A stretch of DNA of 64,000 bases from Hafnia alvei (GTDB lineage: Bacteria; Pseudomonadota; Gammaproteobacteria; Enterobacterales; Enterobacteriaceae). Position numbers and translations under genes: made by a program. Positions within the stretch are counted from its first letter, which is position 1. Every line of letters starts with the position of its first letter. The DNA lies in contig NZ_CP139992.1 of NCBI RefSeq assembly GCF_034424155.1, forward strand, positions 62,001-126,000, in the 5' to 3' direction. The notes under the pieces were generated by a model. The model was not told the origin of the DNA. It made no database searches and saw only the letters and a list, made by a program, of their open reading frames with translations. Shown piece after piece: positions 1 to 64,000 of the stretch.

Positions 1-887
1 CAGCCGACATAGTGGTAGGCTTCAACAAGATGCCGGGGCTCGATTATTACTATGCCGCAGATGTGTGTTATGCCGAAAAAGTGGCACAGGAAAAAGGATT
101 TTTCTACCGATTAACTTCACGTTATAAGCACTATGCCGAGTTTGAGCGCGCGGTATTTTCAAATGAAAGCCACGCTGAGTTGCTAATGCTGACCGGCAAG
201 CAAATTGCTGATTTCAAAAGGCACTATCAAACTGCGCCTGAGCGTTTTCATATTGTTCCGCCAGGAATATCTTTAGATAGAAAATATGATCACCGTGCAG
301 CCAATATTCGCGAGGATTTTCGTCAGCGTAATGCTATTGCTGATGATGAATTGTTAGTGCTACAGGTGGGGTCTGATTTTAAACGCAAAGGCGTTGATCG
401 AACGTTGCGTGCAATTGCTGCATTGCCAATGGCGACTAAGGTAAAGACAAAGTTAATTGTTGTAGGGCAAGACAAGCCTAAGCGTTATCAAGCACTCGCT
501 GCGAAGTTGGATATTTTATCTCAGGTTCAATTTTACTCTGGCCGAGATGATATCCCTGAATTAATGGCTGCTGCGGACGTGTTAATGCATCCTGCATATC
601 AAGAGTCAGCGGGTATCGTTTTAATTGAGGCGATTGCGGCTGGCTTGCCGGTTATTACAACAGAAACTTGTGGCTATGCTCATCACGTTGCTAGCGCTGA
701 TTGTGGAGTGGTGATTTCTGAGCCATTCGAACAAACGCAGTTAAATGAAGTTTTAGCGCGCGGGCTAGATGACAAAAAACTAAGAGAAACATGGTCCGAA
801 CACGCTAAAGCGTATGCGGATAAAGAAGATCTGTATAGCTTGCCAGAAAGGGCGGCGGATCTCATTTTAGGTGGTAAAAATGATTGA
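1..887 (+). CDS. waaG: LPS core glucosyltransferase I WaaG (5' end outside window)
   Basis: This is a GT4-family retaining glycosyltransferase that adds the first outer-core glucose to heptose II of the LPS inner core at the cytoplasmic face of the inner membrane. The frame is open to base 1 and residues before the first in-frame GTG at 12 match the WaaG family, so the N-terminal Rossmann half lies upstream of the window. Visible family signatures are [10 protein letters not shown] near the left edge, the [17 protein letters not shown] segment, and the C-terminal E-x7-E motif (ESAGIVLIE) that contacts the UDP-sugar. The stop overlaps the waaP start by 8 bases, indicating translational coupling in the waa operon. 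Confidence 0.95.
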
Positions 888-1680
888 GTTAAAAGAGCCC
901 TTAACCACATTGTGGAAGGGAAAAGATCCTTTTGTTGAAGTAGAGAAACTTCAAGGGGAGGTTTTTCGTGCTTTGGAGACTCGTAAAACACTTCGTTTTT
1001 CTTTAGCAGAGAAATCATATTTTATTAAAATTCACTATGGCACTACGCTAAAGGAAGTTTTGAAAAATCTGATTTCTTTCCGTATACCTGTATTGGGTGC
1101 CGATCGTGAGTGGAAAGCGATTCACCGTTTGTACCAATTAGACGTTGATACCATGAAAGGGATTGGCTTCGGTCAAACGGGAGCTAATCCGCTGACGCGG
1201 AAATCTTTTATTATTACTGAAGATTTGGCGCCCACAATTAGCCTAGAAGATTACTGTGCTGATTGGGAGCAAACCCCCCCTGATTTTCGTATCAAGCGTA
1301 TGCTAATTAAGCGATTGGCAACGATGGTGAGGAAGATGCATCGTGGTGGGGTAAATCATCGCGATTGTTATATTTGCCATTTTTTACTTCATTTGCCGTT
1401 CGATGGCGATGATGAAAGTCAGCTCAAATTATCGGTTATCGACTTACACCGATCGCAGATCCGTGACAAAGTGCCACAACGTTGGAGAGATAAAGATCTG
1501 ATTGGTTTATATTTCTCATCTTCCAATATTGGGCTGAATAAAAAAGACATTCTTTATTTTCTTAAAATTTATTTTGATGCCCCGTTGCGCCAAACATTGA
1601 CGCAAGAGCGGGAATTGCTAGAAAAAGCGATTACTAAGTCTGAAAAAATTAAAGAACGTACTATACGCAAATCGCTATGA
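880..1680 (+). CDS. waaP: LPS core heptose I kinase WaaP
   Basis: This kinase phosphorylates heptose I of the LPS inner core, a modification needed for outer-membrane integrity and for later WaaY action. The 266-residue product has a protein-kinase-like fold. The catalytic loop HRDCYICHF places the catalytic Asp at residue 162, and the metal-binding VIDLH segment has its Asp at 188. I chose ATG 880 over an in-frame GTG at 871 because it gives the family N-terminus MIELKEPL and overlaps the waaG stop. Cys-rich CYICH is typical of the family. It sits between waaG and the GT8 gene, as in other enterobacterial waa operons. Confidence 0.96.
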
Positions 1681-1718
1681 CCGATCTTTCAGTGTATTGA
1701 GAGGATAAGTGAGAAACT

Positions 1719-2726
1719 ATGTTTTTCCATGAAGAGCAGTACATCAAGGACGTCATAACATATATTGGTAATAAACCTGACGATAACAGCCAATATCAGA
1801 ATATTGCTTACGGTACGGATAAAAATTTTTTGTTTGGCTGTGCAGTATCAATCACGTCATTTCTTATCCATAATTCAGAGCTAAAATTTAATTTCCATGT
1901 GTTCACCGACTCTTTTTCTGAGAGCGATAGAGAAAAATTTAAAGCATTAGCTGAGCAATATAAAACTAACATCTCTATTTATCTCGTTAATGCGGATAGT
2001 TTAAAATCTCTGCCGGAAAATAAGCTTTGGACATATGCTATTTACTTTAGATTCATTATTGCTGATTATTTTAGCGGGAAGTTAGAACGCATTACATATA
2101 TTGATTCTGATGTTGTATGCAATGGTTCAATACAAGAACTTGTTCATCTTCCTCTGAATGGTGCTGTGGTTGCTGCAGTTACTGAGCGTGATGAAAAGTG
2201 GTGGCTTCAACGTTCTGAGGTGTTAGGGAATGATCTGATCGCCAAAGGGTATTTTAATACGGGTGTCTTGGTGATTGACCTAGCTGAATGGCAAGCACTT
2301 GATGTTAGCATGCAGGCTATGAAGTCATTAAACGATAGTAATATAAGAAGCAAACTGACTTATTACGATCAAGATGTGCTTAATATAATCTTAGCTGGGC
2401 GGGTACTGTTCTTAGATAAGAAATACAATACACAATTTAGTTTAAATTATGAACTAAAAAAGAATTGTAAAAGCCCTGTTGACGAAAATACGGTACTCAT
2501 TCACTACATCGGTCCAACGAAGCCTTGGCACGAATGGGCTCAATACCCCAGTGCGACACCGTTTTATCAAGCGAAAAAGCACTCCCCTTGGGGGATGACA
2601 TCGCTGATAAAGCCTCAGAGTAGTAGCCAGCTTCGCTACTGTGCTAAACATAAATTTAACCAGCATAAATCTTTTGAAGGCATCTACTTTTACTTTATGT
2701 ATTTTGTAAAGAAAATGTTTGGATGA
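1719..2726 (+). CDS. GT8-family LPS outer-core hexosyltransferase (WaaO/WaaI-like)
   Basis: This is a family 8 glycosyltransferase that probably adds the second hexose (glucose or galactose) of the outer core using a UDP-sugar and Mn2+. The 335-residue product shows the AYGTDKNFLFG start of the GT8 domain near residue 30, the metal-binding DSD at 129-131, and the LIHYIGPTKPWHEW segment near residue 262, followed by the C-terminal glycosyltransferase extension seen in WaaO/WaaJ/WaaR proteins. It most resembles WaaO/WaaI, but GT8 paralogues differ mainly in acceptor and sugar, so no symbol is assigned. Only one such gene is present, whereas E. coli cores use several. Base composition begins to drop here. 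Confidence 0.88.
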   Translation: MFFHEEQYIKDVITYIGNKPDDNSQYQNIAYGTDKNFLFGCAVSITSFLIHNSELKFNFHVFTDSFSESDREKFKALAEQYKTNISIYLVNADSLKSLPENKLWTYAIYFRFIIADYFSGKLERITYIDSDVVCNGSIQELVHLPLNGAVVAAVTERDEKWWLQRSEVLGNDLIAKGYFNTGVLVIDLAEWQALDVSMQAMKSLNDSNIRSKLTYYDQDVLNIILAGRVLFLDKKYNTQFSLNYELKKNCKSPVDENTVLIHYIGPTKPWHEWAQYPSATPFYQAKKHSPWGMTSLIKPQSSSQLRYCAKHKFNQHKSFEGIYFYFMYFVKKMFG

Positions 2727-2754
2727 AGTTCAATATCAATATTCGGATATTTTC

Positions 2755-3480
2755 ATGATAGTTAGTAAAAATATAAAAAATTTCAAAGTCTATATTAAAG
2801 ACAATAATGAAATTTACGAAAAGATATTCAGAGATTTCCTCAATAATGATCTTGATGTCATAAAAGTATTTCGTAGTATCGAAGACACCAAGGTTTCATT
2901 GATTAATACTCCCCATGGGAAATTTGTATTCAAGGTTTTCGCACCAAAAGAAAAAAAAGTTGAACGTTTTTTTAAGTCTTTTGTTAAAGGTGACTACTAC
3001 CTGAATTTGTTGCTTCAAACTGATAGAGTAAGAAATGAAGGAATTACATTCCCGAATGATTTCTATCTGTTAGCGGAGAAGAAAATATTTAACTACGCTA
3101 GCGTATTTATCATGATAATTGAATTTGTTGATGGTATTGAACTATCGGATGTTGAAGATTTCAATGAAAGCATTCGTACTGAAATTCATGCTAAAATGAA
3201 TGAGTTACATCAGCATAATATGGTTTCTGGTGATCCGCATAAAGGCAATTTTATTTTATCACAAGATGGAATAAGAATTATCGATTTATCGGGTAAAGCG
3301 TGTAATGCAAAGCGGAAAGCCAAAGATAGAATTGATATGGAAAGACATCTTAATATTGATAATGCTGTTAATGATTTTGCTTATTATTCTGTTGTGTATA
3401 AAAACATTTTACGTCAAAAAATAAAATCATTTAAAGCAAAAATAAAAATGTTTTTAGGGTTTAAAAAACGTAAGGCCTGA
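2755..3480 (+). CDS. waaY: LPS core heptose II kinase WaaY
   Basis: WaaY phosphorylates heptose II of the inner core and acts after WaaP. The 241-residue product is a small kinase-like protein with the catalytic loop SGDPHKGNF (about 158-166) and the IIDLSGK metal-binding segment (about 175-181). The frame is also open from a TTG at 2719 that overlaps the preceding stop, but ATG 2755 gives an N-terminus collinear with known WaaY and is preferred; neither has a strong ribosome-binding site. The gene is strikingly AT-rich, with many AAA and AAT codons, compared with the flanking housekeeping genes. Confidence 0.93.
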   Translation: MIVSKNIKNFKVYIKDNNEIYEKIFRDFLNNDLDVIKVFRSIEDTKVSLINTPHGKFVFKVFAPKEKKVERFFKSFVKGDYYLNLLLQTDRVRNEGITFPNDFYLLAEKKIFNYASVFIMIIEFVDGIELSDVEDFNESIRTEIHAKMNELHQHNMVSGDPHKGNFILSQDGIRIIDLSGKACNAKRKAKDRIDMERHLNIDNAVNDFAYYSVVYKNILRQKIKSFKAKIKMFLGFKKRKA

Positions 3481-3489
3481 GTTAATTTT

Positions 3490-4269
3490 ATGAATCATCC
3501 TCAATACATTTCAAAAAATGATGTAGATATGTTGATGAAAGAGAAGATGCATGAAAATGCAGTTATTTTTCTTTCAGGCCCAACATCGGTAAATACACCA
3601 ATTTCATTACTCAATAAATCAGATGTCATAGCGGTCAATGGCTCTGCTCGTTATCTCATTGAACATGAAATTAAACCATTTATTTATGTATTAACGGATG
3701 ACAGATTTTTATTGCAAAGAAACGATGACTTTAAGTTTTTTGTTAAAAATAGCCAACATACTATAGTTAATTGTGATGTGTTTGAGAAAGCAAGTTTAGA
3801 GGATAAGCAATTTCTGCAAGAAAATTGTCACATCATGAAAATGCTTTATAAAAGAGAGAAGGGTGGTTTTTTTAAAAAGATAAAATTCAAAATTTTGTCA
3901 CTGAGAAATAAAAATATTTTAATTGATGTGCCAATGTCAAAAAGAAGAAGATTAGTTGGATTTAGTTTAGATATTAGTGATGGATATTGTTCTTGTCATA
4001 CCGTGGCATATGCCGCAATCCAAATCGCCTATAGTTTACGTTATACAAAAATCATATGCTCTGGGTTAGATTTAGTGGATTCGTGCTCTCGCTTTTATGA
4101 TAAGAATGGAGAGTCATCTATGCCTTCCGAACTAAGTCGAGATTTAGGGAAAATACTTCCATTCTTTCAATTTATGAAAAGTAACGTCAAAGATATTGAA
4201 ATATATAACTTATCAAATAATACGGCAATTGATTATAAAATAATCCCGTATCTAAATATGAAAGAATAA
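3490..4269 (+). CDS. waaZ: LPS core protein WaaZ (Kdo III modification)
   Basis: WaaZ is associated with addition of a third Kdo to the LPS inner core in E. coli, producing truncated-core glycoforms. The 259-residue product has the family hallmarks VIFLSGPTSVNTP near the N-terminus, a VIAVNGSARYL segment, the DISDGYCSCHTVAYAA stretch, and a C-terminal MPSELSRDLGKILPFF block. No transmembrane segment or signal peptide is evident, consistent with a cytoplasmic or peripheral enzyme. It lies between waaY and the waaU-like gene, as in E. coli K-12, and is equally AT-rich. The waaS gene that cooperates with waaZ in K-12 is not at its usual position here. Confidence 0.9.
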   Translation: MNHPQYISKNDVDMLMKEKMHENAVIFLSGPTSVNTPISLLNKSDVIAVNGSARYLIEHEIKPFIYVLTDDRFLLQRNDDFKFFVKNSQHTIVNCDVFEKASLEDKQFLQENCHIMKMLYKREKGGFFKKIKFKILSLRNKNILIDVPMSKRRRLVGFSLDISDGYCSCHTVAYAAIQIAYSLRYTKIICSGLDLVDSCSRFYDKNGESSMPSELSRDLGKILPFFQFMKSNVKDIEIYNLSNNTAIDYKIIPYLNMKE

Positions 4270-4314
4270 GTGGTTTTAGTTAATTTTGTTTGGAATTTTA
4301 TTGGAGTCTCATCA

Positions 4315-5400
4315 GTGAAATTAGGTTCCTTTCACAGAAGAAAGAAAGTTTTTATTAAAGACTTTAAAATTTTCATGATGATGGTTTTGTTTTTCCGTTT
4401 TAAAAAGCCTGTTTTTGAAACGAAAAAAATAAAAAACATTTTAATCATGAGAGATAATAATAAGCTTGGCGATATGATCATATTCACTCCGCTTTTTCGT
4501 GAGTGTCATCGACTAGGCCTCGATGTATCTGTCGTTACGGGTGATGTATGTGCTGAGTTGCTAAGCGAAAATAAAAATATTAAACATATATTCGTCTGTA
4601 AAGAACATTTCTTTAATATGTTTTTTCTCGCTCTAAAATTGAGAAAGAAAAAATATGATTTAATTATTGATCCACTTAATGAAGTGCATAGCTATCGAAG
4701 TATCATGATGATGCAGGTAATCAATCCCAAACATATTCTAGGTTTTAATAAGGAAGGAAAATATAAAACTTATGATATTAGTTTGTCGGAAGACCTATCA
4801 TTAAATCGGCATACATCTGAAAGAATTAAATCAATTTTACAAAAAATAAATCCCGATATAGATCTTGATAAAATAGATATGTCATATGAGTTACCGATCT
4901 CCTCGGATGTCGATAACACGGTGAAAAAATATCTAGAGCGTTTTAACGGAAAAACAACCGTGTTGCTAAATCCGTTCGGTGCGCTAAAAACACGAAAATT
5001 TAGCTCTGCTAAAATTAATTCGATTGTCGATCTTATTAAGAAAAAGATCGCAAATCCAGTAATAATTATTTCTGGTCTTGAGTCAGAAATTAAGGATATA
5101 GAGATAGATGGTGTAGAGAAAACACCGTTTACGCGGTATATACATGCGACATCGTTGGTAAAGCAAGTCGATTACATTGTTTCTGTTGATACATCGATAG
5201 TTCATGCAGCTACTGCATTTAATAAACCTATCGTAGCTTTTTATCCGATGTCTAAAGCTCGGGTTAATTCACAGCCTTTAACTTGGGGGCCAAACAGCGA
5301 ACATGCAATTCAGGTATTATCGGATACGCGAAATGTTGAAGATATTCCTGATGACATTATCAAGTATGCTATTGAAAATATGATCTCGATGAGAAGTTAA
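4315..5400 (+). CDS. waaU: GT9-family LPS heptosyltransferase IV (WaaU/RfaK-like)
   Basis: This GT9 transferase probably adds the terminal heptose of the outer core from an ADP-heptose donor. The 361-residue product has the donor-site region IMRDNNKLGDMII near the N-terminus and the VSVDTSIVHAATAF segment followed by KPIVAFYP near the C-terminus, as in WaaU. The reading frame extends back to a GTG at 4270, but GTG 4315 is preferred: TTGGAG at 4301-4306 is correctly spaced from it, and the resulting VKLGSFHRRKK start lines up with the K-12 protein. It is the last + strand gene of the waa run and is followed by a bidirectional terminator. Exact sugar specificity is inferred. Confidence 0.83.
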   Translation: MKLGSFHRRKKVFIKDFKIFMMMVLFFRFKKPVFETKKIKNILIMRDNNKLGDMIIFTPLFRECHRLGLDVSVVTGDVCAELLSENKNIKHIFVCKEHFFNMFFLALKLRKKKYDLIIDPLNEVHSYRSIMMMQVINPKHILGFNKEGKYKTYDISLSEDLSLNRHTSERIKSILQKINPDIDLDKIDMSYELPISSDVDNTVKKYLERFNGKTTVLLNPFGALKTRKFSSAKINSIVDLIKKKIANPVIIISGLESEIKDIEIDGVEKTPFTRYIHATSLVKQVDYIVSVDTSIVHAATAFNKPIVAFYPMSKARVNSQPLTWGPNSEHAIQVLSDTRNVEDIPDDIIKYAIENMISMRS

Positions 5401-5422
5401 AAGGGCCCAGTTGGGCCCTTTT
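5399..5422. terminator. Bidirectional rho-independent terminator
   Basis: An AAGGGCCCA / TGGGCCCTT stem with a tiny loop is flanked by A and T runs on both sides. It lies between the convergent waaU-like and waaL genes and can stop transcription from either strand. Confidence 0.9.
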
Positions 5423-5426
5423 ATTT

Positions 5427-6653
5427 TTAGTTATTTATGTAGTATTTTTTCGCATGTAAAGCGAGAAGAATACCAATGATAACCGCAATGTTTTCAATTC
5501 TTACCGTTTCGAAAGCGCCTCTAACAACAAAGTCACCAATTAGTATGAGCGTCAAGATGAGGAATGCATCTTGTGCAGGACCATTGTTTTCACGGTACCC
5601 TTTGATACTCGAAACTAATGTTGATGCTAATAAATAATAAAGTGATGCTAATCCGATTATGCCGCCTGCAAACCAGATGGAAAGCGTTAAGTTATGCGGC
5701 CCGATAGATTTTTTAAAACGCCAGTCAGGGTAGCTTGAAGAACGTTCATTATAAACATGATGATAAAGATCGTTACCAAAGCCATAGCCTTTGATGGGAT
5801 TTTCAAGGATAAGATCGAGTGCTGCGCCCTGCGTACCATTTTCATAACGACCACTACTGTCAGTTTGTTGCAGTTTGTGGAATAACGTTTTGACCTGCTG
5901 TGGATCTTTTTGATGAACGGCAAATAGGCCGAAACCAATCACGACTAGTGCTATCAAAGGTAGCTTCCATTCGCGTTTAATCAGTGCCCAAATCAATGCG
6001 GGAACTGCTAATGATAGCCAAGTTCCTCGTTGCAGTGTGCCAAGCATGAGGATAGCGAAAATTGCTGCAAGTACGAAAAATAGTATTTTGTACTTTTTGC
6101 CAGGTATGACCCATAAAGTGAGTATGGCTGGGAATATAAATATTAGAGTATCAGAAATTCTGCGGTGTTCGAAGCTGGTAAATGGAATAATACCGATTTT
6201 GTACTCTTCAATATATTGATGAATCTCTGTTCCGGTTAGGATAACCAGCGTGGTGATAAGAGCCGCTATTAGCATAGTATCTATTTTGCTGTTGTCTTCT
6301 TTATGAAGAACAGCTGCAATCATCACGGATACCAGAAGCATTTTTTCAAAAACTGTATTCAGAGCACGCTTGAGGCTTAGCGATGGTTCTACTGAAATTG
6401 CTATTGCATATATTATTGCGATGCAAAAGATAATTAAAGATAAGAAAAGGTTATTCTTGAAAATGCTGAATATTTTTTTCCTTTGCTTAACGATATAAAC
6501 TAATCCAGTTATGTATATAGCGTAGCTAATTGCATGTTTGTATCGACTTACCCCATCAAAAAAATAGGTTACTATAAATAAAAATACAATAGATCTATTC
6601 CATATAGACTGCCAATCGATGTTCCTTCTCTGATTTGGTAGTGCTGAACTCAT
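5427..6653 (-). CDS. waaL: O-antigen ligase WaaL
   Basis: WaaL transfers undecaprenyl-linked O-antigen to the completed lipid A-core on the periplasmic face of the inner membrane. The 408-residue product is a Wzy_C-type polytopic protein with about ten to twelve hydrophobic segments. It has a conserved QRG Arg near 209, a large periplasmic loop (about 245-320) with the SSGRYENG patch, and the hallmark GPHN motif with His 320. It starts 28 bases after the waaC stop, so it is the last gene of the hldD-waaF-waaC-waaL operon. WaaL is poorly conserved between species, but position and motifs make the assignment firm. Confidence 0.93.
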   Translation of the reverse strand: MSSALPNQRRNIDWQSIWNRSIVFLFIVTYFFDGVSRYKHAISYAIYITGLVYIVKQRKKIFSIFKNNLFLSLIIFCIAIIYAIAISVEPSLSLKRALNTVFEKMLLVSVMIAAVLHKEDNSKIDTMLIAALITTLVILTGTEIHQYIEEYKIGIIPFTSFEHRRISDTLIFIFPAILTLWVIPGKKYKILFFVLAAIFAILMLGTLQRGTWLSLAVPALIWALIKREWKLPLIALVVIGFGLFAVHQKDPQQVKTLFHKLQQTDSSGRYENGTQGAALDLILENPIKGYGFGNDLYHHVYNERSSSYPDWRFKKSIGPHNLTLSIWFAGGIIGLASLYYLLASTLVSSIKGYRENNGPAQDAFLILTLILIGDFVVRGAFETVRIENIAVIIGILLALHAKKYYINN

Positions 6654-6681
6654 ATATACTCCGAAGATAAAACAACTCTTA

Positions 6682-7641
6682 TTAAATTTTAGCCAAGGCG
6701 TTAAATACAGTATTCGCTGACAAATTAGTTAATGATTTATCCTGAGAACAACACGCCACCTGATTTTCTCCATATCCTCCAATCAGCCCCGGATCGGTTG
6801 GACCATACAGCGTAATATTTGGTCGATCGAGTGCGGCTGCGAGATGGCTTAACCCAGTATCGACAGATACAACGGCCTTCGCCCCCGCCAATACTTCCGC
6901 CACCTGTTCTAACGATAAACGTGGCAGCACCTCTACATGACTGAAACCTTCAGCCAAGCGCTGAGCGCGTTGGTGCTCATGTTCCGCCCCCCAAGGTAAT
7001 TTAATCTTCATTCCTGTAGGCTCAACCAGAGCAATAAGGTCACGCCAATGTTCTTCTGGCCAGTGCTTATCATCGCGTGTTGTTGCATGTAAGAACACGA
7101 AATACTGGCCGTTATCCGCTGGGAGATGACTGAGAAAGCGCTGAGAGATAGCGTAGTCCCCTCTGCTTTCTGGTTTTGTGTAGCCTAAGCTCAGTGCAAA
7201 TAGCTCACGTGTTCTTTCGACCGCATGCATTTTTTTATTAATGCTATAGCGGTGATTGAAGAACCAGCTGGCGAATGGCTCACGAGCACTTTGACAGTCT
7301 TGTCCGTGGCGCGGGCCTTTTGCTATACGGGTGATTAACGCTGCGCTTTTTATCAGCCCCTGAGCATCAATGACGGCATCATAGGAGCGGCGCTGTACTT
7401 CTCGTTTGAAATCACAGCGTTCTTGACGTGTATTAGCACCAAACCAGTTCTTCCTCCAGCGGCGGATAGCCACTGGGATCACGCGATCGACCGCAGGATG
7501 CCAGCTTGGTATCTGCGCGAACCCTTCTTCTACCACCCAATCAAATTTAATACCTGGAATGGCATGCATAGCATCTGTCAGTGCTGGTAGCGTGTGCAGC
7601 ACATCGCCCATCGATGAGGTTTTGACAATCAAGACATGCAT
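6682..7641 (-). CDS. waaC: LPS heptosyltransferase I WaaC
   Basis: WaaC transfers the first L-glycero-D-manno-heptose from ADP-heptose to Kdo2-lipid A in the cytoplasm. The 319-residue GT9 protein begins VLIVKTSSMGDVLHTLPAL, which contains the catalytic-region Asp 13, and carries the donor-binding VVSVDTGLSHLAAAL and TLYGPTDPGLIG segments near the C-terminus. The start ATG overlaps the waaF stop as TAATG, indicating tight coupling. Length and order match the enterobacterial family with no anomalies. Confidence 0.97.
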   Translation of the reverse strand: MHVLIVKTSSMGDVLHTLPALTDAMHAIPGIKFDWVVEEGFAQIPSWHPAVDRVIPVAIRRWRKNWFGANTRQERCDFKREVQRRSYDAVIDAQGLIKSAALITRIAKGPRHGQDCQSAREPFASWFFNHRYSINKKMHAVERTRELFALSLGYTKPESRGDYAISQRFLSHLPADNGQYFVFLHATTRDDKHWPEEHWRDLIALVEPTGMKIKLPWGAEHEHQRAQRLAEGFSHVEVLPRLSLEQVAEVLAGAKAVVSVDTGLSHLAAALDRPNITLYGPTDPGLIGGYGENQVACCSQDKSLTNLSANTVFNALAKI

Positions 7642-8690
7642 TACTGCTGGGTATCCTTTGGTAATAACTCGTTCAATGCTTGCATAACAACATCAGGCTG
7701 AATATCGATCAGGCTCTGGTGATAGCCTTGATTGGCATCACCTTTGCGTATTTTGAGATAACCCGTAATCAGGCGGATAACTTTAGCTTTGTTTGACAGC
7801 GGCGGTGTGAAATCTGGGCTGCTAGGGCCATAAAGCGCGACTAATGGTTTATCAAGCGCGGCGGCTACGTGCATTAGGCCGGAGTCATTGGTCACAATCG
7901 CCTGACATGCCGCAATTAATATCACGGCTTGATCTAAGTTTGTTTGCCCTGCGACATTCAAACAATATTCGCGGGCGTCTTCAGTTAGCGCTTGGCAAAT
8001 TTCTTCACCGGCTTCGTGGTCTTTGGCTGAGCCAAATAGAGCCACCTGATATCCTTGTTCAATCAGTTTTTGCGCTAACGCGGCATAGTGGTAGTGCGGC
8101 CATCTCTTCGCTGGGCCAAATTCAGCGCCAGGACAGAAACCAATAATTGGGCGGTGGTCTGTCAGATTAAACGCCGCCGCTGTTTCAGCAATTTCTTCAT
8201 CTGAGACGCTGAGTGCTGGCCAAAGCAGTGGTTGAGGCAAATCTTTGGCAGATTTTATCTGCTGTGCCGGATAAGCCAATGCGACATACCGTTCAACCAT
8301 TAACGGGAATGCGGCTTTATCGAGCTGGCGGACATCTGTCAGCAAGCCATAGCGCATTTCACCTTTCCAACCTGTTCTAGCCGGAATGCGTGCAAAGAAA
8401 GGGATTAACGCAGATTTAAACGAGTTTGGCAGTACGTAGGCACGATCATAGCCTTTATCACGCAGGCTTTTGCCTAAGTGGTAGCGCTCGCCCAGCGCGA
8501 AAGAACCATGCCCTAAGGGCATGGCGATCGCTTCGTTAACTTCTGGCATTCGCGCTAACAAAGGACGGCACCAGTTCGGTGCCATCACGTCAATTTTAGC
8601 GTCAGGATGTTCGGCCTTCAGGGTTCGATACAAGCTTTGCGACATCATCATATCGCCTACCCATGAAGGGCCGATAACCAGTATTTTCAT
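7641..8690 (-). CDS. waaF: LPS heptosyltransferase II WaaF
   Basis: WaaF adds the second heptose to the inner core. The 349-residue GT9 protein starts MKILVIGPSWVGDMMMSQ and has the IVTNDSGLMHVAAAL and ALYGPSSPDFTPPL donor-site blocks. An in-frame ATG four codons earlier (8702) abuts an AAGGA ribosome-binding site too closely; ATG 8690 is better spaced and gives the family N-terminus. It follows hldD and overlaps waaC by one base. Confidence 0.97.
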   Translation of the reverse strand: MKILVIGPSWVGDMMMSQSLYRTLKAEHPDAKIDVMAPNWCRPLLARMPEVNEAIAMPLGHGSFALGERYHLGKSLRDKGYDRAYVLPNSFKSALIPFFARIPARTGWKGEMRYGLLTDVRQLDKAAFPLMVERYVALAYPAQQIKSAKDLPQPLLWPALSVSDEEIAETAAAFNLTDHRPIIGFCPGAEFGPAKRWPHYHYAALAQKLIEQGYQVALFGSAKDHEAGEEICQALTEDAREYCLNVAGQTNLDQAVILIAACQAIVTNDSGLMHVAAALDKPLVALYGPSSPDFTPPLSNKAKVIRLITGYLKIRKGDANQGYHQSLIDIQPDVVMQALNELLPKDTQQ

Positions 8691-8725
8691 ACCGTGTTTC
8701 ATTCCTTACGGTTGTGGAGCCGTGT

Positions 8726-9655
8726 TTAGGCTTTGTTATTCAGCCACGCAAGATATTCGCTCACGCCTTCAGCAACGGTTTTAAACGGCTTGTCATAGCC
8801 AGCCGCACGTAGTTTGGTGGTATCAGCTTTGGTGAAACCCTGATAGCGGCCTTTTAGTTTGTCTGGGAAAGGAATGTAGCTGATGCTGCCTTTCTGATGA
8901 TAGGCAACAACCGCGTCAGCGACGGCTTGGAATGATTCAGCACGGCCAGTACCGCAGTTAAAGATGCCAGAGATACCTTTCTGCCAGAACCACAGGTTCA
9001 CATCAGCAACGTCGCCTACATAGATGAAGTCACGTTTGAAGTCATCGCTGCCTTCAAACAGCTTTGGATCTTCGCCGTTGTTGATTTGGTTATTCAGATG
9101 GAATGCAACGCTTGCCATGCTGCCTTTATGACCTTCACGAGGACCATAAACGTTGAAGTAGCGGAAGCCACAGATCTGAGATTCTGCCTCTGGTAGGATC
9201 TGACGAACGTACTGATCGAACAGGAATTTGGAGTAGCCATAAACGTTTAATGGGCCTTCGAATTCGCGTTCTTCAGTGAATTGTTCAGTTAAGCCATAAG
9301 TGGCGGCAGAAGATGCGTACAAGAATGGGATCTGGCGTTCCAAACAGAAATGCAGCAGCTCTTTGGAGTACTGATAGTTGTTATCCATCATATACTTGCC
9401 ATCCCATTCGGTCGTGGATGAGCATGCACCTTCATGGAAAACGGCTTCGATATCGCCGAAATCATCGCCAGCCACAACGCTGGCAATAAAGTCTTCTTTA
9501 TCCATGTAGTCGGTAATTTCTAAATCGACCAAATTAACAAATTTAGTGCCATCTTTAAGGTTATCGACCACGAGAATGTCGCTGTAGCCTTTATTATTCA
9601 GTGCTTTAACGATGTTGCTGCCGATCATGCCAGCGCCGCCGGTTACAATAATCAT
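8726..9655 (-). CDS. hldD: ADP-L-glycero-D-manno-heptose 6-epimerase HldD
   Basis: HldD converts ADP-D,D-heptose to ADP-L,D-heptose, the donor used by WaaC and WaaF. The 309-residue short-chain dehydrogenase-type enzyme has an NADP-binding GGAGMIGSN motif at the N-terminus, an ASSAATYG Ser/Thr block and a YGYSK catalytic pair. ATG 9655 is chosen because AAAGG precedes it at a good distance and the family starts with MIIVTGG; the frame itself extends 12 codons further. It heads the hldD-waaF-waaC-waaL operon. In E. coli this gene is heat inducible; I could not identify a clean sigma-32 site here. Confidence 0.97.
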
Positions 9656-9964
9656 GAGATTTACCTTTAAATAAACGAAACAGTGGCGCACAACGCCCCA
9701 CGTTATATGACCTCATAATAGCATTTCATGCTTAAGCATTCAGCGTATAGGGCATGAATCTGAATCAAAAGCCCCTAAATTAGGCCTCATACTGTCATGA
9801 GTGGTGTATGGCGACTAATTCATAACTGAAAGTAATTATTTCCCGTAATCTGAAAACAGCGTGATATCTGCTGCATTTTTCACATTCTGTGAGTTACAAA
9901 CTCGTTTCATTTGCAACAAGACAGTAATATGTTTCACAAACTTGCCCATCCAGGAGATAACACC
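9656..9964. promoter_or_regulatory. Divergent hldD / kbl control region
   Basis: This 309-base gap must hold the promoters of the divergent hldD and kbl-tdh operons. A TATTAT -10-like hexamer reading toward hldD lies near 9718, but its -35 is poor. AGGAGA at 9952-9957 is the kbl ribosome-binding site. A short upstream frame that would extend kbl to 9911 has no such site and is not supported. No repeat or RNA gene was seen. Confidence 0.5.
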
Positions 9965-11161
9965 ATGTCTGCGGATTTTTACCAGCAGCTGACCCAGCAA
10001 TTAGAAACGACCCGTTCCGAAGGTCTGTATAAAAATGAACGTATTATTACTTCTGCACAGCAGGCTGATATCGCGGTTGCAGATGGCCGCCATGTTATTA
10101 ATTTCTGTGCAAACAACTACTTAGGTTTGGCTAACCACCCTGCATTGATCCAAGCAGCGAAAGAAGGCATGGATTCTCATGGTTTTGGTATGGCATCGGT
10201 GCGCTTTATCTGTGGCACGCAAGATAGCCACAAACAGCTAGAACAACGACTGGCTGATTTTTTAGGCATGGAAGACTCCATTTTATATTCTTCCTGCTTC
10301 GATGCTAACGGTGGGCTGTTCGAAACGCTGCTAGGTCCTGAAGATGCCATTATTTCTGATGCACTGAACCATGCTTCGATTATTGATGGCGTGCGTTTGT
10401 GTAAGGCTAAGCGCTATCGCTATGCTAATAACGATATGGCTGAATTGCGTGCCCAGTTAGAAATGGCGAAGGCCGATGGCGCTCGCCATATCATGATTGC
10501 GACCGACGGCGTGTTCTCAATGGATGGCGTTATTGCCGATCTGAAATCGGTGTGCGATTTAGCCGATGAGTATGGCGCGTTGGTGATGGTTGATGATTCC
10601 CATGCGGTTGGCTTCGTTGGCGAAAATGGCCGTGGCACTCATGAATACTGTGAAGTGATGGGGCGTGTAGACATCATCACCGGTACTTTAGGAAAAGCAT
10701 TAGGCGGCGCATCCGGCGGCTATACCGCGGGCCGTAAAGAAGTGATCGAATGGCTGCGCCAGCGTTCGCGTCCTTATCTGTTCTCCAACTCTTTGGCGCC
10801 TGCCATCGTTGCTGCATCAATCAAAGTGCTTGAGTTACTGGCTGATGGTGATGAATTGCGCAACCGTCTGTGGAGCAACGCCCGTTTATTCCGTGAAAAA
10901 ATGAGCGCTGCGGGCTTCACTTTAGCGGGTGCCGATCATGCCATTATCCCTGTGATGTTGGGTGATGCAAAATTGGCGCAAGAATTTGCCAATGAATTAC
11001 TGAAAGAAGGCATCTATGTAACAGGATTCTTCTTCCCTGTTGTTCCTAAAGGTCAGGCGCGTATTCGTACCCAAATGTCTGCTGACCATACACCAGAACA
11101 AATTGAACGCGCAGTCGCGGCCTTTATTCGTATCGGCAAGCAGCTGGGTGTGATTGCCTAA
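9965..11161 (+). CDS. kbl: 2-amino-3-ketobutyrate CoA ligase (glycine C-acetyltransferase) Kbl
   Basis: Kbl cleaves 2-amino-3-ketobutyrate with CoA to glycine and acetyl-CoA, the second step of threonine catabolism. The 398-residue PLP enzyme of the alpha-oxoamine synthase family contains VDDSHAVGF (cofactor-contacting Asp and His) and the Schiff-base lysine in [12 protein letters not shown]. Start 9965 is fixed by the AGGAGA site seven bases upstream. It is followed 13 bases later by tdh, so the two enzymes that pass the unstable ketone intermediate are co-expressed. In E. coli the pair is Lrp controlled; no site was identified here. Confidence 0.97.
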
Positions 11162-11174
11162 GGAACTCATCGTT

Positions 11175-12200
11175 ATGAAAGCATTGTCAAAACTGAAGGC
11201 GGAAGAAGGGATTTGGATGACCGATGTGCCTAAGCCAGAGCTTGGGCATAACGATATCATGATTAAAATCCGTAAAACGGCGATTTGTGGCACTGACGTC
11301 CATATTTACAACTGGGATGAATGGTCGCAAAAAACGATTCCTGTACCGATGGTCGTTGGGCATGAATACGTGGGCGAGATTGTTGCGATCGGGCAAGAAG
11401 TCACCGGCTACAAGATTGGTGAACGTGTTTCTGGTGAGGGGCATATTACCTGCGGTCACTGCCGTAATTGTCGCGGCGGACGTACGCATCTATGCCGAAA
11501 TACCACGGGCGTGGGTGTTAACCGCACCGGCGCATTTGCTGAGTATTTAGTTATTCCGGCATTTAACGCGTTTAAAATCCCAGACAATATTCCTGATGAG
11601 TTAGCGGCCATATTTGATCCGTTTGGCAATGCTGTTCATACCGCGCTTTCATTCGATTTAGTGGGTGAAGACGTCTTAGTTTCCGGCGCGGGGCCGATTG
11701 GTATTATGGCGGCGGCGGTGTGCAAGCACGTTGGCGCGCGTAATGTCGTGATTACCGACGTGAACGAATATCGTCTGGATCTGGCTCGCAAAATGGGTGT
11801 GACTCGTGCAGTGAATGTGAGTAAAGAAAATCTCACGGATGTGATGAATGAACTGGGTATGACCGAAGGGTTTGATGTCGGTTTGGAGATGTCTGGAGCA
11901 CCGCCAGCGTTCCGTGCGATGCTCAGTACCATGAATCACGGTGGCAAAATTGCGATGCTGGGGATCCCGCCATCAGATATGGCCATTGATTGGAATCAGG
12001 TGATTTTCAAAGGGCTGTTTATCAAGGGCATTTATGGCCGCGAGATGTTTGAAACATGGTACAAGATGGCTGCGTTGCTGCAATCAGGCTTGGATTTGAG
12101 CCCCATCATCACTCACCAGTTTGGTATCGATGATTTCCAAAAAGGCTTTGATGCTATGCGTTCAGGCCAATCAGGCAAGGTTGTTCTGAGCTGGGATTAA
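11175..12200 (+). CDS. tdh: L-threonine 3-dehydrogenase Tdh
   Basis: Tdh oxidises L-threonine to 2-amino-3-ketobutyrate with NAD+. The 341-residue zinc medium-chain dehydrogenase has the catalytic zinc Cys 38 (ICGTDVH), the GHEY pair at about 63, the structural zinc cluster in [15 protein letters not shown], and the NAD-binding [13 protein letters not shown] 11175 follows AAGGA and matches the family N-terminus. It forms the second gene of the kbl-tdh operon and is followed by a strong terminator. Confidence 0.97.
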
Positions 12201-12215
12201 GATCCTCATATGAGC

Positions 12216-12241
12216 AAAAGCCCCGATCGGGGCTTTTTTTG
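12216..12241 (+). terminator. Rho-independent terminator after kbl-tdh
   Basis: The stem AAAAGCCCC / GGGGCTTTT with a GAT loop is followed by eight T residues. It lies 15 bases after the tdh stop and directly abuts the stop of the convergent sulfatase gene, which it may also serve. Confidence 0.93.
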
Positions 12242-13855
12242 TTAGTGAGATAGCGGCTCTTCAGCGGTTTTTCTCAGTTGGTGATAATCCAATTTCTCGT
12301 AGCGATTATCGAGAACGGAGGAATCACCTGCGAATTTATCAATGACGGCGTTAATATTGGCGAATGCCCCTCGCTGCGCATCGGTAACTCCTAGCCATGT
12401 TGCGATGAGAATATCATTGTAGCTGGTTGAGAAAACGGCGTTAACTTGCCCGGTTTCATCTTTATCTTGTCGCGCTAATGCTGGGCTATACCATATAAAC
12501 ATAGGTACATGATAAGCCTCTTGGCTGGGTGTAATACCGCCGTGGAAATAAGGTGCACTTTGTCTTGGATCTCGCTCTAACGCATGGTCAGAGAAATAAA
12601 GCACCGAAGCTTTATTTTGCTTCAATAAACTAAATACTTCGCCTAATAAACTATCCGTATATCGAACGGAGTTATCGTAGCAGGCGTCTATATCATTCGA
12701 TTTATTAAATACGGTTTCGTTCGCGGGGTATCTTTTACATGCTGGCTCATGGCTACCATATAAGTGCAGAACGATAAGTTTTTTATCATGCGCTGGTGCC
12801 TGTAATGCTGTTTTTAGGTGAGGCAGCAGTTCTTTGTCATAGCCTTTAATATACAGCTTATCTTCGGCATTCATGGCAATGCCTGCAACGGAAGAACCAT
12901 AGTTGCCAAAAGCCGTTTGTGCACTTAGCCACATGGTGTGGAAACCTGCTTGATTAGCGAGGTTAATGATATTGTCTGAATAGTTTGTAAGATTATGATT
13001 ATGAATATTGTCTGCACTCAGCGCCATAGGTACAGCAACGGATGTAAATGGCACGCCGCTAATCGCTTGGTTAAACAGTTTTAAGTATGGTTTTTGTGCT
13101 TCTAGCTGAGGCGTAGTTGGCTTTTGGTAGCCGTAAATACTCATATTTTTAGCGCGTTCTGATTCGCCAATAATCAAAACGTAAGTATCAATACCCGTAT
13201 CTTTAACGCTAAGACTATAGCGCGGTGCTGCTCCACTAATATTCTTCAAGATTTGGCTTTCTTGTATGGCTGTTAGGAAATAGCTCATGTTAAAGAAAGG
13301 CATGTAGGTTGTGAATCGGGCAGCAACTTTGAGCTCTGCTTTTGCACCTTCATTGACGGGGCGTTTTTGAACGAACTTAAAAGAGGAGATAAGTGCAATC
13401 GCACAGATAACAATCAGTAGAATTCCGGTTGTTTTTTTGGAGATCATTTTTCCCTGAGCAGGGCGAATTGCCAAAATAAACAAAACAAGTAATGCTAGGC
13501 AGATAATGACAAAGCGAATATAGACGCCAAGCATTGCAAACATCTCAATCGGATTACTTTCAAGCGTACTGGCAGCAAAGCCATCGTTAAAGGGTGTTTT
13601 GAAAGTAAACCAAGAGTAAAGGCTAAGGCTAATATCCGCGGAACAAAGAAACAGAAGCGGTAAGGCCAATATGATCCGCAAAGCCGTTAGCCGAATCGCT
13701 TTAAGAAATAATAACGATAGAGTGAACGTCACAATGCGGTAAGACATGTGGATATTAGGAGCCATCAGTATATTGATAATACTGAAAATAATTACGCTAA
13801 TAATTAGCAGTAAATACTCTTTTCCAAAGAGTAAGAAGGGTGTTTTTTTATACAT
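12242..13855 (-). CDS. Phosphoethanolamine transferase-like inner-membrane sulfatase (EptA/OpgE/CptA superfamily)
   Basis: This is a 537-residue membrane-anchored alkaline-phosphatase-superfamily enzyme that probably moves phosphoethanolamine from phosphatidylethanolamine to an envelope glycan (LPS core, lipid A or periplasmic glucan). Hydrophobic segments lie at about 12-30, 40-55, 60-75, 105-130 and 142-160, followed by a periplasmic catalytic domain. Visible catalytic features are IIGESERAKNMSIYGY (metal-binding Glu 231), Thr 271 in FTSVAVP at the position of the phospho-accepting Thr, HLYGSHEPAC, and the YFSDH metal-binding motif. The acceptor cannot be told from sequence. A perfect 17-bp inverted repeat lies just upstream. 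Its position beside the waa locus suggests LPS modification, but that is inference. Confidence 0.8.
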   Translation of the reverse strand: MYKKTPFLLFGKEYLLLIISVIIFSIINILMAPNIHMSYRIVTFTLSLLFLKAIRLTALRIILALPLLFLCSADISLSLYSWFTFKTPFNDGFAASTLESNPIEMFAMLGVYIRFVIICLALLVLFILAIRPAQGKMISKKTTGILLIVICAIALISSFKFVQKRPVNEGAKAELKVAARFTTYMPFFNMSYFLTAIQESQILKNISGAAPRYSLSVKDTGIDTYVLIIGESERAKNMSIYGYQKPTTPQLEAQKPYLKLFNQAISGVPFTSVAVPMALSADNIHNHNLTNYSDNIINLANQAGFHTMWLSAQTAFGNYGSSVAGIAMNAEDKLYIKGYDKELLPHLKTALQAPAHDKKLIVLHLYGSHEPACKRYPANETVFNKSNDIDACYDNSVRYTDSLLGEVFSLLKQNKASVLYFSDHALERDPRQSAPYFHGGITPSQEAYHVPMFIWYSPALARQDKDETGQVNAVFSTSYNDILIATWLGVTDAQRGAFANINAVIDKFAGDSSVLDNRYEKLDYHQLRKTAEEPLSH

Positions 13856-13866
13856 TTTGGTTTGGT

Positions 13867-13916
13867 AATTAATTCATAATCCGCAACACAACATTATGCC
13901 GGATTATGAATTAATT
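13867..13916. repeat. Perfect 17-bp inverted repeat upstream of the pEtN-transferase-like gene
   Basis: Arms AATTAATTCATAATCCG (13867-13883) and its exact reverse complement (13900-13916) are separated by 16 bases. It lies between the yibQ stop and the sulfatase start, 12-61 bases upstream of the latter. There is no T run typical of a terminator, so an operator or RNA structure is possible. Confidence 0.85.
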
Positions 13917-13930
13917 TAATACTGACGCAA

Positions 13931-14848
13931 TTACAGCCAGTAATGCCAGCGGGCCTGTATGAATTTCACCGGAGCTGAATTTGCTACGCTGGTGCTAATG
14001 GCATCAAACATGGTGGTGGCGTACACCTTCTCTGGTGCTTTTTTGCTGATGCATTGTTTAACACCATGGAATGGGTTACGTGGTTTTTGCTGTGTTGGCA
14101 GCGGATTTTTATCTGGTACGGAAGCGCCATTAAGCAGTGAGCTAGGGCGAACCAACACAATATCTGCCGGTAACGACGGCAGCATTTGTTGTAATACGCG
14201 TACCGTTGATGGATGCGGATGGCCGATGGCTATTGCGGACCCACTTTTCCGTGCAATTTGAATGGCGCGGTTAAACTGTTGGCGGATAGCGGCTTCGTTT
14301 TGAGAATCATCCAGAAAGACTTTGCGCTTAATGACTTTTATCCCTGTACCGGCAGAAGCGTTTGTCACCTGACTATTGCCGATCGTCATGCTGTCGAGAA
14401 AATAAAGAAAATGATACTGCTCCAGTGTGCGCATAACTTTCTGCATGCCCTGCAGGTTTGACGTCATCAGGCTGCCCATATGGTTGTTCATCCCAACGGC
14501 ATAAGGCACAGCGTTTACGGATTGGCGGATGATTCGCTGGATTTCAGCCTCGCTCATTGAGGGTTGTAATGTGTCTTTCTCTAGCGGCTGTTTGCTAATT
14601 GGCGCCATTGGCAGGTGGATCAGAATTTCGCGCCCCTGAGCATGCGCTTTGTTTGCCATTTCACGCGCATGAGGTGCGGTGGGCAAAACGGCAACGGAGA
14701 TAGCTAAAGGCATCTGCAGGATTTTATTTTCTTCTTGTGGGCGATAGCCAAAATCGTCAATGACGATAGCTAATTTCCCTGCATAGGCAGATACCGTGCT
14801 ACAGGTAAGAATCAGAAGTGCGGAGGTGACAGCATTGAAAAAGCGCAA
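13931..14848 (-). CDS. yibQ: Divergent polysaccharide deacetylase family protein YibQ
   Basis: This is a secreted protein of the divergent polysaccharide deacetylase (DUF610) family; its substrate is not established. The 305-residue product has a signal peptide ending near AYA-G at residue 23, then LAIVIDDFGYR with the paired Asp 31-32 typical of the metal site, LIHLPMAP, and NNHMGS. The frame stays open far upstream into envC, but no ATG fits. A TTG at 14848 with AAGGG nine bases upstream gives a proper signal peptide and the family N-terminus, so a TTG start is proposed. It follows envC, and the pair is conserved in enterobacteria, suggesting a cell-wall or septation role. Confidence 0.87.
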   Translation of the reverse strand: MRFFNAVTSALLILTCSTVSAYAGKLAIVIDDFGYRPQEENKILQMPLAISVAVLPTAPHAREMANKAHAQGREILIHLPMAPISKQPLEKDTLQPSMSEAEIQRIIRQSVNAVPYAVGMNNHMGSLMTSNLQGMQKVMRTLEQYHFLYFLDSMTIGNSQVTNASAGTGIKVIKRKVFLDDSQNEAAIRQQFNRAIQIARKSGSAIAIGHPHPSTVRVLQQMLPSLPADIVLVRPSSLLNGASVPDKNPLPTQQKPRNPFHGVKQCISKKAPEKVYATTMFDAISTSVANSAPVKFIQARWHYWL

Positions 14849-14906
14849 TGTGTTTTCCCTTGTTGTTGCAGGAGCGGTAACTGCGGGTGAATGAGGGCTC
14901 TTGGGG

Positions 14907-16268
14907 CTAACGTCCAAGCCACGGTAGTGGATTGACGGCTTGGCCTTGGCGGCGGATTTCAAAGTAAAGAGCAGGCTGGCCTTGGCCACCGCTATTACCG
15001 ACCAGCGCGATAGGCTGTCCTGCGCGAACTTGTGCGCCGACGTTAACCAAAGCGCTTTGGTTATAGCCGTACAGACTCATATCGCCTTTGCCGTGTTCAA
15101 CCACAACAACCAGACCATAACCTTGCAGCCAATCGGCAAGCAGTACGCGTCCATCTGCGATGGCTTTCACTTCACTGCCCTCGGATGCGGCAATCACCAT
15201 CCCTTTCCAGCGCAGTTCGCCCTGTAGCGTTTCGCCGAAACTGTGAATAGTTCGGCCACGAACGGGCCACATTGCCTGACCATTGCCACGTCCTAAACCA
15301 CCGGTGCGCGCTATCAATGAACGCTCGCTTTCCGTTGGTTTGTATTTATACGTCGTGCCTTTTTTCTTCGCCTGCTCTTCTTTGGCCTTCATTTGGGCTT
15401 GGAGCTTGGCGGCTTCGCGAGCTTCACGCTCGGCGCGAGCTTTCGCTTCACGCTCGGCTTTGGCGATTTGATCGCGCAGGCGCGATTCGTTCGCTTTCAT
15501 TTCGGAGAGCTGTTGCTGATCTTTAGCCAGTGAGCTTTCCAATGCTGACAGGGTTTTTTGGCGCTGAGCTCGGGCTGACTCCAACTGCTGCTGCGCTTGC
15601 TGCTGGGTAACCAGAATCGCTTTTTGCTGATTCTGTGCTGCTTCCAGCTCTTTCTTTTCGCTGGCTAAGTCGGTGCGGGTTTGGTTTAGCTTATCGATAT
15701 TTTTTTGGCGTGCTTCATTAAGATAACCAAAGTAAGCCAAAATACGCTCGCTGCGCTGGCTTTCTTCACCGCTCAGTAAAACCTGAATACCGGTATGTTT
15801 GCCTAAACGAAAAGCCATATCGAGCTGATGCTCGAGCAGCTTCAGGTGTTTGTTTTCTTGCGACTGAAGTTTTTTAATCGATGCGGTCAGCTTGGTAACG
15901 TTGGCACTTAGCGTTGCCAGTTCAGACTGCGTTTCTCGAAGAGAACGGCTCGCCTGAGCAATGATTTTTTCCTGCGCTTTAAGCTGATCTTGCAGCGAAC
16001 TGCGTTGCTGTTGCTGTTGTTTGACGGCTTTTTCTTTTTCAGCAATGTTTTGCTGAATAGATTTTAGCTGCTGCTTGTTGTCATCAGCGGCCTGAATGGG
16101 GAATGAGGAAAACCATGCGCCAGCATAGATTACGCTGGCACACAGTATCGGTAACATGCGAAACGCTGCGGGAGTGGGCGATAAACGGGTGGGTTTATCG
16201 CCGATGTTTTTATCCGCTTTGAGCGCTAAGGCTACCTTTGATTCGTGAAATTGATCTTTTCCCCTCAT
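14907..16268 (-). CDS. envC: Murein hydrolase activator EnvC
   Basis: EnvC is a periplasmic divisome-associated protein that activates amidases AmiA and AmiB under FtsEX control. The 453-residue product has a signal or membrane segment near residues 38-60, a long Gln/Lys/Glu-rich coiled coil (about 65-290), and a C-terminal LytM (M23) domain (about 335-453). The LytM domain is degenerate: WKGMVIAASEGSEV and SLYGYNQ lack the His and Asp zinc ligands of active peptidases, as expected of an activator. The N-terminus is longer than in E. coli and the true start could be internal. gpmI ends 9 bases upstream. Confidence 0.94.
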   Translation of the reverse strand: MRGKDQFHESKVALALKADKNIGDKPTRLSPTPAAFRMLPILCASVIYAGAWFSSFPIQAADDNKQQLKSIQQNIAEKEKAVKQQQQQRSSLQDQLKAQEKIIAQASRSLRETQSELATLSANVTKLTASIKKLQSQENKHLKLLEHQLDMAFRLGKHTGIQVLLSGEESQRSERILAYFGYLNEARQKNIDKLNQTRTDLASEKKELEAAQNQQKAILVTQQQAQQQLESARAQRQKTLSALESSLAKDQQQLSEMKANESRLRDQIAKAEREAKARAEREAREAAKLQAQMKAKEEQAKKKGTTYKYKPTESERSLIARTGGLGRGNGQAMWPVRGRTIHSFGETLQGELRWKGMVIAASEGSEVKAIADGRVLLADWLQGYGLVVVVEHGKGDMSLYGYNQSALVNVGAQVRAGQPIALVGNSGGQGQPALYFEIRRQGQAVNPLPWLGR

Positions 16269-16277
16269 GGGGATCGA

Positions 16278-17822
16278 TTATTCCACGATGAACAGCGGCT
16301 TACCAGTCATCTCTTTAGGCACTTCCATGTCAATCATGGTCAGCATGGTCGCTGCGATGTCAGACAATTTACCGCCTTCAACGGCTTTAGCCGGTTTGCC
16401 AACGTAGATTAATGGCACTGGCAGGTTGGTGTGAGCGGTATACGCAGCACCTGTCACCTGATCGCGCATTAGCTCGGCGTTGCCGTGGTCCGCAGTGATC
16501 AGCAATTGGCCACCGACGTTTTGTACGGCTTCGACGACCTGACCGACACAGTGATCCAGCGTTTCAACGGCTTTTACTGCGGCATCGTAAATACCGGTGT
16601 GGCCAACCATGTCGCCGTTAGGGTAGTTACAGATAATCGCATCGTATTTACCGCTGTTGATAGCGCCAACCAGTTTTTCGGTCAGTTCAGCAGAGCTCAT
16701 TTCTGGCTGCAGATCGTAAGTCGCCACTTTTGGCGAGTTGATCAGGATGCGGTCTTCGCCTTTGAACGGCTCTTCCACGCCACCGTTGTAGAAGAAGGTC
16801 ACGTGAGCATATTTTTCAGTTTCAGAAATACGCAGCTGGGTTTTGTCATGCTTCATCAGCCATTCACCGAAGGTGTTTGCCAGTGAAGATGGTGGATAAG
16901 CACAAGCCGCTTTGATGTCAGCCGCATATTCAGTCAACATCACGAAGTTGCTGAAGTTAACCACTTTGTTGCGTTTGAAACCGTCAAAGTCAGCGTTAAC
17001 GAAAGTGCGAGTGATTTGGCGAGCACGGTCAGCACGGAAGTTCATGAAGATCAGCGCATCGCCGTCGTTCATGGAGGCATCAGCTTCACCTGCCGCTTTG
17101 ATAACAGTTGGTTTAACAAATTCGTCGTTTTCGTCGCGAGCGTAAGCCGCTTCAAGACCTGCAACCGCATTTTCTGCGGTGTATTCGCCTTTCGCTTCAG
17201 TCAGCAGGTCGTAAGCTAACTGAACGCGGTCCCAACGGTTATCTCGGTCCATTGCGTAGTAGCGACCAACTATGGACGCGATGCGGCCTTTGCCCAATTC
17301 GGCAAATTTCTCGGTGAATCGTTTCAGTGTATTTTCAGCACTACGCGGCGGGGTGTCGCGTCCATCCAAGAATGCGTGCAGGTAGATAGCTTCTGCGCCA
17401 CGCTTGGCTGCCAATTCGACCATAGCAAGAATGTGTTCTTCGTGGCTATGAACGCCACCCGGAGACATCAGACCCATGATGTGAACGGCTTTACCCAGAG
17501 ATACGGCTTTATCAACCGCACCGACCAAAACTTCATTGGCAAAGAAGTCGCCATCTTTGATTTCTTTGTCCAGACGGGTCAGATCTTGATAAACGATGCG
17601 GCCTGCGCCAAGGTTTACGTGACCAACTTCAGAGTTACCCATCTGGCCGTCAGGCAGACCTACGTCCAAACCGGAAGCAGAAATCAGGGTGTGCGGATAC
17701 TCTTTCCACAGACGATCCATAACGGGACGTTTAGCGTTAAGAATCGCGTTATCTTGGGTTTCTTCGCGGTAACCATAACCGTCCAGAATTACCAGTACCA
17801 TTGGTTTTTTGGCGCTCGACAT
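16278..17822 (-). CDS. gpmI: 2,3-bisphosphoglycerate-independent phosphoglycerate mutase GpmI
   Basis: GpmI interconverts 3- and 2-phosphoglycerate in glycolysis and gluconeogenesis using Mn2+. The 514-residue alkaline-phosphatase-superfamily protein contains [10 protein letters not shown] at the N-terminus, the phosphoserine Ser 64 in [18 protein letters not shown], and the metal ligands in ITADHGNAE. Length is standard. It is the first gene of the gpmI-envC-yibQ run. A 380-base divergent region with inverted repeats separates it from yibN. Confidence 0.97.
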
Positions 17823-18202
17823 TGCAACAACCTCGTTTCTTTATAAGTTCAAAGTTTGAGTTCAAAATACGTTCAAGTGTGAATAGCCGTTTAGGTTAAA
17901 ACGGAATCACTCACACGCCCGCTGAGCGGTGCCTAAGCAAAGGCCGAATAACATACACGGCTATTTGCACTCAAAGTAGTGTAATTTTACTACAGTCTGT
18001 GGTGAATTGAGCGCAGAAAGATCAAATGATCGTTTCTGTACCTTGTTCCAAGCAGGTAAATCCTGTCTGAAACATAAAAAATTTCGGGTTATGCCGCAGA
18101 TTCGTTTTTAGTAACAGGTCTTCTGGCTGTAATTGACGCACTGCGCAGGTATACTCTGACTCTTTGATTTTATCCCTTAACTGACGGGAGTAGTTACACC
18201 CC
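17823..18202. promoter_or_regulatory. Divergent gpmI / yibN region with nested inverted repeats
   Basis: This 380-base gap holds promoters for both sides. Near gpmI it has three GTTCAA copies at 17847, 17860 and 17871. A larger structure runs from 17877 to 17970: 14-base arms matching at 12 positions (17877-17890 and 17957-17970), inner TTAGG/CCTAA arms, and a CCGCTGAGCGG hairpin at the centre. Toward yibN, TATACT at 18150-18155 is a plausible -10. No coding gene was found. Confidence 0.5.
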
Positions 18203-18640
18203 ATGCAAATGCAAGAGATTATGCAATTTGTGAGTGCCCATCCCATACTTAGCGTAGCGTGGATTGTTCTGTTTGTAGCAGTGCTGGTCACCACCTTTAA
18301 AAGCCGTTTCTCCAAAGTAAAAGAAATTACTCGTGGTGAAGCCACTCTTCTGATTAACAAAGAAGATGCCGTTGTTGTTGATACCCGTACTCGCGAAGAT
18401 TTTCGCAAGGGTCATCTGGCAAACTCTCTGAATCTAACGCCTAGCGACCTGAAAAATGGCAGCTTTGGTGAGTTAGAGAAACATAAAACTCAGCCAGTTA
18501 TCGTGGTTTGCGCCAATGGCATGAGCTCTCGTGAATCGGGTGAGCATTTAGTGAAAGCGGGCTTTGAGCGCGTTTATACGCTGAAAGACGGTATCGCAGG
18601 CTGGAGCGGTGAGAATCTGCCTTTAGCTCGCGGCAAATAA
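18203..18640 (+). CDS. yibN: Membrane-anchored rhodanese-like protein YibN
   Basis: YibN is a 145-residue rhodanese-domain protein with one N-terminal transmembrane helix (about residues 14-32); its physiological role is not settled. The rhodanese domain (about 45-142) includes [15 protein letters not shown] and an active-site-like loop [10 protein letters not shown] with Cys 103, so persulfide chemistry is possible. GGGAG twelve bases upstream supports ATG 18203 rather than the ATG at 18209. It leads the yibN-grxC-secB-gpsA cluster with an 18-base gap to grxC. Confidence 0.93.
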
Positions 18641-18657
18641 TCTGCAAGGAATTCATC

Positions 18658-18906
18658 ATGGCAAACATTGAGATCTATACCAAAGCGACCTGTCCTTTCT
18701 GTCATCGCGCGAAAGCGCTATTGCAGTCAAAAGGCGCTCAGTTTAATGAAATTGCTATTGATAACGACCCGAAAAAGCGTGAAGAAATGATTGAGCGCAG
18801 TGGTCGTACAACCGTGCCACAGATTTTTATTGATGGGCAGCACATTGGTGGCTGTGACGATTTACACGCGCTGGATGCAAAAGGCGGCCTCGACCCGTTG
18901 CTGTAA
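18658..18906 (+). CDS. grxC: Glutaredoxin 3 GrxC
   Basis: GrxC is an 82-residue dithiol glutaredoxin that reduces protein disulfides and glutathione mixed disulfides. The active site is CPFC at residues 12-15, with TVPQIFID and GGCDDL forming the glutathione-binding surface. AAGGA lies just upstream of the ATG. It sits between yibN and secB, the usual enterobacterial arrangement. Confidence 0.97.
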   Translation: MANIEIYTKATCPFCHRAKALLQSKGAQFNEIAIDNDPKKREEMIERSGRTTVPQIFIDGQHIGGCDDLHALDAKGGLDPLL

Positions 18907-18968
18907 TCCGTGCGGTATTCGCCCCATAATTCCCATTTATGGATATTAACTTAAAAGGTATTAACGCT

Positions 18969-19442
18969 ATGTCAGAACAAAACAACTCAGAGATGTCTTT
19001 CCAGATCCAACGTGTTTACACCAAAGATATCTCTTTCGAAGCTCCAAATGCGCCGGCTGTATTCCAGAAAGATTGGCAGCCAGAAGTTAAACTGGATCTG
19101 GACACTGCATCCACTCAACTGGCTGACGGCGTGTTTGAAGTGGTGCTGCGCGTAACGGTAACGGCAACTTTGGGCGAAGAAACTGCATTCCTGTGTGAAG
19201 TTCAGCAGGCAGGTATCTTCACTATTTCTGGCATCGAAGGAACTCAGATGGCGCATTGTCTGGGTGCTTATTGCCCGAACATCCTGTTCCCGTATGCACG
19301 CGAATGCATCACTAGCCTGGTTTCTCGTGGTACTTTCCCACAGTTGAACCTAGCTCCAGTGAACTTCGACGCACTGTTCATGAATTATTTGCAGCAGGCT
19401 GAAGGCGCAGAAGGTGCTGAACCGCAGCCTCAGGATGCCTAA
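18969..19442 (+). CDS. secB: Protein-export chaperone SecB
   Basis: SecB is a tetrameric cytoplasmic chaperone that keeps outer-membrane and periplasmic precursors unfolded and delivers them to SecA. The 157-residue product begins [17 protein letters not shown] and includes the conserved [11 protein letters not shown] and [15 protein letters not shown] blocks. ATG 18969 is chosen over an in-frame ATG at 18939 because AAAGGT is well placed and the family N-terminus matches. Its TAATG stop overlaps the gpsA start by one base. Confidence 0.98.
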
Positions 19443-20461
19443 TGAATAACCCTACGGCTTCAATGACCGTCATCGGTGCTGGCTCGTACGGCACCGCTTT
19501 GGCAATTACGCTGGCGCGTAATGGGCATCAAGTGGTGTTATGGGGTCACGACCCTAAACATATCAAAGCACTGGATGCCGCGCGCTGTAATCAGGCATTT
19601 CTGCCTGATGTTCCTTTCCCTGATACGCTGACGCTGGAAACCGATCTTGCGAAGGCAATGGCTGCAAGCCGTGATGTGCTGGTCGTTGTACCGAGCCATG
19701 TGTTTGGTGAAGTGCTGCGTCAACTGAAGCCATTCCTGCGTACTGATTCACGAATCGTTTGGGCAACCAAGGGATTAGAAGCAGAAACAGGTCGTTTGCT
19801 ACAAGATGTTGCTCGTGAAGCGCTTGGTCCTGATATTCCTTTAGCTACGCTGTCAGGCCCGACGTTTGCCAAAGAGTTGGCGGCAGGCTTGCCTACGGCA
19901 ATTGCGCTGTCATCTACCGACGCACAGTTCACCGACGATTTACAGCAGCTATTACACTGCGGCAAAAGCTTCCGTGTTTATAGCAATCCTGATTTCATCG
20001 GTGTACAGCTAGGTGGTGCGGTAAAAAACGTGATTGCCATTGGTGCAGGCATGTCTGACGGCATCGGCTTTGGTGCAAACGCCAGAACTGCGTTGATCAC
20101 GCGTGGACTGACCGAAATGAGTCGTCTTGGTGTTGCGCTGGGTGCCGATCCAACCACCTTTATGGGGATGTCTGGATTGGGTGACTTAGTGCTGACCTGT
20201 ACTGACAACCAGTCTCGTAACCGCCGTTTTGGGATTATGTTGGGGCAGGGCGTTGGCGTGCAGGAAGCGCAGGATAAGATTGGCCAAGTGGTTGAAGGCT
20301 ATCGAAATACCAAAGAAGTGATGGCCTTGGCCCAACGCTTTGGTGTGGAGATGCCTATCACTGAGCAAATCTATCAGGTGCTTTATTGCCATAAAGATGC
20401 TCGTGAAGCGGCGTTGACGCTGTTAGGCCGAGCACGCAAAGACGAAAAAACCAGCCGTTAG
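19442..20461 (+). CDS. gpsA: NAD(P)+-dependent glycerol-3-phosphate dehydrogenase GpsA
   Basis: GpsA reduces dihydroxyacetone phosphate to sn-glycerol 3-phosphate for phospholipid synthesis. The 339-residue enzyme has the dinucleotide motif [22 protein letters not shown], the catalytic Lys in [10 protein letters not shown], and GLGDLVLTC. The start codon overlaps the secB stop (TAATG). A long stem-loop covers the 3' end of the gene. Confidence 0.97.
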
Positions 20462-20505
20462 AGATCAAGTTTTTAACATCAAGGCTTGACCATGCTACGG
20501 CTGGT
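20450..20505 (+). terminator. Two-step stem-loop at the gpsA 3' end (possible terminator)
   Basis: Perfect 9-bp arms ACCAGCCGT (20450-20458) and ACGGCTGGT (20497-20505) enclose an inner TCAAG/CTTGA stem. The outer arm begins inside the last codons of gpsA. The following T content is weak, so it may be an end-protecting structure rather than an efficient terminator. Confidence 0.45.
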
Positions 20506-20583
20506 CTGATTAATTGTTGTCTGAATTATAACTATAGCTGATATAGTAACGGCAGCAATTAAATTGATTGAAGGGAGTGTTGT

Positions 20584-21405
20584 ATGTCGATAGAAGAACT
20601 AGAACAAATCTGGCAATGCATCAAAACCGAGGCGCGTGGTTTAGCCGAGTGTGAGCCGATGCTGGCTAGCTTCTATCACGCAACACTCCTTAAGCATGAA
20701 AATTTGGGCAGTGCACTGAGCTATATTCTGGCGAATAAACTGGCCAATGCCATTATGCCAGCGATTGCTATTCGCGAAGTGGTGGAAGAGGCGTATCGCG
20801 CCGACACCAATATGACCGACTACGCGGCACGCGATATTCTCGCGGTTCGCCAGCGAGATCCTGCGGTAGATAAATACTCCACGCCATTGCTTTACCTGAA
20901 AGGTTTTCATGCCTTGCAGGCCTACCGAATTGGTCATTGGCTGTGGTCGCAAGATCGCAAAGCGCTGGCTATTTACCTGCAAAATCAAATCTCGGTTGTT
21001 TTTGGCGTTGATATTCATCCTGCGGCGCGAATTGGTTGTGGGATCATGCTCGATCATGCGACGGGTATTGTGATCGGCGAAACGGCCGTGGTTGAAAACG
21101 ACGTGTCTATTCTGCAATCCGTGACGCTAGGTGGTACGGGTAAAGAAGGGGGCGATCGTCATCCGAAGATCCGTGAAGGCGTTATGATCGGCGCGGGTGC
21201 TAAAATTCTGGGTAATATCGAAGTGGGTCGCGGAGCCAAGATTGGTGCAGGTTCAGTGGTTCTACATCCTATTCCTGCTCATACCACGGCGGCGGGTGTG
21301 CCTGCGCGCATCGTGGGGCGTCCTGAAAGTGAAAAACCGTCCATGGATATGGATCAGTTGTTTAACGGTTCACACGATGGTTTTGAGTTCGGCGACGGAA
21401 TTTAA
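20584..21405 (+). CDS. cysE: Serine O-acetyltransferase CysE
   Basis: CysE acetylates L-serine with acetyl-CoA to O-acetylserine, the first committed step of cysteine synthesis; it is feedback inhibited by cysteine. The 273-residue protein has an N-terminal helical domain and a C-terminal left-handed beta-helix with hexapeptide repeats (about 140-250), including LDHATGIVIGETAVV and the GGTGKEGGDRHP loop. AAGGGAG upstream supports the ATG. It is separated from gpsA by about 120 bases and probably has its own promoter. Confidence 0.97.
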   Translation: MSIEELEQIWQCIKTEARGLAECEPMLASFYHATLLKHENLGSALSYILANKLANAIMPAIAIREVVEEAYRADTNMTDYAARDILAVRQRDPAVDKYSTPLLYLKGFHALQAYRIGHWLWSQDRKALAIYLQNQISVVFGVDIHPAARIGCGIMLDHATGIVIGETAVVENDVSILQSVTLGGTGKEGGDRHPKIREGVMIGAGAKILGNIEVGRGAKIGAGSVVLHPIPAHTTAAGVPARIVGRPESEKPSMDMDQLFNGSHDGFEFGDGI

Positions 21406-21465
21406 CGGCAGGTTCATTTCATTCTACGGGGCAGACACTCGCCTGCCTCGCATATCACAGTAAAC

Positions 21466-21939
21466 TTACTCTTTGAGCAAAGCACCTTCGTAGCCTAATT
21501 GGCGCCATGCTTCGTAAACCACCACTGAAACTGCGTTAGACAGGTTCATGCTGCGGCTGCTAGCAAGCATCGGGATGCGGATCTTCTGCTGTGCAGGAAG
21601 TGCATCCAAAATGTAGGCGGGTAGGCCACGTGTTTCTGGGCCAAATACCAAATAATCTCCGGCCTGATAGCTCACAGCGCTGTGCGCTGGAGTCCCTTTA
21701 GTGGTCAATGCAAATAGGCGTTCTGGTTTTTCGCTATCGAGAAATGCTTGATAGTCATGGTGTTTCTTCAGCGTAGCAAATTCGTGATAGTCCAAACCTG
21801 CGCGGCGTAAGCGTTTGTCATCCCATGTGAAGCCTAAAGGCTCAATGAGGTGCAAGCTAAAGCCAGTATTGGCGCAAAGACGGATGATATTGCCGGTATT
21901 CGGTGGGATTTCAGGTTCAAATAAAACGATATTAAGCAT
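21466..21939 (-). CDS. trmL: tRNA (cytidine/uridine-2'-O-)-methyltransferase TrmL
   Basis: TrmL 2'-O-methylates the wobble base (position 34) of two tRNA-Leu isoacceptors. The 157-residue SPOUT protein shows [13 protein letters not shown] near the N-terminus, FGPETRGLP, and the knot motif [22 protein letters not shown] 21939 is chosen because the family starts [14 protein letters not shown]; the frame has another ATG ten codons earlier. It converges with cysE and is followed directly by cpxA on the same strand side, a junction unlike E. coli. Confidence 0.96.
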
Positions 21940-21981
21940 GTGATGCGCCCCCAAGGTCAGGGGGCGCATTATACTCCAAAC

Positions 21982-23352
21982 TTATCGCGTATAAAGCGGA
22001 AGCCAAAGTGTCAGGCGTAAACCACCCAATGGGCTGTCTTCGGCTTTCACCCAGCCGTTATGCTGTTCAACAACGGTTTCTACGATGGCGAGTCCCAAGC
22101 CGGTTCCTCCTGACTCGCGATCGCGCGCTTCATCGGTGCGGTAGAACGGCCGGAAAATTTGCTCACGATCTTCTGGAGCAACGCCCGGACCATCATCATC
22201 AACATGGATAGTGATGCCCTGATTGTCGCAGCTAAACGTCACCGCAATTTGATGGTGAGAGTAACGTAGCGCGTTACGCACGATATTTTCAACCGCGCTA
22301 TCCAGAGCTGCATGGCTGCCAAATAACGGCCAAGGTCCCGGAGGGCTGATGATCTCTAACGTTTTCCCAACCTGCTCAGCCTCAAACTTCGCGTTGTCTA
22401 ACACGTCATCCCAAAGCTCATCGGCTTTCAAATGCTCGCGTTCTAGCTCGGTTTTATGCTGATTGCGTGATAACGCCAACAGGTCGTTAATCATGCTGTC
22501 GAGGCGATGCGCCTCCATCTCAATGCGTGAAAGCTCGTTGTATTCACCGTGGCGACGACGCATCAGCGCAGTGGCAAGCTGCAAGCGCGTGAGCGGCGTT
22601 CTTAGCTCATGCGAAATATCAGAGATCAAACGCTGCTGTGCATTAACCATACGCTCAAGCGCGCTAACCATTTGGTTAAAGCTGGCGCCTGTGGCTAAGA
22701 ATTCCTGTGGGCCAGCCTCGAGTTCTGGATGCTGTTTAAGGTTACCGCTGGCAACATCATCGGCGGCGTTTTTAAGCTTACGAGCGGGGCTTGCGAGGCT
22801 CCATGCGAGCCAAAGCAGCAATGGTGAGCTGATAAGCATGGTGACAAGTAGCAGCAACAGCGGTCGGTCAAACATCAGGTTGATGAAATCAGACTGAGGG
22901 CTGCTTGCTGGGCGAACCAGATAGAGCTGATAGTTATCTTCGCCATCACGAATAGGAAATGGCCCGAGCATTTCAAGTCGGCCATATTTTTTCTTTTTCG
23001 GCTGGTCTGCGTTATCAGACTGGCCGATAAAGTTACGTACAATCTGCATTTCATTGCGTTGAGCGCCAATAACGCGCCCTTCGCTTGTCACCAGCAGAAG
23101 GCGTTGACCCGGAGGTGACCATTTATCAATGGCGCGGAACAAACGACGCCACCACATCAAGTCATTCGCCGGATCAACAGCTAGCTCTGCTTCTACGTGC
23201 TGCTCCAGCATAATGCCTTGACGGCGTTCACTGTCCAGTAATGAGGTTAGCTGGCGCGAGTCGAGCTTTGGCAGCATGAGCACCACCATTAGAACTAACG
23301 CCAGCGTTAACCAGAAAATGGCAAAGATACGTGCCGTAAGGCTATTAATCAT
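21982..23352 (-). CDS. cpxA: Envelope-stress sensor histidine kinase CpxA
   Basis: CpxA senses envelope protein misfolding and phosphorylates CpxR. The 456-residue product has transmembrane helices at about 7-29 and 163-186 flanking a periplasmic domain, then a HAMP linker, the dimerisation helix SDISHELRTPLTRLQ with phospho-acceptor His 248, and an ATPase domain with the N, G1 (DDDGPGV) and G2 (GGTGLGLAI) boxes. The start ATG overlaps the cpxR stop as ATGA, so the longer frame to 23400 is not used. Confidence 0.98.
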   Translation of the reverse strand: MINSLTARIFAIFWLTLALVLMVVLMLPKLDSRQLTSLLDSERRQGIMLEQHVEAELAVDPANDLMWWRRLFRAIDKWSPPGQRLLLVTSEGRVIGAQRNEMQIVRNFIGQSDNADQPKKKKYGRLEMLGPFPIRDGEDNYQLYLVRPASSPQSDFINLMFDRPLLLLLVTMLISSPLLLWLAWSLASPARKLKNAADDVASGNLKQHPELEAGPQEFLATGASFNQMVSALERMVNAQQRLISDISHELRTPLTRLQLATALMRRRHGEYNELSRIEMEAHRLDSMINDLLALSRNQHKTELEREHLKADELWDDVLDNAKFEAEQVGKTLEIISPPGPWPLFGSHAALDSAVENIVRNALRYSHHQIAVTFSCDNQGITIHVDDDGPGVAPEDREQIFRPFYRTDEARDRESGGTGLGLAIVETVVEQHNGWVKAEDSPLGGLRLTLWLPLYTR

Positions 23353-24047
23353 GAAACAGACACCATCAGATAACCGCGACCACGCAGCGTTTTGAACCAA
23401 GGCTGACCATCTTTACGTTCTGGCAGCTTACGGCGCAGGTTAGAAATATGCATATCAATCGCGCGGTCAAAAGGTGTCAGGCGTTTGCCGAGCACTTCTT
23501 GGCTTAAATGTTCACGTGACACCACCTGACCCAAATGCTGTGCCAGCAAATAGAGCAAGGTAAATTCAGTGCCGGTGAGCTCTAAGGTTTCCCCATCAAA
23601 GCTGGCTTCCTGACGCCCAGGATTGAGCAGCAGGTGATCCACTTCCAGCGTTGGCGCATTGCTTTCGTTACTTTGCTGCTGTTCGTTCCAGTTGGAGCGA
23701 CGCAGAATGGCACGAATACGCGCAACCAGTTCACGATCGTTAAATGGTTTTGGCAGATAGTCATCTGCACCAAGCTCAAGACCCAATACGCGGTCCAGTT
23801 CGCTGCCGCGAGCCGTGAGCATAATTACCGGCGTTTGATGATGCTGACGCACTTCTTTCAAAGTATCGATACCGTTTTTCTTTGGCATCATTACGTCGAG
23901 CAATAATAGATCAATGCTGGAATCTAAAAGTTCCAGAGCCTGTTCGCCATCGTGCGCTACCACGACGCTAAAACCTTCTAAATCAAGCAGTTCTTGCAAC
24001 AGTGACGTCAGTTCGCGATCGTCATCAACCAGTAAAATTTTATTCAT
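23349..24047 (-). CDS. cpxR: Envelope-stress response regulator CpxR
   Basis: CpxR is an OmpR-family regulator that binds GTAAA-N5-GTAAA sites when phosphorylated. The 232-residue protein has a receiver domain with phospho-acceptor Asp 51 (LLLLDVMMP), acidic DDD at 8-10 and Lys in LPKPFNDRE, then a winged-helix DNA-binding domain (about 130-230). Its promoter faces cpxP across a 148-base region that contains a perfect CpxR site, consistent with autoregulation. Confidence 0.98.
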   Translation of the reverse strand: MNKILLVDDDRELTSLLQELLDLEGFSVVVAHDGEQALELLDSSIDLLLLDVMMPKKNGIDTLKEVRQHHQTPVIMLTARGSELDRVLGLELGADDYLPKPFNDRELVARIRAILRRSNWNEQQQSNESNAPTLEVDHLLLNPGRQEASFDGETLELTGTEFTLLYLLAQHLGQVVSREHLSQEVLGKRLTPFDRAIDMHISNLRRKLPERKDGQPWFKTLRGRGYLMVSVS

Positions 24048-24100
24048 AGGTGTTTACCTCCTGACGCAAAATACGACAACAAGTGCCGCTATTCCATGAC

Positions 24101-24115
24101 TTTACTTAGTTTTAC
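24101..24115 (-). promoter_or_regulatory. CpxR box between cpxR and cpxP
   Basis: Read on the minus strand, the sequence is GTAAA-ACTAA-GTAAA, an exact match to the established CpxR consensus GTAAA-N5-GTAAA. It lies in the divergent cpxR/cpxP region and can serve both autoregulation and cpxP induction. Confidence 0.9.
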
Positions 24116-24195
24116 ATGCACTGACGCTAGTTTTCAGGCCCCGAGTTACACTGATTCTCGTTGATTCACATAAGCGAGCCAAAGCAAAGGAGTAG

Positions 24196-24672
24196 ATGAT
24201 GCGTAAAGTAACCTCGTTAGCCATGACTTTGATGCTTGCGATGGCCTCTACCGCAGCATTTGCCGATGGCACTCAACAAAACGGTATGTTGTATCAAAGT
24301 ATGGATCATAACCGCATGTTTGACGGTGTGAATCTTACCGAACATCAGCGCCAACAAATGCGCGATTTGATGCAACTAGCGCGACACGATTTACCCCGCG
24401 TTGATATAGCGGAGGCTGAAGCCATGCATAATCTGGTAACGGCAGAAAAGTTCGATGAAGCCGCAGTGCGGCAGTTAGCCGAAAAAATGGCTCAGGAGAG
24501 TATAAACCGTCAGGTTGAAATGGCGAAAATTCGCAACCAGATGTACAACCTGCTGACTCCCGAGCAAAAGGCCCAGTTAAATGAGCGTTACCAGCAACGC
24601 ATTGCCAGTTGGCAGCAGCAGGTAGCGACCATGCAGAATACTTCAGCCCTGAAGTTAGGTACGAAAGAGTAG
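24196..24672 (+). CDS. cpxP: Periplasmic Cpx inhibitor and chaperone CpxP
   Basis: CpxP is a periplasmic LTXXQ-family protein that dampens CpxA and helps deliver misfolded proteins to DegP. The 158-residue precursor has a signal peptide cleaved near AAFA-D, then two LTxxQ-type repeats, LTEHQRQQM and LTPEQKAQL, within an all-helical domain. Two adjacent ATG codons (24196 and 24199) follow GGAG; the second has slightly better spacing. The mRNA 3' end encodes the CpxQ small RNA. Confidence 0.96.
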   Translation: MMRKVTSLAMTLMLAMASTAAFADGTQQNGMLYQSMDHNRMFDGVNLTEHQRQQMRDLMQLARHDLPRVDIAEAEAMHNLVTAEKFDEAAVRQLAEKMAQESINRQVEMAKIRNQMYNLLTPEQKAQLNERYQQRIASWQQQVATMQNTSALKLGTKE

Positions 24673-24679
24673 CACCCTG

Positions 24680-24738
24680 TTTTTCCTTGCCATAGACACC
24701 ATCCCTGTCTTCCCCACCTTACGGTGGGGTTTTTTTTG
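24680..24738 (+). ncRNA. cpxQ: CpxQ-type sRNA from the cpxP 3' UTR
   Basis: The segment after the cpxP stop contains the TTTTCCTTGCCATAGACACC block and CATCCCTGTCTTCCCC, which I recall as essentially identical to E. coli CpxQ, an Hfq-dependent RNA released by RNase E from cpxP mRNA. It ends in the intrinsic terminator CCCCACC-TTAC-GGTGGGG followed by eight T residues. Conservation beyond the terminator, in otherwise untranslated sequence, supports function. The processed 5' end is inferred. Confidence 0.85.
24712..24737 (+). terminator. cpxP/CpxQ rho-independent terminator
   Basis: The 7-bp stem CCCCACC / GGTGGGG with a TTAC loop is followed by T8. It provides the Hfq-binding tail of CpxQ and separates cpxP from the convergent sulfatase gene. 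Confidence 0.95.
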
Positions 24739-24754
24739 TCTAAATTTTTGAGGG

Positions 24755-26482
24755 TTATGGAGCGCTGTGTCTTGATGCCGCGTGTAGTTCCCCGTAGATA
24801 TAGTTCTTATAGCTCCCCACGAGTTTTTGGTCGGCGCAGTCGTTGAGTTCACCTTTGCAAAGGTGGCGCATTTCGATATTTGCGCGATAAAACGGCGAAA
24901 CGTTTAAATTGGCATGTTCTAAAACCATCCCACCTAGGAAGGCAATATCCGTCATTCGCCCTAAATCGGTAACGGCTGGCGAGTTGGTGTTATCACGCAG
25001 ACTAAATTGGGTTAAATGCATCGGGTCTGACAGCGTGGTGGTGTAGCCATTGGCCCAATCAATAGCAGGCTGGTGATCGCCAAAATGCATAAAAATGGTC
25101 GGTTTCTGGCGTGTATCAACAAAGTGGAAGAAATCCGCTAGTGCGGCATCAGATGTCTTTATTTTTTCCACATAGTGGCTGAACTCACCAGCAGAACCAC
25201 TATTTTTTACGTAGTTTGCTAGATGATAATCGTCGCTGTGCTTTTCATCATAAGGACCGTGTTCATACATGGTTAACGCATATATAAACAGCGGTTTATC
25301 TGTCTTTTTCGACATGATTTGCTTGACGTATTTCAACATGTCGGCGGTGCTGATGTGCCAAAGGTTATCCTCAAGTTTACCGGGATATCCCAGTTCTTGT
25401 GGCTGAAGGATTTGGTCGATTCCCATCTCGTGGTAGGCATGGCCTGCGTTATAGGCTGATTTATTAAATGGTGTAAGCACGATGGTGTAATAACCATTGT
25501 TTTTCATCTGCTGAAATAAACTGTCATTAACGTGGTCGACAGCAGAATAGAAAACGGAGTTTTTCATGGCACCAAAATCATCGCTGCGTAAGCCGGTTAA
25601 CAGGGCGAATTCAGATAGCCACGTACCGCCACCAAATGTTTGTACGCGCATTGGCGTATGTGCTTTTACGTTACCGCCATGCTCAAACATGGTGAGACTT
25701 GGTATCATTTTCGGATCGGGTACCGAATAGAGTCGAGGATCGACCGTAGACTCTTGTAGCAAGACGATGATATCTGGATGTTGGCTGTTGCTAGCGGCGT
25801 GGAGATTTAACGCAGCGGCTCGCTGTTTAAAATATTCGGCAGTTTCGCCGCTAAAAGTGGGAGGCTCATAGCCAACTTCACTGGCTGACATCACAAGGTT
25901 TGAAACAACGCCAGTTCCCCCTGGAAGCGTTGTGGCCCAAACGTGCTGATACTGTGTGACACACAGCGCGACCAATGCCCCACCGACAACGATCATTCCT
26001 GCCCCGGACCACCATACGCGACCGTTGGTCTTGCGCTGGGCTGCACGCCATGTCACAACCACCGTGGCCACTATCCATACCAGCAACCCGAATATGGCCA
26101 GCCCTGCTGAAGGGTAATGCAGCAGCGTGGCAGTATTGGAAGGATCGGCAGCCAGATAGATGTCAGGAAACATTAAATGGTCTTTGTAATAGTGGACTTT
26201 TAGCTGGTTAATAAACTGCAGCACGATAACCAAAAGGCTACTGATCGATAGGGCAAATAGGGCTCTGCCTGAAAGCAAATAGAAAAAGCCGACAGTGAAA
26301 ATAAATGCACTGAATGCGGCGACTGCCGGATAGACGGCCGATGGCGTATTGCCTCCAAGGATGACAATTGCAACGATGACTAAAAGCAGGCTGTATGACC
26401 ATGTTTTAGGGCTTTGCTTAACTTGGTTTAACGTTGAACTCTTTGACTGCTGGCTTGATGCGGGTGAGCGAAAATGGCCCAT
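24755..26482 (-). CDS. LTA-synthase-family membrane sulfatase (function unknown)
   Basis: This 575-residue protein has about five N-terminal transmembrane helices (29-45, 53-72, 76-95, 127-147, 158-177) and a periplasmic sulfatase-fold domain (about 235-540), the layout of LtaS and OpgB phosphoglycerol transferases. Visible active-site elements are IIVLLQES (metal Glu 244), GGGTWLSEF with Thr 287 at the nucleophile position, and MHFGDHQPA with metal-binding Asp-His. It is likely to transfer phosphoglycerol or phosphoethanolamine to an envelope glycan, but the acceptor is not predictable. E. coli has no gene at this position between cpxP and fieF, so it is an accessory insertion. Confidence 0.75.
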   Translation of the reverse strand: MGHFRSPASSQQSKSSTLNQVKQSPKTWSYSLLLVIVAIVILGGNTPSAVYPAVAAFSAFIFTVGFFYLLSGRALFALSISSLLVIVLQFINQLKVHYYKDHLMFPDIYLAADPSNTATLLHYPSAGLAIFGLLVWIVATVVVTWRAAQRKTNGRVWWSGAGMIVVGGALVALCVTQYQHVWATTLPGGTGVVSNLVMSASEVGYEPPTFSGETAEYFKQRAAALNLHAASNSQHPDIIVLLQESTVDPRLYSVPDPKMIPSLTMFEHGGNVKAHTPMRVQTFGGGTWLSEFALLTGLRSDDFGAMKNSVFYSAVDHVNDSLFQQMKNNGYYTIVLTPFNKSAYNAGHAYHEMGIDQILQPQELGYPGKLEDNLWHISTADMLKYVKQIMSKKTDKPLFIYALTMYEHGPYDEKHSDDYHLANYVKNSGSAGEFSHYVEKIKTSDAALADFFHFVDTRQKPTIFMHFGDHQPAIDWANGYTTTLSDPMHLTQFSLRDNTNSPAVTDLGRMTDIAFLGGMVLEHANLNVSPFYRANIEMRHLCKGELNDCADQKLVGSYKNYIYGELHAASRHSAP

Positions 26483-26814
26483 GATGATCTATGCCTCAGG
26501 CGATTTAATTTCATAGAAGAGCACATCATGTTGCTGCGTCATTCAATGGCATGTAAATCAGTATGATTAAAAGCTGCTCAAATATCGGTGGTTGCCGATT
26601 TTGCGGATATGGCCGTCTGGGTGATAACAATTGATGCGGCAAATTAAGATGATCGAAGTGAGAGAGTTGGTCAAGCTGTCGCCGAGCAGATATATCTTTC
26701 CAAACGTAACATGGCATGATGCTAATCCGACGTGAACCGCGTCATTTTCCAACAGGCTTTTTTTTGTCATTAATTCGCTATACTGAACAGCCCTAATCGT
26801 TAAAGGAAATTTTC
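26483..26814. other. Intergenic region between LtaS-like gene and fieF
   Basis: This 332-base divergent gap carries the promoters of both genes. A TATACT -10-like hexamer at 26779-26784 precedes fieF, but no good -35 is at standard distance, and AAAGGA lies upstream of the fieF ATG. Two overlapping minus-strand frames of 63-67 codons lack plausible start signals and are not called. No repeat was seen. Confidence 0.5.
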
Positions 26815-27717
26815 ATGGACCAGCAGTATGCACGGTTAGTCAAAACCGCTGCGCTGGGAGCCACGGTAACTGCCACCGCTCTCCTTATTATTAAAACGCT
26901 TGCCTGGTGGCATACTGGCTCGGTGAGCCTATTGGCGTCGCTGGTGGATTCTGTGGTTGATATCGCAGCCTCGTTGACAAACCTGTTTGTGGTTCGCTAT
27001 TCCCTTCAGCCTGCGGATGAAGAACACACGTTTGGTCACGGTAAAGCCGAATCGCTGGCCGCGCTGGCTCAAAGTATGTTTATTTCTGGCTCTGCGCTGT
27101 TTTTGTTCCTTACTGGGTTTCAGCACCTTATCAATCCAGAGCCGATGACCGATCCCGGCCTAGGGATTGGAGTCACCATTATCGCTTTAGCCTGTACGAT
27201 GGTGTTGGTCACTTTCCAGCGTTGGGTAGTGCGTAAAACGCGTAGTCAGGCAGTGCGTGCCGATATGCTGCATTATCAGTCCGACGTGATGATGAACGGC
27301 GCGATTCTTATTTCTCTGGGGCTGAGCTGGTATGGCTTTACTCGCGCAGACTCCCTATTTGCCCTGGGAATTGGGGTTTATATCTTGTATAGCGCGCTGC
27401 GTATGGGATATGAAGCCGTACAGTCTTTGTTGGATCGGGCGTTGGACGACGATGAAAGACAAGCGATCATTGATATTGTGCACGCATGGCCGGGCGTTAG
27501 CGGCGTGCATGATCTAAGAACCCGTCAATCTGGGCCGACTCGTTTTATTCAGTTACATATTGAGATGGACGATAACCTGCCTTTAATTCAGGCTCATGGC
27601 ATTGCTGAACAAGTTGAGCAGGCGATTTTGCGACGTTTCCCTGGTTCAGACGTGATTATCCATCAAGACCCCTGTTCGGTGGTGCCTGATGGGCAAAAAG
27701 GGCATTGGGAGCTCTAA
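26815..27717 (+). CDS. fieF: Cation-efflux (Fe2+/Zn2+) pump FieF
   Basis: FieF is a homodimeric cation diffusion facilitator that exports Zn2+ and Fe2+ in exchange for protons. The 300-residue protein has six transmembrane helices and a cytoplasmic C-terminal domain (about 210-290). Transport-site residues Asp 45 and Asp 49 are in [13 protein letters not shown], and the partner His and Asp are in [16 protein letters not shown] matches the family cytoplasmic loop. Position before pfkA matches E. coli. Confidence 0.96.
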
Positions 27718-27815
27718 TCACGGCTAAACTATAAGAAATAATGTTATTAGTGTGGTGGGTTTCTAAATTTATTCTTTAAGTGCTTGGGAATTTTTTTACC
27801 ACAAACTAGACTGAC

Positions 27816-27829
27816 CTGAATCAATTCAG
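27816..27829. promoter_or_regulatory. Cra (FruR) operator upstream of pfkA
   Basis: CTGAATCAATTCAG is a palindromic match to the Cra operator type (TGAAWC-N-TTNA) and matches my recollection of the E. coli pfkA operator. It covers the expected -35 position of the promoter whose extended -10 is TGATATAAT (27841-27849), consistent with Cra repression of pfkA. Confidence 0.8.
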
Positions 27830-27840
27830 CTGGATAACTT

Positions 27841-27849
27841 TGATATAAT
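27841..27849 (+). promoter_or_regulatory. pfkA promoter, extended -10
   Basis: TGA-TATAAT is a perfect -10 with the TGN extension. The -35 position, 17 bases upstream, falls inside the Cra operator. The leader to the ATG at 27973 is about 115 bases. Confidence 0.7.
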
Positions 27850-27972
27850 ATTCAGCAGTAGCAGCGATAAACGTTCATTTTTTATACCTGTGTCCTGTAC
27901 CACATATAATAACGTTTAGCGCGATGGCGAAAACAATTCTTAAGAATAGCATCTACAAGCTCAGAGGTAGTC

Positions 27973-28935
27973 ATGATCAAGAAAATCGGTGTATTGACGA
28001 GTGGCGGTGACGCTCCAGGTATGAACGCTGCGATCCGTGGTGTTGTACGTGCAGCGTTAGCGAAAGGGTTAGAAGTCTACGGTATTGAGGACGGCTACCT
28101 TGGCTTGTACGAAGGTCGAATGAAGCAGCTGGATCGCTCTAGCGTTTCTGACATGATTAACCGCGGTGGTACTTTCTTGGGTTCTGCGCGTTTCCCAGAA
28201 TTCCGTGACGATAAAGTCCGTGAGAAAGCCGTTGATAACATGCGTAAAGTGGGTTTAGACGCATTGGTTGTTATCGGTGGTGATGGTTCATACATGGGGG
28301 CGAAGCGCATCACTGAAATGGGTTTCCCTTGCATTGGTTTGCCTGGCACCATTGATAACGACGTCGCCGGTACCGACTACACCATCGGTTACTTCACCGC
28401 GTTAGAAACCGTGGTTGAAGCGATTGACCGTCTGCGTGATACCTCTTCTTCCCACCAGCGTATCTCTATCGTTGAGGTGATGGGCCGCTACTGTGGCGAT
28501 TTGACCCTGGCGGCGGCGATTGCCGGTGGCTGTGAGTTCATCGTTCTGCCAGAAGTTGAGTTCAAACGCGAAGATCTGGTTAACGAAATCAAAGCGGGCA
28601 TCATCAAGGGTAAAAAACACGCGATTGTGGCTATCACCGAGCATATCTGTGATATCGATGAGTTGGCGAAACACATCGAGCAAGAGACCGGTCGCGAAAC
28701 TCGCGCAACGGTACTGGGCCACATCCAGCGCGGTGGTGCGCCGGTTGCTTATGACCGCATTTTGGCTTCCCGTATGGGTGCATACTCCATTGAACTGCTG
28801 CTGCAGGGCTATGGCGGTCGTTGCGTCGGTATTCAGAACGAAAAACTGGTTCACCATGACATCATCGACGCCGTTGAAAACATGAAGCGTCCGTTTAAAG
28901 GTGACTGGTTAGAAACTGCGAAAATGCTGTACTAA
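27973..28935 (+). CDS. pfkA: 6-phosphofructokinase I PfkA
   Basis: PfkA phosphorylates fructose 6-phosphate with ATP in the committing step of glycolysis; the tetramer is activated by ADP and inhibited by PEP. The 320-residue protein shows the ATP-site [11 protein letters not shown], the GGDGSYMGA loop, catalytic [11 protein letters not shown] (Asp 127 region) and the effector-site [14 protein letters not shown] precedes the ATG. The gene is preceded by a Cra-controlled promoter and followed by a strong terminator. Confidence 0.98.
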
Positions 28936-28967
28936 TCGTTTCACAAACAGACAGTGAATCTGATTCT

Positions 28968-28992
28968 AAAAGCCCCGTCTTGGGGCTTTTTG
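28968..28992 (+). terminator. pfkA rho-independent terminator
   Basis: The stem AAAAGCCCC / GGGGCTTTT with a GTCTT loop ends in a T run. It lies 33 bases after the pfkA stop. Confidence 0.93.
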
Positions 28993-29139
28993 CTTATCTC
29001 TACGAATAAATCCCCTGAGTAAAACGCTTTTTATTATTCCCTGAAGGCATAACTGTATCTTTTTTATTCTTTAATGATTCCTCAGGTTTCTGGCAGGCTC
29101 TACCTTAACTTCTTGGGGACAAAGTTTTGGAGAGCGGTG

Positions 29140-30129
29140 ATGCATAAATTCGGGATTGGGCTGTCGTTACTGCTGGTGGCTACCGGTGCACTGGCAAAAG
29201 ATATTCAGTTGCTAAACGTTTCTTACGATCCAACGCGAGAGCTTTATCAACAATACAACGAGGCTTTCAGCAAACACTATAAGCAAGAAACGGGCGATAA
29301 CGTGACGATCAGGCAGTCTCATGGCGGCTCCGGCAAACAAGCGACCTCGGTCATCAACGGTATCGAAGCCGATGTTGTCACGCTTGCGCTGGCTTATGAC
29401 GTTGACGCCATCGCTGAACGCGGCCGCATTGATAAAAACTGGATCAAACGCCTACCCGATAACTCTGCACCTTACACTTCGACCATTGTATTTTTGGTAC
29501 GTAAAGGCAATCCCAAACAGATCCACGACTGGAATGATTTAATCAAGCCGGGCGTTGCCATTATTACCCCGAATCCAAAAACCTCAGGCGGCGCGCGCTG
29601 GAATTATTTAGGCGCATGGGGTTATGCATTGCAAAACAACAACAACGATCAGGCGAAAGCGAAAGAGTTCGTGAAGGCGTTGTATAAAAACGTAGAGGTG
29701 CTGGATTCTGGCGCGCGTGGGGCAACCAATACCTTTGTTGAGCGAGGTATCGGTGATGTGCTAATCGCATGGGAAAATGAAGCGTTGCTGGCGCAGCATG
29801 AGCTGGGCAAAGATCAGTTTGAAATTGTAACGCCAAGCATGTCTATCCTTGCAGAGCCAACGGTATCAGTTGTCGATAAAGTGGTCGATAAGCGCGGTAC
29901 GCGTCAGGTTGCTGATGAATATCTGAAGTATTTGTATTCACCGGAAGGTCAAACTATCGCGGCGAAGAACTATTACCGCCCGCGCGACGAGGCCATTGCC
30001 AAACAATACAGCCAGCAGTTCCCACAGTTGAAGCTGTTTACCGTTGACCAAGTCTTTGGTGGCTGGCAGAAAGCGCAAAAAGAGCACTTTTCAACCGGCG
30101 GCGAGTTTGATCAAATCTCGCAGCGATAA
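29140..30129 (+). CDS. sbp: Periplasmic sulfate-binding protein Sbp
   Basis: Sbp binds sulfate in the periplasm and delivers it to the CysUWA ABC transporter. The 329-residue precursor has a signal peptide ending near GALA-K, then [17 protein letters not shown], the sulfate-contacting [10 protein letters not shown], and [16 protein letters not shown] 29140 is preceded by GGAGAG and gives the right signal peptide; the frame also opens at 29074. It is expected to be CysB activated, but the site is too degenerate to place by eye. The E. coli neighbour cdh is absent; tpiA follows on the other strand. Confidence 0.97.
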
Positions 30130-30142
30130 AATATCAGATATA

Positions 30143-30169
30143 AAAAAACCCCGGAGATCCGGGGTTTTT
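30143..30169. terminator. Bidirectional terminator between sbp and tpiA
   Basis: AAAAAACCCCGG / CCGGGGTTTTT arms with an AGAT loop give a terminator on both strands for the convergent sbp and tpiA genes. Confidence 0.93.
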
Positions 30170-30192
30170 GCATTTAAAGCATAAATAAGCGA

Positions 30193-30960
30193 TTAGGCTT
30201 TTTTCGCTTCAGCTGCTGCTTTAACGATAACTGCGAAAGCGTCAGCTTTCAGAGATGCACCGCCAACCAGCGCGCCATCGATGTCTGGCTGGGTGAACAG
30301 CTCAGCAGCGTTAGCGGCATTTACAGAGCCACCGTACTGAATGATTACTTCTTCAGCGGCTTCAGCGTTGTGTTTAGCGATATGATCACGGATGAATTTG
30401 TGAACGGCCTGAGCCTGTGCTGGAGTTGCAGATTTGCCAGTACCGATTGCCCATACTGGTTCGTAAGCGATGACTGCACCTTTGAACACCTGAGCGCCCA
30501 TGGTTTTCAGCACGGCGTCTAACTGACGCGCACAAACTTCCTGAGTTTTACCTGCTTCGTTTTCTGCGTCGGTTTCACCGATGCACAGAACAGGGATTAA
30601 ACCTGCTTCTTTAACCGCTGCGAATTTCTCAGCAATGAACTCGTCGCTTTCTTTGTGGTAAGTACGACGCTCTGAATGGCCGATAATGATGTATTTAGCA
30701 CCAACATCTTTCAGCATCTGAGCAGAGGTTTCACCAGTGAATGCGCCAGATGCGTTGATACCAACGTCTTGCGCGCCCAGAGCGATACGAGAACCTGCCA
30801 GAGTATGTGCAGCCTGATCCAGATAGATAGTTGGTGGCGCGATAGCAACGTCACAGTTGGCCACTTCGCTCAGTTCGTTACGCAGCGCAAGGATCAGTTC
30901 GTTGACCATGTGGTGGCTGCCGTTGAGTTTCCAGTTGCCCATGACTAATGGTTGACGCAT
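30193..30960 (-). CDS. tpiA: Triosephosphate isomerase TpiA
   Basis: TpiA interconverts dihydroxyacetone phosphate and glyceraldehyde 3-phosphate. The 255-residue TIM barrel has GNWKLNGS with the N-terminal catalytic Lys, IIGHSERR with the catalytic His, [12 protein letters not shown] with the catalytic Glu, and the phosphate-binding [11 protein letters not shown] 30960 is preceded by GGAGAAATGAAA; an upstream in-frame start at 30987 gives a non-family extension. Confidence 0.98.
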
Positions 30961-31086
30961 TTTCATTTCTCCAATTCGGGAACACATAATCGTAAAAGTC
31001 TGCCTTACGGCATTGTCTGTAAATCAGTATAGAAAGCTCGCGACTAAGAAGTTTTGTTTTCCATCATGAAATACGAAAGGATGCGA

Positions 31087-31770
31087 CTAAGTTGCATTAT
31101 CTGATAACGACAGCTTAATCGGTTCAACAGCGAAAGTAATACCTTTTTCTGCGCTATCTGACACCACATAGCGCAATGCCCCATCGTTTTGGGCGAAATA
31201 GAGCTGGCCTTTCCCTTTATTCAACAATGAGGAGACCTTAGCGGTGCATTGATCAAAGGACAGTGTAGGCGAAAAATGACGCATGATGGCGGCCATATAA
31301 TTTACAGCCAGCGCACGTGATGCTTTGTCTTTGTCGTCCGGCTTAACCGTTTTCTTGTCCTCAGCTTTACCACTCTCTTTTTCATCTTTTACGGGAATGG
31401 GGGGGATATAAGTAATCTGTAAGCTTTTAATCTTACCGGTGCCTTTTTCCAGCACCACGGAAGAGTAGAGGTCGTCATTGATTTTGCTCGCCGCGCGGGT
31501 AATCGCGGTTTCTTCATTTTTAACGCTGATGGCACGGTATTCATTGATGATGAGCGTTGGATTTTCAATGTTGTACTTAGACCGGAACTCAACCAGCGTT
31601 AAATCAAAGGTAGGTGCGTTGGGGAGCAGATAAGGCGCCGCAGGGAGTTCGTCACTCAGAGAATGCTTATCATCTGCTGCATGAGCTGAGAAGCTGATGG
31701 TGGAGGCCCATAGAAGCAGCATCGGTAAGAGGAAAACGTTGTTGGATGTGTAGCAACTCATTTTTTTCAT
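31087..31770 (-). CDS. yiiQ: YiiQ-family (DUF1454) secreted protein
   Basis: The product is a 227-residue putative periplasmic protein of the YiiQ family with no established function. A signal peptide (roughly residues 1-32, ending near SAHA) is followed by the family blocks APYLLPNAPTFDL, TRAASKINDDLYSS, and a C-terminal ALRYVVSDSAEKGITFAVEPIKL. A Lys/Asp/Glu-rich insertion of about 30 residues in the middle appears longer than in the E. coli protein. The start is uncertain among ATG 31770, ATG 31761 and GTG 31794. It follows tpiA as in E. coli. Confidence 0.87.
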   Translation of the reverse strand: MKKMSCYTSNNVFLLPMLLLWASTISFSAHAADDKHSLSDELPAAPYLLPNAPTFDLTLVEFRSKYNIENPTLIINEYRAISVKNEETAITRAASKINDDLYSSVVLEKGTGKIKSLQITYIPPIPVKDEKESGKAEDKKTVKPDDKDKASRALAVNYMAAIMRHFSPTLSFDQCTAKVSSLLNKGKGQLYFAQNDGALRYVVSDSAEKGITFAVEPIKLSLSDNAT

Positions 31771-31947
31771 TGTTGGTCTGATTTTCCAATCCACTATTCT
31801 GAATGCTGGTAATACACACGCCTGATACCTGATTAAAGCGTTTTAGGAGGGTGATTGTCAAAATTGTGTGCAAAATTCCCCGATGGCCAATCGAGATAAG
31901 GTAGACTTTGCCGCCATTAGGTTTAATTACGTAGGTAACGTCGGAAA

Positions 31948-32379
31948 ATGACCATTCAAAAATGGTGTTTCTCTTTTAACGGACGGATCGGGCGGCGCGA
32001 TTTCTGGATTTGGATGGGGTTGTGGGCGCTGCTTTTAGTGATTATTTTTTCCATTGCAGGAAGCGGCTGGGTTTCACTGCAAACGGCGGCATTTGGCTTG
32101 GTATTTTCTCTTTGGCCAACGGCTGCGGTGCTGGTGAAGCGTTTGCACGATCGTAATAAGTCAGGTTGGTGGGCGCTTTTAGTGGTACTGGCATGGATGC
32201 TAGCTGCGGGGAATTGGAGCATGTTGGCCGAGATCTGGCAGTGGGGGGTTGGGCGTTTTGTCCCTACGCTGATTGGTGTGATGATGCTGATTGACTGCGG
32301 CTCATTCGTGGGAACAGAAGGTGATAACCGTTTTGGCCCAGAGCCTACACCTGTCGATTTTAAGAACGCAGGGCGTTAA
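31948..32379 (+). CDS. yiiR: DUF805 inner-membrane protein YiiR
   Basis: The product is a 143-residue membrane protein of the DUF805 family, function unknown. It carries the family signature FNGRIGRRDFWIWMGLW at the N-terminus, LVKRLHDRNKSGWWAL in the middle, and three to four hydrophobic helices. Length and order next to yiiQ match E. coli. The uspD gene that follows in E. coli is absent; fpr comes next on the other strand. Confidence 0.9.
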   Translation: MTIQKWCFSFNGRIGRRDFWIWMGLWALLLVIIFSIAGSGWVSLQTAAFGLVFSLWPTAAVLVKRLHDRNKSGWWALLVVLAWMLAAGNWSMLAEIWQWGVGRFVPTLIGVMMLIDCGSFVGTEGDNRFGPEPTPVDFKNAGR

Positions 32380-32382
32380 AGC

Positions 32383-32412
32383 AAAAAAAGTGCCGGACAA
32401 ATTATCCGGCAC
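32383..32412 (-). terminator. fpr rho-independent terminator
   Basis: The 8-bp stem GTGCCGGA / TCCGGCAC (32390-32412) is followed on the minus strand by seven T residues. It lies about 15 bases beyond the fpr stop and may also reduce readthrough from yiiR. Confidence 0.9.
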
Positions 32413-32427
32413 CCGATCGTGGCGCTA

Positions 32428-33174
32428 TTACCAGTAATGCTCGCTGGTGATATGGCCTGGTTTACGGCGCAAATGCTTACGCATTCCACGCGTTTCCTTC
32501 AGTACCTGCTGGGTATCGCGCACCATCTGCGGATTACCGCATAACATAATGTGGCTGTTATCGGCATCAATTTTCAGGCCGACGGCGGCTTCCAGCGAGC
32601 CATCCTCAATTAGTGCGGGAACTCGCCCCTGCAGTGAACCCGCAGCGTTCTCACGGCTAACTACGGTTTGAATCCGCAGTTTACCGTTATAACGCTGCTC
32701 AAGTTGTTGCATCAGCGGCAAATAGCTTAGGTCTTGCGCCAAGCGAGCGGCATGAACCAAAACGATATTTTCAAAGCGTTCTAGGTCTTTGCCTTCCTGC
32801 AGAATTGACAAATAAGGCCCCAGCGCGGTCCCTGTCGCGAGCATCCATAGCGTATTACAGTCAGGCACCTCTTCCAGAACAAAGAAGCCTGCGGCCTCTT
32901 CAGTCACTTGTAAAGTATCTCCGGCCTGCAAGCTGTGCAGGCGAGGGCTGAGCTTGCCATCAGGCACGGTCACCAGATAAAACTCTAAGTTATTATCACT
33001 CGGCGCGTTGACGTAAGAGTAAGCGCGTTGCACACGCTCACCGTCGATATCCAAGCCGAGTTTGGCAAACTGGCCAGCCTTAAAGGCATTGACCGGTGCT
33101 TGCACTTGTATGCTGAACAGATTATCTGTCCAGTGTTGAACTTGAGTAATGGTTCCCGTTACCCATTCTGCCAT
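32428..33174 (-). CDS. fpr: Ferredoxin/flavodoxin-NADP+ reductase Fpr
   Basis: Fpr moves electrons between NADPH and flavodoxin or ferredoxin, supporting Fe-S assembly, oxidative-stress defence and radical enzymes. The 248-residue FAD enzyme has the RAYSYVNAP FAD motif, the ATGTALGPYLSIL NADP-binding segment, CGNPQMV, and the C-terminal EHYW that stacks on the flavin. It starts two bases after the stop of the SufR-like regulator gene, within whose last codons its ribosome-binding site CGGGAG lies. This differs from E. coli, where fpr is monocistronic and SoxS activated. Confidence 0.97.
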   Translation of the reverse strand: MAEWVTGTITQVQHWTDNLFSIQVQAPVNAFKAGQFAKLGLDIDGERVQRAYSYVNAPSDNNLEFYLVTVPDGKLSPRLHSLQAGDTLQVTEEAAGFFVLEEVPDCNTLWMLATGTALGPYLSILQEGKDLERFENIVLVHAARLAQDLSYLPLMQQLEQRYNGKLRIQTVVSRENAAGSLQGRVPALIEDGSLEAAVGLKIDADNSHIMLCGNPQMVRDTQQVLKETRGMRKHLRRKPGHITSEHYW

Positions 33175-33176
33175 GG

Positions 33177-33800
33177 TTACAACTCCCGAGGTGTAATGCG
33201 ATATGCACAGCGGCGTGAGTTGGAAATAATATGCTCGACTCGGTCGATTTCATAGTTCGGCCCTAAAAGACGATGCAATAAACTCAGCTCTGAGTTGCAT
33301 AAGTTACCGCAGTTATGGGCTGCAACGCCAATCGGACAGTGGTTTTCGATCAGGACAACGGCATCGTCTTCGACTTCCAACTCGGCCATATAGCCGTCGT
33401 TTTGGCGCAGGCGAGCCAAGGCCTGAAAGCGCTCCTCACCTTCGGGATGCTTTTCAAGCTCGGTCGTATAACGCTGGAAGAGAGAGTCTTCGCGCACGTT
33501 AATGAGTTTGTCGACGCCTTCATCACCAAATAATTGCTGTGCGGCGCCAAGTAACACGCGTGACAGATCTTGATGACGATCTGGGAATTGGCCGTGGCCC
33601 TTGGTGGTTAATGACCAATAACGCGTTGGGCGACCTACCTTGGTTCTGGCCTCTTCATAACAGACAAGCTCACGTTGCTCGAGCTGCTGTAAATGCTGGC
33701 GAATGCCCATAGTCGTGATAGAAATTCTATCTGCGAGCATTTTGGCTGATTGAGGGCCTAGGCTCTTCAACTGCAGCATAATCAGTTCTGGTGTCTTCAT
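33177..33800 (-). CDS. SufR-like winged-helix regulator with Fe-S cysteine motif
   Basis: The product is a 207-residue COG2345-type regulator (DeoR/ArsR-like winged helix, residues about 1-70, SITTMGIRQHLQQLE as recognition region). Its C-terminal domain carries four cysteines, C155-x8-C164-x3-C168-x29-C198, the type of cluster-binding motif seen in the Fe-S sensor SufR. I infer an Fe-S-responsive regulator. It is the first gene of a two-gene operon with fpr (2-base gap), so fpr expression is probably tied to its own autoregulation. A 7-bp inverted repeat TTTAATA/TATTAAA (33833-33859) upstream is a possible operator. E. coli lacks this gene at fpr. Confidence 0.82.
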   Translation of the reverse strand: MKTPELIMLQLKSLGPQSAKMLADRISITTMGIRQHLQQLEQRELVCYEEARTKVGRPTRYWSLTTKGHGQFPDRHQDLSRVLLGAAQQLFGDEGVDKLINVREDSLFQRYTTELEKHPEGEERFQALARLRQNDGYMAELEVEDDAVVLIENHCPIGVAAHNCGNLCNSELSLLHRLLGPNYEIDRVEHIISNSRRCAYRITPREL

Positions 33801-34092
33801 GACTCAAATCCTTTTGGAAAGTGGGTATATAGTTTAATAACTTATAAATCGCTATTAAATGATTAATATTCTCTATTTTTAATCTCGTCGCAGAAAGAAC
33901 ATGTTGCTGTAACTTTTTCTTTACGAGTCGGGTACTTTTATATGCCAAATCACACCAGAATAAAGAACCTTACTCTCTCGTTTATTTAAACCAATCTGTT
34001 AGATTATGCGCCGATCTATGGGTTTAACTTCCTGACTTTCACCAAGTGAATGGTCGATTATACTAATTTAATGCGTCGGCAAGCGTAAGATA

Positions 34093-35277
34093 ATGAGAAA
34101 GCTCGAAAATTTTCATCTGTTAGTGATGTTGATTCTATTAGTCGCCGTTGGTCAGATGGCGCAAACCATTTATGTGCCTTCTATTGCCGATATGGCGCGC
34201 GATTTAGGTGTGCGTAGCGGTGCGGTGCAGGGCGTAATGGCGGCGTATTTACTGACCTATGGTGGCTCGCAGTTGATCTACGGCCCGATATCCGATCGGG
34301 TGGGCCGTCGCCCCGTTATTCTGCTCGGTATGGGGATTTTCATCGCTGGTGCCTTGTGGGCATTGCTGTCTACCAATTTAGACATGCTGATCATGGCGAG
34401 TGCCTTGCAAGGAATGGGGACGGGTGTTGCCGGCGTAATGGCGCGAACGATGCCCCGCGATCTTTACGAAGGGCCTTCTCTGCGTTATGCCAATAGCCTA
34501 TTAAACATGGGTATTCTGGTTAGCCCGCTGCTGGCACCGGTCATCGGCGGCATGTTGGATTCGGTACTAGGCTGGCGTGCTTGCTATGGCTTCCTACTGC
34601 TGCTGTGCGTTTGCGTTATGTTTTCGATGTATCGCTTTCTGCCAGAAACTCGCCCAGCTAACGCACCGCGTAAGAACATGCTTGCCAGCTACAAGATGTT
34701 GCTGACTAACGGCTCGTTTGGTTGCTATCTGATTATGCTGGTTGGTGGACTGGCTGGGGTAGCTGTATTTGAAGCCTGCTCCGGCGTCTTAATGGGCGGC
34801 GTATTAGGACTTAGCGGCATTGTCGTTAGTATTCTGTTTATTCTGCCTATTCCTGCGGCCTTCTTCGGCGCTTGGTACGCAGGACGTCAGGGAAAAAGCT
34901 TCTCCACGCTGATGTGGCATTCGGTGATTAGCTGTTTAGTTGCGGGATTCATGATGTGGATACCAGGCTGGTTCGGCATTATGAATATCTGGACGCTGGT
35001 TGTACCTGCGGCGTTGTTCTTCTTTGGCGCTGGAATGCTGTTCCCACTGGCGACCACCGGTGCCATGGAGCCATTCCCGTTCTTGGCGGGTGCTGCGGGT
35101 GCTTTAGTGGGTGGATTGCAAAACGTAGGTTCTGGTGCGATGGCGTGGTTTTCAGCGCTGTTGCCTCAGACGGGGCAATTCAGCTTAGGCATGTTAATGA
35201 CGGCAATGGGCGTGATGATTCTGCTTTGTTGGCTGCCACTGGCGCATAAAATGCAGCAGCAAGGGCATATGGCGTAG
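34093..35277 (+). CDS. emrD: Multidrug efflux MFS transporter EmrD
   Basis: EmrD is a 12-helix major-facilitator proton antiporter that exports amphipathic compounds. The 394-residue protein contains the QTIYVPSIADMA N-terminal helix region, the MFS loop motif GPISDRVGRRPVIL between helices 2 and 3, and MARTMPRDLYE. It matches EmrD along its full length. In E. coli emrD is elsewhere; here it lies between the SufR-like regulator and glpX. The ribosome-binding site is weak. Confidence 0.93.
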   Translation: MRKLENFHLLVMLILLVAVGQMAQTIYVPSIADMARDLGVRSGAVQGVMAAYLLTYGGSQLIYGPISDRVGRRPVILLGMGIFIAGALWALLSTNLDMLIMASALQGMGTGVAGVMARTMPRDLYEGPSLRYANSLLNMGILVSPLLAPVIGGMLDSVLGWRACYGFLLLLCVCVMFSMYRFLPETRPANAPRKNMLASYKMLLTNGSFGCYLIMLVGGLAGVAVFEACSGVLMGGVLGLSGIVVSILFILPIPAAFFGAWYAGRQGKSFSTLMWHSVISCLVAGFMMWIPGWFGIMNIWTLVVPAALFFFGAGMLFPLATTGAMEPFPFLAGAAGALVGGLQNVGSGAMAWFSALLPQTGQFSLGMLMTAMGVMILLCWLPLAHKMQQQGHMA

Positions 35278-35289
35278 TTGAGCGAACAT

Positions 35290-35322
35290 CGTTCAGCCTC
35301 CTCGAGAACGGGAGGCTGAACG
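35290..35322. terminator. Perfect 12-bp stem-loop between convergent emrD and glpX
   Basis: CGTTCAGCCTCC and its exact complement GGAGGCTGAACG flank a 9-base loop. It sits between the stops of two convergent genes, the place for a terminator, but neither side has a T run, so it may act with Rho or as an RNA 3'-end protector. Confidence 0.55.
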
Positions 35323-35329
35323 AGTGAAA

Positions 35330-36340
35330 CTAGATAATCAATTCGCAGATCTTCGGATCTTTACGGTCTAGGTAATGCGTTGAGCGAATGCGGCGAATCG
35401 TTCGCGATTTACCACGAATCAGCAGCGTTTCCGTTGTCGCCATATTGCCTTTACGATAAATCCCTTCCAGCAAATCGCCCTTCGTGATCCCCGTTGCGGA
35501 GAACACCACGTTATCGTTACGCGCCATTTCATCCAGACGCAGCACTTTACCGGCTTCAATACCCATTTCAGCACAGCGCTTCAGCTCTTGCTCGCCTAAA
35601 GCACGGTTTTCAGGCGTGTCGCCTTTTACGTCGTGGCGTGCCAGCAGGCGGCCATGCATATCGCCATCCAGAGCACGAATAACGGCGGCTGATACTACGC
35701 CTTCAGGCGCACCACCGATGCCATACATCACATCGACTTCGCTTTCAGGCATACAGGTCAGAATTGAGGCGGCAACATCACCGTCAGGAATGGCAAAAAC
35801 TTTAACGCCCATCGCCTGCATTTCCGCAATAACGCCATCATGGCGAGGTTTTGCCAGCGTGATGACGGTCAGTTCATGCAGTGGTTTTTCCAGTTTTTCA
35901 GCTACTAAACGCAGGTTTTCGGCCAATGGACGATTTAAATCGATAACCCCCTTAGCTTGAGGCCCTACGACTAACTTTTCCATATACATATCTGGCGCGC
36001 GTAAAAACGTACCCTTATCACCGACAGCCATCACGGCGAGCGCATTTGACTGCCCCATGGCCGTCATGCGAGTGCCTTCAATAGGATCTACCGCGATATC
36101 AACCTGATCGCCGTTGCCAGTACCGACACGCTCGCCGATATATAACATTGGCGCTTCATCGATCTCTCCTTCACCGATGACGATTTCCCCGTCGATATCG
36201 ACCTGATTAAGCATAATGCGCATCGCATTTACGGCAGCGCCGTCGGCGGCATTTTTGTCACCACGACCTAACCATTTATAACCTGCCAGTGCTGCGGCTT
36301 CTGTGACGCGGGAGAACTCGATGGCTAATTCACGTTTCAT
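35330..36340 (-). CDS. glpX: Class II fructose-1,6-bisphosphatase GlpX
   Basis: GlpX hydrolyses fructose 1,6-bisphosphate in gluconeogenesis from glycerol. The 336-residue Li+-sensitive phosphatase-superfamily enzyme has GEGEIDEAPMLYIG and VDPIEGTRMTA metal-binding motifs and the MYGIGGAPEGV loop. ATG 36340 gives the family start MKRELAIEFSRV; the frame runs 34 codons further upstream without family similarity. It lies downstream of glpK but is separated by a 615-base gap holding a palindromic element, so coupling to glpFK transcription may be altered. Confidence 0.96.
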   Translation of the reverse strand: MKRELAIEFSRVTEAAALAGYKWLGRGDKNAADGAAVNAMRIMLNQVDIDGEIVIGEGEIDEAPMLYIGERVGTGNGDQVDIAVDPIEGTRMTAMGQSNALAVMAVGDKGTFLRAPDMYMEKLVVGPQAKGVIDLNRPLAENLRLVAEKLEKPLHELTVITLAKPRHDGVIAEMQAMGVKVFAIPDGDVAASILTCMPESEVDVMYGIGGAPEGVVSAAVIRALDGDMHGRLLARHDVKGDTPENRALGEQELKRCAEMGIEAGKVLRLDEMARNDNVVFSATGITKGDLLEGIYRKGNMATTETLLIRGKSRTIRRIRSTHYLDRKDPKICELII

Positions 36341-36955
36341 TGTAGATCCGTATTGGTTACTGAAAGTTTGAAGGATAAAGACGGGAGGGGATTTTAGCAC
36401 AAGGTGAGTGGGGGGATTGGAAAACGATTGCAGGGGCATCATGCTGCTGCCTTCTATTCTATGTTGGAGCGGTGAAGGGTTTCATCCGCCAGTCAGCAAA
36501 TTTGTTTCCATGAATCCGTTGGCGTAGGCGTCCGATGAGAGCCCCGTTGCGCGGGGGCTCTTAACTCGCGCGCTTTTTACCGAGCTGTTTGGCCGACCGG
36601 TCTCGGAGCGCACATCCTGTGCGCCCTCAACCTGCCACCAGCATCCCTGCTGGCGGCTCTAAAATACATTCTTTCAACAGGACAAGACAAAAGATAAAAG
36701 GCAAAAGACATTTTTGTCTTTTTAACTATTTAAGTTTTGGTAGAGAGAGCCGCCGGTACAGGGATGTACCGGTGGAGTTTGGGGCGCCCTGGATGGGCGA
36801 TACCAAACCGGAGCGGAGATGGCGTCTCGGACAAAAGCGCGAGGATTGAAGGGGCGCGCGCTGGCGCCCCTCATCGGTCGCCTACGCCAGTGGTTGCAGA
36901 AAAACACAACGGATAGCGGGCGAACGAAACCTTACACCTTAGCTTTACATAAATA
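36341..36955. other. glpK-glpX intergenic region (615 bases)
   Basis: This gap contains no credible gene. About 60% of it is the palindromic element annotated separately (36521-36888). The rest includes the glpX leader (36341-36520) and a short AT-rich segment after the glpK stop. Open frames inside it arise from GC-rich hairpin sequence and are not called. Confidence 0.85.
36521..36888. repeat. Large multi-hairpin palindromic element (MITE-like) between glpK and glpX
   Basis: Terminal inverted repeats of 19 bases with one mismatch (36521-36539 and 36870-36888) enclose a near-symmetric set of hairpins. Left: 36538-36561 (AGAGCCCC/GGGGCTCT), 36608-36624 (GCGCACA/TGTGCGC), 36638-36653 (CCAGCA/TGCTGG). 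Centre: 36703-36722 (AAAAGACA/TGTCTTTT). Right: 36753-36772 (CCGGTACA/TGTACCGG), 36785-36799 (CGCCC/GGGCG), 36851-36870 (GGGGCGC/GCGCCCC). Left-arm loops read TCC or TCCC and right-arm loops GGGA or GGAT, so the two arms are themselves imperfect reverse complements (for example GGCGGCTCT against AGAGCCGCC). No transposase frame is present. It resembles a non-autonomous intergenic repeat or structured RNA. Confidence 0.85.
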
Positions 36956-38506
<1,551 letters not shown>

Positions 38507-38520
38507 TCAAAGAGATGAAA

Positions 38521-38547
38521 ACCGGCGCAGATATCACCTACGCCGGT
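38521..38547 (-). other. Intercistronic stem-loop between glpF and glpK
   Basis: A 7-bp stem ACCGGCG / CGCCGGT encloses 13 bases in the short glpF-glpK spacer, with TTTT following on the minus strand. It could modulate the relative level of the two cistrons or be a partial terminator. Confidence 0.55.
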
Positions 38548-38553
38548 GAATGA

Positions 38554-39399
38554 CTAAGCCTTACGCTGTTCGGGTTTCGCTGCTGGCTCATCTTCTAACT
38601 TGCACACATCACATGGCAAGTGGCGGCCAATCAATGAGCGGTAACCGAAGGCACCAATACATGCACCGACGATTGGGCCAAAGATAGGTACTAAGAAGTA
38701 TGGAATATCACGGGCACCCGTAAAGGCCACTTCACCCCAGCCTGCCACATAGGTAAAGATTTTAGGTCCAAAGTCACGGGCTGGATTTAGGGCAAATCCG
38801 GTTAGTGGACCCATGGATGCACCGATAACTGCGATCAGGATACCGATCAACAGCGGCGCTAATGGCCCACGCTGAATCCCGTTGCCGTCATCAGTAAGAG
38901 CGAGGATCAAGCACATCAGAATGGCGGTAATCACGGTTTCAACCAAGAAGGCTTGTCCAACCGAGATATGTGGATTTGGGTAAGTTGAGAATACGCCCGC
39001 CTGATCCAAGCTGGCTACGCTGCCGCGCACGATGTGGTTGGCTTGTTCATAATCGACAAACAGGTTGTGATATAAGCCATACACCAGGGCTGCCGCGCAA
39101 AATGCACCTGCGATTTGCGCGATGATGTAAGGCACAACCTTACGTTTATCGAAGCAGGCAAATAGCCATAACGCGATGGTCACGGCAGGGTTAAGGTGTG
39201 CACCAGAAATGGCGGCAGTAAGGTAAATTGCCATGGCAACACCCAAGCCCCAAATGACGCTTATTTCCCACTGACCAAAACTTGCGCCCGCCAGCTTGAG
39301 TGCGGCTACGCAGCCACATCCAAAAAATATCAGCAACGCGGTGCCAAGAAACTCAGCGATGCATTGCCCTTTTAACGTTGAACTAGCTGTTTGGCTCAT
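38554..39399 (-). CDS. glpF: Glycerol facilitator aquaglyceroporin GlpF
   Basis: GlpF is a tetrameric aquaglyceroporin that admits glycerol by facilitated diffusion. The 281-residue protein has six transmembrane helices and two NPA half-helices, SGAHLNPAVT and FALNPARDFG, the latter carrying the selectivity-filter Arg. The C-terminal tail with CDVCKLEDE is longer and charged. It is the promoter-proximal gene of glpFK, downstream of a candidate GlpR operator. Confidence 0.97.
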   Translation of the reverse strand: MSQTASSTLKGQCIAEFLGTALLIFFGCGCVAALKLAGASFGQWEISVIWGLGVAMAIYLTAAISGAHLNPAVTIALWLFACFDKRKVVPYIIAQIAGAFCAAALVYGLYHNLFVDYEQANHIVRGSVASLDQAGVFSTYPNPHISVGQAFLVETVITAILMCLILALTDDGNGIQRGPLAPLLIGILIAVIGASMGPLTGFALNPARDFGPKIFTYVAGWGEVAFTGARDIPYFLVPIFGPIVGACIGAFGYRSLIGRHLPCDVCKLEDEPAAKPEQRKA

Positions 39400-39919
39400 G
39401 ACTTGATGTCCTAACGACGAATTATTGTAGGGAGTAAGGCTCAGCCCTTATCTATTTATTTTGGGCTTGTTGTAAATTTATCGTTAACGAGCAAAAACGA
39501 GAAATAGCGAAATCAAAATGTGTGTGCTTCGTCATAAAAATGAGTGAAGCCGCGCATTTAGTGCTCTTTTAGCGAAATTTTTTTGTGATCTGACCACTGA
39601 CACAGATCATGGTGACACGATTTTGTAAAATAATTGTGAAAACAACATCGTAGAGAAAAATGCTTTTTTTAGGGATTTGCTGATAGGCAGAAGGTGCGAA
39701 TTTGTTACAGACTGCACTTTGCCTCAGTATCGCGCTAGACAGTAGAGAATGGGGTACATACAATCGGAGTTGAAAAGAATTTATTGCGCAGTGGCTTGCG
39801 CGCCTTGAGGTGACAGCAGCCGTTGTGTTTATGGGCGCAACTATATTTTCGCAGTGGGTGCTAAAGAAACGCACTCACTACAGCAGATGTACGCCTGGCT
39901 ATGATAAGGGGACAGAAGA
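39400..39919. promoter_or_regulatory. Divergent glpF / zapB control region
   Basis: This 520-base gap has no supported gene; a 101-codon minus-strand frame within it resembles nothing known. It holds the candidate GlpR operator at 39476-39495, a CRP-like half-site TGTGATCT at 39584-39591, and AAGGGGACAGAAGA ahead of zapB. Catabolite and GlpR control of glpF are expected from E. coli; exact promoter elements were not resolved. Confidence 0.5.
39476..39495. promoter_or_regulatory. Candidate GlpR operator upstream of glpF
   Basis: The 20-base site centred on the perfect palindrome TCGTTAACGA matches the GlpR consensus (WATGTTCGWWAWCGAACATW) at 15 of 20 positions by eye. It lies about 80 bases upstream of the glpF start, where the repressor of the glycerol regulon is expected. 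Confidence 0.55.
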
Positions 39920-40162
39920 ATGTCATTTGAAGTATTTGAAAAATTGGAAGCAAAAGTTCAGCAGGCGATTGATACCATTACGCTGTTGCAGATGGAAATC
40001 GAAGAGCTGAAAGAACAAAACACTCAACTGAATCAAGAAGTTCAGCAAGCCGCTGGCTCTCGTGAGTCTTTGGTGCGTGAAAACGAACAGCTTAAAGAAG
40101 AACAAACTGCATGGCAGGAGCGCCTGCGCTCTTTGTTAGGCCGCATGGATGAAGTTAACTAA
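39920..40162 (+). CDS. zapB: Cell-division protein ZapB
   Basis: ZapB is a small coiled-coil protein that links ZapA-FtsZ to MatP at the divisome. The 80-residue product is almost wholly heptad-patterned ([20 protein letters not shown] onward), Gln/Glu-rich, ending near LGRMDEVN. Length is typical. It is monocistronic, divergent from glpF and convergent with rraA. Confidence 0.96.
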
Positions 40163-40188
40163 GCTGTCTTTATTCATGGTTAAGATAT

Positions 40189-40215
40189 AAAAAAGGCGCT
40201 CAATGAGCGCCTTTT
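40189..40215. terminator. Bidirectional terminator between zapB and rraA
   Basis: The stem AAAAGGCGCTCA / TGAGCGCCTTTT, with a minimal loop and A/T flanks, lies between the convergent zapB and rraA genes. Confidence 0.92.
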
Positions 40216-40235
40216 CTCACAAAGGAAGCGATGGA

Positions 40236-40721
40236 TTATTCAAGATCCAACGGTTCTTCGGAAAGAATAATACCGGTGTTATCTGCATACAGATGATCAC
40301 CAGAGAAGAAGGTCACGCCGCCGAAATTGACGCGGATATCGCTTTCGCCGATGCCTTCTCCGTCTGCGCCAGCAGGAATGGCCGCCATTGCTTGAATACC
40401 GATATCCAGTTCCTCAAGGTCATCGACCTGACGAACGGCACCGTACACCACAATGCCTTCCCACTCATTCTGAGCTGCAAGACGAGCCAGTTCCGCGTTG
40501 ATTAAAGCACGGCGCACAGAACCGCCGCCGTCGATGACCATTACGCGTCCACGTCCGTTTTCTTCCAGCAATTCATAGAGCAGGCCGTTATCCTCAAAGC
40601 ATTTCACGGTAGTGATCTGCCCGCCAAACGAAGTACGCCCACCAAAGTTGGAGAACAACGGTTCTACTACATTCACATCTTCATGATAAATGTCGCATAG
40701 TTCGGAAGTATCGTATTTCAT
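40236..40721 (-). CDS. rraA: Ribonuclease E activity regulator RraA
   Basis: RraA is a trimeric protein that binds RNase E and RhlB and dampens mRNA decay. The 161-residue product has the family blocks [44 protein letters not shown], and [17 protein letters not shown]. Earlier MenG naming for this family is incorrect. It precedes menA on the minus strand with the terminator of zapB shared at its 3' end. Confidence 0.96.
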
Positions 40722-40854
40722 AGGATTAACGTCTGTTTGCCGCAGGGGGGTCTAGTATATCCCCTTATTCATGTTGTTTGCAAAAACACCAATTGTTAAA
40801 TATGACTAAACGCGGCGCTGGCGCACGTTTTGCGCGCCAGCGAAAAGAGGGGAA

Positions 40855-41772
40855 TTAGCTGAGCACGGTGCCAATGGCGAATAAGACGTTGGCTAGTAAG
40901 GCACTTTTCACCATGTTTTCTAGCATCGGTCGCATTGCTTCTGGCGTGCGGTGTGTGAAAACGTAGCGGCCATGCTTATACAGCATGGGGATAGCGAGAA
41001 CGAACAGCCAGCCAAACGCGCTTTTGAGATTCACCAAGGCGAACAAGGCTAAGCACACCACGGCGCCAATCAGTAAAGCCACGTGGTAGACGCGTGCTTT
41101 GATGGGCCCGAGACGTACAGCCAGCGTGTTTTTGCCATTCACCGCATCATTTTCGATATCGCGCAGGTTATTGATATTCAAAACCGCCGTGGCTAAGAAA
41201 CCACAGGCCGTGGCTGGCAGCATGACAACGCTGTCAAAAGTCCCCGCCTGCAGATAATAGGTGCCTGCTACGCTGAGCCAGCCAAAGAAGACCAGCACGG
41301 AAATATCGCCCAAACCCATATAGCCATAAGGACGAGTGCCTACGGTGTAGGTAATCGCGGCGATGATGGCCATCAAACCTAAAACCAAAAATCCGATGAT
41401 ATCTTGTGGCTTCTGGCAGGCGACGGCAATGAGTGCAATACCGGATAAAATGGTGATCACCACGGTAATGCCGAGCGCTCGCTTCATCTGCGCTTGGGTA
41501 ATCACGCCTTTTTGCATACCACGCAATGGCCCGATGCGCTCTTCGGTATCGCTTCCTTTCACGGCATCGCCATAGTCATTGGCGAGGTTGGAGAGAATTT
41601 GCAGCATCGCCGCCGTCAGTAGCGCAAGCAGGGCAATTTCGACCTTAAAGGTATGTTGCCACGCTGCAATGGCAGAACCGGTGACAATAGATGCCAAAGC
41701 CAGCGGCAAGGTACGCAGGCGCAAACTTTCCAACCAGGCGCGTGGCCTGCTAATTGTTGTTGATGAACTCAT
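40855..41772 (-). CDS. menA: 1,4-dihydroxy-2-naphthoate polyprenyltransferase MenA
   Basis: MenA attaches the octaprenyl chain to 1,4-dihydroxy-2-naphthoate to give demethylmenaquinone. The 305-residue UbiA-family protein has about eight transmembrane helices and two Asp-rich motifs, NLANDYGDAVKGSD and NNLRDIENDAVNGKNT, that hold the prenyl diphosphate through Mg2+. ATG 41772 fits the family start; the frame opens at 41802 and the ribosome-binding site is weak for both. It lies between hslU and rraA as in E. coli. Confidence 0.95.
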   Translation of the reverse strand: MSSSTTISRPRAWLESLRLRTLPLALASIVTGSAIAAWQHTFKVEIALLALLTAAMLQILSNLANDYGDAVKGSDTEERIGPLRGMQKGVITQAQMKRALGITVVITILSGIALIAVACQKPQDIIGFLVLGLMAIIAAITYTVGTRPYGYMGLGDISVLVFFGWLSVAGTYYLQAGTFDSVVMLPATACGFLATAVLNINNLRDIENDAVNGKNTLAVRLGPIKARVYHVALLIGAVVCLALFALVNLKSAFGWLFVLAIPMLYKHGRYVFTHRTPEAMRPMLENMVKSALLANVLFAIGTVLS

Positions 41773-41870
41773 TATTCGCTTCAGTCGCTCAGGGGATCCC
41801 ATCGTGAAATATTCGGGTGAGGGTTCCAGTTAAGGTCGGTAATCTACCATATTTTATCAAATGGATATTG

Positions 41871-41938
41871 TATACCCGTTATACGTGATGCTGCCTCGGT
41901 GTTAGCCGTGGCGTGCAACGCCAATATTTTAGGGTATA
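41871..41938. repeat. Short TATACCC...GGGTATA-ended palindromic repeat (candidate)
   Basis: TATACCC (41871-41877) and GGGTATA (41932-41938) bracket 54 bases that include a GGCG-TGCAA-CGCC hairpin and an AATATTTTAGGGTATA end. The ends resemble small repeats I recall between genes in Yersinia and Serratia (TACCCGTTATAC... TTTAGGGTATA), here in a short form. It lies between menA and hslU. Confidence 0.5.
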
Positions 41939-41944
41939 GACGTA

Positions 41945-41972
41945 AAAAAGGGAGGCCAAAGCCTCCCTTTTA
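41945..41972 (-). terminator. hslVU rho-independent terminator
   Basis: The 7-bp GGGAGGC / GCCTCCC stem with a CAAA loop is flanked by A6 and T4, so on the minus strand it ends in a T run. It lies about 30 bases after the hslU stop. Confidence 0.9.
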
Positions 41973-42004
41973 CCACAACCGATAGGGACGGTTCTTAAAA
42001 CGAA

Positions 42005-43336
42005 TTATAGGATAAACCGGCTCAGATCTTCATCTGCAACGAGCTCATCGAGATGATTACGCACATATTCCGCATCAATCGTCACTGTTTGGCCGCTCAT
42101 ATCGCTGGCTTCGAAGGAAATTTCTTCGACCAGACGTTCCAGAATGGTGTGTAAGCGACGTGCACCGATGTTTTCTGCGCTTTCGTTAACTCGCCATGCC
42201 GCTTCAGCGATATGACGTACGCCGTCAGCGGTGAAGTTAATGGTCAGGCCTTCGGTGGCCATCAACGCCTGATACTGTTCTGTCAGGGACGCACTTGGCT
42301 CGGTCAGGATACGTTCGAAGTCTTCTGTCGTCAGCGCCTGTAGCTCAACGCGGATTGGCAGACGGCCCTGTAGTTCTGGGATCAGATCCGATGGGCTGGA
42401 TACTTGGAATGCGCCAGAAGCAATAAACAGAATGTGATCGGTTTTCACCATGCCGTGCTTGGTGGAAACGGTGCAGCCTTCAATCAGAGGCAACAGGTCA
42501 CGCTGAACGCCTTCGCGGGAAACGTCTGGGCCAGAGGATTCACCGCGTTTACAGATTTTGTCGATCTCATCGATAAATACGATACCGTTTTGCTCAACGG
42601 CGTGAATCGCCTGCTCTTTCAGCTCTTCTGGATTAACCAGTTTTGCGGCTTCTTCTTCAATCAGTAGCTTGAACGCTTCTTTGATTTTGATTTTGCGCGC
42701 TTTCTGCTTTTGACCGCCCAGATTTTGGAACATGGACTGCAGCTGGTTGGTCATTTCTTCCATGCCAGGAGGTGCCATGATTTCAACGCCAACCGGTGAA
42801 GCGGCTAATTCTAATTCGATTTCTTTATCATCGAGCTGACCTTCACGCAGTTTCTTGCGGAAGCTCTGGCGTGCAGCGGATGGCTCGGCGCTTTGCTCAG
42901 CCTGACCCCAGTTGTTTTTTGCTGGTGGGATCAAGACGTCCAGAATACGCTCTTCGGCCATTTCTTCGGCGCGATAGCGGTTCTTTTCGATGGACTGCAT
43001 GCGCACCATTTTCATGGCGGAGTCAGTCAGATCACGGATGATAGAGTCAACTTCTTTGCCCACATAGCCCACTTCGGTGAACTTGGTGGCTTCAACCTTG
43101 ATGAACGGTGCGTTGGCTAATTTAGCCAGACGACGGGCGATTTCGGTTTTACCGACGCCGGTTGGGCCGATCATCAGAATATTTTTTGGTGTCACTTCAT
43201 GACGCAGCTCATCGTTGAGCTGCATACGACGCCAGCGGTTACGCAGGGCAATTGCCACGGCGCGTTTTGCCGAGTGTTGGCCAATGATGTAGCTGTCGAG
43301 TTCGCTGACAATTTCGCGTGGGGTCATCTCAGACAT
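42005..43336 (-). CDS. hslU: HslVU protease ATPase subunit HslU
   Basis: HslU is the AAA+ unfoldase of the heat-shock HslVU protease. The 443-residue protein has Walker A GPTGVGKT (57-64), an I-domain (about 110-240), Walker [11 protein letters not shown], the sensor-2 region NIGARRLHT, and the C-terminal SRFIL tail that docks into HslV and triggers it. It begins 11 bases after hslV and shares its sigma-32 promoter. Confidence 0.98.
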
Positions 43337-43347
43337 GTTTGGAGTCC

Positions 43348-43878
43348 TTACGCTTTGGAGTCTAATTCTTCAATGGTGTGGAACTGATTGGTGTAGATGC
43401 AGATATCACCAGCTATACCCAGCGCTTTATCAACGATTTCGCGGGCACTCAGTTCTGTGTTTTCTAGCAATGCGCGAGAGGCTGCCTGAGCATAAGGGCC
43501 GCCGGAACCTATCGCGATTAAATCATTTTCAGGCTGAATAACGTCACCGTTGCCGGTGATGATGAGGGAGGCGTTTTCATCCGCGACGGCCAGCAGCGCT
43601 TCGAGCTTGCGCAGCATGCGGTCGGTGCGCCAGTCTTTGGCAAGCTCAACGGCGGCTTTAACCAAATGTCCCTGATGCAGTTCCAGTTTACGTTCAAAGA
43701 GTTCGAACAGGGTGAAGGCATCTGCGGTGCCGCCAGCAAATCCGGCAATAACGCGGTCGTTATAGAGACGACGCACTTTACGAACATTACCTTTCATCAC
43801 GGTATTGCCCATGGTCGCCTGACCATCACCACCGATCACCACTTTACCGTTGCGGCGTACGCTTACTATTGTTGTCAC
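43348..43878 (-). CDS. hslV: HslVU protease peptidase subunit HslV
   Basis: HslV is the proteasome-like Thr protease of HslVU. Start GTG 43878 gives a 176-residue protein, the family length, whose second residue is the catalytic Thr exposed after Met removal ([10 protein letters not shown]). GGGGGT six bases upstream is the ribosome-binding site. The longer frame to 43917 would start inside the leader hairpin and is rejected. Other features are [15 protein letters not shown] and [14 protein letters not shown]. Confidence 0.96.
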
Positions 43879-43909
43879 GAGCAGACCCCCGTAGCTGACG
43901 AAATAAGAA

Positions 43910-43929
43910 CCCCACACTTTTGTGTGGGG
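43910..43929 (-). promoter_or_regulatory. hslVU 5'-UTR stem-loop
   Basis: The perfect 8-bp CCCCACAC / GTGTGGGG hairpin with a four-base loop lies just downstream of the sigma-32 -10 box, at or near the mRNA 5' end. A similar GC-rich hairpin is known in the E. coli hslVU leader, where it stabilises the transcript; the sequence differs but position and shape match. Confidence 0.78.
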
Positions 43930-43941
43930 GCATTGTCAGAT

Positions 43942-43969
43942 AGATGGGGGGGATATTTTGCTTTTCAAC
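43942..43969 (-). promoter_or_regulatory. Sigma-32 promoter of hslVU
   Basis: On the minus strand GTTGAAA (43969-43963) and CCCATCT (43948-43942) are separated by 14 bases, an almost exact match to the heat-shock consensus CTTGAAA-N(11-16)-CCCATnT. The -35 overlaps the last codons of ftsN. Confidence 0.88.
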
Positions 43970-44945
43970 CCCCGACGGAGAGGGCAATACAGCCAGACAT
44001 CCCATCACCCTTCAATCGTTGCAGCATTTTGTCTGCTGAAGCGCGGCTGGTGTATGGGCCTAACAGAACGCGATTCCAGCCACCGCCAGCGGTAATACGG
44101 CTTTCTACGCCGCCAAAGGCGAGCTGGGCTCTGACTGATTCCGCCTGATCGGTGCTGCGGAATGAACCACATTGCACCATCCATTTCTGCGCGTTTTCTT
44201 TTTCAGGTGCTTTCTCAGCCGCTTTTTCTGTTTTGGTCTCTTTTGCTGGTGCAGGTTGCTCTGCCACGCTTGTCACCGGAGCCGGTTTTTCTTTGTGCGG
44301 CTGCTGAACCGGTGGCTGAGTCGCTTGCACTGGTGGTGCTGTGCGCACAGGACGTGCCGGTTCAGTGGTGGTTTGGCGAGGCTGAGAAGGTGCCGTATTT
44401 TGCTGAGAGAACGGATTGCGTGGCTGTGAACTCGTGACCGGCTGTTGCTGGGTATAGGTTTGATCCGGCATCCGGCTATTTTGCGGCGCGCGACGTGCAA
44501 TCTGCGTTTGATCGTTATACGGCACTTCAGACAGCTGAGTTGGCTGCTGACGCATATCAGACTGCATTTGGTCGAGAAGCTGGCGCTGTTCTGCGGTCAG
44601 CTGTGGCTGCTGCGTAGGTGCAGTGGCTGCGCTACTGGTGGGATCTGTAGGCGTAGCAACGCCAACCTGACGATTCTCAAGTTCTTTGATGTAACGCCAG
44701 CGCTCTTCCGGTTTTGGAGGAAGACCATTACCCGCATGTTTGGCCTGCGTCGGTAACAGTTCATCACTGTCTGGCTTATGGTGAGTCAGGAAATAAAGGC
44801 CGGCAGCGAAAGTCACTAAAACCCCCAAGGCGACAACCACCATGGTTTTAGAGATACTCCGAGATGATTTTTTCTTTTTCCGGGTATTGGTTTTGCGCTT
44901 CGCTCCTGATGAGCGGCCCCGGCTCACATAGTCTCTTTGTGCCAC
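43965..44945 (-). CDS. ftsN: Essential cell-division protein FtsN
   Basis: FtsN is the late divisome protein that triggers septal peptidoglycan synthesis through FtsA and FtsQLB-FtsWI. The 326-residue product has a short basic cytoplasmic tail beginning AQRDYVSRGR (FtsA contact), one transmembrane helix (about 35-54), a juxtamembrane essential region with WRYIKELE, a long Pro/Gln/Thr-rich linker (about 100-240), and a C-terminal SPOR domain (about 250-326, WMVQCGSF to GCIALSVGG) that binds denuded glycan. It lies between cytR and hslV as in E. coli. Confidence 0.96.
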   Translation of the reverse strand: MAQRDYVSRGRSSGAKRKTNTRKKKKSSRSISKTMVVVALGVLVTFAAGLYFLTHHKPDSDELLPTQAKHAGNGLPPKPEERWRYIKELENRQVGVATPTDPTSSAATAPTQQPQLTAEQRQLLDQMQSDMRQQPTQLSEVPYNDQTQIARRAPQNSRMPDQTYTQQQPVTSSQPRNPFSQQNTAPSQPRQTTTEPARPVRTAPPVQATQPPVQQPHKEKPAPVTSVAEQPAPAKETKTEKAAEKAPEKENAQKWMVQCGSFRSTDQAESVRAQLAFGGVESRITAGGGWNRVLLGPYTSRASADKMLQRLKGDGMSGCIALSVGG

Positions 44946-45010
44946 TGTCTTTTCGCTACATCGTGATTTTGAATTAAGAGCGCCATGTTACTGAACTCAT
45001 CCCAATTTAA

Positions 45011-46039
45011 CTAGCGTTTCGGCGCAGATGTACTTCCTCTGACGATAAATTCGCTGTCTAACAGTCTTGAACCGCTCACCACAGAGCGACTGTGAAGCTG
45101 TTCTAACAGCAATAACATCGCTTCTCGGCCAATTTGGTAGCGTGGTTGAGAAACGGTGGTCAGCGGAGGATCGCAGTACTGCGCCTGTTTTATATCGTCA
45201 AAACCGACCAGAGAAACGTCATCGGGTACGCGTAATCCCATGCGCTTGGCTTGAGAAAGCGCGCCAATCGCCATCACATCACTATGGCAGAAAATCGCCG
45301 TTGGTGGCTGTGGCAAGGACATCAGATTATGCATAGCCTGTGCGCCAGCCTCATAGGTAAAGTCGCCGCGCTCAACAAAACTTTTCTCTTCGGCGATACC
45401 GCAGCGTCGCAATGCCTGAATATAGCCACGTAGGCGATATTTACTCAGTGGCATACTTTCAGGGCCTGCAATACAGGCAATACGATGATGACCTAGCTCA
45501 TGCAGATAGAGCACGGCCTCAAAGGCTGCGGTGAGGTTATCGATATGGACAGTTGGAAGTTCAAGTTCGGGAGCGAACTCGTTAGCCATCACCATCGGTG
45601 GCAAATTTTTCTGTTCTTCTTTGCTGGCATCAAAAGGAACGTTCGAGCCGAGCAGCAGCATGCCATCGATTTGTTTAGTGATAATAAGGTTAACGAAGGT
45701 TTTTTCCTGCTGCTGTTGCTGAGCGCAGTCGCCTAGCAAAACCAAATACCCATGCTCAGCGGCGGTGCGTTCTACGCCTTGGATCACTTCGGCAAAAAAA
45801 GGATCGCAGATATCAGGCACAATCACCAGAATCGTGCGCGATTCATTTCGCTTGGCGCTGCGGGCCAACGCATGCGGAGAATAACCAACGGCTAATACGG
45901 CCTGTTCAACTTTTTGGCGGGTAGATGCAGAGACTTTCTCGGGGTTCATCAATGCTCGTGAAACGGTGGCCGTTGAGACACCGGCGTGTTCAGCCACATC
46001 TTTCATGGTGGCAGCAGACATGCTTTGCTTCTCTTCCAA
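45011..46039 (-). CDS. cytR: LacI-family nucleoside regulator CytR
   Basis: CytR represses nucleoside uptake and catabolism genes together with CRP and is induced by cytidine. The 342-residue protein has an N-terminal helix-turn-helix (MKDVAEHAGVSTATVSRAL, about 12-30) and a periplasmic-binding-protein-like effector domain with FCHSDVMAIGALS. A TTG at 46039 is the best start: AAGGAG lies seven bases upstream, whereas the next ATG (46021) has none. The resulting N-terminus lines up with E. coli CytR. Confidence 0.94.
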   Translation of the reverse strand: MEEKQSMSAATMKDVAEHAGVSTATVSRALMNPEKVSASTRQKVEQAVLAVGYSPHALARSAKRNESRTILVIVPDICDPFFAEVIQGVERTAAEHGYLVLLGDCAQQQQQEKTFVNLIITKQIDGMLLLGSNVPFDASKEEQKNLPPMVMANEFAPELELPTVHIDNLTAAFEAVLYLHELGHHRIACIAGPESMPLSKYRLRGYIQALRRCGIAEEKSFVERGDFTYEAGAQAMHNLMSLPQPPTAIFCHSDVMAIGALSQAKRMGLRVPDDVSLVGFDDIKQAQYCDPPLTTVSQPRYQIGREAMLLLLEQLHSRSVVSGSRLLDSEFIVRGSTSAPKR

Positions 46040-46318
46040 CGCTGTTCTCCTTGCGTCTGGCGAAACGCCGACGCGGCGAGTGTTGCTCGTCCTGTTTTAC
46101 TGAATGAAAACCAGCTTCCTTGCGTCATCCCAAATTTTATTGTCTGGAATGCTCATACCAGTTCATGAATTACCATATGGATCACATTTTAAACAGAATG
46201 CACCCTGCTGTTGTTACCTAATTTGCATGAGAAATGTGACCTAGATAGATTTTTTAGATCGGGATCGCAAATCATCATTTTTATCTCTCTGTCTGATGGC
46301 CTTTCTCATCAAGGCAGA

Positions 46319-48517
<2,199 letters not shown>

Positions 48518-48638
48518 TTATCCTGCTTCTAAATGTATGCGTAGTTTACATGCAGGGAGGGGGGAGTGAATCAGTTTAATTGATATCGCTGATTTTACGT
48601 GTCGTAATAGAAGATGAATAAAGCCACTTGCAATTCGA

Positions 48639-48667
48639 TTGCGGTGGATGTTTTATCTCTGTATAAT
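48639..48667 (+). promoter_or_regulatory. Sigma-70 promoter of rpmE
   Basis: TTGCGG (48639-48644) and a perfect TATAAT (48662-48667) are separated by 17 bases. The rpmE start at 48773 is about 100 bases downstream, leaving a leader long enough for autoregulation, although none is evident by eye. Confidence 0.75.
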
Positions 48668-48772
48668 TCGCCGCCTTTGATAGTCTTTTTTATCAAACCA
48701 AATTTATCAACCACGCGTGGTGTCTGGCGGAATAGGGCTGGATAGCGACGCGGCCTTAACTGAGGTTATCCC

Positions 48773-48988
48773 ATGAAACAAGGTATCCACCCGAACTACG
48801 TTGCAATCACTGCAACTTGCTCTTGCGGCAACGTGATTAAAACTCATTCTACCGCAGGTCACGACCTGAACCTGGACGTATGTGGTAACTGCCACCCGTT
48901 CTATACTGGCAAGCAGCGTGATGTTGCTACCGGTGGTCGTGTTGACCGCTTCAACAAGCGTTTCAGCGTACCAGGCACTAAGAAGTAA
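48773..48988 (+). CDS. rpmE: 50S ribosomal protein L31 (zinc form) RpmE
   Basis: L31 bridges the large and small subunits. The 71-residue protein begins [16 protein letters not shown] and is the zinc-binding type: CSCGN plus CGNCHPF provide the ligands. It ends in the basic KKRF-like tail [11 protein letters not shown] strong promoter and terminator flank it. It lies next to priA as in E. coli, but its other neighbour is cptA rather than yiiX and the met genes. Confidence 0.98.
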
Positions 48989-49003
48989 TTCTTTTTGCTC
49001 AAG

Positions 49004-49029
49004 AAAAAGGCACCTAAGGGTGCCTTTTT
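49004..49029 (+). terminator. rpmE rho-independent terminator
   Basis: AAAAAGGCACC / GGTGCCTTTTT arms with a TAA-type loop are followed by a T run, 16 bases after the rpmE stop. Confidence 0.93.
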
Positions 49030-49064
49030 TGTTGCCTAAAATTCAGTGAAATAGGCGTACAAAT

Positions 49065-49094
49065 AAAAAAGCCTCTTCGAGAAGAGGCTTTTTA
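49065..49094 (-). terminator. cptA rho-independent terminator
   Basis: The 13-bp stem AAAAAGCCTCTTC / GAAGAGGCTTTTT with a two-base loop is flanked by A and T runs and lies just past the cptA stop. It can also back up the rpmE terminator. Confidence 0.93.
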
Positions 49095-49111
49095 CTTTTA
49101 GTGATGACCTA

Positions 49112-50839
49112 CTACTGATTACCGACCTGATCGCCATACGGCAATTTGTCGTAATCGTGCAGACCTTTCTTCGCATACGGGTTGCCGATCCAACGTGTTG
49201 TTTCCACAAAGTTTGGACTCACCAAACTTCTCTCAGGATTAAACAGGTCGTATTTCAAACCAGCCATGTCAGACCATGTATGAATCAGCTCTGAGCTGCT
49301 GTATTTACGATTGGTCATGGAAGTAAAGTCACGCGGGTGCGCTTGCTGCCAGCTTGGTGATGTCCACAGAATGAACGGGATGCTGTACATATGGCGCGTT
49401 GGTGCCGCCTCGTTACGTCCCTGAATGTTGTGTGGAGGTGTGTCATACACTTCTTCACCGTGGTCAGAGAAATACAGCAGGAAACCGTTCGGGTTCGTTG
49501 CGGAGTAATCTTTGATCAGGCTAGAAACCACGAAGTCGTTGTACAGGTTAGCGTTGTCATACTCGTTATAAGAGTCAATCTGATCTTGGCTTAAACCTGG
49601 AGGCACGCCTTCGGCGTTATTAAACTTATCAAATCCTTCTGGGTAGCGGAATTTGTAGTTAATGTGCGTACCCAGCAGATGTACCACGATAAATTTCTTC
49701 GGTGCAGGATCGGCCATCACTTCTTTAAATGGCTTCAGCACGTCGCCGTCGTACTGACGAGCGCTCTGTGTACGCTGTTGGTTCAGGTAATACTGCTTAT
49801 CTGTTTGCTGGGAGAACAGGGTTAGCATGGTATTACGCTTGGTCATGGTTTGCTGGTTAGTGATCCAGAAGGTTTTGTAACCCGCCTGCTTCATCATGTT
49901 CATCAATGAAGGTTGGGTGAGATACAGATCTGGATTCTTCTCGTTAGCGAACGTCAGAGCCTGCTGCAAGATCTCGATGGTGTAAGGACGGGATGTAACC
50001 ACGTCGTTGAACACGGTCAGGTTCTTGTCAGTTTTATGGATTTCATCCAACTGCGGCGTGGTCTCACGCGGATACCCGTACAGGCTCATATGGCCGCGTT
50101 GAGTTGATTCGCCAATCACCAGAACCAGAGTACGCGGTGCGTTACCGCTGGTATCGGTAAGGTTTGCAAGCGGAGGCAACGCGCTGTTTTCTTTCATCAG
50201 CGCCTGTAGGCTTGCAAGCTGGTTACGATATTCGAAATAGCCGGTGATCATTTGCCATGGAGCCGCGGGCTCCATACGTGACGTTAGACTCGGTAAGGAA
50301 TCTACAAACGAACGTTTCTTAATCACCATGTTATAGGCCAGCGGATTAACGATCAGGCCATAGAAGATCGCGGCTGGAATAACATAACGCCAGAATGATG
50401 GGATATATACTGGGCGTACGCGAGTCCATAAGAAAGCGCAAACAACGGTATAAGCCAGCAATAGAAGAGCGAGATGAAGGCTGAAATATTGACTGAAGTA
50501 CTCTCCGGCTTCGCTGGTATTCGATTCAAACATCACAAACAGGACGCTTTGGGAGAACTCTTGTCCATAGATGATGTAATAACCCAAAGAACACAGCGAT
50601 GCTGCCCATAAAATAATGCCAATAACCGCAGCAATAATGCGGGTTTTATTTGGGAATAAAAATACGGGAATTAGCCAAAGGGAACTGTACAGCAATGAAT
50701 CGCGAATGCCGTTGGAGCCACTGTATCCCGTTACGAGGATAACAGCCTGAAGAACGGTAGAGAAAAACCAAAAGAACAGGAGAAGCCAGAATAACGCTTT
50801 CCAGCTGAATGCCTTATCTGCGTTTGGAGATGAAATCAT
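49112..50839 (-). CDS. cptA: LPS heptose I phosphoethanolamine transferase CptA (EptC)
   Basis: CptA adds phosphoethanolamine to the phosphate on heptose I of the LPS core, i.e. to the WaaP product. The 575-residue protein has about five N-terminal transmembrane helices (to about residue 175) and a periplasmic sulfatase-fold domain with VLVIGESTQRGHMSLYGYP (metal Glu), SRPYTIEILQQAL (nucleophile Thr), HLLGTH and YFSDHGEEVYD. It ends PYGDQVGNQ as E. coli EptC does. It lies next to ppc as in E. coli. A candidate PmrA box lies 52-68 bases upstream of the start. Confidence 0.95.
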   Translation of the reverse strand: MISSPNADKAFSWKALFWLLLFFWFFSTVLQAVILVTGYSGSNGIRDSLLYSSLWLIPVFLFPNKTRIIAAVIGIILWAASLCSLGYYIIYGQEFSQSVLFVMFESNTSEAGEYFSQYFSLHLALLLLAYTVVCAFLWTRVRPVYIPSFWRYVIPAAIFYGLIVNPLAYNMVIKKRSFVDSLPSLTSRMEPAAPWQMITGYFEYRNQLASLQALMKENSALPPLANLTDTSGNAPRTLVLVIGESTQRGHMSLYGYPRETTPQLDEIHKTDKNLTVFNDVVTSRPYTIEILQQALTFANEKNPDLYLTQPSLMNMMKQAGYKTFWITNQQTMTKRNTMLTLFSQQTDKQYYLNQQRTQSARQYDGDVLKPFKEVMADPAPKKFIVVHLLGTHINYKFRYPEGFDKFNNAEGVPPGLSQDQIDSYNEYDNANLYNDFVVSSLIKDYSATNPNGFLLYFSDHGEEVYDTPPHNIQGRNEAAPTRHMYSIPFILWTSPSWQQAHPRDFTSMTNRKYSSSELIHTWSDMAGLKYDLFNPERSLVSPNFVETTRWIGNPYAKKGLHDYDKLPYGDQVGNQ

Positions 50840-50890
50840 ATTATTTCAGCCTATCAGAGAATATCACCGCGGGGATGTTAGTCATCTAAC

Positions 50891-50907
50891 CTTAAAGGAA
50901 CCTTAGT
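50891..50907 (-). promoter_or_regulatory. Candidate PmrA box upstream of cptA
   Basis: Read toward cptA, the sequence is ACTAAG-GTTCC-TTTAAG. The PmrA consensus is YTTAAK-N5-YTTAAK; the distal half is perfect and the other matches at four of six. cptA is PmrA activated in Salmonella, which makes the site plausible. Confidence 0.45.
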
Positions 50908-51133
50908 TTTTATTAACGGATTAAGTAAACCGCAATAAACATGTGTCTCGGAATTAATGAACAACGAGTAAGCGCTGCAATAAAGCCGAACGATACTAGC
51001 AATATTATTTTTTCGTAACAATAGATGCTAATTTTTAATAAAAGTTCGTGATGTATTGTGATTTTTCATTGAAGGAAAGTATTACGTACAGTTGTTTGGC
51101 GAAGACTTGAGAGATCTGAGGGGGGCGCTAGAA

Positions 51134-51164
51134 GAAAAACGCGCTAACTAAAGAGATAGCGCGT
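51134..51164 (-). terminator. ppc rho-independent terminator
   Basis: ACGCGCTA / TAGCGCGT arms (51139-51146 and 51157-51164) with a 10-base loop are followed on the minus strand by a T-rich stretch. It lies about 18 bases after the ppc stop. Confidence 0.85.
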
Positions 51165-51181
51165 CTATTGTCAGGGAGAGA

Positions 51182-53818
51182 TTAGCCTGTATTGCGCATA
51201 CCGGCTGCAACGCCTGCGATGGTGACCATCAGCGCTTGTTCAACGTTAGCATCCGGCTCCGGCAGCGAGCGTGAACGGTGCAGCAATTCAGCCTGCAGTA
51301 CGTTTAAAGGATCGGTATACACATTGCGCAGCGCGATAGACTCTGCGATCCATGGCAGATCCTCCATCAAGTGATCGTCATTGGCGATGGTGAGTACCAC
51401 TTTGATATCTTTCGAGAGCTGATCGCGCAGCTGTTTGCCTAGCGGCCACAGTTTTTCGTCAACCAAGCGCTGATCGTAGTATTCAGCCAGCCATAAATCT
51501 GACTTCGCAAACACCATTTCTAGCATGCCAATGCGGGTTGAGAAGAACGGCCAGTCGCGGCACATGGTTTCCAGCGTTGACTGTTTTCCTTCATCTACGG
51601 CGGCCTGTAGCGCAGCCCCCGCACCCAGCCAAGCTGGCAGCATTAAGCGGTTTTGCGTCCAAGCGAAGATCCATGGAATAGCGCGCAGGCTTTCTACGCC
51701 GCCGTTTGGTTTACGTTTGGCAGGGCGAGAACCCAAAGGCAGTTTGCCAAGCTCAAGCTCAGGCGTGGCAGAGCGGAAGTAAGGCACGAAGTCCTTATTT
51801 TCACGTACATAGCCACGATACATATCGCAGGAAACGTCTGACAACTCATCCATTAAATCGCGCCATTCCTGCTTTGGTGCCGGCGGTGGCAACAGATTCG
51901 CTTCCAGAATCGCGTTGGTATACAGCGATAGGCTGCTGATGGTGACCTGTGGTAAACCGAGTTTGAAGCGGATCATCTCGCCTTGCTCGGTGACACGCAG
52001 ACCGCCTTTCAAGCTGCCCGGCGGTTGTGAAAGCAGAGCCGCATGAGCCGGTGCACCACCGCGACCGATTGAACCACCGCGACCGTGGAACAGGGTCAAT
52101 GCCACGCCCGCTTTTTCGCACACGTTAACCAAGGCTTCTTGAGCACGATATTGCGCCCATGATGCTGCCATCACGCCTGCATCTTTTGCTGAGTCAGAGT
52201 AGCCAATCATCACCATCTGCTTACCCTGAATAAAGCCACGATACCAATCGATGCTCAACAGCTGAGTCATCACGTCTTCGGCATTATTTAAGTCATCCAG
52301 AGTTTCAAACAGCGGAGCAACAGGTAACGCGTAAGGGCAGCCCGCTTCTTTCAATAGCAGATGAACAGCGAGAACGTCGGAAGGGGTGCGCGCCATCGAA
52401 ATCACATAGGCGGCGATGGAGCCCTGAGGTGCCTCCGCGATCACGCGGCAGGTATCAAAGACTTCTTTAGTTTCAGCGCTTGGCTCCCATTGGCGTGGAA
52501 CCAGTGGGCGTTTAGAGTTGAGTTCACGCACCAAGAAGGCCTGTTTGTCAGCTTCTGACCAGCTTTCATAGTCGCCTAGGCCTAAATAACGGGTGAGCTC
52601 AGCTAAGGCTTCAGAGTGGCGAGTGCTTTCTTGACGAACATCCATGCGCACGAGCGGCACGCCGAAGCAGTGAACGCGGCGCAACGTGTCCAGCAACTGG
52701 CCATTGGCGATAATACCCATGCCGCAGGCTTTGAGCGATTGGTAACAGGCGTACAACGGTTCCCAAAGCTGCTCGTTTTTCACCAGCAGATTGTCTGGGC
52801 GCGTCGCGCGTTCGCCTTTGATTTTCGCGGCCAGATAAACCTGAGTTTCAGTTAGCTGCGTGCGCAGTTTTTTCATCAGCTCACGGTATGGCTCTTGAAC
52901 CTCATCCCCCCCAGCCAGAGCGCGCAGTTCTGGCGTGCATTCTGTCATCGACAGTTCAGAAACCAGCACGGCGATATCACGCAGGAACAGGTCTGTGGCT
53001 TTCCAACGGCTTAACAGTAAAGCGTGGCGCGTGATGTCTGCGGTCACGTTCGGATTACCGTCACGGTCGCCGCCCATCCATGCGGTGAAACGCACGGGCA
53101 CAGCTTCAACCGGTAGTTGGTAACCCAATGAGTTTTCTAGCTGTTCGTTAAACTCGCGTAAGAATGCAGGAACCCCTTCCCACAGGCTGTTTTCCACCAC
53201 GGCATATCCCCATTTAGCTTCATCAATTGGGGATGGGCGATTTTTACGAATTTCATCGGTATGCCATGATTGAGCAACCAGCTGGCGCAGACGACGCATG
53301 ATTTGATTGCGTTCGTAGTCGGCTAAATCGCTGTGATCGAGCTGGCTAAGGCAGTTGTTAACCTCAACCAGTTTATGAATCAGGGTACGGCGGGTGATTT
53401 CAGTAGGATGAGCGGTGAGGACTAACTCAATGGAGAGATCGTCTACGGCTTTTTTGATCTGCTCATCGCTGAGATTGTTGTTTTTCAAACGGGTGAAAAG
53501 TTGAGCCATCACTTCAGGGTTACTTGCCGCTTCGCCATGAGGGGAAATGCTGTGATATTGCTCGGCGGTATTTGTCAGACTCAGGAATTGGCTAAAGGCG
53601 CGGGCAACCGGCAACAGCTCATCATTCGACAAGTTTTGTAGCGTCGTTAACAGTTCCTGACGGCTTGCATCGTTACCCGCACGTGAGGATTTTGATAATT
53701 TACGGATAGTCTCAACGCGGTCTAGGATATTCTCGCCCAGCGCTTCTTTGATGGTGTCGCCGAGCAGCTTCCCTAGCATACTGACGTTACTTCGCATTGC
53801 CGAATATTGTTCGTTCAT
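51182..53818 (-). CDS. ppc: Phosphoenolpyruvate carboxylase Ppc
   Basis: Ppc carboxylates PEP to oxaloacetate to refill the TCA cycle; the E. coli enzyme is activated by acetyl-CoA and FBP and inhibited by aspartate. The 878-residue protein shows the catalytic His in [14 protein letters not shown], the [12 protein letters not shown] loop, [12 protein letters not shown] and the C-terminal [23 protein letters not shown] 53818 gives the family start [16 protein letters not shown], while the frame opens 33 codons upstream without similarity. Confidence 0.98.
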
Positions 53819-54009
53819 AAGACCCCTGACCCCTCCAATATGTAAATTTCTTTCACCCGAAAGGCGTAGACCGCCTCTTTTATAAAGCCACGTTCCATTG
53901 TCTACGTCAATTGTCACAATTTATTGCTAAACGACATGAATTTGGTGATTTAACTGAAATTTAATTACACGGTGACGGGAATTAACGTTTCTAATAACAG
54001 TTACGTTGC

Positions 54010-54044
54010 AAACGGCGGCGATAGGGTGATATCACCGCCGTTTT
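54010..54044 (-). terminator. argE terminator
   Basis: AAACGGCGG / CCGCCGTTT arms (54010-54018, 54035-54043) enclose GATAGGGTGATATCA and sit about 45 bases past the argE stop, before ppc. The T run on the minus strand is short. Confidence 0.7.
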
Positions 54045-54087
54045 CACTGCGAATAATTCATTAAAGCGCGGATCGATAATTCATCGA

Positions 54088-55236
54088 TTATCTACAAAAA
54101 TGTCTAACCACTTGGCCGATCAAATCACGCGTGGGCTGGATGAACGACGTTGCTAAGTACTCATCGGGCTGGTGGGCTTGATCGATTGAGCCGGGCCCTA
54201 AGACTAGTGTAGGACAAACTTCCTGAATAAATGGCGCTTCGGTGCAATAGTTCACCACTTCCGCACGCTCGCCTAATAATCCCTCGATAACCTGCACCAG
54301 CGGGGCATGGACAGGGCATTCGTATCCTGGGATCGGCACATGCAGGTGTTCAATGGTTAAACGGCCCGGCCATTTTTCACTGACTGGAGCAAGTGCCTGA
54401 TTGAGTAACTCGTCAATATCGTTAAGCGTCATGCCTGGTAACGGACGAATATCCATATGCAATTCGCAGCAGGCGCAGATTCGGTTAGGGGCATCGCCGC
54501 CGTGAATATGACCAAGGTTCATGGTTGGATATGGAATGGTAAAAGCATCGTGGTGGAAGCGATCTTTTAGCGTGTTACGCAGCGTCAGCAGATGGCCGAT
54601 GGAATCATGCATCAGTTCGATTGCGTTTACGCCGCGCGAGGGATCGCTGGAGTGGCCGGATTGTCCTGTGATGCGGATCGCTTCTGATAAGTGTCCTTTG
54701 TGCGCACGCACGGGTTTGAGTGAGGTTGGCTCACCGATGATGGCGCAATCGGGGCGAAGGTGCGTCGTTGCGGCGAAATAACGCGCGCCAGCCATGGTGG
54801 TTTCTTCATCGGCGGTAGCCAAAATATAAAGTGGCTTGCTGAGCTGGCTCAAATCCACATCGCGCAGCGTATCCAGAATAAAAGCGAAAAAGCCTTTCAT
54901 GTCTGCGGTGCCGAGTCCGTAAAGCTTATTGTCGTGCTCGGTAAGCGTGAAAGGATCGCGCGTCCAGCGCCCATCATCAAACGGCACGGTATCCGTATGG
55001 CCCGCCAGCATCAGCCCGCCACTTCCCTCACCATAACTGGCGAGGAGATTAAATTTGTTACGCGTATGTGGCACGGCCTGCACTTCAACCCGAAAACCAA
55101 GATCGCTAAACCAGCCTGCGAGTAAGTTGATTAATGTTTCATTGCTTTGATCGAGCGCGCTGTCCGTTGCACTAATGGATGGAGTGGCGATCAGGGCACG
55201 GTACAGCTCAATAAATGGCGGTAATTTCATATTCAC
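54088..55236 (-). CDS. argE: Acetylornithine deacetylase ArgE
   Basis: ArgE removes the acetyl group from N-acetylornithine to give ornithine. The 382-residue M20 metallopeptidase-type enzyme has the [12 protein letters not shown] metal motif, [24 protein letters not shown] with the catalytic Glu, and the C-terminal [13 protein letters not shown] His ligand. The start may be GTG 55236 (AAGG nine bases upstream) or ATG 55230 two codons on. It is divergent from argCBGH across a shared pair of ARG boxes. Confidence 0.96.
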
Positions 55237-55261
55237 TGTTGACAGCCTTTCGTTAGGATAG

Positions 55262-55298
55262 TATCAATATTCATGCATTATTTATGAATAAAAATACA
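55262..55298. promoter_or_regulatory. Tandem ARG boxes (ArgR operator) for argE and argCBGH
   Basis: Two adjacent 18-base AT-rich boxes, TATCAATATTCATGCATT and TTTATGAATAAAAATACA, match the ArgR consensus WNTGAATWWWWATTCANW in their core ATTCAT and ATGAAT halves. The stretch is nearly the same as my recollection of the E. coli argE/argCBH operator. Arginine-bound ArgR would repress both directions. Confidence 0.85.
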
Positions 55299-55403
55299 AT
55301 AAGCGCTCGCCGAATGAAACCGTAAAAGTTATGATGAGCAGCGCCAAATGTAATTTTTCCGATCAACAATCTTTCATAAAAACTAAGAAGGTGGAATCGA
55401 TAC

Positions 55404-56414
55404 ATGTCTACGTTAAATGGGTTAATTGTAGGAGCCAGCGGTTATACCGGCGCGGAACTCGCCGCTTATCTGCAGCGCCATCCTCATATGAACATAACCG
55501 GTTTAACGGTTTCAGCGCAAAGTGCAGATGCGGGAAAATTGCTTTCTGATTTGCATCCTCAGTTGAAAGGCATTGTTGATTTACCGTTATTGCCGATGAG
55601 CGATGTGGCGGCAATGGCAAAAGATGTTGATGTGGTTTTTCTTGCTACGGCGCATGAAGTTAGTCATGACCTAGCCCCTCAGTTTTTGCAGATGGGCTGC
55701 GTGGTGTTTGATCTTTCCGGTGCTTATCGGGTGAATCAGGCCAGTTTTTACCAAGATTATTATGGATTTACTCACCAGCATGCCGACTGGCTCGACAAAG
55801 CGGTTTACGGATTGGCGGAGTGGCGTGCTGAAGATATTAAACAGGCTCAACTGGTGGCCGTTCCCGGCTGCTATCCCACCGCATCACAGCTGGCATTAAA
55901 GCCGCTGATTGATGCGGGTCTGCTCGATTTAAACCAATGGCCGGTTATCAACGCCGTTAGCGGTGTCAGTGGTGCAGGGCGTAAAGCCAGTATGACGACC
56001 AGTTTTTGCGAAGTGAGTTTGCAGCCTTATGGCATTTTTACACATCGCCATCAGCCTGAAATTGCGACCCATGTAGGAACGCCGGTGATTTTCACTCCGC
56101 ACTTAGGCAATTTCCCTCGCGGTATTTTGGCCACGATTACCTGCAAATTAACCGCGGGTGTAACGGCTGAGCAGGTCGGCGCTACTTATCAGCAGGCCTA
56201 TGCAGAAAAACCGTTGGTTCGCGTCTATGACAAAGGTGTTCCGGCGATAAAAAACGTGGCGGGAACGCCGTTCTGCGACATCGGTTTTGCGCTGCAGGGT
56301 GAGCATCTGATTATTGTGTCTGCCGAAGATAACTTACTGAAAGGCGCGGCGGCGCAGGCGGTGCAATGCATGAATATTCGCTTTGGATTTAATGAAACCC
56401 AATCATTGCTGTAA
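55404..56414 (+). CDS. argC: N-acetyl-gamma-glutamyl-phosphate reductase ArgC
   Basis: ArgC reduces N-acetylglutamyl phosphate to the semialdehyde with NADPH. The 336-residue protein begins with [18 protein letters not shown] (NADP fold) and has the active-site Cys in [15 protein letters not shown], plus the catalytic His in [15 protein letters not shown] precedes the ATG. It is the first gene of the argCBGH operon. Confidence 0.97.
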
Positions 56415-56446
56415 CGACCAAACGTTAACTTTAAAAAGAGACTGCT

Positions 56447-57226
56447 ATGAATAATCCATTAATCATCAAGTTAGGTGGCGTACTACTCGATAGTGAAGAG
56501 GCGATGCAACGTTTGTTTCAGGCTTTAGTTGCTTACCGCCAAAGCCATCAGCGACCACTGGTGATTGTTCATGGCGGTGGCTGTTTAGTGGATGATTTGA
56601 TGAAACAGCTCAATTTGCCGGTAGTGAAGAAGAACGGACTGCGCGTCACGCCAGCCGATCAGATCGGCATTATCGCCGGTGCGCTCGCCGGTACGGCAAA
56701 CAAAACGCTGCTGGCCTGTGCCAAGAAACACAAAATTGCAGCGGTAGGTTTGTCATTGGGCGATGGCGATATGGTTGAAGTGAGCCAGTTGTCAGAAGAA
56801 CTCGGTCATGTGGGCAAAGCGAAAGCGGGTTCACCTGCGCTGGTCACGACGCTGTTAGCAACGGGCTATCTGCCGATTATCAGTTCGGTTGGGATCACCG
56901 CGGAAGGCGAATTGATGAATGTGAATGCCGATCAGGCTGCTACCGCATTGGCGGCAACCTTAGGCGCGGATTTGATTTTGCTGTCAGACGTTAGCGGTAT
57001 TCTGGATGGCAAAGGGCAGCGTATAGAAGAAATGACGGCTGCCAAAGCAGAGCAACTGATCGTTCAAGGCATTATTACCGATGGAATGATTGTAAAAGTA
57101 AACGCTGCGCTTGATGCCGCTCGGTCTCTGGGAAGGCCGGTTGATATTGCAAGCTGGCGCCATGCCGAGAAACTTCCGGCATTGTTTAATGGTGTGCCGG
57201 TAGGCACCAGAATTCTCGCAAATTAA
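56447..57226 (+). CDS. argB: Acetylglutamate kinase ArgB
   Basis: ArgB phosphorylates N-acetylglutamate. The 259-residue amino-acid-kinase-family protein has [28 protein letters not shown], and [13 protein letters not shown] with the nucleotide-binding Lys/Asn neighbours. It follows argC after 32 bases and precedes argG. Confidence 0.97.
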
Positions 57227-57301
57227 TTACCCGTCAATTTAGGGTAATAACGACCTAATCTAACTAAATAATTTTAAGTTATTGAGATAAAGGAAAAGAC
57301 T

Positions 57302-58516
57302 ATGGCAACGCAAGGCATCAGCAAAATCGTTCTGGCTTACTCTGGCGGCTTGGATACGTCGGCAATCATTCCTTGGCTGAAAGAAAACTACGGCGACTGT
57401 GAGGTTATTGCATTCGTGGCAGATATTGGCCAAGAGCGTGAAGACTTGGTTGGCGTGGAAGAAAAAGCGCTGCGCTCTGGTGCTTCAGCCTGTTATATCG
57501 CCGATCTGCGTGAAGAATTCATTAAAGATTATGTTTACCCTGTGCTGAAAACCGGTGCGCTGTACGAAGGAACCTATTTGCTGGGAACCTCAATGGCGCG
57601 TCCACTGATTGCCAAAGCGCAGGTTGAACTCGCCCTGAAACTCGGTGCGGATGCGCTATGCCACGGTGCAACCGGTAAAGGTAACGATCAGGTTCGTTTC
57701 GAAACCACCTATACCGCGTTGGCTCCACAACTGAAAGTTGTTGCTCCTTGGCGTGAGTGGGATTTACGTTCGCGTGAGGCGCTGCTGGACTATCTGAAAG
57801 TGCGCGATATCCCAACCACGGCATCGTTGGAAAAAATCTACAGCCGTGATGCCAATGCTTGGCATATTTCCACCGAGGGCGGCGTGCTTGAAAGCCCATG
57901 GAATGCCTCGAACCAAGATTGCTGGGTCTGGACCAATTCCCCGGAAGATGCACCAAATGAGTCTGAATTAGTGACCGTTGGTGTTGAAAACGGCGAAGTA
58001 GTGGCGGTTAACGGCAAAAAAATGAGCCCGTTTGCCTGCTTAGAAGCGCTGAACGTGTTGGGTGCAAAACACGGTGTGGGCCGTATTGATATCGTGGAAA
58101 ACCGTCTGGTAGGGATCAAATCCCGTGGCTGCTACGAAACCCCAGGGGGCACCATTATGATGGCGGCTCTGCGCGGCGTAGAGCAGTTGGTTCTGGATCG
58201 TGATTGCTTTAAATGGCGTGAGCAGCTTGGTCAGGAAATGTCCTATGTTGTATACGATGGCCGCTGGTTTGCGCCGCTGCGTGAGTCCATTCAGGCAGCC
58301 GCTGATTCCATCGCCAAAGATGTTAATGGCGAAGTCGTGATTAAGTTGTATAAAGGACAGGCAACGGCGATCCAGAAAAAATCTGGCAACAGCCTGTATA
58401 ACGAAGAGTTTGCTACCTTCGGCGAAGATGACGTTTACGATCACAGCCATGCGGGCGGCTTTATTCGCTTGTTCTCGTTGTCATCACGTATTCGTGCGCT
58501 GAACGAGAAGAAATAA
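57302..58516 (+). CDS. argG: Argininosuccinate synthase ArgG
   Basis: ArgG joins citrulline and aspartate to argininosuccinate with ATP. The 404-residue protein is the shorter type, beginning [18 protein letters not shown] with the ATP pyrophosphatase motif, then [13 protein letters not shown] and [18 protein letters not shown]-like substrate blocks, ending [12 protein letters not shown]. coli K-12 has a longer (about 447-residue) ArgG encoded elsewhere, so a clustered argG is a difference. A 145-base spacer with an inverted repeat separates it from argH. Confidence 0.96.
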
Positions 58517-58527
58517 TAGCAGGCCTT

Positions 58528-58622
58528 CCCCCTCCCAACCTCCCCCTTCACAGGGGGAGGAGCCGATCGAGCAACGATTGCGGACAGCTTCCTCCCCTGT
58601 GAAGGGGAGGGTTGGGGTGGGG
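58528..58622. repeat. Inverted-repeat element between argG and argH
   Basis: Two C/T-rich and G/A-rich arms (58528-58561 and 58590-58622) are imperfect reverse complements of about 33 bases. Each arm is itself a hairpin: CTCCCCC-TTCACA-GGGGGAG (58540-58559) and CCTCCCC-TGTGAA-GGGGAGG (58591-58610). The layout is typical of small dispersed enterobacterial intergenic repeats and sits within an operon. Confidence 0.8.
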
Positions 58623-58661
58623 TAATAATGAGTAGAACACTAAAATTTAACGGAGCATCAC

Positions 58662-60035
58662 ATGGCACTATGGGGCGGGCGGTTCAGTCAGGCGGCAGAC
58701 CAGCGGTTTAAGCAATTTAATGACTCACTGCGGTTTGATTACCGATTGGCTGAGCAGGATATTACCGGCTCGGTGGCATGGTCGAAGGCGCTGGTTACCG
58801 TGAATGTTTTAACGGTTGAAGAACAGCAGAAGCTGGAAAACGCGTTGGGTGTTTTGCTGGAAGAGGTTCAGGCAAACCCTGAGGCGATTTTGGCCAGCGA
58901 TGCAGAAGATATTCACAGCTGGGTTGAGACGCAGCTGATTAATAAAGTCGGTGATTTAGGTAAAAAACTACACACGGGGCGTAGCCGTAACGATCAGGTT
59001 GCTACGGATCTGAAACTCTGGTGCAAGAATGAGATCGGTGAGTTGTTACTGGCTGTTCAGCAGTTGCAGCAGGCGCTGGTGGTAACGGCTGAAGCTAATC
59101 AGGACGCGGTGATGCCGGGTTATACCCATCTTCAACGCGCTCAACCGGTGACTTTTGCACACTGGTGCTTGGCGTATGCTGAAATGTTGGCGCGTGATGA
59201 AAGCCGTTTGCACGATACGTTGAAGCGTTTGGATGTCAGTCCGCTTGGGTGTGGGGCTTTGGCGGGCACGGCTTATCCAATCGATCGTGAACAGCTGGCG
59301 GAATGGCTAGGTTTTGCCAGCGCAACGCGCAACAGTTTGGATAGCGTTTCTGACCGCGACCACGTGCTGGAACTGCTTTCTAATGCGTCCATTGGTATGG
59401 TGCATTTGTCGCGCTTTGCGGAAGATCTGATCTTCTTCAACAGCGGTGAAGCGAACTTTGTAGAGTTATCCGATCGTGTGACTTCTGGCTCATCGTTGAT
59501 GCCACAGAAGAAAAATCCCGATGCATTAGAACTGATTCGCGGTAAATGTGGTCGTGTGCAGGGCGCGTTGACCGGCATGATGATGACGTTGAAAGGCCTA
59601 CCGTTGGCCTACAACAAAGATATGCAAGAAGATAAAGAAGGCCTATTCGACGCACTGGATACGTGGATGGACTGCCTGCATATGGCGGCGCTGGTGCTGG
59701 ATGGTATTCAGGTGAAGCGCCCTCGTTGCCAAGAGGCGGCAGAACAGGGATATGCTAACGCAACAGAATTGGCCGATTACCTCGTCGCGAAAGGTGTTCC
59801 GTTCCGTGAAGCCCACCATATTGTGGGTGAAGCTGTGGTGGGAGCGATTAAGCAGGGTAAAGCGTTGGAAGCATTGAGCCTCAGCGAACTGCAAAAATTC
59901 AGCAGCGTGATTGGCGATGACGTTTATCCTATTTTGTCACTGCAATCTTGCCTAGATAAACGTAGCGCCAAAGGTGGCGTTTCTCCGCATCAGGTCGCTC
60001 AGGCGATTGCCGAGGCAAAACAGCGCCTGCTTTAG
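58662..60035 (+). CDS. argH: Argininosuccinate lyase ArgH
   Basis: ArgH splits argininosuccinate into arginine and fumarate. The 457-residue tetrameric protein of the fumarase/aspartase superfamily begins [16 protein letters not shown] and has [14 protein letters not shown] and the catalytic-loop signature [13 protein letters not shown]. It closes the argCBGH operon, followed by a strong terminator. Confidence 0.98.
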
Positions 60036-60054
60036 TTGAGTTGTTGTATCAATG

Positions 60055-60079
60055 AAAAACCGGGCAATGCCCGGTTTTT
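60055..60079. terminator. argH terminator (bidirectional)
   Basis: AAAAACCGGGC / GCCCGGTTTTT arms with an AAT loop are flanked by A and T runs. It lies 19 bases after argH and 17 bases before the stop of the convergent reductase. Confidence 0.94.
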
Positions 60080-60096
60080 TAGCGAAATTTGCGACG

Positions 60097-61545
60097 TTAT
60101 TCACCCGGACAGCGCATACAGCGCTCGGTCTCGCTGCCGCCGATGCGCAGCTTACTTTGTAAATCACGCAATGCGGTTCGCAGGCCTTCTTCTATTACAG
60201 GATGATAGAACGGCATATCCAGCATTTGATCGACGGTCATACCTTGTTGATGCGCCCATGCGAGCAGATGTGCAATGTGTTCAACTTCCGGCCCCATCAT
60301 TTCAGCACCAAGGAATTTGCCCGTTCCTTGTTCGCCATAAACATGCAGTAAGCCTTTGTTACGCAGCATGACGCGAGAACGTCCTTGGTTTTCGAAAGAG
60401 ACTTCGCCAACCTCAAAGCAGCCACAGGCACCATATTTTTGGCTGAGTTCACGATAGGTTGAACCGACCATGGCGATTTGTGGATCGGAGAACACCACCG
60501 AAATTGAACTGCGGCGTAAGCCCTGCTTCACTTCTGGGAAGCTACCCGCATTATCACCGGCAATTCGAGCCTGATCGCTGGCTTCGTGTAACAGCGGAAG
60601 CTGATTACTTGCATCACCGGCGATAAAGATATGCGGCACGCTAGTTTGCATGGTCAGTCGATCGGCGACCGGAACGCCGCGTGCATCAAGCTCAAGCGAC
60701 GTATTTTCGATGGCGAGATTATCAACGTTTGGACGACGACCTGTGGCCGCCAGCACGTAGTCCACCATGATTTCCTGTGGCTTACCGTCTAAATCCTGAT
60801 AGCGAATAAATACGCGATCGCCTTCGCGTTGCATGATCTCGACTTTCACATCGGGATCGAGATAAAACTCTTCGCCTAAAGCGCGGCGAGCATAATCGCG
60901 TACATCGCTGTCCGTGAGAGGGCCTACGGCACCACCGACGCCAAAGACTTTCACTTTCACGCCGAGACGATGAAGTGCTTGGCCGATCTCTAAACCGATA
61001 ACGCCGGGGCCAAATACCGCCACAGATTCAGGCAGATCGTCCCAGTTAAATACATCATCATTGATAATCAAGCGATCGCCGAGATCGTTCCACGGTGCCG
61101 GCCATGTTGGGCGAGAACCGGTGGCGATAACGATGCGTTTTGCCACGATGCGGGTGTGATCGTCAACTTGTAGGGTATTGTCATCGATAAAACGGGCGTA
61201 ACCGAGAATTTTGTCGTTGTCAGGAATACTGATGACGCCTTCCATCACAAAACCCACGAAGCGGTCGCGTTCGCGTTTAACGCGAGCCATGACTTCGCGG
61301 CCATCAATTTTTATTTCACCATGAGGGTGAATGCCAAAACCGGGAGCGCGCTCGATTTGATGCACGGCTTCTGCCGCGGCAATGAGTAATTTGGAAGGCA
61401 TACAGCCAACGCGAGCACAGGTTGTGCCAAATGGGCCACCCTCGATCATGACAACGCTTGGCGTAGAGAGTTTTGCTGCGCGATAGGCACCTAGACCTGC
61501 TGTACCGCCGCCGATAACGGCCACGTCAACATTGAGTTCTTTCAT
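60097..61545 (-). CDS. Pyridine nucleotide-disulfide oxidoreductase (dihydrolipoyl dehydrogenase-like) with C-terminal CxxC
   Basis: This is a 482-residue FAD/NAD(P)H disulfide reductase. It has the FAD motif VAVIGGGTAGLGAY, the redox-active disulfide Cys 43-x4-Cys 48 in TTCARVGCMPSK, a second nucleotide fold around VFGPGVIGLEIGQ, and a C-terminal interface with HPVIEEGL. Unusually it ends RCMRCPGE with Cys 476 and Cys 479, a possible extra redox pair. It follows the Prx-Grx fusion and oxyR locus on the minus strand, so I infer a peroxide-response reductase, perhaps feeding glutathione or the Grx domain. The substrate is not proven. A terminator-like hairpin lies between it and the upstream Prx-Grx gene. 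Confidence 0.82.
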   Translation of the reverse strand: MKELNVDVAVIGGGTAGLGAYRAAKLSTPSVVMIEGGPFGTTCARVGCMPSKLLIAAAEAVHQIERAPGFGIHPHGEIKIDGREVMARVKRERDRFVGFVMEGVISIPDNDKILGYARFIDDNTLQVDDHTRIVAKRIVIATGSRPTWPAPWNDLGDRLIINDDVFNWDDLPESVAVFGPGVIGLEIGQALHRLGVKVKVFGVGGAVGPLTDSDVRDYARRALGEEFYLDPDVKVEIMQREGDRVFIRYQDLDGKPQEIMVDYVLAATGRRPNVDNLAIENTSLELDARGVPVADRLTMQTSVPHIFIAGDASNQLPLLHEASDQARIAGDNAGSFPEVKQGLRRSSISVVFSDPQIAMVGSTYRELSQKYGACGCFEVGEVSFENQGRSRVMLRNKGLLHVYGEQGTGKFLGAEMMGPEVEHIAHLLAWAHQQGMTVDQMLDMPFYHPVIEEGLRTALRDLQSKLRIGGSETERCMRCPGE

Positions 61546-61566
61546 GAAGCTATCTCCTGAAATCGG

Positions 61567-61591
61567 AAAAAAAAGGCGGGATGAACCCGCC
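61567..61591 (-). terminator. Terminator or attenuator between prx-grx and the reductase gene
   Basis: GGCGGG-ATGAA-CCCGCC with eight A residues on its left reads on the minus strand as a strong intrinsic terminator. It lies between two same-strand genes, so it should reduce expression of the downstream reductase or give it an independent promoter need. Confidence 0.85.
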
Positions 61592-61636
61592 AAAATGTTG
61601 GCTTACTTTTTTATAATAACGACTACTTGCAGGTGA

Positions 61637-62371
61637 TTATGCCTGTTGCAGGTAAACTTCTAAGTCATCGCTGCCACCGATATGTTGTCCACCAATGTAA
61701 ACTTGTGGAACAGTCGCTCGGCCAGTTACAGCGCGCAGGCTCACGGTGGTTGCGTCTTTACCCAGCACGATCTCTTCATACTGGATGCCGCGGTCTTGCA
61801 GCATTTGTTTGGCTTTAGCGCAGTATGGGCAACCTGGTTTGGTAAACAGGGAAACCGAAGCCTGCACTTTGAAATCGGGTGCTAAATATTTCAGCATGGT
61901 ATCTGCATCAGATACTTCAAACGGGTCGCCTGGCTTGTTAGGTTCAACAAACATCTTTTCAACCACGCCGTTACGAACCAGCATGGAATAGCGCCATGAG
62001 CGTGGGCCAAAGCCGAGATCGGCTTTTTCGACCAGCATGTTCATGCCTTTGGTAAATTCACCGTTGCCGTCTGGAACGAAAGTGATGTGCTCTGCTTTCT
62101 GGTCAGCTTTCCATGCATTCATTACGAAGGTGTCGTTAACGGAAACGCACAGAATGCTGTCGACGCCTTTTTCATGGAACACTGGAGCCAGCTCGTTATA
62201 ACGCGGCAGATGGCTTGATGAACAGGTTGGGGTGAATGCACCCGGCAGAGAAAACACGATAACGGTTTTGTCTTTGAACAGGTCATCGGTAGTCACGTCA
62301 ATCCACTGGTCGCCCTGACGGGTGTGGAAAGTTACCTGTGGAATTTTCTTACCTTCTTGGCTAGTAAACAT
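61637..62371 (-). CDS. Hybrid peroxiredoxin-glutaredoxin (Prx5-Grx fusion)
   Basis: This 244-residue fusion reduces hydroperoxides. The N-terminal Prx5-type domain (about 1-165) has the peroxidatic Cys 50 in [16 protein letters not shown]; the C-terminal glutaredoxin domain (about 170-244) has CPYC at 181-184, [10 protein letters not shown] and GGSDDL. Such fusions are glutathione-dependent peroxidases in which the Grx domain regenerates the Prx Cys. It is divergent from oxyR, whose product probably controls it through the shared region. E. coli K-12 lacks this fusion. Confidence 0.93.
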
Positions 62372-62456
62372 GGATTAACCCTTTAATTATTAGATTAAAA
62401 ATTACTGGTGTTGGCGTGTCGCCGTTCGTTGATGGACATTATTCACACTTAGGCTT

Positions 62457-62482
62457 GATAGTTCTAATCGTTCATTGCTATC
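62457..62482. promoter_or_regulatory. Candidate OxyR site between prx-grx and oxyR
   Basis: GATAG (62457-62461) and CTATC (62478-62482) are perfect inverted ends of an ATAG...CTAT array, and ATAGTTCTAAT resembles the OxyR half-site ATAGntnnnanCTAT. The site lies 41-66 bases upstream of oxyR and also faces the Prx-Grx gene. Spacing is only approximately consensus. Confidence 0.5.
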
Positions 62483-62522
62483 TTATTTATCGCCATGAGC
62501 TATCATGGCTCGGAGGATAAAT

Positions 62523-63449
62523 ATGAATATTCGAGATTTAGAATACCTAGTGGCGCTGTCTGAACATCGCCATTTTCGTCGCGCTGCCGACTCATGCCAC
62601 GTCAGCCAACCAACGCTGAGTGGTCAAATCCGTAAGCTGGAAGATGAGTTGGGTGTGATGCTTCTGGAGCGTACCAGCCGTAAGGTACTGTTCACCCAAG
62701 CAGGATTATTACTTGTCGATCAGGCACGTACGGTTCTGCGTGAGGTTAAAGTACTTAAAGAGATGGCTAGCCAGCAGGGTGAGGCGATGTCCGGCCCACT
62801 GCACATCGGCTTAATCCCAACGGTTGCGCCTTATTTACTGCCACAGATTATTCCAACGCTGCACAAGACTTTCCCTAAGCTGGAAATGTATTTGCATGAA
62901 GCACAGACCCACCAACTGTTAGCGCAGCTTGATAGCGGCAAATTGGATTGTGCGATTCTGGCATTGGTCAAAGAAACCGAGGCATTTATTGAAGTGCCAT
63001 TGTTTGATGAGCCTATGAAGCTGGCGGTGTATAACGGCCATCCTCTGGCAGACAAAGATAAAATTGCGATGTCTGAGCTGGCCGGCGAGCATTTGTTAAT
63101 GCTGGAAGACGGGCATTGTCTGCGCGATCAGGCGATGGGATTCTGTTTCCAAGCAGGGGCAGATGAAGATACGCATTTCCGTGCAACCAGCTTAGAAACG
63201 CTGCGCAACATGGTTGCTGCGGGAAGCGGTATTACTTTGCTGCCAGCATTAGCGGTTCCACCTGAACGTGAACGCGATGGCATTTGCTATCTGCAATGCT
63301 ATAAGCCTGAACCGAAGCGAACTATCGCATTAGTTTATCGCCCAGGTTCTCCGCTGCGCGCGCGCTATGAACAGCTCGCGGAAGCAATCCGCGAGCATAT
63401 GCAGGGCGTCATGGCGCAACAGTGCAACGCTTTAAAACAGGCGGTTTAG
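62523..63449 (+). CDS. oxyR: Peroxide-sensing LysR-type regulator OxyR
   Basis: OxyR activates catalase, peroxidase and glutathione genes after H2O2 forms its Cys 199-Cys 208 disulfide. The 308-residue protein has an N-terminal winged helix (about 1-60, [17 protein letters not shown]) and an effector domain in which [15 protein letters not shown] places Cys at 199 and 208 exactly. ATG 62523 is preceded by GGAGGATAAAT and gives the family start MNIRDLEYL. Its 3' end overlaps the sthA stop on the opposite strand by 18 bases. Confidence 0.98.
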
Positions 63450-64000
63450 CCCGTTTAACGCAGCCACACGATAGGCCTCAGCCATGGTTGGATAGTTGAA
63501 GGTGGTATTAACGAAATACTCGATGGTATTACCTTCTCCTTTCTGTTCCATGATTGCTTGGCCGATATGAATGATCTCCGCCGCACGTTCGCCAAAGCAG
63601 TGGATCCCTAGGATCTGTTTGGTTTCGCGATGGAATAAGATCTTCAAACTTCCCACGCTCATGCCTGCGATTTGTGCGCGCGCCAGATGTTTAAACTGTG
63701 CACGGCCCACCTCATACGGCACCTTCATTGCTGTCAGTTCCTGCTCGGTTTTACCTACGGAGCTGATTTCAGGAATGGTGTAAATACCGGTAGGAATGTC
63801 TTCGACCAGATGTACGTTAGCTTCGCCTTGCATAATGGCCTGAGCAGCAATACGTCCTTGATCGTAAGCCGCGGAGGCTAAACTTGGATAGCCAATGACG
63901 TCACCCACGGCGTAGATATGTGAAATGGCCGTTTGGTACATGCTATTGACCTTCAGAAGGCCACGTCCATCGGCTTCAAGCCCGACATTTTCCAGTTTCA
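63432..64000 (-). CDS. sthA: Soluble pyridine nucleotide transhydrogenase SthA (C-terminal part, runs off the window)
   Basis: SthA (UdhA) is a FAD enzyme that reoxidises NADPH with NAD+. Only the C-terminal region is in the window: [23 protein letters not shown] (FAD-contacting GD motif), then the interface domain [35 protein letters not shown] and [25 protein letters not shown]. The coding frame continues beyond base 64000, so the N-terminus with the other FAD and NAD motifs is outside. It converges with oxyR and overlaps it by 18 bases. Confidence 0.96.

Follow-up and report, generated by a model that had tools for sequence, protein, structure and literature searches.

What controls fpr in Hafnia alvei? 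In E. coli, this gene for flavodoxin/ferredoxin-NADP(+) reductase is controlled by SoxS. In the window of Hafnia DNA analysed here, a stretch of 64,000 nucleotides, fpr instead follows directly on a gene for a SufR-like winged-helix protein. The initial annotation proposed that the two genes form an operon, that the protein is a cluster-sensing repressor, and that an A/T-rich inverted repeat upstream is its operator. Comparison with related loci upholds the pairing and the protein family and leads to a different view of the DNA site.

Organization of the locus

The features of the locus, in order of their coordinates in the window, are:

32388..32414, minus strand: terminator-like hairpin 3' of fpr, 12 pairs with a T tail
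32428..33174, minus strand: fpr, flavodoxin/ferredoxin-NADP(+) reductase, 248 aa (NF008178)
33177..33800, minus strand: open reading frame for the SufR-like winged-helix regulator, 207 aa, stop codon at 33177-33179; winged helix-turn-helix (wHTH) at residues 1-73, long helix at 76-115, C-terminal domain with C155, C164, C168 and C198
33833..33859, minus strand: TTTAATA-N13-TATTAAA, the earlier-proposed candidate operator, exact only in Hafnia and within chance
33854..33861, minus strand: CATTTAAT, probable fpr promoter element (CATTTAATCGATAAT in many relatives)
33909..33924, minus strand: GTAAAGAAAAAGTTAC, imperfect dyad between emrD and regulator/fpr
33999..34009, minus strand: GCATAATCTAA, which occurs with emrD whether the regulator is present or not; perhaps part of the emrD promoter
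34093..35277, plus strand: emrD, divergent gene for a Bcr/CflA-type MFS efflux pump (NF008654)

The identities of fpr (NF008178, 494.7 bits against a cut-off of 390) and emrD (NF008654, 630.4 bits against 479) are firm. Two bases (CC) separate the regulator stop codon from the fpr ATG, as originally described, and a ribosome-binding-like GGGAG for fpr sits within the last codons of the regulator. The 292-bp region between the regulator and emrD (33801-34092) is common to both divergent units, and emrD is a possible second target. Genes at 29074-38500 include an SBP gene, tpiA, yiiQ, yiiR, fpr, emrD, glpX and an FGGY kinase gene (glpK). No suf genes occur among these neighbours, so that the suf linkage used to recognize SufR is missing here. 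E. coli fpr was said to have no such partner, and in K-12 the gene indeed adjoins glpX; a blastn search of the regulator against the E. coli collection gave no DNA match, although a very diverged copy could escape it. An Rfam search of the locus returned no match.

A relative of SufR with invariant cysteines

The regulator is 99% identical to a protein of Hafnia alvei GB001. Its sole strong family match is to TIGR02702 (SufR), which covers the full length (E 1.1e-25) at a score of 90.6 bits, below the equivalog cut-off of 178.8. None of ten relatives scored singly reaches this cut-off (best 128.7 bits), and all 47 rows of one homologue alignment match the model at E<=1e-5. By these scores, the protein is best classified as a relative of SufR and not as SufR itself. 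Several Pfam HTH models also match, every one under its cut-off, and Rrf2 is absent from the Pfam and NCBIfam matches.

In an AlphaFold model of the regulator (41 rows, mean pLDDT 83.4, pTM 0.58), a wHTH is followed by a long helix and a C-terminal domain of alpha/beta type. Its residues 1-73 superpose on MarR/ArsR-type wHTH structures with Z of about 12; in searches with the whole protein, matches to solved structures and folds cover the wHTH. The predicted fold, together with the full-length TIGR02702 match and the sub-threshold HTH matches, bears out the assignment as a winged-helix protein. Around the cysteine loop, at residues 157-161, pLDDT falls below 50, so the model is silent on cysteine geometry.

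The four C-terminal cysteines first noted in this protein, C155, C164, C168 and C198, are at the positions given for them and show no variation across all 67 distinct homologues aligned; a further cysteine, C47, is not conserved. At position 158, all 55 other rows carry cysteine and all 12 Hafnia-clade rows carry glycine; this clade has lost a fifth cysteine. SufR of Mycobacterium tuberculosis is reported to require C203, C216 and C244 (PMC6034842). Its spacing, C203-X12-C216-X27-C244, is approached by C155-X12-C168-X29-C198 in the regulator, a likeness to that protein (Rv1460) in spacing. The proposal of a SufR-type protein with conserved ligand-type cysteines is thus supported, for a relative that scores under the equivalog cut-off.

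Pairing with fpr, distribution and history

The regulator was sought in a sample of 246 genomes from the GTDB family, with a close orthologue defined as a full-length match of 55% or more. Matches occur in 32 genomes, 11 of them close (G000, G126, G228, G070, G137, G232, G078, G145, G170, G025 and G148). In ten of these 11 genomes, fpr begins 2-7 nt downstream of the intact regulator, and the tight pairing seen in Hafnia is therefore conserved. The same 2-7 nt gap holds for all 11 Hafnia-clade loci examined that have both genes, and the two fpr-linked loci outside this clade have gaps of 10 and 104 nt. The remaining close genome, G148, has an intact regulator and no fpr match at E<=1e-50. By eye, an open reading frame upstream of its regulator (L023) resembles serine acetyltransferase.

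This arrangement is a minority state. A gene for Fpr is present in 230 of the 246 family genomes, and only 10 of the 230 have an intact close regulator, so the regulator is dispensable. In a sample of the whole order, 130 of 394 genomes contain a match, and the gene order emrD-regulator-fpr recurs in two genomes of another family (f11). In a further family, f21, glpX lies beside the regulator in 6 of 11 loci and a yiiR match, one of them partial, is found in 7 of 11 within the 1.5 kb fetched; these neighbours indicate that the regulator has probably been at this chromosomal place for a long time. The gene next after the regulator in the f21 locus L066 is of the DUF3135 type, as it is by eye in others.

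In a midpoint-rooted tree of 64 proteins, the 13 fpr-linked rows and G148 make up one clade (Hafnia clade plus f11) with support of 99/93. Within it, the Hafnia clade itself has support of 100/98. The combined clade joins f21 at 97/90 and so groups with other regulators of the subfamily. Proteins of clade B (L024-L042), a second SufR-like branch in the same family, are 34-39% identical and form a separate branch of the tree. The idea of a paralogue in the same genome as the fpr regulator was set aside, since the genome has a single match and clade B is a separate branch.

Some relatives preserve traces of a regulator that has been lost. In genome G032, a remnant with an internal deletion lies directly before fpr (L103; G032:C14, around 39550-39832), with its first 72 residues and, by eye, its last codons retained. 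Of 19 tested loci that lack the regulator, three (L080, L093 and L097) still have a recognizable 3' end of its gene. The remnant and these fossils imply that, at least in these lines, the regulator was lost in place. Where the gene persists, dN/dS values for four Hafnia/Edwardsiella pairs are about 0.07, 0.08, 0.03 (with dS saturated) and 0.05, all under 0.1, which indicates purifying selection.

Probable transcription unit and promoter

A scan for hairpins finds five where 2.0 are expected. One is the 12-pair hairpin after fpr (32414-32388), and the other four are stems of 5-6 pairs within the regulator and fpr genes. A scan for sigma-70-like promoters gives no match upstream of the regulator and a single match inside it, just before fpr (33253-33226; one found, 2.3 expected), so a promoter for fpr within the regulator gene is possible.

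Comparison with loci that lack the regulator points to a promoter farther upstream. Of 21 distinct loci without the regulator, which were drawn from the 30 best fpr matches and are not a random sample, 11 have the element CATTTAA[TC], often in the form CATTTAATCGATAAT, upstream of fpr. The element precedes the regulator at 9 of the 15 distinct loci that carry one, namely those of Hafnia, three of four Edwardsiella loci, L021 and L022, and it also lies ahead of the broken regulator of G032. Its absence from the other 6 of the 15 counts against a shared promoter and the reading built on it. The element is assigned to fpr rather than emrD because of its nearness to the gene and because one locus without emrD (L089) has it; the other five of the six loci that lack emrD do not. 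A second element, GCATAAxxTAA, occurs at 12 of the 15 loci that have the regulator and, among the 15 loci that have emrD and no regulator, at 7.

CATTTAA[TC] is probably an fpr promoter element. If so, the ancestral promoter would be located ahead of the regulator, an argument for a single transcript. Taken with the tight gap and the terminator-like hairpin after fpr, this shared upstream element makes it likely that the regulator and fpr are transcribed together, as the operon proposal held.

The candidate operator upstream of the Hafnia regulator

The repeat TTTAATA-N13-TATTAAA is present in the sequence (33859-33833), but its occurrence falls within chance: when the 292-bp region undergoes dinucleotide shuffling, 36% of the shuffles have at least one comparable inverted repeat (7 bp, perfect, with a loop of 3-20). 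A looser version, with TTTAAT or TTTAAC as left arm, is present in four Edwardsiella loci. Neither form was found in L005, L019-L022, L049, L050, L103 or the 21 regulator-less fpr loci. Moreover, six of the seven left-arm bases belong to the CATTTAA element, which is shared with relatives that have no regulator. Footprinting among relatives had been suggested as the check on this palindrome, and on that evidence it is refuted as an operator, a result that leaves the regulator itself standing.

Other patterns in the region fared no better as regulator sites. Dyads related to GTAAAGAAAAAGTTAC are not specific to the regulator, since they occur at 12 of the 15 loci that have it and also at 9 of the 21 that lack it. 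The corresponding dyad GTAAA-N6-GTTAC/TGTAC/TGACA was rejected because it is also present in those 9 of 21 loci and because its half-sites lie two bases nearer to each other than those of the operator of the wider family. When dyads were enumerated in 8 regions with the regulator and 15 without it, 13 patterns emerged, almost all composed of A and T; they were not accepted, since the regulator-less regions give the impression of being GC-richer and hence make a poor control.

A palindrome shared by relatives outside the Hafnia clade

Relatives outside the Hafnia clade carry a palindrome upstream of their regulators. By eye, it reads TAAAGCATTTGCTTTATAAA in f21 and TAAAGTGCTAGCTTTA in f10, with AAGTAAAC-type sites in Motilimonas and related sites in Balneatrix and others. 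Clade B has a variant, CAAG-N6-CTTG, and the pattern [AC]AAG-N6-CTT[TG] is found at 18 of 19 of its loci where 0.29 would be expected. These CAAG-N6-CTTG sites often come two per locus, by eye.

A position weight matrix (PWM) of 17.4 bits with the consensus TAATAAAGCAATTGCTTTACAA was trained leaving out each group in turn. Sites above the 99th percentile of shuffles were recovered at 10 of 11, 7 of 8, 9 of 9 and 2 of 2 held-out loci, in tests that are not fully independent because the seed was chosen from the same loci. Sites of the TAAAG-N6-CTTTA type are present in 28 of 30 loci outside the Hafnia clade, two of them fpr-linked. In one of the f11 genomes with linked fpr (G255, 3.4 Mb), TAAAGC-N4-GCTTTA occurs once, 62 bp before the regulator; a single copy of the control pattern, the site read backwards, is likewise present in that genome. 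By eye, the palindrome overlaps a -35-like stretch, as expected of an autorepressor site. An autoregulatory role for this site is well supported by comparative evidence outside the Hafnia clade, including before the fpr unit in f11.

The same matrix finds no site in the Hafnia clade (0 of 12 loci). The intergenic region 33801-34092 contains no exact CAAC-N6-GTTG, of which the window has one at 30846 (1.23 expected). TAAAG-N6-CTTTA with up to two mismatches is likewise absent from 33801-34092; the window holds 41 such sites against 30.9 expected, with as many in 5 of 100 shuffles. Genome-wide, a relaxed TAAAG-N6-CTTTA search in Hafnia yields 7 sites against 12 for a control pattern, no excess, and TAAAGC-N4-GCTTTA does not occur in this genome. 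The family operator class is therefore missing from the clade, as is C158, and the DNA site or the wiring appears to have changed here. With no operator found at 12 of 12 clade loci, autorepression at the Hafnia regulator promoter is offered only as a proposal.

Neighbours across the subfamily

The genes beside other members of the subfamily offer a further indication of function. A flavin reductase gene (PF03358) is divergent from the regulator in L064 and L071, and L071 also has, behind the flavin reductase gene, a gene of the glyoxalase family (Pfam). By eye, L068 and L075 have the same order of regulator, flavin-reductase-type and glyoxalase-family genes, and L064, L068, L071 and L075 have more than one palindrome between the regulator and the divergent gene. 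Genes for MFS transporters lie beside L010, L044 and L033, and RND-pump and TolC genes lie beside L046. An annotated MFS gene is adjacent to L047, a relative that resides on a conjugative Klebsiella plasmid. In L045, on Ancylobacter plasmid pA, which is typed as conjugative, the regulator is divergent from a superoxide dismutase gene. Clade B shows weak EmrD matches beside 8 of 19 loci, so that at least 8 have an MFS-like neighbour. Other subfamily loci are off this theme, with, for example, murB-, groEL- or RsuA-like reading frames by eye. The recurring neighbours suggest a theme, though not a rule, of defence against redox-active or toxic compounds.

A model for fpr control and its alternatives

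The preferred reading is that a SufR-related Fe-S-type repressor is co-transcribed with fpr and that cluster damage raises Fpr. The regulator would be a one-component wHTH protein whose dimers probably hold an Fe-S cluster on the C-terminal cysteines. With the cluster intact, it would bind DNA near its own promoter; damage to the cluster by superoxide, redox-cycling compounds or iron shortage would release the DNA. Because the regulator and fpr are probably on one transcript, this event would raise Fpr, which could feed electrons via flavodoxin or ferredoxin for repair, and the rising level of repressor would close the loop. We infer both the sign of control, repression, and the nature of the signal. 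As a whole, this reading is slightly favoured.

Much of the evidence can be arranged differently. Four cysteines could also form a zinc site, and the zinc-responsive ZitR is among the best matches of the wHTH in both sequence and fold. The regulator might accordingly be a cysteine-thiol or metal sensor that regulates fpr by disulfide or metal occupancy, as the loss in this clade of the fifth cysteine found in 55 other rows could suggest. However, the similarity to ZitR spans only about residues 2-94, whereas the full-length match is to SufR and the three-cysteine layout of M. tuberculosis SufR is kept, and such a sensor is judged unlikely. Somewhat less improbable, though still doubtful, is that the regulator chiefly controls emrD or a distant regulon, with fpr carried along by gene order and perhaps served by its own internal promoter. 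Several relatives adjoin MFS or RND efflux genes, G148 has the regulator without fpr, no operator was found before the Hafnia regulator, and the sole promoter-like match lies inside it. Yet emrD and fpr are adjacent in 15 of 21 loci that have no regulator, so the emrD link is not regulator-specific, and the canonical f11 operator is nearer to the regulator-fpr unit (about 60-80 bp) than to emrD (about 285-300 bp).

A different view holds that the Hafnia-clade regulator has become a relic, with its DNA site gone and its control of fpr ended. The clade lacks both the operator class and C158, and the gene has disappeared from beside fpr in some relatives. The dN/dS values of 0.03-0.09 in four pairs, intact frames in 11 genomes and retention of the recognition-helix stretch T[TPS]MGxRQH in the clade speak against decay, and this view is very improbable.

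Comparison with known systems

Fe-S regulators and ferredoxin-linked reductases have been connected before. IscR is a protein of the Rrf2 family. In Pseudomonas aeruginosa, IscR is reported to control fprB (PMC4521836). There, too, a cluster regulator is tied to a ferredoxin-NADP reductase gene, but the regulator studied here is a SufR relative without an Rrf2 match. SufR is reported to act on ftrC, a ferredoxin-thioredoxin reductase subunit gene, in a cyanobacterium, and its motif is given there as CAAC-N6-GTTG (PMC13421787). With these two precedents, control of a ferredoxin-linked reductase by an Fe-S regulator is in principle nothing new.

SufR proteins of cyanobacteria, Mycobacterium and Streptomyces resemble the Hafnia regulator in length, in the combination of a wHTH with a C-terminal Cys domain, in three ligand-type cysteines and, if the preferred reading holds, in repressor logic. 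The 6-nt-spaced half-sites in the palindrome of relatives also resemble CAAC-N6-GTTG. The Hafnia protein differs in its score, in the absence of suf neighbours, in its candidate target fpr and in having neither motif in its intergenic region. ArnR of Corynebacterium is reported to be a wHTH protein with three conserved cysteines (179, 193 and 223) and a [4Fe-4S] cluster; it controls narKGHJI and hmp and is described as having no significant homology to the known O2/NO regulators listed in that report (PMC12343034). It is alike in its wHTH and conserved cysteines and differs in these targets. Among the top matches of a full-text literature search, with subscription literature mostly outside its scope, none dealt with a SufR-like regulator in gammaproteobacteria, and a search on fpr/SoxS in Edwardsiella and Hafnia found nothing to the point.

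The closest functional comparison is with SoxRS. SoxR is a MerR-family activator that works through SoxS. If the preferred reading holds, the Hafnia system would share with that of E. coli both Fe-S sensing and fpr as an output; it differs in that the Hafnia genome has no SoxR over the cut-off (two matches to TIGR01950, both under it). Ten of the 11 genomes with a close regulator yielded no SoxR, in a search that scored only 15 of the first-look candidates in some genomes. One of the 11 clade genomes thus has SoxR, whereas among 146 other genomes of at least 3 Mb, 95 have it (Fisher p 0.0004, with no correction for relatedness). This contrast fits a replacement of SoxRS at fpr. Against it, 51 of those 146 genomes have neither SoxR nor a close regulator, and G025 has both. 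In addition, a search of the Hafnia genome with E. coli SoxS gives 11 matches at E<=1e-8. The top one, 57% identical in a 295-aa frame, is perhaps Rob, and a SoxS-type protein could still act on fpr.

Implications

A broader scenario joins these observations. In the SoxR-less Hafnia, Edwardsiella and relatives, a SufR-like sensor may replace SoxRS at fpr, reading cluster damage by redox-cycling compounds and inducing the reductase, and perhaps EmrD. Its four-cysteine sensor and its DNA site would both have changed. The subfamily as a whole would then be a general proteobacterial sensor of redox cyclers, linked to efflux pumps, flavin reductases and superoxide dismutase. Taken whole, this scenario is tentative and rather improbable.

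For the subfamily, many relatives offer a clear candidate operator, and their neighbours suggest roles in drug and redox defence. If a SufR-type sensor does govern fpr in Enterobacterales without SoxR, control of Fe-S repair would have been rewired within one order, and two control designs could be compared on one gene, fpr.
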